This document shows, one piece after another, positions 1 through 28,520 of a stretch of 28,520 nucleotides of DNA. Within the stretch, counting starts at the first letter, position 1. Each line of letters begins with the position of its first letter. The notes under the pieces were generated by a model. It had not been told where the DNA came from. It saw only the letters and a program-made list of their open reading frames with translations, and did no database searches. This stretch comes from a virus, in IMG/VR virus record IMGVR_UViG_3300046777_003459, positions 1 through 28,520 of that record, one strand, 5' to 3'. A program made the position numbers and the translations under genes.

Positions 1-55
1 GAGGTGAAGAGATTCCTTTCCCTCGCGGAACTGGATCATCAAAAACGGAACGGGC

Positions 56-307
56 GCATAGGTGCGGAGGTCGTCGCCTTTAAATCACGACGCACCCCAT
101 ACCCATAATCACAAAAGCCGAAAGACCTATGCTACCTATGCCACCTATGCAGGAGGAATTGCGAAACGATGGAAACCAAAACTTTGCGAAAGGGTGAAAA
201 AGCGGGGGTGCTGCGTAGGTGCATAGGTCGCGTGCAATTCGGATGGAACGGGTCGGGGTGAAGTGTGCTGAGGCGCGGAACATCGCCGACCTGTGCATGA
301 CCTATGC
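56..307. repeat. Cluster of ACCTATGC iteron-like repeats
   Basis: The 8-mer ACCTATGC (or its complement GCATAGGT) occurs exactly at 56-63, 125-132, 134-141, 143-150, 221-228 and 300-307. One-mismatch copies lie at 64-71, 213-220 and 289-296. Three copies are direct repeats with a 9-bp period (125, 134, 143); two pairs abut with an 8-bp period. Fewer than one copy is expected by chance in 250 bp. The position just beyond the primase-helicase operon suggests an origin or a regulator-binding array. No DnaA box was recognised. Confidence 0.75.
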
Positions 308-339
308 AAAAGAAAAAGCCCGGCGAGTTGCCGGGCTTT
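307..339 (-). terminator. Intrinsic terminator after the helicase gene
   Basis: A perfect 10-bp stem (AAAGCCCGGC at 315-324 with GCCGGGCTTT at 330-339, loop GAGTT) lies 3 nt past the helicase stop codon. On the minus strand it is followed by a T-rich run (TTTTTCTTTT). This is a textbook Rho-independent terminator closing the primase-helicase transcript. It could work weakly for plus-strand transcription as well. Confidence 0.9.
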
Positions 340-342
340 CTA

Positions 343-1968
343 TTACTCGAGCACCTCGAGCGTGTAGAGCCGCTGTCGGTTCTTACCGCTCTGCCCCCAC
401 CGCACCACGCGGCCCGAAGGCAATCGGAACTTCTTGCCGCCATACTGCTCGGCCAGGAGCCTGCCGAACTTCGAGTTCGCCCGAGCCGTGAGCACAAAGC
501 GGCGCGGCCCATCTTTACCCTCCCTCTCCTCCTTGCCCTCCAGCATCCATGTGAACGCATTCACCTCGATGGCCGCCTCGACCACATCTTGGAAACTAAA
601 CTCATCCGAGTCATCCAGCCCCTTAGCCAAGTGAGCCACCAGTGCCGTCATGTCCGCGAGCTCCGAGTTGCCCGACTCCTCCACCGGCAGTGGCTCCATC
701 GGATCACCGAAGCCAGCGTGCTTCACCATTCCACCAAAGACCGCGCACCACGGTTCATACCCCCGCACGATCCGGTCTGGATGCGGCCGCCCAGCCTCAT
801 CCCACGAGCGAACGATCGCCCACAGGCACGCCAGCAACTGCGACCGCACCTCCGGCTTCTCGAGCCACTCATCAGAGAAAACCTTCTCGATCTTCCGCGC
901 CTGCGGATCCGCCTCGTCCGTGATCATCCGGCAATGCAGGAAACGCCGAGCCACATCGGGCGTGACCTCGAGGTTGTTGCCGGTCAGGAACACCGTGGCG
1001 ATCTTAGGAACCGCAAATTTGCTCTGTGTATTCATGCGCCGCCCCGTCCAGGTCGAAGCCGTTAGGAACGCATTAAGAGTCGGGGATTTCAAAAACCCAT
1101 TGCAGTCATCAAAGAGAATGTAAGGCGATCCCGCCAGCGACTCAGTATCTAGGATCTTGCGCCAATCCTCCTGGCACTCCGGCAGCGGCTGCACATCGCA
1201 TGTCCCGATCGCCGTGATGATCGCCGCCTGAGCCAGCAGGGTCTTGCCCGAGCCCACCGAGTTCGAGCTAAACATAAAATTCAACCGCCGAGCCGTCGGC
1301 CTCAGCAGCGCCGCCGCAAACATCGAGAGCATCCCCGAGATCACGATCGCCTCATTGCGCGACTGCCCATCCGCCTTGCGATCGCCAAAAGGAAACTCAC
1401 TCAGCAAATTCTTCAGCACCGTGCGCGCCTCATCCAGCGGCATATCCTGGGCAAACTCCACCCCCGAGTTTTGCGTGTAAGTCTGCGACTCCGCATCGTA
1501 TCCATAAGGCAGCAACTCAATCCGCCCATCCCGCCGCCGCACCGGCTGACGCACCGTCGCCACCCGCATCAACTCCCGCTGCCGAGAGAGAAACTGATCA
1601 CTCTCTAGGATCGTCGCCGCCGCCTCCACCGTGATCGTCTGCGGCTTCTTCTCGAAAACATTGGGCTTCGGCATCTCCCACTTAAAAGTCACCAAGTGCT
1701 CCTCGCAGTAAGTCCGGAAACGCCGAGCCGACATCTCCACCAGCCTGCCCTCCGGCGATATCGTCATCGCCGACCGCTGCCGCACAAAGACCCCATTCTG
1801 GCAAAGCACCCCGCCGATCTCCCGCGCCATCGTCGAGATCACCGGCACGATCTGCACCATCGGCATCTCCGGATTAATCTCCGTCGACGCCGCAGGCGCA
1901 TCCTCCCGATGAGGCACGATTCCATATTCCGCCAGCTTCGAGCTGACCACATCACCAATCTCACTCAT
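343..1968 (-). CDS. Phage replicative AAA+ helicase (primase-helicase partner)
   Basis: A 541-aa protein with a P-loop NTPase core in its middle. It has a Walker A-like SSNSVGSGKT at about residues 234-243, Walker B ILFDD at 284-288, a sensor-1-like TGNN at 329-332 and a possible arginine finger ARR at 340-342. The first Walker A glycine is replaced, while GSGKT is intact. The likely role is unwinding DNA at the phage origin, partnered with the primase encoded 23 nt upstream. I start it at ATG 1968, preceded by a purine-only A-rich leader. The frame is open back to 2052, but that would overlap the primase. A terminator follows directly. The helicase superfamily assignment is inference from motifs only. 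Confidence 0.8.
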   Translation of the reverse strand: MSEIGDVVSSKLAEYGIVPHREDAPAASTEINPEMPMVQIVPVISTMAREIGGVLCQNGVFVRQRSAMTISPEGRLVEMSARRFRTYCEEHLVTFKWEMPKPNVFEKKPQTITVEAAATILESDQFLSRQRELMRVATVRQPVRRRDGRIELLPYGYDAESQTYTQNSGVEFAQDMPLDEARTVLKNLLSEFPFGDRKADGQSRNEAIVISGMLSMFAAALLRPTARRLNFMFSSNSVGSGKTLLAQAAIITAIGTCDVQPLPECQEDWRKILDTESLAGSPYILFDDCNGFLKSPTLNAFLTASTWTGRRMNTQSKFAVPKIATVFLTGNNLEVTPDVARRFLHCRMITDEADPQARKIEKVFSDEWLEKPEVRSQLLACLWAIVRSWDEAGRPHPDRIVRGYEPWCAVFGGMVKHAGFGDPMEPLPVEESGNSELADMTALVAHLAKGLDDSDEFSFQDVVEAAIEVNAFTWMLEGKEEREGKDGPRRFVLTARANSKFGRLLAEQYGGKKFRLPSGRVVRWGQSGKNRQRLYTLEVLE

Positions 1969-1991
1969 TGATTTTTTTCTTTCTTGTTTTT

Positions 1992-3158
1992 TTAGGCCGA
2001 GGAAACCCCCGCCAAATTCGATTCCAACTCTTCCGCCGCGCTGTTCAGCCACGCGTCAAAACGCCCATAGTGGCGACACCCAGCCAGCACACGCGGCAAC
2101 TCCCCGCGCGGGAAACCCATCCCCGCCACCCGCACGCACTCACCCCGCCAAAAACTCAATACATCCCGCCGCGCAAACATCTCCGCGATCGTCAAAGCCG
2201 GTGCCGACGGCGCAAAATAAAGCAGCTTCTGCTCCTTCTCCCCCCTCCAGCACGCAGGCAGCCGCGTCAGCCGCACCGCAGACAGCGCACCAGGATCCGC
2301 CCCCACCGTCACCAGCCCCAAGATCCTCTTCTTCTGCTCATCCCAATCGCGCTTAGTCTTTGCGTCCACCCGCACCAGCGCATGCACCGAGCGCCCCCCG
2401 CTCGTCGTAATCGCCGAAATCCTCGGCACCGTCCGCGCCAGAGCCGCCAGCCACAGCCGCACCGGAGCCTCATCCGACTCCAGCACCATCCAGCGCCACG
2501 CCAGCACCGACTCCTCCGACCTTCTCGACATCTTCCCCAGGCGAGGATTCGGCCGCGACTTCCCATCCACCGGCTGAGCCAGAAACCAAATCCCATCCCG
2601 GCCGCGAGTCGGAATCGACTCCGTAGGCCACACCGCCTGCCCCTGGCTTTTGTATTCCGAAAAAACCAGCACCCGCTCCCCCGCTTGCGCATTATAGAGA
2701 CGCGAGAGAAAATCCGTCGCCGACACCCCCGCCGGATCCACCTCAGAGCGATTAGCCAGCCAAGGCAGATCCACCACCTCAGCCAACTCCCCCGCGATCT
2801 TCTTCAACCGCTCCGGCTCATACACCAGTTTCGGACGAGGCTTCTGCGGCACAAACTCCCGCCGCTCAGCCCCGCCACCGCTCGACCTCTCCCCATCCCG
2901 CAGCAAATACCCCGACTCCCCCGGCCCATTCACCGCCGAGTTAATCTTGTGAATCAACTCCCCCTCAGTCCACCGCTCCGCATTGCCAGCATTCCACTCA
3001 TGCAGCAACCCCAACGCCTCCGCTGCGCCAAGCTCGAACCCCTTCACCAACGCCTTCGCGCAAAGAAGCGTGTGCGTATGCCCACCAGCCCCCGAAATCG
3101 CAGGCCCCATCTTCTGCAAATACCTCCGCGCCCGATCCGGAATAGAAACCCTATCCAT
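1992..3158 (-). CDS. Phage DNA primase, archaeo-eukaryotic primase-like
   Basis: A 388-aa protein. The N-terminus (residues 10-75: RARRYLQKM, SGAGGHTHT, ERWTEGELIHKI) resembles the conserved leading domain of many environmental phage primases. The middle carries primase-polymerase-like motifs: LESDE (226-230), TSGGRSVHALV (252-262, an SxH-type motif) and VRLTRLPACWR (295-305). It should synthesise primers for phage replication together with the helicase just downstream. A good Shine-Dalgarno sequence, GGAGGGGG, precedes ATG 3158. Its start lies 64 nt from the attachment core, so its upstream region is remodelled on integration. Family membership is judged by motif spacing. Confidence 0.75.
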   Translation of the reverse strand: MDRVSIPDRARRYLQKMGPAISGAGGHTHTLLCAKALVKGFELGAAEALGLLHEWNAGNAERWTEGELIHKINSAVNGPGESGYLLRDGERSSGGGAERREFVPQKPRPKLVYEPERLKKIAGELAEVVDLPWLANRSEVDPAGVSATDFLSRLYNAQAGERVLVFSEYKSQGQAVWPTESIPTRGRDGIWFLAQPVDGKSRPNPRLGKMSRRSEESVLAWRWMVLESDEAPVRLWLAALARTVPRISAITTSGGRSVHALVRVDAKTKRDWDEQKKRILGLVTVGADPGALSAVRLTRLPACWRGEKEQKLLYFAPSAPALTIAEMFARRDVLSFWRGECVRVAGMGFPRGELPRVLAGCRHYGRFDAWLNSAAEELESNLAGVSSA

Positions 3159-3172
3159 TCGCCCCCTCCAAA

Positions 3173-3335
3173 ATGTGACGGTGCGACAAGAAAAGTGTTA
3201 CAACACTACGAAGAAAGCTATTTTGACACGGTAGGGGCCAGAGGTTCGAACCCTCTACCGCGCACCACTCCACAAGCCCATCTCCCCTCATATCGGCCCA
3301 AATCCGATTTGCTAGTGTTACAGTAAAGTGTGACA
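3173..3335 (+). other. attP: phage attachment site with arm-type repeats
   Basis: The core is a tRNA 3' end (3223-3267). On the left are ATGTGACG (3173-3180) and AGTGTTACA (3194-3202). On the right are AGTGTTACA (3314-3322) and AGTGTGACA (3327-3335). Repeats on both sides of a tRNA core, beside an integrase starting at 3346, match a complete attP with P and P' arm-type integrase sites. The left AGTGTTACA is also part of a perfect palindrome, AGTGTTACAACACT (3194-3207), which could double as an operator in the primase leader. No IHF site was identified. Confidence 0.8.
3223..3267 (+). pseudogene. tRNA-Val(GAC) 3' fragment, integration core
   Basis: Reads as the 3' 45 nt of a tRNA: anticodon loop TTGACAC (3223-3229), stem GGTAG, variable loop GGGCC, T-arm AGAGG/TTCGAAC/CCTCT (3240-3256), acceptor strand ACCGCGC, discriminator A and encoded CCA (3265-3267). 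The 5' half (acceptor GCGCGGT and D-arm) is absent, so it is not a functional tRNA. Only an imperfect CTATT lies opposite the anticodon stem. Phages that integrate into tRNA genes carry such a 3' end to rebuild the host gene. GAC gives a normal 5-nt variable loop, which is why I prefer Val. Confidence 0.85.
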
Positions 3336-3345
3336 GTCTCCCCCG

Positions 3346-4458
3346 ATGCAGGTTCGCGGACTCTACAAGCGAGGCGAGGTTTATTGGTTTAGCCGCCAGA
3401 TTCATGGCAAGCGAGCCTTCGTATCCCTTGAGACCGGGGACCTCGAGGAGGCCATCCGCCGCCGGCGCGAGATCCTTGAGGCCGGGGTCCTGCCCGATGG
3501 CGAGGCGCTGCACCACCTGGTCGAGCGGTATGTCGCCGCCTGCCGCGCTTCTGGCAAATGGAGCCTCGCCAGTGCCGATTCCAAGCTCCCCGTCCTCCGC
3601 TGCTGGGCCGCCGACTTCGGCGATGTCACACCCGAGAGTGTGACAACCGACCAGCTCCGCGCCTGGCACGACCGCCGAGCACGAGCCACCAGCCCCTCCA
3701 CCGCTTACGGGAATCTCATGCTCCTGCGCGGTTTTTTTAATTGGTGCCACCTCGAGGCCCGCCTCACTTCGCGCAACCCCGCCGAGCCACTCACCGCACG
3801 GCGGAATCCCGCCCGCGTCCCGCAGCCGAAGTCCGCCGCCCGCGCCGACTTTTGCACCCCCGAGCTCCGCGACCACCTCCTCGCCGCCTGCCCCCGCGAC
3901 GATCTCCGCTTCATCCTCTACTGCGGCTTCCACGCCGGTCTGCGGAAGGCCGAGATCATCGAGGCCCGCGCCGAGTGGTTCGATCTCCACGCCGGTCTGC
4001 TCCACCTCCGCAAGCACTCCGGCATCACCTTCAAAGACTCCGAGGAGCGCACCATCCCCCTCACGCAGGAATTCCGCGACTGGATGAAAAAAAACGGCCC
4101 GCGCACAGGCTACATCTTGGCCCCGTGGAAGGAGCAGCGAGGCCGCAGCCTCTACCGCTACGACTTCGAGCGCTTCTACTCCGACTTTATGACCGCCCAG
4201 GGCTGCCGCTGGCTCACGCCACACATCATGCGGCACACCTTCGCCAGCCTGCTCGCCAGCGCTGGCGTGAGCATTTTCAAGATCGCCACATGGCTCGGCG
4301 ACGAGGTGAGAGTGGTGGAAAAACATTACGCCAAGCTCCTGCCTAAGGATTCCGAGATTGAGCGAGCTTTTGGCCCGAGGCCGACCGCAGAGCCGACACC
4401 CCTTCTTCGCACACCCGCTTCCACGCCGAGAGGCAGGCATCGTAGTCGAACAGCGTAA
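3346..4458 (+). CDS. Tyrosine-family site-specific integrase
   Basis: A 370-aa tyrosine recombinase that should integrate the phage at a tRNA-Val gene and, with an excisionase, reverse this. The catalytic set is visible: Arg200 (GLRKAEI), His293 and Arg296 (HIMRHTFAS), Trp316 at the third His/Trp position (TWLGDE) and nucleophile Tyr328 (EKHYAKL). Residues 55-150 form the core-binding, SAM-like helical domain, and the N-terminus probably reads the arm-type repeats just upstream. It starts 10 nt after the last repeat with no Shine-Dalgarno. Its last 116 nt overlap the antisense excisionase-like gene. An 8-bp inverted repeat, TGTCACAC/GTGTGACA, lies inside the gene at 3624-3645. Confidence 0.93.
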   Translation: MQVRGLYKRGEVYWFSRQIHGKRAFVSLETGDLEEAIRRRREILEAGVLPDGEALHHLVERYVAACRASGKWSLASADSKLPVLRCWAADFGDVTPESVTTDQLRAWHDRRARATSPSTAYGNLMLLRGFFNWCHLEARLTSRNPAEPLTARRNPARVPQPKSAARADFCTPELRDHLLAACPRDDLRFILYCGFHAGLRKAEIIEARAEWFDLHAGLLHLRKHSGITFKDSEERTIPLTQEFRDWMKKNGPRTGYILAPWKEQRGRSLYRYDFERFYSDFMTAQGCRWLTPHIMRHTFASLLASAGVSIFKIATWLGDEVRVVEKHYAKLLPKDSEIERAFGPRPTAEPTPLLRTPASTPRGRHRSRTA

Positions 4459-4597
4459 GCCGATTCCCGCACACCACCGGCTCTAGCCAACCCGCCGAGC
4501 GCATCATTTTCAGCATCGCCTCGCCCCCCACGATCCGCTCCGCGTCCTCGATCGTCGCCGCACCCCGCCGCTCTTGCAGCATCACCGAGTATCTCAT
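4343..4597 (-). CDS. Excisionase-like small DNA-binding protein
   Basis: An 84-aa basic protein with a compact winged-helix or MerR-like segment: RIVGGEAMLKMMRSAGWLEPVV (about residues 21-42), then NRLTLFDYDACLSAWKR. A helix, a short turn and a strand ending in a Phe/Tyr followed by another helix is the general shape of phage excisionases. It is the last gene of the early minus-strand operon. Its ATG overlaps the previous stop (ATGA), and its 3' third is antisense to the end of the integrase. That position supports an Xis role, but sequence alone cannot exclude another DNA-binding function. Confidence 0.5.
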   Translation of the reverse strand: MRYSVMLQERRGAATIEDAERIVGGEAMLKMMRSAGWLEPVVCGNRLTLFDYDACLSAWKRVCEEGVSALRSASGQKLAQSRNP

Positions 4598-5229
4598 TCC
4601 CCCCCCCCAATAAGTTTTGCCTTAAGGCTGGCAGGGCAAAATGACCAATACTTTACCGGATAACTAAATTTTTCCCCAGAATACAATCGCCAGACCTTGC
4701 CATCAAAATGCCCAGAAACGGTCAATGGCGGACATTCTACAGCCATTAGCACAAGCAGACCTGGTGGCGGCGTTTGTGATTCGGCTGTTATAAAACGGAG
4801 CGTAACAGTCTTTAGTTTTGTAACTGGTAAGCCTACCCACTTGCAAACCTCAGCATGTCTCTTCAAACCATATTTTGGAAAGACATTAGGCCTGATAGCA
4901 CCGGAAAAAACAGCCTGCTTTGCCTGAGCTTTTGTCTTGATTCCAAGATTGCTCAACACATTCCTTATAAATGGGGTATTAAGGTTTTTTGGCAGTATGG
5001 CTTCTAATTCATTTTTCGGAGGGGTAGCGACCAATCCCAACTGCTGTAAAAGCAAAAGGTTTTTTTTGCCAATGCCCACATACTTTAATACTTGGCTTGG
5101 CTGGAGAGGGCATGGAGTGTGCTCGTAATGCTTGCCGATCCTCTCGACATGCTCCCGCAACTTTATTCCTCCCAGTTTTTCTGCAGAATCCAAAGCCTCT
5201 GCAGCAGCTTCTCTCATCATTTTTCTCAT
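4594..5229 (-). CDS. Unknown protein, DUF551-like C-terminus, AT-rich gene
   Basis: A 211-aa protein I do not recognise as a whole. The N-terminal half is helical and lysine-rich. The C-terminus (LLVLMAVECPP, HFDGKVWRLYSGEK, VKYWSFCP) recalls the short DUF551 pattern of an editable value followed by a W-x-F-x-P ending, and the preceding gene ends in a similar way. I start it at ATG 5229, which overlaps the stop of the 50-aa gene upstream. The frame is open back to 5385, but that extension only translates the intergenic repeat. GC drops to about 45% here, suggesting recent acquisition. A run of eight G lies just before its stop. Confidence 0.6.
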   Translation of the reverse strand: MRKMMREAAAEALDSAEKLGGIKLREHVERIGKHYEHTPCPLQPSQVLKYVGIGKKNLLLLQQLGLVATPPKNELEAILPKNLNTPFIRNVLSNLGIKTKAQAKQAVFSGAIRPNVFPKYGLKRHAEVCKWVGLPVTKLKTVTLRFITAESQTPPPGLLVLMAVECPPLTVSGHFDGKVWRLYSGEKFSYPVKYWSFCPASLKAKLIGGGE

Positions 5230-5378
5230 TCCCCCGCCTCCTCGAGCATCTTCCGGTAATCCCGCAGCACCTCCTCGCGGAAATCTCCCCCATCCGCGAT
5301 GCACGCCAAGGCCAGCCGCGCCGCGATCTCCCGCCACTTCTCCTCCGTGCTCTCCGTGTCCTCTGTGGTTAATCCCAT
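5226..5378 (-). CDS. Small 50-aa protein with repeat-derived N-terminus
   Basis: ATG 5378 opens a 50-residue frame ending in TGA at 5226-5228, with an ATGA overlap to the next gene and a 3-nt gap after the previous one. The first 13 codons (MGLTTEDTESTEE) are a translation of the CACAGAG/CACGGAG intergenic repeat. The rest (WREIAARLALACIADGGDF, REEVLRDYRKMLEEAG) is a plausible amphipathic helical protein. The tight junctions on both sides argue for a real gene. The function is unknown. Confidence 0.6.
   Translation of the reverse strand: MGLTTEDTESTEEKWREIAARLALACIADGGDFREEVLRDYRKMLEEAGE
5337..5373 (-). repeat. Single arm of CACGGAG/CACAGAG intergenic repeat
   Basis: On the minus strand this reads as a run of ACCACAGAG, GACACGGAG, AGCACGGAG units, the same family as the larger palindromic copy near 18.5 kb. 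Here it is a single arm and lies inside the start of a small gene. This repeat type is widely dispersed between genes in several environmental bacterial phyla and gives characteristic spurious peptides such as TTEDTE or HRGHGEHGG. Confidence 0.75.
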
Positions 5379-5381
5379 AGA

Positions 5382-5591
5382 TCAATCCTCCGGAGGCTCA
5401 GGGAAGGGAGCCCAATGCAGCACCGACACATCGATCCGGTCCGCCGAGACATACCGCCACGCCTTCCCATCGCGGAATCCCGTCCACACTTCCCCATCCT
5501 CGAGGTGCAGCAGCACCGCCTGGTCATCGTCCGGCAATTCCTCCTTCGGCGTCCGCCAAAAGACCTCGCTGAAAACCTTCGGCCCGCTCAT
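5382..5591 (-). CDS. DUF551-like small protein
   Basis: A 69-aa protein. The middle and end (VLLHLEDGEVWTGFRDGKAW, YVSADRI, VLHWAPFPEPP) match the general DUF551 pattern seen in many phage early genes, whose function is unknown. Start at ATG 5591 overlaps the preceding stop (ATGA). An upstream in-frame start at 5609 would overlap further and is less likely. It belongs to the early operon. Confidence 0.7.
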   Translation of the reverse strand: MSGPKVFSEVFWRTPKEELPDDDQAVLLHLEDGEVWTGFRDGKAWRYVSADRIDVSVLHWAPFPEPPED

Positions 5592-5842
5592 TTCGCCCCT
5601 CCAAAGCAAACTTCTTCAAATTGCGCGGCGAAGTGCGTGTTGAGCTTCCAGTTGCTGATAAACCGACAGGCGCAACTGACCATGTAGGTTTTCGGTAAAC
5701 TCTTTATCGGGAGCAAATCATACTTGGCCCGCTTCGCGGCCGCCTTGTCGGCCTCATCTTCCAGGAGATAAATTTTGTGGCACCCATCGTAGGCGAAATG
5801 CGTGGCCGCGACCGGCTTTTCGTTAATCGTTATTTTCTTCAC
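5588..5842 (-). CDS. Hypothetical early phage protein
   Basis: An 84-aa protein with no family I recognise. It starts with GTG at 5842, overlapping the previous stop, and has a strong Shine-Dalgarno (AGGAGGAGGT) four bases upstream. It contains three cysteines towards the C-terminus (SCACRF and EEVC) and an acidic-to-basic helical stretch (EDEADKAAAKRAK). The operon context suggests an early accessory role. Confidence 0.6.
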   Translation of the reverse strand: MKKITINEKPVAATHFAYDGCHKIYLLEDEADKAAAKRAKYDLLPIKSLPKTYMVSCACRFISNWKLNTHFAAQFEEVCFGGAK

Positions 5843-6495
5843 TTACCTCCTCCTATCTCGATAAGGCGCGCAGATACGCGCCGGTCGAACTCCGCAATCA
5901 CAGATGTAAGTCCCTTAACCTTGCTCAACTTGTGCGGCTCCCAATTTTCAAATATTCCATCGTCAAGCACACGGGAATGCCATCGCAAGAAATCCATGTG
6001 GATCGCCTCGAGGGTGAGCACCCCCGAGCCCGCCGAGCCCGTCGGCGCGCTGCCTGCGGTCTCCCGCACGATCTCCCCCGCCTTAATCGATTTTTGCAGC
6101 TCCACCGGAGAGAGGTTTTCCTCCCGCGCCTTTTCCAGCCAAACCTGGGCATCGGTCGAGTTCTCGCAGAGCTTCGCCGCCACGAAGGCATGGGCATCGC
6201 TCGGAGCCGACGGGTGCACCCCATCGAGCTTTTCCAGAGCCTCCGCCGCGCGCAGATCCTTGAATTCAAACTCCAACTGCCGCTCGGCCTCGGCCACCAC
6301 CTCGTCGCCGAAGTGCCGCCGCCCCTCCATCCGCCAATCCGCCATCCAGCGCAGGCTCGAGCCCCGCGCCGCGTGCACATACCGCCCGATCTGCTCCCAT
6401 TCGGCTTGAGTCGGGGTGCGGGTAAAAACCAGCGCCCCTCGGGAAAAGGTGCAAAGCCCCTCGGGCAAGGTGAGTTCTAGGTTTTGTTTGTTCAT
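5839..6495 (-). CDS. Early phage protein of unknown function, helical
   Basis: A 218-aa protein. Residues about 25-60 (PTQAEWEQIGRYV, WMADWRMEGRRHFGDE) and 130-150 (ENLSPVELQKSIKAGE) follow a pattern I associate with phage and plasmid proteins that begin with an L-T-P-x-x-W segment and include a basic helical stretch. I have no firm function. It may be a DNA-binding or replication accessory protein. ATG 6495 follows directly after the TAA of the upstream gene, so translation is probably coupled. It is the largest early-operon gene. Confidence 0.55.
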   Translation of the reverse strand: MNKQNLELTLPEGLCTFSRGALVFTRTPTQAEWEQIGRYVHAARGSSLRWMADWRMEGRRHFGDEVVAEAERQLEFEFKDLRAAEALEKLDGVHPSAPSDAHAFVAAKLCENSTDAQVWLEKAREENLSPVELQKSIKAGEIVRETAGSAPTGSAGSGVLTLEAIHMDFLRWHSRVLDDGIFENWEPHKLSKVKGLTSVIAEFDRRVSARLIEIGGGK

Positions 6496-6936
6496 TTAGT
6501 CTTTCCTTTTGCTCCAGGCTTCTTTTTGTGCTTCGGCAAAGACGGCCCTGGTGCGCTCCGCTTTCCGAAATTTGAAAACACCGAGTTTGATCTTGTCGGC
6601 CCAGTCGGTCGTGTAGTGGCTGATGAGCGCGCGGGTGCAGCCGATCTGGCGCGCCACCTCGGCTTGGCTGTGGATGGCATTCGCCTGGTCGAGACCGGCC
6701 GCGAAGATCAGCCCGTAGACTCGGGCGCGGAGGTTTTTACAGGGGCGGCAGAATTCCGAGAGCACGCGGGCGAGGATTTGGCACACTTCCCAATCCACGC
6801 TCTCCGCCAGGGCCGCGTCCTTATACTCCTTGATGCGCCGCGCGAGGGCTGGGCCTACACCCATTTCCTCGCAGATGAGATCCACTTCGCTGTCCACCTC
6901 GGAGAAATCGTCGTAGTAGTGGGGCTCGCGGATCAT
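6496..6936 (-). CDS. Helix-turn-helix regulator of the early operon
   Basis: A 146-aa protein with a clear helix-turn-helix at about residues 90-115: SQAEVARQIGCTRALISHY, the pattern of sigma-factor-like and repressor recognition helices. The N-terminus is acidic. The middle has a CRPC pair. It probably binds phage DNA, as a regulator or replication initiator. ATG 6936 overlaps the preceding stop (ATGA). Which sites it recognises cannot be read from the sequence. Confidence 0.6.
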   Translation of the reverse strand: MIREPHYYDDFSEVDSEVDLICEEMGVGPALARRIKEYKDAALAESVDWEVCQILARVLSEFCRPCKNLRARVYGLIFAAGLDQANAIHSQAEVARQIGCTRALISHYTTDWADKIKLGVFKFRKAERTRAVFAEAQKEAWSKRKD

Positions 6937-7136
6937 AAAGAGGCCAAATGGGCGCGCAGTTCGGCAAATCCTCGTTCGATCTCCTGATCGGTGGCCCGAG
7001 GGTTTGGAAGCGGGGCCGGGCGGCGACGGCGAGGCTGCCGAGGCTTTTGGGTGGGGGTGGAAAGGCGGCGCGCCTCCTCGAGCAGCGCGGTAGCCGTGGC
7101 GAGGAGTTGCTGAATAGTATCGTTTTTTGATTTCAT
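6933..7136 (-). CDS. Small basic early protein
   Basis: A 67-aa protein with an N-terminal helix (TIQQLLATATALLEEARR), a proline/arginine-rich linker (KPRQPRRRRPAPLPNPR) and a C-terminal helix (QEIERGFAELRAHL). No family is recognised. The basic linker suggests nucleic-acid contact. It starts at 7136 with an ATGA overlap to the preceding gene and overlaps the next one in the same way. Confidence 0.6.
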   Translation of the reverse strand: MKSKNDTIQQLLATATALLEEARRLSTPTQKPRQPRRRRPAPLPNPRATDQEIERGFAELRAHLASL

Positions 7137-7324
7137 TGTTTCCCTTCCATTTTCTTGGCCACGCTATTCATTAGGATTTCCGCCGAGAGCGTGTGTGGGA
7201 AACACTCGCCGCACACCGGCCCCAAATTGCGGGCATAAAGCTGGGAGGTATTGTTCTCCCCATATTTTTCGCACATCAGGCACAGGCAGCCCTGCTGCTC
7301 CTCGGTGAGGTCGATTTTATTCAT
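7133..7324 (-). CDS. Small zinc-ribbon-like early protein
   Basis: A 63-aa protein with cysteines at 13, 15, 18, 38 and 41 (CLCLMC and VCGEC) and a following histidine (FPH). The two CxxC knuckles, separated by about 20 residues, suggest a zinc ribbon. It overlaps the preceding gene by 8 nt and the following one by 4 nt. The function is unknown; small zinc ribbons in phage early regions often bind host proteins or nucleic acid. Confidence 0.6.
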   Translation of the reverse strand: MNKIDLTEEQQGCLCLMCEKYGENNTSQLYARNLGPVCGECFPHTLSAEILMNSVAKKMEGKQ

Positions 7325-7472
7325 TGTCGAAATCCTCCCATTCGGCCCAGCGGCGGCGGCGCTCCTGCATGTCGCGCATCCGGATATACATGTTCCGCTG
7401 GCCCGCCCAGTAGCTGGCCCAGCAGGAGCCGAGCGTGATGAGCGTGATCATGATGCCCTCCCAGCCGCTCAT
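7317..7472 (-). CDS. Small single-pass membrane protein
   Basis: 51 aa, beginning MSGWEGIMITLITLG. A hydrophobic segment (residues about 7-24) is followed by a strongly basic then acidic tail (RMRDMQERRRRWAEWEDFDNE). ATG 7472 overlaps the stop of the upstream gene (ATGA), which decides the start over an upstream in-frame start at 7571. A possible role at the host membrane is inferred only from topology. Confidence 0.6.
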   Translation of the reverse strand: MSGWEGIMITLITLGSCWASYWAGQRNMYIRMRDMQERRRRWAEWEDFDNE

Positions 7473-7651
7473 TTCCCGTCCTCCTTGCGCTCGCGGGCTT
7501 GGATCGCATCGAGAGCGCGCACCACGCGCAGCATGCGAAGCTCGTTTTTCGGATCGTTCTCCAGGGTCCAATAATCCAGCAGCGCCACGCGCACCTCGCG
7601 GGCCAACTCGCGCCAGGCCGAGGCGGATTCCATCTTCTCGGTCGTGCTCAT
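7469..7651 (-). CDS. Hypothetical helical early protein
   Basis: A 60-aa, mostly alpha-helical protein (WRELAREVRVALLDYW, ELRMLRVVRALDAIQ). No family is recognised. Both ends overlap neighbours through ATGA junctions, so it is very likely translated as part of the early operon. Confidence 0.55.
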   Translation of the reverse strand: MSTTEKMESASAWRELAREVRVALLDYWTLENDPKNELRMLRVVRALDAIQARERKEDGK

Positions 7652-7761
7652 CGGGCGAGCCTCCCCGTGAGCGCCAGCAGCAGCACCGGCACGATGATCA
7701 TTTGCAGAAAATCCATCGCGTAGCCGAGGCTCCGGAGGATCAGGTCGTAGTTCTCACTCAT
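7648..7761 (-). CDS. 37-aa membrane peptide
   Basis: Reads MSENYDLILRSLGYAMDFLQ followed by a hydrophobic stretch (MIIVPVLLLALTG) and a basic end. ATG 7761 is preceded by an A-rich leader (GAGAAAAAAA), the same style as before the helicase gene, and its TGA overlaps the next ATG. The frame extends upstream to 7902, but that part overlaps the regulator gene and looks like non-coding shadow. Confidence 0.55.
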   Translation of the reverse strand: MSENYDLILRSLGYAMDFLQMIIVPVLLLALTGRLAR

Positions 7762-7783
7762 TTTTTTTCTCGTTTTTTTGGGG

Positions 7784-7960
7784 TTAAGCGGGGGAGGAAA
7801 TTTGCTCGTTCTCGCGGGCCTTTTCGGCATCACGCGCGATGAGGAATTGGATGTAGCTCGAAAGGCTCCGATGCTCTTGTTTGCTGCGTTCGCGGGCGAC
7901 ATCGAGAAGCCAGGAAGGGATCGAAATCGATTTTTTCACAGCGGGTGTTTCGTTATTCAT
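7784..7960 (-). CDS. Ribbon-helix-helix regulator, first early gene
   Basis: A 58-aa protein with KKSISIPSWLLDVARERSKQ then SLSSYIQFLIARDAEKA: a short basic strand followed by two helices, the Arc/CopG-type ribbon-helix-helix fold. It is the first gene of the minus-strand early operon. It faces a second, related-looking regulator across a repeat-rich 104-bp gap, so it probably represses one or both promoters. I start it at ATG 7960; the in-frame upstream start at 8011 would cover the operators. Confidence 0.75.
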   Translation of the reverse strand: MNNETPAVKKSISIPSWLLDVARERSKQEHRSLSSYIQFLIARDAEKARENEQISSPA

Positions 7961-7962
7961 AA

Positions 7963-7999
7963 TTCCTACTTTTGCGCTATTGGTAGGAAGAATGCGCAA
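7963..7999. promoter_or_regulatory. Interleaved inverted repeats, operator region
   Basis: Two inverted repeats interlock just upstream of the 58-aa regulator. The first is TTCCTAC (7963-7969) with GTAGGAA (7983-7989). The second is TTGCGC (7972-7977) with GCGCAA (7994-7999). A possible minus-strand -35 (TTGACC, 8003-8008) lies beside them; its -10 is weak. RHH proteins bind short paired half-sites, so this is a good operator candidate. Confidence 0.65.
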
Positions 8000-8045
8000 T
8001 GGGGTCAACACCTAATTTTGAAAAAAGTTGTTTTTTTCTTACTTG

Positions 8046-8060
8046 GTAGGAAAGTTTCCT
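8046..8060 (+). promoter_or_regulatory. Third operator copy overlapping a ribosome-binding site
   Basis: A third GTAGGAA (8046-8052) lies within a perfect palindrome AGGAAAGTTTCCT (8048-8060), ending 4 nt before the ATG of the plus-strand regulator. It includes the only AGGA Shine-Dalgarno-like sequence, so a bound regulator could block transcription start or early elongation at this gene. Confidence 0.6.
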
Positions 8061-8064
8061 CGTT

Positions 8065-8361
8065 ATGCCGAAAAAGAAACCCGATCACGAAAAGGCCAAG
8101 AAGATCTCCATCTCGATCCCGCGAGCCATTTGGAACCTGGCCGAAATGCAGATGTTTCAACGCCGCCAGGGCGACAGCGAATACATCCGCGAGCTCATCA
8201 AAACGGACACCCACGACCTGTGGGTGCAGCAGCAGAAAGGCACCTTGAATTTTCCCCTGCCCGCCGATCCTGCGCCTAAACGATCAGGAAACGAAATTGC
8301 GCCGAGTGTCCAACCTATCAAAGTTTACTCTGGCCGGAAAAGAACTGATAGAAAAGGATAG
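8065..8361 (+). CDS. Ribbon-helix-helix regulator, divergent partner
   Basis: A 98-aa protein. KKISISIPRAIWNLAEMQMF and DSEYIRELIKTDTHD (residues about 12-50) form an RHH motif similar in layout to the 58-aa protein encoded on the other strand (both have K-I/S-ISIP). The C-terminal half is a proline- and lysine-rich tail. It is the first gene of a two-gene plus-strand unit. The head-to-head arrangement and shared GTAGGAA sites suggest the pair forms the lysis/lysogeny or early-gene switch. Confidence 0.75.
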   Translation: MPKKKPDHEKAKKISISIPRAIWNLAEMQMFQRRQGDSEYIRELIKTDTHDLWVQQQKGTLNFPLPADPAPKRSGNEIAPSVQPIKVYSGRKRTDRKG

Positions 8362-8366
8362 AAAAG

Positions 8367-8627
8367 ATGCCTCACAACTATCATGTCGAGTATTTCAAGA
8401 CGCGCTTCTTCAGCGGCACGGTGGATGCCGACAGGCTCAAGAAAACACTAAATCGCCTGGGGCAGGAGGGGTGGATGCTCGAGCGCACGATTCAAGAGCG
8501 CAAGAGGGTGCTGTTTTTATTCAGCCGCGAGGTGCATATCCTCATCTTCCGCCATGTGGCGGCCAAGCCCGAGGCCGAATTACTGCGCCAACTCCTCCGA
8601 GCCTACGGCCACGAGCCGGTGGTCTAA
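8367..8627 (+). CDS. DUF4177-like small protein
   Basis: An 86-aa protein: a leading strand (YHVEYFKTRFF), then LKKTLNRLGQEGWMLE and a beta-strand segment (VLFLFSREVHILIFRH). The LNxLGxEGWxL core is the signature of DUF4177-type proteins, whose role is not known. It starts 5 nt after the regulator stop. Its TAA overlaps the stop codon of the convergent endolysin gene, with no terminator between them. Confidence 0.7.
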   Translation: MPHNYHVEYFKTRFFSGTVDADRLKKTLNRLGQEGWMLERTIQERKRVLFLFSREVHILIFRHVAAKPEAELLRQLLRAYGHEPVV

Positions 8628-9103
8628 GTCAGAATATCCTTCTTCGCCTCCACGCGCGTGCGGAGGGTGGCGAGGAATTCGCGTTCGGCGAGGCCGCGCG
8701 CCCACTCGGGGCGGAATTGGTAGTGGGGATCATCCACAAACTTCCAGCGGCCGCCCCACTCGAGGCCGAGGCTTTCGCCGAGCGGGCCGAGTTCGCGGTA
8801 GAGTTTGTGCGTGCCGTGGTAGGTCTTGCCGTCGCCACTGAAGACGCCGACATCGATGGCGAGGCCGAAATTGTGGTTGGAGTAGCCGCCACGGGCATTG
8901 GTGACCTTCGGGCCCGCCGTGGTGCGGCCCTTCGCGTAGAGGGCATCTTGCTCGGCGTAGCTGCGCAGGCCGGAGATCGCGCGCACATCGAGGTTTTGCT
9001 TCGAGGCGATGGCTTTGGCGGCCATCACAAACGAGCGCATGACCGGCTGCACCTCGGGGTGGAGGGTGGAAATGGTGCGGTCGCTGCGGGGGTCAAGCGT
9101 CAT
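8624..9103 (-). CDS. M15-family peptidoglycan endopeptidase (endolysin)
   Basis: A 159-aa zinc peptidase that should cleave cell-wall peptides at lysis. The zinc site is complete: SNHNFGLAID (residues 75-84; His77 and Asp84) and DPHYQF (His127), with the upstream GLRSYAEQDALY (45-56) typical of the VanY/M15 L-Ala-D-Glu or D,D-peptidases of phages. There is no signal peptide, so it needs a holin. ATG 9103 overlaps the stop of the 49-aa gene. It is the last gene of the late operon and ends tail to tail with the DUF4177-like gene. Confidence 0.88.
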   Translation of the reverse strand: MTLDPRSDRTISTLHPEVQPVMRSFVMAAKAIASKQNLDVRAISGLRSYAEQDALYAKGRTTAGPKVTNARGGYSNHNFGLAIDVGVFSGDGKTYHGTHKLYRELGPLGESLGLEWGGRWKFVDDPHYQFRPEWARGLAEREFLATLRTRVEAKKDILT

Positions 9104-9249
9104 TTCTTTTTCGGTGCGGGCTTTTTTTTCGCGGCAACTATTCGGGATTTCCTAATAGTTGGCTTTTTGGCGCGGAGTGGCTTGAGCGCTGGCTCGGCGG
9201 GCGGTGTCGCGGCGGGGAACATCCGGCGGAGGAAGTCGAAGAGGTGCAT
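9100..9249 (-). CDS. 49-aa lysine/proline-rich protein in lysis cassette
   Basis: Starts MHLFDFLRRMFPAATPP and ends in a run rich in Lys, Ala and Pro (VAAKKKPAPKKK). The start overlaps the lipoprotein stop (TGATG) and the stop overlaps the endolysin ATG (ATGA), so it sits in an unbroken translational chain. The N-terminal amphipathic helix plus polycationic tail might bind membrane, DNA or the polyanionic envelope. No family is recognised. Confidence 0.6.
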   Translation of the reverse strand: MHLFDFLRRMFPAATPPAEPALKPLRAKKPTIRKSRIVAAKKKPAPKKK

Positions 9250-9500
9250 CACTTGTCTTTCCAGGCAGGGAGGGTTTGCTGGTATTGGCTGAGAGCGTGC
9301 AGAAGGTTGGCGTTTTCGCGTTCGCCTTCGGAGAGGCGGGGCTCGAAGCGCACGACGGTCTTGATGTGGAGCGTGCCTGCTTCGCCGACGCGGTCACCGA
9401 ATGGCGGCACGGGGACGGCCACGCACGAGGTCAGGAAGGCGAGGGCCAAGAATATCCACCCGAGGATCACCATCGTGGCGGCGACTTTGGCTGGCGTCAT
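9249..9500 (-). CDS. Lipoprotein, candidate outer-membrane spanin
   Basis: An 83-aa protein with a hydrophobic N-terminal segment (residues 9-23) ending in a lipobox LTSC (Cys26), then a proline-containing stretch (VAVPVPPFGD) and a helical C-terminus (ENANLLHALSQYQQTL). After signal-peptidase II cleavage it would be a roughly 58-residue lipoprotein, the size and setting of an Rz1-type o-spanin. The ATG overlaps the holin stop (ATGA). The spanin call rests on topology and position, since spanins are not conserved in sequence. Confidence 0.6.
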   Translation of the reverse strand: MTPAKVAATMVILGWIFLALAFLTSCVAVPVPPFGDRVGEAGTLHIKTVVRFEPRLSEGERENANLLHALSQYQQTLPAWKDK

Positions 9501-9670
9501 TTTTGTTTGCGTAGGACATTGATCAAACCGACGAGGCCGAGACCGGCGGCGACGATTTGATTTTGCAACTCGGGCTCGAGCTTGAGTCCGACAGCGGTGC
9601 CACAGAGGATGATTCCGCGCCAGGTTGAGTTCTCGGAGAGCCGATCCAGCAGGTAGAAGAGTGCTTTCAT
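9497..9670 (-). CDS. Small phage holin
   Basis: A 57-aa protein starting MKALFYLLDRLSENSTWRGI, with two short hydrophobic segments (about residues 18-29 and 38-51: IILCGTAVGLKL, IVAAGLGLVGLI) separated by EPELQNQ and ending RKQK. This matches the pattern of small phage holins with a WRG start and an A-G-L/I-G-L-I end. It would permeabilise the inner membrane and release the endolysin. It starts 24 nt after the upstream stop and overlaps the lipoprotein start by ATGA. Confidence 0.75.
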   Translation of the reverse strand: MKALFYLLDRLSENSTWRGIILCGTAVGLKLEPELQNQIVAAGLGLVGLINVLRKQK

Positions 9671-9694
9671 CTCCCTTGTGGAGATGTCAAAGGG

Positions 9695-9967
9695 TCACTT
9701 TTGCTCGAGGCGGCGGATGCGTTGCTCGTGGTCGGCGAGGAGGTTGTCGTGGCGCACATCGGTCACGGCGTTTTGCTCCATGCGGATCAGCACCTGCTCG
9801 ATTTTTTCGATGCGGGAATTGGCGGCGGTGAATTCTTCCTTGGTGACGAACTTGGTGCCGAGGAGGGCCACGCCGACGAGAGCCAGGAAGGTGCCGATCT
9901 TTAGCGCGTTGTCGAAGAGTCTGAAAAACTCGTCGGATTTTCGGCGGTGTGCGGATTCTTCGGGCAT
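9695..9967 (-). CDS. Membrane coiled-coil protein, candidate i-spanin or holin accessory
   Basis: A 90-aa protein with a charged N-terminus (EESAHRRKSDEFF), one transmembrane segment at about residues 22-40 (ALKIGTFLALVGVALLG) and a long coiled-coil tail (IEKIEQVLIRMEQN, HEQRIRRLEQK). An N-in protein with an external coiled coil fits an inner-membrane spanin, partnering the lipoprotein encoded 195 nt downstream; an XhlA-type holin accessory is the alternative. ATG 9967 overlaps the adhesin stop (TGATG); a GTG at 9970 would add one residue. Confidence 0.55.
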   Translation of the reverse strand: MPEESAHRRKSDEFFRLFDNALKIGTFLALVGVALLGTKFVTKEEFTAANSRIEKIEQVLIRMEQNAVTDVRHDNLLADHEQRIRRLEQK

Positions 9968-12900
9968 CACAGCAAGGCGGCTTGGGTGATTTTCTTTTTC
10001 AGCCGGGATTCCATGGAGGTGAGATCGATGGCGCTGGCGGTGCCGAAGGCGGTCAGCGCGGCGGCGACTTGGGGTTGCAGAAATTGAAGGAGGAAGCCGG
10101 TATCGTGCACGAGGCTGCCGGTGCCTGCGCCGGTGCCAGTGCTGATGATGCTTACGCCATCATCGCGGAAGATTCGACCTCCGTTGATGACGACATCGGT
10201 GCTGCCGGTGTTTTGGATTTTGATGGGCACCACGGCGGAGTTCACCTGGTAGTTCATGCGGTCGATCGGCGTGATCGCTCCGAAGAAATTGGCGATGCCT
10301 TGGGAGGTGGTGAGGAGTTGGATGTAGTAGTTGTAGAGGCTCTGGGCGCTGATCTCGTAGGGGGCGGATGAGTCGCTGAGGTCGATCTCGATGTTTGTGT
10401 AGTCGGGGGAGAGTGTGATGCCAGAGATCGCGGAGCCGTTGATATTGTTGCCGATGTAGGTGGCGTCGTTTTCCTGCTCGGTGGCAAAGGTGAGCCCCCC
10501 GGCGGTGAGAATGCCGAGTGATTCGATGGGAGTTTTTGCCGTGAGGCCGTTTTGGTAGGCGGCGCGGAGGCTGATGGTATCGCCCACGGAGACGAGTGCG
10601 CCGAGGAGGTCGAAGGTTTTTGAGAATCCGGCGCTGGCGAGGGTTTCGTTGGCGAGTTCTAGGTTTTTGGTTTCGTTGTAGAGGCGGACTCGGGTGCCAG
10701 CGATGAGGCTGGGGGCGGAGATGGTGGCGGGCTTGATGAAAAACTCGGCCTCATAGGCGGGATCGAGCGTGACATCGAGGGCCGCGCCTTGGAACGCGGC
10801 GGTGAATGTGTCGGTGGCCCCAGCGCGCTCGGCACGGACGACGGTGAGGCGGAACTGCACGCGGTTCTGCGAATCGGCGGGGAGCCCCGACAAGTCGCTG
10901 GAGAGGCTCGTGAGGGCGGAGGCTGGGATATATTCATCCTGTCCGCTCCAGACATTCGAGGCGGGGGTGAATCCGGTGGTGGCGTTGATGAGCGGAGCGG
11001 CGCTCACGGAGCTGGCGGCGAAGACAGGCCAGAGGGTGCCGTTGGAGGTGGTGATGTCGCGGATGCGGATTTCGTTGGAGCCAATGGAATCCACGATGCC
11101 CGTGAGCGTGACGGCTTGGCCGCTGATGGTGCGGGCCTGCGTGACGGTGTGGCCAACGGAGTAATTCGCGGTCTGGTTGGAGCCTGTGAGCCGCACGCCA
11201 AACATCCTGCGGGTGGCTGTGTAGGTGCCAGCGGGGCGGCGCATGGAGACACCGAGCGAGTAAGCGGCATCGAATGTGGTCGCCGGGAGCGAGCTATTTC
11301 CCGCATCGCGGAAGTGGAAATTTGTGATGCCCGTGACTCCGCCATAGCTGCGGGCCTCGTAGGTAGCGGAGTCGCCAGAGTTGCGAAGGAAAAGGCGGAG
11401 GCTGCTTTTTGTAAAAGCTGGGCCGACATTACCGCTGCCGAGCGCGAATGCCGTGCTGTTTTTCGCGTAAAACGGAGCGATCTGCACGCGGCCTGCGGTC
11501 TTGGCGACATTGCGATAAACCAGCATTGAGGGGGTATCGACGCCTGTGGTCAGCGAGAGGCCAAAAGCCGTCTCAGGCGTGGCGTGCTGGATGAGGACGC
11601 GGTCGATATTGATATTCGAGGCCCCGTTGTAGCTGTTCCCCGAGCCTCCGGTGAAGGAGGTGAGCGTATCGTGGGTCCAATTCGAGAAGACGGAATTTGA
11701 AGAGTCGGGGTCTGGAAAGATCACGCCGCCGCGATGCGCCCCGACGATTTGGAATTTATTGAAGCGGCTACCGGGGCCGCGATCCAAAATTACAGTAGAA
11801 GTCGCCGCAAGCGCTACGGTTCCGGTGCCAGTGGGCGCAGTGGAATTTGCCGTGAAGGTGCCGCCGACCGCAGGAGTGCCCGAGTAGCCGATCGCCTGCC
11901 ACTGCGCGGTCGTGGTGGTGCCGAGGCTCTTGATGGCATAAACATGGCTGGCACGAAGGCCATCGGTGATCGGGAAAGTCGGCCCCTCGCCGACATACCA
12001 TGTGCAGTCATTGAATGTGTTGCCGTAGGCCGTGGATTCACCGCCGAGGATGACGCTGTAACCCCCGAGCACGGCGAGGTCGTTGAGGTTGGAGATTCTC
12101 TGGAAGAGGTTGCCGCCGTAACCGGGCTGGAGCGACATGGCGTAGCCCGTGCTGTTGTTGACCTGCGTAGTGTAAAACTTCGGCGAGATTTGCATCGTGT
12201 CGAAGGAACTATTGGAGACAGACATCGAGACAGAGACGGGTGCGGCATACCGCACATCATTGATCGTGCTGCCGCTGCCCCCGAAACCGCTCCCGCCTTG
12301 GCCCGTGGTGGCGTTGGTCAGCGCACAGGCGAAGAGGACTTTCTCTACATTCATCACCCCGGCTGGCTGGGCTGAAAAAACGCTGGAGGTATTTTTGCCT
12401 GTGAAGATGCAGTTTTTGAAAACGATATTGACGCACGCGAAGCAATCGAGCGAAGCGTTCTCGCACAAGAATGCGGTGCCTGTCATGGTGATGGTGCCGG
12501 GTGCGCGCCGCCAATTCAGTGTGCCGCTTCCGCCGCCGTGGCGCACCCCGCAGTTGCGGAGCGTGAGTTCCTGCGTGTTGCTGTTGTTCGACATGCTATC
12601 GAACCGAGCGATCGAGGTGTAGTTGAACTCCGTGGGGCCAGAGAAAGTCATCCCTGTGGAGCCGCCTGCATCGCGGATTTGGATATTCGGGATCGTGATC
12701 GCGGCCCCGGCTGGCGGCGCGCTGCGGAAGGTGATCGTGTTCGCCACCGTGTCGTGCGTGAAATGGTCTTGGTAGGCCGTGACGAGATTGGTGAAAGAAT
12801 CCACCTCGGCGTAGGTGCGTAGGTAGGATGTGCCATCGCGGAAAGTGTCGCCGCGCGCGACCCAGCACACGCTGATGTTATCGTATTTCGAGCCGCCCGC

Positions 12901-13209
12901 GCCCGTGGGCAGCGCAAAGGTGGTCGTGCTGCCATCCCCCGTGCCGATCTGGATAGGTGCGCCAAAAGCGCGAAGCTCGCCGTCTACACTCACAGGGATC
13001 GAGCCTGTGACATTCACGAAAATCGGAGTGGTGGTGGAGGGATTGCTTACCACGACTTTTCCGCCGAGGCCGGTGAAGGAAATCCCAGATAGGTTCACCG
13101 TGTTGGTATTGATAGTCAGGGTGGCCAGGGCATCGATGGTGATATTGTCGCCAGCGGCGATCGAGAGCGCGCTGTAGTTGGTATCTGTGGTGATTGCGAT
13201 GGTGGCCAT
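9967..13209 (-). CDS. Large beta-helix tail adhesin / receptor-binding protein
   Basis: A 1080-aa protein. The central part (about residues 60-560) is rich in short strands with recurring hydrophobic-Asn-Cys/Ser turns (VFKNCIFTG, VSNSSFDTM, NTFNDCTWYVG, SRFNKFQIVG, SVFSNWTHD), the look of a right-handed beta-helix as in phage tailspikes. The C-terminal 350 residues include strand-rich domains (EAEFFIKPATIS, TRVRLYNETKN) and end in a small helix. It is the most downstream and longest fibre gene, so it is the best candidate for host recognition. No hydrolase active site was recognised. The start overlaps the preceding stop (TAATG). Confidence 0.7.
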   Translation of the reverse strand: MATIAITTDTNYSALSIAAGDNITIDALATLTINTNTVNLSGISFTGLGGKVVVSNPSTTTPIFVNVTGSIPVSVDGELRAFGAPIQIGTGDGSTTTFALPTGAGGSKYDNISVCWVARGDTFRDGTSYLRTYAEVDSFTNLVTAYQDHFTHDTVANTITFRSAPPAGAAITIPNIQIRDAGGSTGMTFSGPTEFNYTSIARFDSMSNNSNTQELTLRNCGVRHGGGSGTLNWRRAPGTITMTGTAFLCENASLDCFACVNIVFKNCIFTGKNTSSVFSAQPAGVMNVEKVLFACALTNATTGQGGSGFGGSGSTINDVRYAAPVSVSMSVSNSSFDTMQISPKFYTTQVNNSTGYAMSLQPGYGGNLFQRISNLNDLAVLGGYSVILGGESTAYGNTFNDCTWYVGEGPTFPITDGLRASHVYAIKSLGTTTTAQWQAIGYSGTPAVGGTFTANSTAPTGTGTVALAATSTVILDRGPGSRFNKFQIVGAHRGGVIFPDPDSSNSVFSNWTHDTLTSFTGGSGNSYNGASNINIDRVLIQHATPETAFGLSLTTGVDTPSMLVYRNVAKTAGRVQIAPFYAKNSTAFALGSGNVGPAFTKSSLRLFLRNSGDSATYEARSYGGVTGITNFHFRDAGNSSLPATTFDAAYSLGVSMRRPAGTYTATRRMFGVRLTGSNQTANYSVGHTVTQARTISGQAVTLTGIVDSIGSNEIRIRDITTSNGTLWPVFAASSVSAAPLINATTGFTPASNVWSGQDEYIPASALTSLSSDLSGLPADSQNRVQFRLTVVRAERAGATDTFTAAFQGAALDVTLDPAYEAEFFIKPATISAPSLIAGTRVRLYNETKNLELANETLASAGFSKTFDLLGALVSVGDTISLRAAYQNGLTAKTPIESLGILTAGGLTFATEQENDATYIGNNINGSAISGITLSPDYTNIEIDLSDSSAPYEISAQSLYNYYIQLLTTSQGIANFFGAITPIDRMNYQVNSAVVPIKIQNTGSTDVVINGGRIFRDDGVSIISTGTGAGTGSLVHDTGFLLQFLQPQVAAALTAFGTASAIDLTSMESRLKKKITQAALL

Positions 13210-13664
13210 TAGAGAGAGTAGGTGCGCGTGATGGTGGCGAGATCGCCGCCTGCGGAGTAGGTGAGGTTTTTCGTGAGTGAGACGCCGCTATTTTGGCGAT
13301 CGGTGGTGAGGACTTGGGTGAGATTACCCGAGGCGTCGTAGGTGAAGCTGCGGGAGTAAAGGTGCGTGGTTTTCGCACTGGTGGCATAGACCTCGATGGC
13401 CGAGACATCGCCGCCTGCGGTGTAGTTCACCTCGTGGTAGTAGGTCGCTCGAGCGGAGGTAAACATCTCATCGAGATCGTTAATCGTGGCCGCGCCGCCT
13501 CCTCCGCCGGAGGTGAAAGTAACGATGGTGTTGTTGCCAGGGTGCCGCCCGTAGATTTTGGCGTCGGCATAGTTGACGCAAATCTCGCCTGGCTGGAGGT
13601 CCGAGGTGGTCGGAACTTTGGAAGCAATCGTGCTTTTTTTTGGGATGAAAACGGGAGATGCCAT
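13209..13664 (-). CDS. Small tail-fibre protein
   Basis: A 151-aa protein. The N-terminus (KVPTTSDLQPGEICVNYADAK) matches the short fibre-docking pattern P-x-x-x-x-L-x-x-GE-I/L-x-x-N-x-x-D seen in many phage tail fibres; the gene just upstream starts with a similar unit. A glycine run (SGGGGGAA) links it to a strand-rich C-terminus with three YSxxFTYDxSGNLT-like repeats. It is preceded by a strong GC hairpin (13679-13703). Confidence 0.65.
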   Translation of the reverse strand: MASPVFIPKKSTIASKVPTTSDLQPGEICVNYADAKIYGRHPGNNTIVTFTSGGGGGAATINDLDEMFTSARATYYHEVNYTAGGDVSAIEVYATSAKTTHLYSRSFTYDASGNLTQVLTTDRQNSGVSLTKNLTYSAGGDLATITRTYSL

Positions 13665-13678
13665 TTATCGAAATGGTG

Positions 13679-13703
13679 CCGCCGGGGGATCGAACCCCGG
13701 CGG
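13679..13703 (-). other. GC hairpin with tRNA T-loop and CCA-like end
   Basis: Between two fibre genes is a perfect 9-bp stem (CCGCCGGGG with CCCCGGCGG) around a TTCGATC loop on the minus strand, followed by CACCA. The loop matches the tRNA T-loop consensus. No T-run follows, so it is not a normal terminator. It lies 15 nt before the 151-aa gene start. Confidence 0.6.
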
Positions 13704-13719
13704 GCTTGGTGAGTTGATT

Positions 13720-14583
13720 TTAATAGCTGCCGCAATCAATCGTCACATCGGAGATCGTGACGAAGGAGATCGCGCCGCCAGTGATCGAAACATTGCTAGC
13801 ATCCTGCGTGGCGATGGTGCCGAGGCCGAGGTTGGTGCGGGCCGTGGCTGCATTGGCGAGATCGGAGAGGTTCGAGGCTTTGGCGAGTTTTTCACCGATG
13901 CTGGTCGTGATCGTGGTGGCGAAGTTTGCGTCCCCACCGATCGCGTCGGAGAGTTCCTTGAGCGTGTCGAGCAGGGCGGGCGCGCCGTTGACGAGGTCGG
14001 AGACCTTGGTATCGACATAGCCTTTGTTGGCGGCGTCGGTTGCGGTGGTCGGGTCGGCGAGGCTGGTGACTTTTTGGCTGTTGAGCGAAACGCTCGCAGT
14101 CGGCGCGGCCATCTGGTCGAGGCGGCTGGTGCGGACTTGGGTGTCGAAATCGCTGATCTTGGAGGCCGTGAGAGTCGGGATGTCGGCCGCGTCGAGGCTT
14201 GCGCCGGTGGTGACAAGGCCCTTGGCGTTCACAGTGACTTTGGTGTGCGTGCCAGCGGTGACGCCGCTGTTGGCCAGCGTGACGGCAATGTCTGCATTCG
14301 CGCTGCCATCAAAGCTGGTCGAGCCGGTAGCGTCCGCGCTCAGCGAGATCGTGCGGGCCGTGGCGAGCTTGGTGGCTGTGGCGGCGTTGCCCGACGAGCT
14401 GGCGGAGTCCGCGTAGGCTTTGGTGGCAAAGACTCCCTCGCCTGCCACGGCGAGTGGCGTGCCGTTTGCCTGCCCGATCCAGACGACTTTGTTGGTCAAA
14501 TCTGCGGCGAGTTCGCCGACGAGGAGGCTGTTATTTGCCGGGGTCGATGTGCCCCGCTTGATTTGGATTTTTGGTGCGGCCAT
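13720..14583 (-). CDS. Tail fibre protein with repeat motifs
   Basis: A 287-aa protein. The N-terminus (IQIKRGTSTPANNSLLVGEL) is the common RGT/GEL fibre-docking start. The middle has fibre repeats (ATATKLATARTISLSADATG, QKVTSLADPT, AANKGYVDTKV) and the frequently seen block LLDTLKELSDAIGGDANF with NLSDLANAATARTNLGLGT. It is trimeric by analogy with related fibres. ATG 14583 follows an A/C-rich leader (CCAACAACCCACACACAA) without Shine-Dalgarno. Confidence 0.82.
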   Translation of the reverse strand: MAAPKIQIKRGTSTPANNSLLVGELAADLTNKVVWIGQANGTPLAVAGEGVFATKAYADSASSSGNAATATKLATARTISLSADATGSTSFDGSANADIAVTLANSGVTAGTHTKVTVNAKGLVTTGASLDAADIPTLTASKISDFDTQVRTSRLDQMAAPTASVSLNSQKVTSLADPTTATDAANKGYVDTKVSDLVNGAPALLDTLKELSDAIGGDANFATTITTSIGEKLAKASNLSDLANAATARTNLGLGTIATQDASNVSITGGAISFVTISDVTIDCGSY

Positions 14584-14615
14584 TTGTGTGTGGGTTGTTG
14601 GTGGTTAGTGGTGAG

Positions 14616-15269
14616 TCAAAAAGTGCCAGCGTCGATGGTGCCGGGAGCCTCGGTGTAGGTGGTGCCGGTCCAGCGGTGGATGTTGCCGGTGTCAGCGGCG
14701 AAATAGAGACGGTTCAACCGGCCGGGATTTGGGAAATCGGAAAAACTCGGATATTGCGCGACAATCTGGGCAGCCTCGATGGCCTGCGCCGTGCGCAGCG
14801 GAGTCATCCACTTTTCGTTATCGGTGCCCGCGATAGCCTCCGCCTCGGAGCTTTTGCCATCGGGCATCACCTGCGGCGTGCCCTCGGTGCCGATGATCAC
14901 GGAGTTTTGGACTTCGGCTTTGAGTGTGGCGGTTCGCGTCGTCTCCCCGGGCACGGTCCAGCGGATTTCAATCAGCGCGGGGAGGGAGGCTTTGCCGGTC
15001 GAGAAGGCGGCCTCGAGGGGGGCGGTGTTTAGGTTTAGGGTGGGTGATCCCCCTGAGGCCAAAGCGAGAAAATTGGGATCGGTGAACGAGAGTTTGAGCG
15101 CGCAGGTAATGGTGGTGCCTGCGGGCATGGCGACGGCTGCGCCATTCTCGACAAAAATATACTCCAGCGGGACGAGGTCGCGGCGTTTGAGCACGAGCCG
15201 GTCGAGGGCGACATTGCTGGCCGCGCTCTTAACGAACTCGCGCTTTTTTCGATCGATGAAAAGTTTCAT
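14616..15269 (-). CDS. Tail fibre protein with docking domain (paralogue 2)
   Basis: A 217-aa protein. Residues 1-165 are clearly paralogous to the start of the 683-aa protein: FVENGAAVAMPAGT against FVEKSAIVATPTGT, PGETTRTATLKAEVQNSVI against PGEETRTSTLGVDIENSVI, and a shared NEKWMTPLR. The tail is a short domain (NRLYFAADTGNIHRWTGTTY) of a type often seen at fibre ends. It probably occupies the same kind of docking site as its paralogue. It follows a small terminator. Confidence 0.75.
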   Translation of the reverse strand: MKLFIDRKKREFVKSAASNVALDRLVLKRRDLVPLEYIFVENGAAVAMPAGTTITCALKLSFTDPNFLALASGGSPTLNLNTAPLEAAFSTGKASLPALIEIRWTVPGETTRTATLKAEVQNSVIIGTEGTPQVMPDGKSSEAEAIAGTDNEKWMTPLRTAQAIEAAQIVAQYPSFSDFPNPGRLNRLYFAADTGNIHRWTGTTYTEAPGTIDAGTF

Positions 15270-15289
15270 GCCGCTGCGACTCGCGGCGT

Positions 15290-15311
15290 GTCAAAAAGCC
15301 CTCCGAGCTTT
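15290..15311 (-). terminator. Short intrinsic terminator within fibre cluster
   Basis: Directly after the stop of the 89-aa gene, AAAAAGCTC and GGGCTTTTT can pair in a 9-bp stem (one G-T pair) around a 3-nt loop, and the T-run forms the terminator tail. A TTTTTGACA motif follows, then the 217-aa fibre gene. Confidence 0.5.
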
Positions 15312-15581
15312 TTAGAGAGCGGTCTGAGGCGGGGGCAGGGCTGCGGCGAATTCCTCGGCAGTCATCTCCTCGACGCCCTCGGCGGAGAAGCGCTCGGCGA
15401 TCGGTGCGATGGCGGCGAGGAGGCAGCGGCCCGCAAAGTCTCGCGGAGCTTGCGCGGCGGGGGCGAACCATGTCGCGGCCTGCGCGGAGGGGAATCCACT
15501 TTCGGCATCCATCTCGGCGCGGATCGCCTCGTAGGCGGAGGGGTCAGCCAGGAAGAAACGGTTCACAGCGGAATCCCCCAT
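15312..15581 (-). CDS. Small protein following the lectin fibre
   Basis: An 89-aa protein (SAVNRFFLADPSAYEAIRAEMD, PSAQAATWFAPAAQAPRDF, EGVEEMTAEEFAAAL). No family is recognised. It starts inside the last 19 nt of the 683-aa fibre gene, and its helical composition would fit a fibre assembly helper. That is inference from position only. A small terminator follows. Confidence 0.5.
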   Translation of the reverse strand: MGDSAVNRFFLADPSAYEAIRAEMDAESGFPSAQAATWFAPAAQAPRDFAGRCLLAAIAPIAERFSAEGVEEMTAEEFAAALPPPQTAL

Positions 15582-17614
15582 TTGGTGCCAAGGTAGGACT
15601 CGACTTGTTGGCGCTCGGAGGTGGTAAGGAGACGGTCGTAGGCGATGACCTCAGCGATTGATCCGGAGAGGTTGGTGCCTTGAACTATGCCTCCGGTGCT
15701 GTTGATGCGTGCGCCGAGTCGAGCGCGAACAACTTCGCGATTTGTGGCGGGAAATGTATCGACTGCGGCCGATGCGGCAACGCCGTTTAGGTAGTTTATG
15801 ATCTGCGTTCCTGTGTGCGTGAATGTTCCTATTGCAAAAGTTGACAAGATTAAATTGTTTGCAGACAACGCATCACTGCTCCCGTTTGCGGCGGATGCAA
15901 TCAATGGGATAGCCGAGCCCCGCTGCATTGCCGGAAGGTAAGTGATTATATCGGATGCCCCCGATTCAGATTCGGAAAATAACCCAGAAGTCGATTTTGC
16001 TGCAAAAATCGAAAAAACAACAAAGAGAGATTGTGCCGGGTAGCTGCGGTTATAGAGGCTATCGAGGAAATCATCCGTGCCGTCGAACGAGATTGTGTTT
16101 TTCCCGTTGAGCGAGGCGGTGGAAAGAACTGGGCGGCTGTTGACGGTGCCCTGCGTGAAATGGCGGGCGTTGGTGGAGCGGTCTTCCCACCGCGCAATGG
16201 CCGCGCCGTTGGTGGTAACAAGTGAGCCTCCAGTGGTGGCGCTATAAAGGCCAGTGGTGGCATCAAGCCACAGAGCGAGAGAAGTGAGCGAGGTAGGCGA
16301 GAAAGTGGTATCGCCGCCTCCGCCACCTCCTCCTCCGCCGCCCGAGCCTCCGCCGGTGAGGAGCGAGACGCTGCCGAGCGTGACGGCAGTGGCGGTTGTC
16401 GCGCCACTGGGGATGACGATGTAGAAAGTGGTAGGCGAGGGTGAGGATGGCAGGGCTGTGACGACTTGCATGTCGGCCACGCCGGAGCCGGTGATTTTTG
16501 TGGCGAGTGCGGAATCGAGGCCGGTGACATCTGCCCTGGCGTGGATGTGGCCCGGCTGGCTGGCGGTGTCGGCCTTCGCTCCTTGCGCGGCGCTGGCGTA
16601 GCTGCCAGCGGGTTGCTTGGCATCGAGCGCGCCTTGCAATCCAGCAATCTCAGAGACGAGGTGGGCATGTGCGGTCGGTGCGAAGGCGGCTGGCTTGTCG
16701 GAGATCGAGGCCCAGCTTGGCGCGATGTCGGCGAGGATGATGTAGGACTCGGCCGAGGTTTTCGCTCCGGTGCCTTTGTAAACATACCGCTTGCCGTCCG
16801 AGGTAATGACCACTGTGCCGGTGACGATCGAGGATTCTTGTGAGGAAGGGATGCTAGCGAGCAGGCCATTCACCACCACGGGAGCCTGCGAGGGGAGCAC
16901 GGGGATGCGGTCGATGCTCAGCGTGCCGCTTGTGATCGCGCTGGCATCGTGCGTGTGCGTGGAGGCTGCGTAGCTGCCCGCGGCTTGCTTGGAATTCAGC
17001 GCGGTTTGCAGGCCGCTGACTTCGTTGATCGGATGGGTGTGGGAGGAGGGAGGAAACGAGGCGGGTTTGCCGGTGAGCGTGGTCCAATTCACCGCCGTGC
17101 CGCCGGAGCCTCCACCGAGCGCGGCGATCGCCTCGGAGACGCGCAGAGGCGTCATCCATTTTTCATTCGAGACGCCAGCGGTGGCATCGGCGCTGGTGGC
17201 TTTCAGCGAGACCTCGGCCGCCGGGGAGCCCTCGTCGCCGAGGATCACGGAGTTCTCAATGTCTACGCCAAGCGTGCTGGTGCGGGTCTCTTCGCCTGGG
17301 CGGGAGGTCTTGACCTCGAGGTAGGCCGAGACCGAGGCGGGATCGTCGGCGAAAAGCGCCTCGAGGGCGGTCGTGTAGAGATCCAGCAGGCCGTCGGCAT
17401 CCGATAGCGCGAGGAAAGCGGTGTCCGAGAAATTGGTCTTGAGGCCAGTGGAAAAGCTCGTGCCGGTGGGTGTGGCGACGATGGCGGATTTTTCGACGAA
17501 GACGATCTCGACATCTACCTTGTCGCGGCGCTTGAGGAATAGCCGCTCGAGCGGAATGCTGGAGGCCGGACCGCGCACGAAACGGCGGGTCGCGATGTCG
17601 ATGTAGAACTTCAT
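15563..17614 (-). CDS. Tail fibre with docking domain and LamG-like lectin
   Basis: A 683-aa protein. Residues 1-165 are a docking domain shared with the 217-aa fibre. Residues 175-380 hold fibre repeats with paired histidines (HTH at 192-194 and 220-222, HAH at 316-318, HIH at 357-359), which coordinate metal along trimeric fibres such as T4 gp37. An almost pure glycine linker spans 421-434. Residues 440-683 look like a concanavalin-A/LamG-type domain (LALWLDATTGLYS, VARWEDRS-type core, ISFDGTDDFLDS, IAEVIAYDRLLT), often used for carbohydrate binding. The lectin half is more AT-rich than the rest, suggesting domain exchange. Confidence 0.82.
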   Translation of the reverse strand: MKFYIDIATRRFVRGPASSIPLERLFLKRRDKVDVEIVFVEKSAIVATPTGTSFSTGLKTNFSDTAFLALSDADGLLDLYTTALEALFADDPASVSAYLEVKTSRPGEETRTSTLGVDIENSVILGDEGSPAAEVSLKATSADATAGVSNEKWMTPLRVSEAIAALGGGSGGTAVNWTTLTGKPASFPPSSHTHPINEVSGLQTALNSKQAAGSYAASTHTHDASAITSGTLSIDRIPVLPSQAPVVVNGLLASIPSSQESSIVTGTVVITSDGKRYVYKGTGAKTSAESYIILADIAPSWASISDKPAAFAPTAHAHLVSEIAGLQGALDAKQPAGSYASAAQGAKADTASQPGHIHARADVTGLDSALATKITGSGVADMQVVTALPSSPSPTTFYIVIPSGATTATAVTLGSVSLLTGGGSGGGGGGGGGGDTTFSPTSLTSLALWLDATTGLYSATTGGSLVTTNGAAIARWEDRSTNARHFTQGTVNSRPVLSTASLNGKNTISFDGTDDFLDSLYNRSYPAQSLFVVFSIFAAKSTSGLFSESESGASDIITYLPAMQRGSAIPLIASAANGSSDALSANNLILSTFAIGTFTHTGTQIINYLNGVAASAAVDTFPATNREVVRARLGARINSTGGIVQGTNLSGSIAEVIAYDRLLTTSERQQVESYLGTKWGIPL

Positions 17615-17621
17615 TGGCGCG

Positions 17622-17951
17622 CTATTCCCTCGCGCCTGTCAAAACCTCGGGCGCGGCCGTTGCGGCCTCCCACTTCCCGAGCGGGCAGGCTTCGGTGGCC
17701 ATGCGCAATTTTGCCCAAGTGGAGCAGCCGCACTTGCGGCAACGGCCGGTGTTGTTCAGCGCGGTGGCGTCCCACTGATCGCAGGAGCGGCAGGTGGCTT
17801 CGCGCTCGGCGAGGATTCCCGGCGGGGTGGTGGAAAATCCGGATGCGGTGAATTTTTTGCCAGCCATAATGGCATCGCCAATCATTTTGTGAGTAGCTCT
17901 AAAATCTTGAATCAGATTGGGGAACTTTTCTAAAATCTCGGCGCGTGTCAT
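17622..17951 (-). CDS. Zinc-ribbon phage protein near tail tip
   Basis: A 109-aa protein whose second half holds CRSC (54-57), CRKCGC (71-76) and EACPLGKW (88-94), with Cys54, 57, 71, 74 and 89 as likely zinc ligands. The CxxC...CxxCGC...ATExCPLGKW pattern recurs in phage proteins of unknown role encoded near tail genes. The start overlaps the previous stop (ATGA). Confidence 0.65.
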   Translation of the reverse strand: MTRAEILEKFPNLIQDFRATHKMIGDAIMAGKKFTASGFSTTPPGILAEREATCRSCDQWDATALNNTGRCRKCGCSTWAKLRMATEACPLGKWEAATAAPEVLTGARE

Positions 17952-18502
17952 GAGATTGTGACGGTGAAATTAAACGGGAATTGGGTGGGGCTTGATTGCC
18001 AAGGAGGAGGCAGGCATTGCCCGTAAAAAGTAAAATCGTAAGAACCTTCTGGATTATCGCCGCTAATGAATTGATTTGGAAAATCCTCCGAGAACTGAAG
18101 CGGACAGACATCATCATACCCCATAAAGGTGAATTTGAAGCTGCCATAAGCGTAAAAACTTAAATTCCAACCACATACGCCGTTGTTTGCTCGCGAAAGA
18201 TAGGCGCCAACATTTTGTTGCAAGAAAAAACCAGGATAATCAGGAATGTAGCCACCATAAACTGCCTCCCATGAATCTTGGCAAGTTCTTATCGGGGTGC
18301 AGCATTGTGTAGGTGGGTATTGAAATTCTTCAATCAAATCCATCAAAACCGAAGAGCTCACAGAGAAGTTAAAATTTTTATTAACCGGAGGGCATTGCAA
18401 ACACGGATCGATCGGCCCACAACACGCGCACTCGACGGCGCGGGTGGTGCCGCCGTCGGTTTTGATCTTGATGGCGTTGGAAGATGTGAGGCCGAGGGTC
18501 AT
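17948..18502 (-). CDS. Cysteine-rich tail-region protein, AT-rich gene
   Basis: A 184-aa protein with clustered cysteines near the start (CACCGPIDPCLQCPP) and more later (TQCCTPIRTC, GVCGWN, DVCPLQF, GQCLPPP), and many aromatic residues (SFYAYGSFKFTFMGYDD). It is predicted beta-rich. No family is recognised. Multiple disulfides would suit an exposed tail-tip or receptor-binding part, although they would need an oxidising environment. Gene GC is about 45%, well below its neighbours. Confidence 0.55.
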   Translation of the reverse strand: MTLGLTSSNAIKIKTDGGTTRAVECACCGPIDPCLQCPPVNKNFNFSVSSSVLMDLIEEFQYPPTQCCTPIRTCQDSWEAVYGGYIPDYPGFFLQQNVGAYLSRANNGVCGWNLSFYAYGSFKFTFMGYDDVCPLQFSEDFPNQFISGDNPEGSYDFTFYGQCLPPPWQSSPTQFPFNFTVTIS

Positions 18503-18507
18503 AAGAA

Positions 18508-18620
18508 TTTAACCACAGAGGACACAGAGCACACGGAGAGAAAGGCCGAGGGCGGGTTGGGAATCCTTTTTAACATGTCTCTTCTTGGCCTCCGTGCTCT
18601 CCGTGTTCTCCGTGGTAAAA
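18508..18620. repeat. Palindromic CACGGAG/CACAGAG repeat element
   Basis: A left arm (18508-18547) of ACCACAGAG, GACACAGAG, CACACGGAG units and a right arm (18587-18620) of their complements form a long imperfect inverted repeat with a loop of about 40 nt. Such elements are dispersed between genes in many bacterial genomes. Here it separates the 89-aa and 184-aa tail-region genes and could fold into a long RNA stem. Confidence 0.75.
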
Positions 18621-18627
18621 ATCTGCA

Positions 18628-18897
18628 TCAGCATTCCTCCGTTGCGATCCATTGCAGAGTCCCGTTCACCGCGCCGAGGACATGGGTGCCGCTCCCAGGC
18701 GCGGCGGGGATTTTGAGCTTGCGGGCTTGGTGCCCGCCTTGGCCGGTGGTCTTCTCGATGAGGGAGGGATCGGCATCGAGGGCGGCGTGGACGAAGTTGC
18801 GCATGAGATCGGCCGCTGAGAGTTGGGTGGGATACCCGCCGCCGCTCGCGCTTGGCGGCGCTTTGACCTTCGCCTCGAAATCAACGGGCAGGTTCAT
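18628..18897 (-). CDS. Small tail-region protein
   Basis: An 89-aa protein (ASGGGYPTQLSAADLMRNF, VHAALDADPSLIEKTT, PGSGTHVLGAVNGTLQWIAT). No family is recognised. The C-terminus, a short strand pair ending QWIATEEC, resembles small tail-associated proteins. The start overlaps the upstream stop (ATGA). The repeat element follows it. Confidence 0.55.
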   Translation of the reverse strand: MNLPVDFEAKVKAPPSASGGGYPTQLSAADLMRNFVHAALDADPSLIEKTTGQGGHQARKLKIPAAPGSGTHVLGAVNGTLQWIATEEC

Positions 18898-19628
18898 ACT
18901 CGGAATTGAATGCTTATGTCTGAAACAAAAGATATTTTGTATTCATCAAAAGCTCCGAAATTGGTTTTGCTAAAATTGGAAACTTTTCTTGTTAAGTCGT
19001 AAAAAGCCTTCGTCGCCGAAGTCGGCGATCCGTAAACCAGGTTTCGTGGATTGTATATTTGCAAAGCATTAGCTTGGATTGTAATATCCAAGACTTTGTT
19101 TGCACTATTGCTGTATTTATAAGCCTTTACAGGCGTGACAATCGTTTGGCTCAATGTCGAATTGGCTAAGTCGACAAAATTCACCGTGGTCTGCCCTAAA
19201 AGGGCCGATGAGTCGGTCCTTTGCTGCCAGGCCTCGCTCGCTGTATTACTCGCACCTTCATTTGATAGCGGCTCCGTGTCGTTTGCTTCTGCCGCATCGA
19301 TTCTAATAGTCCCACTGACGACGGAGGTCTCTTGGCGGCCGGTGGTATTTGCGCGCCCGTAGGCGCTGACGATGAACTCGGTGAATCCATCCTCTCGGCG
19401 GCGCTCCTGCACTTCGGGGAAAATCTTCAGCCCGTCGATGCAAGGGGAGCTATCGCCATCGGGCATGCTGTTCCCGACGGCAAGGGTCGCGCGGTGGGCG
19501 GCGGATTGGCTAGTAAGGCCGAGGTAAACTTGATCCACGCGGACAAGTCCGCTGGGGAAGGTATTAACCGCCCGGCCGGGCTGGGCGATGAGGGCGGTGG
19601 GGTTCGAGGTGAAGATCGTGTAACTCAT
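18894..19628 (-). CDS. Tail protein after the tape measure (distal-tail-like position)
   Basis: A 244-aa, strand-rich protein of unknown family (FTSNPTALIAQPGRAVNTFP, VQERRREDGFTEFIVSAYG). The slot straight after the tape measure is normally held by a distal tail protein or lambda M-like factor, which is my best positional guess. The C-terminal third is strongly AT-rich (about 35-40% GC), unlike the N-terminal part. The start overlaps the tape-measure stop (TAATG). Confidence 0.5.
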   Translation of the reverse strand: MSYTIFTSNPTALIAQPGRAVNTFPSGLVRVDQVYLGLTSQSAAHRATLAVGNSMPDGDSSPCIDGLKIFPEVQERRREDGFTEFIVSAYGRANTTGRQETSVVSGTIRIDAAEANDTEPLSNEGASNTASEAWQQRTDSSALLGQTTVNFVDLANSTLSQTIVTPVKAYKYSNSANKVLDITIQANALQIYNPRNLVYGSPTSATKAFYDLTRKVSNFSKTNFGAFDEYKISFVSDISIQFRV

Positions 19629-21832
19629 TAGGCGGTGAGTGCGGCGACGGGGAGCTTGGGCTCGATTTTTTCGAGGAGTTTCTTGATTTCATCCACGACG
19701 CCCTCGAGGCCTTTCTTGGCGGTGTCGCCTTTGGCGGGTGGCTTCTGGCCATCTTGGCCGGGCTTATCCACTCCGGATTTTTTGGCGGCGATTTCGTCCT
19801 TGAGCGAGCCTTTGGCTTTCATCTCCTCGAGGCCTGATTTTTTTGGCGGCAGGTTGCTGAAGTCTTCGTAAACTCCGTTTTCACGGGCGTTTTTAATGCG
19901 GGAGCTAAATGAGGCGTTGCTTTCGCCACCGCCTTGATTCAATCCGTAATCGCTGCCGATGTCGGCCATGCTGCGTCGATCGCGGTTCTGGCCGGTGCCG
20001 CGCACGCTGGCCTCGGCTTCGTTTGCCGCAATCTTTCCGGCTGTGCGGCGGGCACCGGCGAAATTCCCGCTGGCGAGCTGGTCCTGGACGCGCTTGCCGA
20101 GCTTGCCGCCTTTGTCCACGGCATCTTTTGCCTCGGCGTCGGCGATGGATTTCATGAGCTTCGCCGACTCGCTCAGCTCTTCTTTGATTTTTTTTGAGGA
20201 GCCTTCGGCTTTGTTGAAGCTGCCAGCGATGGCCTCGGCCTCGGCGGCGGCGTTTTTTGTATTGTCCTTGGCCGCGTCCGCTGAGGTTGCTGATTTCTCG
20301 AAATCCTCGCGGAGCTTGGTGCCTGCGGCTTTTACTTCATTGAATTTCTCGGCGGCGGCCGTGGAGGTGGCTTTGGCCCCAAAGAAATCCTGATCGCTCT
20401 TACCGAGGGTGCCGACGAGCTTGTCGAACTCATTCGTGGCACGGATCGAGCCATCCACGATTTTTTTGCCGTATTCCTCGGAGGCCGCGCCGAGACCGGC
20501 GCTGATCTTGTCGAGCGCACTGCCACCGGCTTTGTCGAACGAGGATTTGAAAGTGTCGCCGCCGTTGTTCATCACGGCCGTTAGGGCGCTGTCGAGCTTG
20601 CCGCTCACGAATCCGATCGGGTCGCTCATTGCAGCCTGGAAATCCTTGGCTACTGCATTCATCACGCCCGAGAATTTGCGCGTGAAAAAATCGACGACAT
20701 TGCTGATCGCCGCGCCGAGCCAATCCTCGAAGGCGCGGATCACGCTACGGATCGCATCGATGAAAGCCTTCGCGCCATCCACAAAGACCTTGAGGATCGT
20801 GTTGCCGAGCACTCCGGAGATCACGCCAGGGAGATCAGAGGAGAAAAACGCCTTAGCGAAGCGGCCCGCGTCGATGAGCGAGTTGAGGTAGTTGTTGCCA
20901 GCGATTTTCACCCCGGCGAGGAGGCCGAGGCCGATCGCCTCGATGGCAGGCATGGGGGCCTTGAAAGCGCCAATCAGAAAATCCGCCACGCTCATCACTT
21001 GCTTCATGAGCTTTTGGCCAAAGCTGGCGGCATCAACGCCGGATAGGGAGGCCACGAAAGCATTGAGCGCGGGGAGCGCGTCCTCGAGAAACCCAGCGGC
21101 GAACTCCATGGTTTTTGCCTGGATCGCCTTGTAGTTGTCGCCCAAGTCGTCGAGCGCCTTGGCCGTGCGGTCCATCACGCCAGGCATCGAGCCGAGTTGG
21201 CCCTTCGCAGTTTCCAGTTCGCCAGAGAAATTATTGAGGAGAGGGAGGAGTTCGCCGCCGGATTTGCCGAAGACTTCCATGGCAGCGCGGGCGCGCTGGG
21301 CGGGATCGGAAATCCCGGCGATCTTTTGGGCGAAGACTTGGAGTTGCTCGGTCGGAGTTTTTCCCGCGAGGTCGCTCATCGAGATGCCGAGCGCCTGCAT
21401 CGTGGCGGTCTGCTCGGCCCCACCGGCCGCGGCCTCGGCCATGAATTTCTGCAACTTGTTAATCGTAGAGCCGACCTTGTCCGCGCCGACATCGGAGTTT
21501 TCAAACGCGCGCTGGAGCACCATCAGGCTGCCCGCCGTTTCGCCGGTGCGGGAGGACAGGTCCGTGAGCTTTCCGCCGAGGTCGATGGCTTTGCCAAACC
21601 CATCCACCACCGCGCGGGCGGCGGCGGTCGCGCCCTCGACGGCCATCATGCCTGCCTTGACGGCGGCACCGGCCACACCGGCCGCGAGGCCGATCTTTCC
21701 GAAAGAGAGGTCGAAGCCTTTGGAGGCTCCGGTTCCCTTGTTTTTCAAATCATCCAGATTGGAGGAAACGGATTTAAGAGACTTTGAAAGCCCTTCGTCT
21801 TTTGCGCCGAGTGTGACTGTTACATCGCTCAT
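19628..21832 (-). CDS. Tail tape measure protein
   Basis: A 734-aa, largely helical protein with the alanine/glycine-rich, hydrophobic-patch composition of tape measures. The start TVTLGAKDEGLSKSLKSVSS is typical, residues 120-230 hold the recurring phage segment TPTEQLQVFAQKIAGI, and apolar stretches lie around 270-330 (FLIGAFKAPMPAIEAIGLGL). It sets tail length; at about 1.5 angstrom per residue, tail length would be near 110 nm. The ATG overlaps the preceding stop (ATGA). Its position after the G/G-T frameshift genes agrees. Confidence 0.9.
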   Translation of the reverse strand: MSDVTVTLGAKDEGLSKSLKSVSSNLDDLKNKGTGASKGFDLSFGKIGLAAGVAGAAVKAGMMAVEGATAAARAVVDGFGKAIDLGGKLTDLSSRTGETAGSLMVLQRAFENSDVGADKVGSTINKLQKFMAEAAAGGAEQTATMQALGISMSDLAGKTPTEQLQVFAQKIAGISDPAQRARAAMEVFGKSGGELLPLLNNFSGELETAKGQLGSMPGVMDRTAKALDDLGDNYKAIQAKTMEFAAGFLEDALPALNAFVASLSGVDAASFGQKLMKQVMSVADFLIGAFKAPMPAIEAIGLGLLAGVKIAGNNYLNSLIDAGRFAKAFFSSDLPGVISGVLGNTILKVFVDGAKAFIDAIRSVIRAFEDWLGAAISNVVDFFTRKFSGVMNAVAKDFQAAMSDPIGFVSGKLDSALTAVMNNGGDTFKSSFDKAGGSALDKISAGLGAASEEYGKKIVDGSIRATNEFDKLVGTLGKSDQDFFGAKATSTAAAEKFNEVKAAGTKLREDFEKSATSADAAKDNTKNAAAEAEAIAGSFNKAEGSSKKIKEELSESAKLMKSIADAEAKDAVDKGGKLGKRVQDQLASGNFAGARRTAGKIAANEAEASVRGTGQNRDRRSMADIGSDYGLNQGGGESNASFSSRIKNARENGVYEDFSNLPPKKSGLEEMKAKGSLKDEIAAKKSGVDKPGQDGQKPPAKGDTAKKGLEGVVDEIKKLLEKIEPKLPVAALTA

Positions 21833-22593
21833 GATTGAAGCTGGGCTTGTTTGGCTTTCTCGTAGCGGATGGCTCTATTCATCATCGAAAGCATTTTCTT
21901 TTTCGCCAGGTTCACAGCGAAGGATTCGGATTGGGAATCCAGTGTGTCGCGGGAATAGCCGACTTTATTGTTGAGCTTGATCTCAAAACCAAAGCCGTCG
22001 CGCTTGGCTTCGGAAACGGCTCCGCTGGCCTTGGGCATGTTGCGCTTTACCCATGCAGGGAAGCCTTTCAGCGGCTCGCGGACATCGGCCTTGCACTGCT
22101 CGGCGACGATTGCCCACCCTGCTTTCGAGATGCCGACTTTCTTCAAAGTCTCGTCGAGGTATTTTTTGTAGACTCTTTGCTGAATGACCGCGCGATCTAT
22201 GAGTCCAAGCCGGTCAGTTTTTCCGCCGGAGCGATTGGACTTGTGCCAGGCTTTTGCTTCTTCGACTCCTGAGATTTTTTTCTGGTCTTTTGTCACCCAG
22301 ACCACACCGCTTTTTTTATGAAGAAGGGCGTCGTATGACATCTCGTTGACCTCTTTCCACCAAGTAGGATTGACGATGGTGAAGATGCCGCGCAGGTCTT
22401 TGGTGACTCTTTTCTCGCCTGTCTTTTTGGAATCCGATCCGGTGCCGCGCGGGGCGGTGTATTTGGCGCACTCGATGGCGCAGAGGCGGCCGGCATTCTG
22501 CACGAGTTGGGCGACCTCCTTGCCAACGACCTCTTCGTATTTCTTCATTTTGCGAAGAAACTTTTTGTCGTCAATTTGGATCGGGTTGCCCAT
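21829..22593 (-). CDS. Tail-associated basic protein inserted before the tape measure
   Basis: A 254-aa, lysine-rich protein. The first 70 residues (KKFLRKMKKYEEVVGKEVA, CAIECAKYTAPRGTG) recall the HK97 gp10/lambda Z-type tail completion proteins, which also begin with a long helix followed by a proline-containing segment. In lambda-like phages that protein is encoded upstream of the tail tube and the tape measure directly follows the G/T genes, so its place here is unusual. It starts 4 nt after the end of the G-T reading frame. Confidence 0.5.
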   Translation of the reverse strand: MGNPIQIDDKKFLRKMKKYEEVVGKEVAQLVQNAGRLCAIECAKYTAPRGTGSDSKKTGEKRVTKDLRGIFTIVNPTWWKEVNEMSYDALLHKKSGVVWVTKDQKKISGVEEAKAWHKSNRSGGKTDRLGLIDRAVIQQRVYKKYLDETLKKVGISKAGWAIVAEQCKADVREPLKGFPAWVKRNMPKASGAVSEAKRDGFGFEIKLNNKVGYSRDTLDSQSESFAVNLAKKKMLSMMNRAIRYEKAKQAQLQS

Positions 22594-22597
22594 GGGA

Positions 22598-23223
22598 TCA
22601 GAGTTTTTGAAAGACGCTTTCTATCGCTTGGAGGGAGTCAAAAACCGCCGCCGGATCATCGCGCAGATAAACGCGAGGAATGCCGCGAGAGAATGAATCG
22701 GCGTCCAGGATTTGCAGCCCGGCAGCATAGGGGACTTCCCACATGCACTCGTGGAAGCCCCAACCGGTGACACTGGCGAGTCTGTAAACATACGAGGCGA
22801 GCCAGTTGGGGCTTGCTACTTTCCCCCGCTCGAACCGGTGGGCGCGGAGGCGTGCTGCGCGCGGGTTTCGCTGGCGTTCACCTTGTCCCATGCGGCCGAG
22901 ACCAGGCGGGAGAGTTCGTTTTGTTCCTCGAGGTCGGCGATGTTTTCAATCTGCCATTTGCGGACGGCTTTGTTGAAGGCGACGGGATCGGAATCCACGG
23001 CGAGGACATCCTCAAGAGGGGCCGAATGCGTGAAAGCGAAGGCGGCGACGAACCAGAATTCATCGCGTTTCTCGAGCATATTGGATCGGATTATGCTAAT
23101 GGTTCCAGGGACGCAGGGGCGGAGTTTGAACTTTCCCGAGGTGCGGGTGCCTTCGCGCATTCCAGCCTCGCGGAGGGCTTCGTCGTCGGTTTCGAGGTCT
23201 TGGTTTTCTTTCGTTTTTTTCAT
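22598..23223 (-). CDS. G-T tail assembly chaperone made by -1 frameshift
   Basis: Ribosomes reading the 135-aa G frame that slip back one base at GGGAAAG (22819-22825) skip the TAG at 22816-22818 and continue for 73 codons (VASPNWLASYVYRLASVTG ... QAIESVFQKL), giving a product of about 208 aa. The slip site, the stop right behind it and the following tape measure match lambda gpG/gpGT, which chaperone the tape measure. The T frame has no good start of its own. Confidence 0.85.
22816..23223 (-). CDS. G-like tail assembly chaperone
   Basis: A 135-aa acidic protein (ENQDLETDDEALREAGMREG, KWQIENIADLEEQNELSRL) ending SSGGK at a TAG. It is the unshifted product of the frameshift pair and should coat the tape measure during tail assembly. 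ATG 23223 follows an A/C-rich leader (CCAACCCAACGACAAACC). The arrangement identifies it better than the sequence does. Confidence 0.82.
   Translation of the reverse strand: MKKTKENQDLETDDEALREAGMREGTRTSGKFKLRPCVPGTISIIRSNMLEKRDEFWFVAAFAFTHSAPLEDVLAVDSDPVAFNKAVRKWQIENIADLEEQNELSRLVSAAWDKVNASETRAQHASAPTGSSGGK
22819..22825 (-). promoter_or_regulatory. GGGAAAG -1 ribosomal frameshift site
   Basis: In the G frame the codons are xxG GGA AAG followed by TAG. A one-base backward slip re-pairs both tRNAs on GGG AAA. This is the same heptamer used by lambda G-T. The stop codon directly behind it limits how far the unshifted ribosome goes. Confidence 0.88.
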
Positions 23224-23241
23224 GGTTTGTCGTTGGGTTGG

Positions 23242-23631
23242 TTAGATGAATTTCGCAAAGCGCGCCTTGTCCTCGGCCGTGGCGTTTTCGCTGATGGAAA
23301 TGATCTTTCCGTTTCGCTCGAAAACGATCTGGCGGGGGGTTTGCTTAACGACGCTGACGAGTTCGTCGCGGTTTTTGAGGACGGCGAGCATGTAGGCCAC
23401 GGGCGAGTCGGGCTGGGCGGCGACGAATTCCTCGCCTTTGGCGAAGGAGCGCATGACATCGTCGGCGCGCTGGCCGGTGGGGGAGTCGGCGAGGAAGTGG
23501 AAGACGGTGCTCTCGTCGCCGGATTCGCGTTTGATGCGTGTTGCTGGGCGGGAGGGGTTCTCGAACTCGAATCCTAGGGTGGCCAAGATGGCGGCGAGCT
23601 TGAGGTCGCGGGTGGAAAAGACGGCTTTCAT
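23242..23631 (-). CDS. Hypothetical protein between tube and chaperone genes
   Basis: A 129-aa protein (FSTRDLKLAAILATLGFEFE, RADDVMRSFAKGEEFVAAQP, IVFERNGKIISISENATAED). No family is recognised. It is an insertion relative to lambda order and may be an assembly factor. It is preceded by a long GC hairpin and a leader with few T residues, and it ends 18 nt before the G start. Confidence 0.55.
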   Translation of the reverse strand: MKAVFSTRDLKLAAILATLGFEFENPSRPATRIKRESGDESTVFHFLADSPTGQRADDVMRSFAKGEEFVAAQPDSPVAYMLAVLKNRDELVSVVKQTPRQIVFERNGKIISISENATAEDKARFAKFI

Positions 23632-23655
23632 TTGTCGTGGGATTTCTCGTGGGGT

Positions 23656-23694
23656 GCCCTGCCGGGGAGCCGCGTGGCGACTGCCCCGGCGGGC
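23656..23694 (-). other. GC-rich stem-loop between tube and next gene
   Basis: GCCCTGCCGGGG (23656-23667) pairs with CCCCGGCGGGC (23684-23694) around a 16-nt loop, with one internal mismatch. There is no T-run, so an RNA stability or processing element is more likely than a terminator. A similar hairpin lies at 13679-13703. Confidence 0.5.
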
Positions 23695-23706
23695 GGCGTT
23701 GGGGAA

Positions 23707-24075
23707 TTAGGAAGCGGTCATCGTGGCCGAGTAGCTGCGGGCGGTGAGGCTCACAGTCTCGAACTGCTCGGCGGCGAAGTTCGTTGTGAGTCCAGTGACG
23801 ATGGTCGTAGCGCCAAGCGTGACGCTCGCGGGCATCGTGATAGCGAGGGCGTCGCCAACATCGGCGGAGAAACTGCCGGTGCGCATGCCTTCGATGCTGA
23901 TTTCTTTGATGACTTCGGAGACTGCCACCGCGACCACGCCACCCTGTGAGTCCTTCACCTCGGAAAGCGAGGCTGTGTCATTCACAGAAAATGAGGTGCA
24001 GATGAGTCCGGAGACGGTTGGTGTGCCGTAAGTGGCCGAAGAAACGGCCGATGAGCGATAGAGTGTGGCTGCCAT
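23707..24075 (-). CDS. Major tail tube protein
   Basis: A 122-aa, beta-rich, serine/threonine/valine-rich protein (SVNDTASLSEVKDSQGGVVA, SVTLGATTIVTGL) with the size and composition of siphovirus tube subunits. The position after the tail terminator and before the chaperones fits. An A/C-rich leader (AACCACCAACACACACT) precedes ATG 24075, consistent with high expression. It lacks the C-terminal Ig domain of lambda gpV. Confidence 0.75.
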   Translation of the reverse strand: MAATLYRSSAVSSATYGTPTVSGLICTSFSVNDTASLSEVKDSQGGVVAVAVSEVIKEISIEGMRTGSFSADVGDALAITMPASVTLGATTIVTGLTTNFAAEQFETVSLTARSYSATMTAS

Positions 24076-24122
24076 AGTGTGTGTTGGTGGTTGGGTTGCG
24101 GGTTACGGGAGAGGGGCGGTTG

Positions 24123-24530
24123 TCAAATCGACGACTCGACGAGGCCGAGGGTGAGTTGCGCGGTGGTGATCCAGCGGCCGTCTTGCTGGCTCTCGCTCCA
24201 GGTGCGGAGGTCGGCCCCGGCGAGGGTGAGCGGCGCGGCGAAGGAGGCGGCGAGTTGGTCGGCGGCGAGGAGGGAGGTTTTGAGCGAGGCGGCGAGGGCG
24301 GCGTGGGTCTCGAGCGCGGCCTCGACGACGCTCGGAGTGGCGAGGACGATGGAGGCGCTGACTTTGTAGAGTCCGCGCACGATGGCCTCGGTGCTCTCGA
24401 CGCCGACGATGAGGACGGGCTGGTCGTTTGGGATCGGGTCGGAGGATTGGCCGGTGTGGACGGGGATGCCGTCAAAGGCGGGCTGGCTGCGGAGCCAGGC
24501 GGCGAGGGAGGTTTCGACTTCTAAATTCAT
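24123..24530 (-). CDS. Tail terminator / minor tail protein
   Basis: A 135-aa protein with the usual start of tail terminators: an N-terminal helix (VETSLAAWLRSQPAFDGIPV), a central strand (QPVLIVGVES), helices and a C-terminal strand pair (TAQLTLGLVES). It would cap the tail tube for head joining, like lambda gpU. The start overlaps the connector stop (ATGA). Confidence 0.7.
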   Translation of the reverse strand: MNLEVETSLAAWLRSQPAFDGIPVHTGQSSDPIPNDQPVLIVGVESTEAIVRGLYKVSASIVLATPSVVEAALETHAALAASLKTSLLAADQLAASFAAPLTLAGADLRTWSESQQDGRWITTAQLTLGLVESSI

Positions 24531-24853
24531 TGACCACCTCCGGCGGGGCTGACGGTGGCGGTGAACTCGGCGGGGTTGTTGAGCGATTCGCCGACTTGCT
24601 GGACGAGGTAGGACCGGCCGTGGAAATGGATCGATTCGCCTCGGCGTGGGGCGCTCTCAAGGTCGCTGGCTTGAAAGCGGACGGTGAATTCGCCGCCCTG
24701 GCGGAGGCCGCCGCTTTCAAGATCGAAGGAGACGGCGACGGGCGAGATGCAGGCGCGGAGATCCTGCGCGCGGAATTTTACCGGAATGCCGAGGAGCGAA
24801 TTGCGCGCGGAGGCAGCGAGGGTTTCAAGGCGGGATTTTTGCGACGGCGACAC
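24527..24853 (-). CDS. Head-tail connector, FII-like
   Basis: A 108-aa protein. The strand pattern and the ending (PRRGESIHFHGRSYLVQQV, FTATVSP) resemble lambda gpFII in layout and length (108 against 117 aa): a threshold-like R-x-G-D/E-x-I segment followed by a W/V-x-V strand. It starts with GTG at 24853, just after a terminator and a TTTTTGACA motif. It would stop up the head and dock the tail. Confidence 0.65.
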   Translation of the reverse strand: MSPSQKSRLETLAASARNSLLGIPVKFRAQDLRACISPVAVSFDLESGGLRQGGEFTVRFQASDLESAPRRGESIHFHGRSYLVQQVGESLNNPAEFTATVSPAGGGQ

Positions 24854-24870
24854 GCTTCTCGCGCCGTGTC

Positions 24871-24912
24871 AAAAAGCAGAACGCCCCGCCGGGAGTGAGA
24901 ACCGGCGAGGCG
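24871..24912 (-). terminator. Intrinsic terminator after the major capsid gene
   Basis: CGCCTCGCCGG (24902-24912) and CCGGCGGGGCG (24882-24892) form an 11-bp stem (one G-T pair) followed on the minus strand by TTCTGCTTTTT. A partial stop here would set a higher level for head than for tail transcripts. Confidence 0.85.
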
Positions 24913-24944
24913 TTTGCGGGCTGGCGTTGTCGGGTGTCGGGTAA

Positions 24945-25790
24945 TTAGTCGACCATCAGGGCCATCGTGCCTGCTGTGAGGCCGGGGGCTGCACCGAACA
25001 TGACCTCGAGGGTCGCGATGTCGGAACGCACGGAGGTGTCGTGGTGCATGGTGAAGGTGACGGTGAGGCCGCCGAGCTGCTCGAGCACGATGTTTTGCAC
25101 TTCGTAGCTGTTCGAGTTGAGCGCGGGCGCGGCGGCTGCCATGACGAGCGCGTCTTCGGAGCAAGCAAAGCCGTAGAGGCCGGACTCGCCGCTGAATGCC
25201 GAGGCGTAGTGCACGCCGTTCTCGAAGCCGTATGCTCCCTCGCCGAGATTGAGCGATTGGCTCGAGGTCGGGATGAGTTGGCTATACACTTCGGGCGAGA
25301 CCACAAGGCCCTTGCGAGCGCTTTTGTGGACGGCGGCCCAGAGTTTTGGCAGGTCTCCGCTGGTGGGAGTGACAGTGTTTGGTGCCGAGGTAACGGTCGC
25401 TGCGCCGAAGTTGGCAACGGTGATGGGAGTTGTTACCAAGGCCCAGATTTTGTCAGCCAGGGCATCCGCATTGACTTTGGCGATGCGGTCGAGGCGATGG
25501 CCGTTTTTCATGTCCTCATAGCTGAGGCCGAAGGGTTGATAGATATGCTGAAGCGTGACCGAGGCTTTGCCAACGGTGCTGCCGCCGATCGAGTTGAAAG
25601 TCGTGGGATTGACTTGAGTGGTGGATCCTGCGGTAGCGATTCCGACGAGGACGGTTTCGCCGGGTTTCTTCACATCGCTCGAGTAATCGGAGGCGAAGAG
25701 AGAAAGCGCGGCGAGGCGCTTGCTGAGGACGGTTTTGGTTTGGGCGGAGATTGAGTCCGCAACCAGACTTGAATCAAATGTATTGGGCAT
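24945..25790 (-). CDS. Major capsid protein
   Basis: A 281-aa protein after the scaffold and before a terminator, the place of lambda gpE. The features fit an HK97-fold coat: a helical start (SSLVADSISAQTKTVLSKRL), a strand-rich middle (PGETVLVGIATAGSTTQV, ASVTLQHIYQPFGLSYED), a conserved-looking KIWALVTTPIT helix and a C-terminal strand core (TVTFTMHHDTSVRSDIATLE). It lies after a long T-free A/C leader (ACAACCACCACCAAA) and no Shine-Dalgarno. Confidence 0.85.
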   Translation of the reverse strand: MPNTFDSSLVADSISAQTKTVLSKRLAALSLFASDYSSDVKKPGETVLVGIATAGSTTQVNPTTFNSIGGSTVGKASVTLQHIYQPFGLSYEDMKNGHRLDRIAKVNADALADKIWALVTTPITVANFGAATVTSAPNTVTPTSGDLPKLWAAVHKSARKGLVVSPEVYSQLIPTSSQSLNLGEGAYGFENGVHYASAFSGESGLYGFACSEDALVMAAAAPALNSNSYEVQNIVLEQLGGLTVTFTMHHDTSVRSDIATLEVMFGAAPGLTAGTMALMVD

Positions 25791-25832
25791 TTTGGTGGTG
25801 GTTGTTTGGGTTGGTTTCGGGTTCTCCGCTGC

Positions 25833-26351
25833 TTACGCTTTGGAAATGGTGTTGCGGTGCTCCCAGAGGAGCGCCTTGTGCTTGGCGAAAAGGGCGGAAG
25901 CGGCTTTGCGGTCACCGGCTTCCACGGCCGCGAGGTATTCGGCGACCGGGTCGCTCGAGGCGTCGCTGTGCGGCTGGATAATGGGGACGACTTGCGCGGC
26001 GTGGAGGCCGAGGCTGCGCTCGAGGCGGGCGAGGGCTTCGCGTTCGGCATCGAGCTCGGACTTGATGGCCGAGACTTTGGATTGGAAAGCGGAGAGTTCG
26101 GCGCGGAGGGAATCGCGCTCGGCGATGGCGGCGTTGTATTTCGCCAGGATGGAGTCGGCGGCGGCGATCTTGGCGACGGGCGCGGCGGGTTGCTCGGGGG
26201 CGAGCTCGACGATTTCCTCGGGGGTTTCTTCGGCGAGGATTTCGGTGGCGGGCTCCTCGGCGGGTTGCTCGACGGGAGCGGATTCGCTGACGACGGTGGC
26301 AGCGGCGATCTCCTCGAGGGGAGCTTCTGGGTTTTCGTTTTCGATTTCCAT
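25833..26351 (-). CDS. Nested scaffold protein (internal in-frame start)
   Basis: The last 172 codons of the protease gene can be made separately from ATG 26351. The product starts MEIENENPEAPLEE, is rich in Glu/Pro/Ala, and has a coiled-coil middle (ERDSLRAELSAFQSKVSAIK) and a short C-terminal helix, matching the lambda Nu3 scaffold plan. The internal start is preceded by CACCCACCCACCCGCAA, the same A/C-rich leader type as in front of other structural genes. Confidence 0.65.
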   Translation of the reverse strand: MEIENENPEAPLEEIAAATVVSESAPVEQPAEEPATEILAEETPEEIVELAPEQPAAPVAKIAAADSILAKYNAAIAERDSLRAELSAFQSKVSAIKSELDAEREALARLERSLGLHAAQVVPIIQPHSDASSDPVAEYLAAVEAGDRKAASALFAKHKALLWEHRNTISKA

Positions 26352-26969
26352 TTGCGGGTGGGTGGGTGTCAAAAGTGCGGCGGGGGCGTGGCGGAATTTG
26401 GCGAGTCGGTCGAAGCGGGTAGCGCTGGCGGCGAGGTCGAGCCGGTCGGTGACTTCATCGACAAATCCGTAGGCTTGGGCTTCGGCGGCGGTGAACCAGG
26501 TCTCGGCATCCATCCACTGGCCGATTTGCTCGGGGGATTGGCCGGTCTTGGCGGAGTAGGCGTTGACCATGTTGCCACGGATCCGGTCGAGGAGTTCGGC
26601 TTGTTTGCGGAGTTCCTCGGCATCGCCCATGGCGGCTCCCCAGGGATTGTGGATCATGTAGAATCCATTCTCGGCCATCTTGACGGGGCGGCCGGAGAGG
26701 CTGATGAGGGTGGCCATGCTGGCGGCGATGCCCTCGATCTGGACCTCGACATTGCCGCGACGGCTTAGCGCAGTGGCGATGGCGTTGCCGTCGAAGACTT
26801 CTCCGCCGGGGCTGTGGATGCGGAGGATGATCTTGTGATCGGCGGGGATTTTTTGGAGGTCGGCGATGAACTGGTCGGCGCTGACGCCAAAACCGCCGAT
26901 CTCGTCGAAAATGGTGACTTCGGTTTCGAGCTGGGCGGCTTTTGCAGATAGGGCATACCAGTTTTTCAT
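25833..26969 (-). CDS. ClpP/S49-like prohead protease with C-terminal scaffold
   Basis: A 378-aa protein. Residues 1-190 are a ClpP-type serine protease: IHSPGGEVFDG (51-61), nucleophile Ser84 in GIAASMA, His107 in YMIHNPWG and an acidic residue near 154 (WMDAET). It should trim scaffold and capsid during head maturation, as lambda gpC does. Residues 207-378 are the scaffold domain. ATG 26969 overlaps the stop of a possible 61-aa frame (ATGA). Confidence 0.9.
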   Translation of the reverse strand: MKNWYALSAKAAQLETEVTIFDEIGGFGVSADQFIADLQKIPADHKIILRIHSPGGEVFDGNAIATALSRRGNVEVQIEGIAASMATLISLSGRPVKMAENGFYMIHNPWGAAMGDAEELRKQAELLDRIRGNMVNAYSAKTGQSPEQIGQWMDAETWFTAAEAQAYGFVDEVTDRLDLAASATRFDRLAKFRHAPAALLTPTHPQMEIENENPEAPLEEIAAATVVSESAPVEQPAEEPATEILAEETPEEIVELAPEQPAAPVAKIAAADSILAKYNAAIAERDSLRAELSAFQSKVSAIKSELDAEREALARLERSLGLHAAQVVPIIQPHSDASSDPVAEYLAAVEAGDRKAASALFAKHKALLWEHRNTISKA

Positions 26970-27151
26970 TTCGAGGGGCGGGGGTTTGTCAAAGCGGAGC
27001 CGAGCCAGAGTTGGGAATGGTGGGGAGGTTTTGGTGGTGGCGGCGCGGCCTGCGGGGGTACGGGCAGGAGGGGGCGGTGGAATTTCTCGCGCAACGCATT
27101 CAGGAACGCGATGTGATCAGGCGGTGGGTGGAGCAGGCTGGGCCGTGGCAT
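26966..27151 (-). CDS. Possible 61-aa proline-rich linker protein
   Basis: An overlapping frame bridges portal and protease, with an ATG inside the portal end and a stop overlapping the protease start (ATGA). The segment after the portal (DHIAFLNALREKFHRPLLPV) looks protein-like and the rest is proline-rich. Its ATGA junction is the main support. It may be only a gap filler; confidence is low. Confidence 0.35.
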   Translation of the reverse strand: MPRPSLLHPPPDHIAFLNALREKFHRPLLPVPPQAAPPPPKPPHHSQLWLGSALTNPRPSK

Positions 27152-28520
27152 GGCTTGGGAAGACTTCTGCGGGGTTTAGACCGAGGGCGGCGCATTTATC
27201 CTGGCGGCGGAGGTAGCCGGTGATGATGGCATCCTCGGTCTCATTGGCATCGAGGCCGTGGATGTCGCAGTAGTATTCCCAGCTCATGTAACCGCTATCA
27301 AGGAGCTGGGCGTAGAGGCGGCCGTCGCGGCCGTTATCGACCGTGATTTTTTTCGGAGCGCGGAAGGAGCAGCGCCACCAATCTTCTCCAGGGTATGGGA
27401 GGCGACCGGCTTGGATCTCGTGCCAGACCCAGTATTTCCAAAACGGCCTACAAAATTGATCGACGAGCATTTGCTGGAGGCGCTCCAAGAAATTCTGCGC
27501 GACCTCGAGGACGCCACGGAACTCGGTGCCTGCGCTGCCGGTATCGAGCATGATGGCGGCGGGCGGGAGGCCGATGCCTCGGGCGATCTCGCCCATGATG
27601 GTTTTGATGAATGGCTCGAAGGCAGTGCCGGGGTGTTCGTTTTTGAAACTCTGGATGGACTCGCCTGGCTTGAGCTTGGGAATGAGGGTGCCGTTGTGCA
27701 GCGTCTCGATGGAGAGGTCTTGGGCGGGGGTATCGGCGGTGGAGCCGGTGCTGAGACCGCCGCCGAGGCGGATGGCTTCGGAGGAGGTGATGGCGAATGC
27801 GATCTGGGCTCCGGCTTTGGCGCTGCCTTTTTCGTAGGCCAAATACTCGAGCAGGTCGTGGCAGTTGATGATGGCGTTGTGAAGCCAGGATATTCCGCGC
27901 GGGTAGCCGTGGCGGCGGATGTGCCGGAAGTGGAGCATGTCGCTGGCGGGGACATCGGTGTATTTCCCGGCCGAGCGGTCGGTGATGACGCGGTAGGAGC
28001 GGGGCGCGCCGAATGGATCGAGGAGGACGCCATCGAAGGCGTATTGGCTGGAGTCGGCCGTGGAGCCGATGGCCTCGCCGCCGATGAAGCGCACGCGGGC
28101 GGCTCCGGATTCGGTGGTGAGGAATTGGGCGAAGAAGTCGCCATCGACCGCGACCTGGCGGATGATGAGGGACTGCGCGCCGTAGAAATTCACCTGGGCG
28201 GAGGAGTCGAAGGCCCACGCTTCGGCGCAGGCCCGATCTTGAAAGGCTTGCTCGGCGAGGCGGTTCCACTCGGGATTTGCCGTGAGGGGCTTGGGCTTGA
28301 TTCCGGTGCCGACGGCGCGCTGCGCCAAATGCTCGATGAGGTAGGAGGCGACGCCGAGGTTATTGTAAAGCCAGCGGGCTTTTTTGAGGAGAGCGGTGCG
28401 GGTGTGGGGTGGGGTCTCGCGCTTGGGCTCGACGGTATTCAAAAGAATGAGGCCGCGATCTTTTGAATGCTCGGCGGCCTCGAAGGCGGCGGCGCGGGGG
28501 GAGGTTTTGGCGGGGCGGCC
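27117..28520 (-). CDS. Portal protein, lambda gpB-like (5' end outside window)
   Basis: 467 residues are visible; the frame stays open through the right edge, so the start lies beyond 28520. A TTG at 28442 is only an internal codon. The sequence matches the lambda gpB portal type: an N-terminal AFEAAEHSKDRG, ARWLYNNLGVASYLIEHLA, then SDMLHFRHIRRHGYPRGISW, IARGIGLPPAAIMLD and a C-terminal PYPGEDWWRCSF with DNGRDGRLYAQLLDSGYMSW. It forms the dodecameric DNA entry ring of the head. Confidence 0.92.
   Translation of the reverse strand, partial: GRPAKTSPRAAAFEAAEHSKDRGLILLNTVEPKRETPPHTRTALLKKARWLYNNLGVASYLIEHLAQRAVGTGIKPKPLTANPEWNRLAEQAFQDRACAEAWAFDSSAQVNFYGAQSLIIRQVAVDGDFFAQFLTTESGAARVRFIGGEAIGSTADSSQYAFDGVLLDPFGAPRSYRVITDRSAGKYTDVPASDMLHFRHIRRHGYPRGISWLHNAIINCHDLLEYLAYEKGSAKAGAQIAFAITSSEAIRLGGGLSTGSTADTPAQDLSIETLHNGTLIPKLKPGESIQSFKNEHPGTAFEPFIKTIMGEIARGIGLPPAAIMLDTGSAGTEFRGVLEVAQNFLERLQQMLVDQFCRPFWKYWVWHEIQAGRLPYPGEDWWRCSFRAPKKITVDNGRDGRLYAQLLDSGYMSWEYYCDIHGLDANETEDAIITGYLRRQDKCAALGLNPAEVFPSHATAQPAPPTA

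Follow-up and report, generated by a model that had tools for sequence, protein, structure and literature searches.

Likely coupling of replication gene expression to excision by an attachment site within the early operon of a tailed phage

The attachment site attP of the phage analysed here lies within the early operon. We propose that integration severs the replication genes from their likely promoter and that excision rejoins them, and consider such a coupling likely, with a probability of roughly 0.6. The proposal draws on gene order, the position of attP, cassette exchange among relatives, an integrated relative, a terminator past the ATPase gene and the ancestral operon context, all of which were observed. 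It further assumes that transcription reads through the antisense integrase gene and attP and that the primase gene has no other promoter.

The DNA under study (the window) comprises an entire linear IMG/VR record (28,520 bp) that lacks end repeats and whose right end truncates the portal gene. No terminase gene was found in the window, and a terminase segment was seen only in relatives. Since ∼3 kb or more separates the ATPase gene from the portal gene in relatives, the two window ends should adjoin in the full genome. The integrase as query detected no relative among viral contigs, and relatives were therefore collected with the ATPase, which yielded 21 viral relatives; a further three MAG contigs and one viral contig came from profile searches. 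Relatives occur in MAGs of Chthoniobacterales (Verrucomicrobiota), namely Chthoniobacter flavus (L023) and a Spartobacteria bin (L024). A further one, L025 (VERI01000017.1), was binned as Burkholderiaceae though its relatives are in Verrucomicrobiota, likely a binning error. A 57.5-kb viral contig (G004; L017, L079, L080, L031) was considered as a tandem copy proving circularity, and this was rejected because it holds two different related phages consecutively, with lysis genes 93.6% identical; it is either an assembly chimera or two prophages in tandem.

The early operon, the integration cassette and the replication genes

The putative early promoter PE (7980–8008, minus strand) is predicted from a −35 element TTGACC (8008–8003), a 17-nt spacer and a −10 element TACCAA (7985–7980). 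The −35 element is kept in 14 of 14 aligned sequences, the −10 element reads TACTTT in most relatives, and short repeats around PE resemble operators of ribbon-helix-helix proteins. Downstream follows the early operon (7960–4343, minus strand), a near-gapless series of overlapping small ORFs whose order is kept in relatives. It leads from a gene for an Arc-like protein (7784–7960, minus strand) via a gene for an HTH protein (6496–6936, minus strand) and g5839 to a xis-like gene (4343–4597, minus strand). The latter is convergent with the tyrosine integrase gene int (3346–4458, plus strand; PF00589, 1.2e-11; phrog_1, 4.4e-42), overlaps its 3′ end by 116 nt and is conserved. The name excisionase-like, given to it in the initial annotation, is based on size, place and conservation; its protein has no match among curated families.

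Since int is encoded on the plus strand, it is antisense to early transcription. Beyond its 5′ end lies the 45-bp attP core (3223–3267, plus strand), which corresponds to the 3′ part of tRNA-Val(GAC), anticodon loop through CCA, and is identical at 44 of 45 positions to intact tRNA-Val(GAC) genes from genomes of the host order. Direct repeats stand on either side of the core, as expected for arm-type sites, and suggest putative integrase arm sites (plus strand) at 3194–3202 (AGTGTTACA), between core and primase gene, and at 3314–3335 (AGTGTTACA at 3314 and AGTGTGACA at 3327) on the int side. With a tyrosine integrase, a tRNA-derived core and flanking arm-type repeats, the traits of a tRNA-targeting temperate phage are present. 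We rejected a junction with host DNA as an alternative to attP for the tRNA fragment, because the window holds no complete tRNA and has phage genes on both sides of the fragment; the flanking arm-type repeats and the same arrangement in the relative L009 also counter it. A related xis–int pair (int 52% identical) with a core from the tRNA-Val 3′ end was also seen in L086 (G217:C59) and L077, adjoining genes that resemble a conjugative secretion system, so that the cassette may move between phages and integrative elements.

On the other side of attP, after exactly 64 nt (3159–3222) as initially annotated, the primase gene prim starts (3158–1992, minus strand; phrog_2597 DNA primase; motif SGGRSVHALVRVD, SGGRSVH). 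The phrog_2597 match was obtained in 10 of 10 members tested. The next gene, hel (1968–343, minus strand), encodes a P-loop ATPase (Walker-type GSGKT; phrog_19930 DNA polymerase/primase, 2e-8), which, judged by its motif and its pairing with the primase gene, is probably the replicative helicase. The AlphaFold models obtained for primase and ATPase (mean pLDDT 55 and 35, respectively) did not reach a quality that would permit fold searches, and sequence searches against the PDB gave no match. An intrinsic terminator (341–313, minus strand; hairpin of −19.6 kcal/mol) closes the unit, and 15 of the 17 genomes scanned have a strong terminator 28–54 nt past hel. Just past the ATPase gene, 9-bp repeats occur at 124–150 and 288–307 (GACCTATGC and variants, some inverted); similar ATAGGT repeats follow hel in relatives, and these elements are candidate origin iterons. 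Checking of ORFs and sequence confirmed both the gene order and the coordinates that had been given before for this region.

Conserved order, cassette exchange and the integrated state

The order early genes, xis, antisense int, att, prim and hel is kept wherever an unintegrated contig includes xis, int and prim (23 of 23; the window and 22 relatives); in the circular form of all these phages the attachment site lies between the upstream promoter and the replication genes. Two integrase types occupy the slot, a tRNA-Val type in the window and L009 and a tRNA-Gln type in the rest. The window and its relative L002 are 92.8% identical across 2–3143 and 100% identical across 5225–5335 but do not match in between, which points to a cassette swap that replaced the sequence from the end of an early gene to codon ∼6 of prim. 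In a phylogeny of primases the window clusters with two phages of tRNA-Gln type (100/100), and L009, the other phage of tRNA-Val type, falls into a separate clade (98/97). Due to these different clades, tRNA-Val and tRNA-Gln cassettes must have been exchanged at least two times.

Outgroups indicate how the arrangement may have arisen. L025, with a primase 64% identical to that of the window, carries an integrase of a third type, with a core that resembles tRNA or tmRNA, further upstream between the early genes and hth–g5839–prim–hel, and its g5839 homologue and prim overlap by 4 nt. Among distant relatives (primase 34–52% identical) no int was found between prim and the gene before it, and int, where found, has an outer position. 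Six of them show a 4-nt overlap of prim with the preceding gene, including Akkermansia phage Moulinsart (ON453896), in which this is a methyltransferase gene. Moulinsart resembles the phage described here in its verrucomicrobial host, size and gene order, with primase and ATPase closing the early operon, but its int follows the ATPase gene, outside the early–primase unit. Since prim directly follows an early gene in the outgroups, we conclude that it was ancestrally a distal member of the early operon and that the internal position of attP is a derived trait.

The position of attP might also be a mere by-product of modular evolution. The cassette would then have landed in the operon and been kept via exchange through flanking homology without any regulatory role, while repression of PE would keep the lysogen silent, and it would not matter whether excision or replication came first. 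The recurrent swaps at identical borders agree with this, and distant relatives evidently cope with int at an outer position. However, attP splits early from replication genes in three integrase types and at two operon positions (in the window family and in L025) although outer positions are available, and the split is kept in every sampled unintegrated member. We therefore regard this explanation as quite unlikely and favour a coupling to excision.

That integration places the primase gene opposite the early genes and beside host DNA had been predicted and was indeed seen in one relative, which is of the tRNA-Gln type and not of the window's tRNA-Val type. Contig G001:C20 (L027; 45,159 bp) of a Chthoniobacter MAG carries this 30-kb prophage. 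At one end 21 bp copied from the 5′ end of tRNA-Gln (4742–4762) are followed by int (4863–5942, plus strand) and the early genes, and at the opposite end the primase gene (minus strand, start at ∼34.8 kb) adjoins a complete tRNA-Gln gene (34898–34971). The host flanks contain prfB at the int side and a short ORF, tRNA-Cys and leuS at the primase side. The related expectation that int follows the rebuilt tRNA holds by geometry for the window type, but in relatives of the tRNA-Gln type it is the primase end that carries the restored tRNA.

In both cassette types int comes to lie downstream of the host tRNA promoter after integration (window 3223–3346; L027:4742–4863), which reaches it via the tRNA 3′ end in one type and via the 5′ end in the other. 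A lysogen could thus express int from the host tRNA promoter, with excision removing that promoter. At the same prophage end (L027:4548–4863) the early transcript would exit into the host prfB (release factor 2) in sense direction, and induction might raise prfB expression in this host.

Transcription across attP

In the circular phage, transcription from PE would proceed leftward through the early genes, xis, antisense int and attP into the primase–ATPase genes and would end at the terminator past the ATPase gene. Integration at tRNA-Val would cut this unit at attP: PE, early genes, xis and int would remain together, while the primase–ATPase genes would be left promoterless at the other prophage end, beside host DNA. 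Upon induction PE would yield Xis first, and only excision would rejoin PE to the primase–ATPase genes, so that replication would wait for the phage to leave the chromosome. The initial annotation had described integration as an off switch for replication. The split at attP underlying this idea stands, but since a repressed PE would already silence the lysogen, replication that waits for excision is the better wording.

Motif scans bear on this link from both sides of attP. Upstream of prim no promoter above chance was detected, the best window score being equalled by 37% of control windows, although the same matrix underrates PE, which scores only average, and a primase-adjacent promoter could be missed for this reason. 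The absence of a strong promoter at 3159–3222, as noted initially, thus agrees with a scan that is weak evidence. The same caution applies to the interval from xis to attP, where a terminator would count against the link and none that was convincing or conserved was found. One weak terminator-like hairpin antisense in int (∼4110–4095) is imperfect and lacks conservation between integrase types; shuffled sequence contains such sites at about the same frequency. Imperfect stems with T tracts also occur inside antisense int in some relatives, but these are features of single genomes, and from xis to prim no terminator is conserved across integrase types.

The weakness of the matrix, which underrates PE as well, leaves room for an own promoter of the primase–ATPase genes next to attP, either not matching the sigma-70 matrix or activated by the phage (e.g. 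by the HTH protein encoded at 6496–6936). It would be kept in the prophage, and integration would change nothing. In the tRNA-Gln type the stretch of ∼119 nt between core and primase gene is conserved and, in prophages, must drive the rebuilt tRNA; this is the direction away from primase, but shows that promoters can exist there. On the other hand, no element common to both cassette types was found upstream of prim, so that two separate promoters would be required, and the 64 nt of the window are already occupied by a ribosome-binding site and an arm-type site. The overlap of the outgroup primase gene with its preceding gene also speaks against an own promoter, and a swap that reaches codon ∼6 of prim is most simply understood if primase needs none. 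We consider an own promoter unlikely and return to transcription from PE.

Over ∼1.1 kb the proposed transcript would be antisense and untranslated, which would expose it to Rho unless translation occurs in the open frame opposite int. In the window this frame (3151–4440, minus strand) is open for 429 aa, crosses attP and stops 8 nt into the primase gene. In 15 of 15 relatives tested with attP beside prim it is open for 153–468 codons through att into antisense int, and in each of them its stop overlaps the prim start in the form GTGA. The chance of each att stretch alone being open is 9–23%, and open frames are also frequent opposite other genes here. A conserved protein gene is not supported, as substitutions are spread evenly over the three codon positions. 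The frame may be a translational bridge or reflect chance or codon bias. A hidden promoter or Rho termination on antisense int could break the link between PE and primase.

Taking these features together, we tentatively suggest, with less confidence than for the coupling itself, that attP serves as a replication checkpoint in this family of tailed phages. Its cassette, which can be exchanged, would at the same time determine which host tRNA is targeted, and early transcription would have to cross the rebuilt attP, with ribosomes on the antisense frame perhaps blocking Rho, before primase is made.

Known systems and implications

The closest parallel is Tn916, in which Porf7 drives the genes for DNA processing and conjugation only once the element has excised and circularised, and which thereby shows that a logic of excising first is workable (PMC11658703). 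In both elements the main promoter and the recombination genes stand on one side of the attachment site and the replication genes on the other; the circle joins them and integration separates them. Tn916, however, is a conjugative element with rolling-circle replication (PMC11658703) and has an insulating terminator T1 near its end together with the antiterminator canT, a pair that was not found here, while in our tailed phage the joint crosses an antisense int. Integration-dependent immunity of mycobacteriophages, initially named as a parallel, is a looser one. In mycobacteriophage BPs the repressor gene contains attP, and its protein is trimmed upon integration (PMC4557955). Both phages have an attP position that lets integration itself alter phage gene function, but in the window attP lies between int and the primase gene and is not overlapped by any repressor gene, so that transcription of replication genes would be altered. 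In retroregulation of lambda int by sib, a transcript that crosses attP also fares differently in phage and prophage, but it is decay of the int mRNA that is controlled and not the replication genes. No phage precedent for replication genes expressed in dependence on excision was found in the open-access papers searched, which does not prove its absence.

If our proposal is correct, no dedicated regulator would be needed to make replication physically dependent on excision, replication of the prophage in situ would be prevented, and the principle of Tn916 would extend to tailed phages. For temperate phages in general it would predict that the place of attP alone sets which genes lose their promoter upon integration, a prediction that can be checked in genomes.
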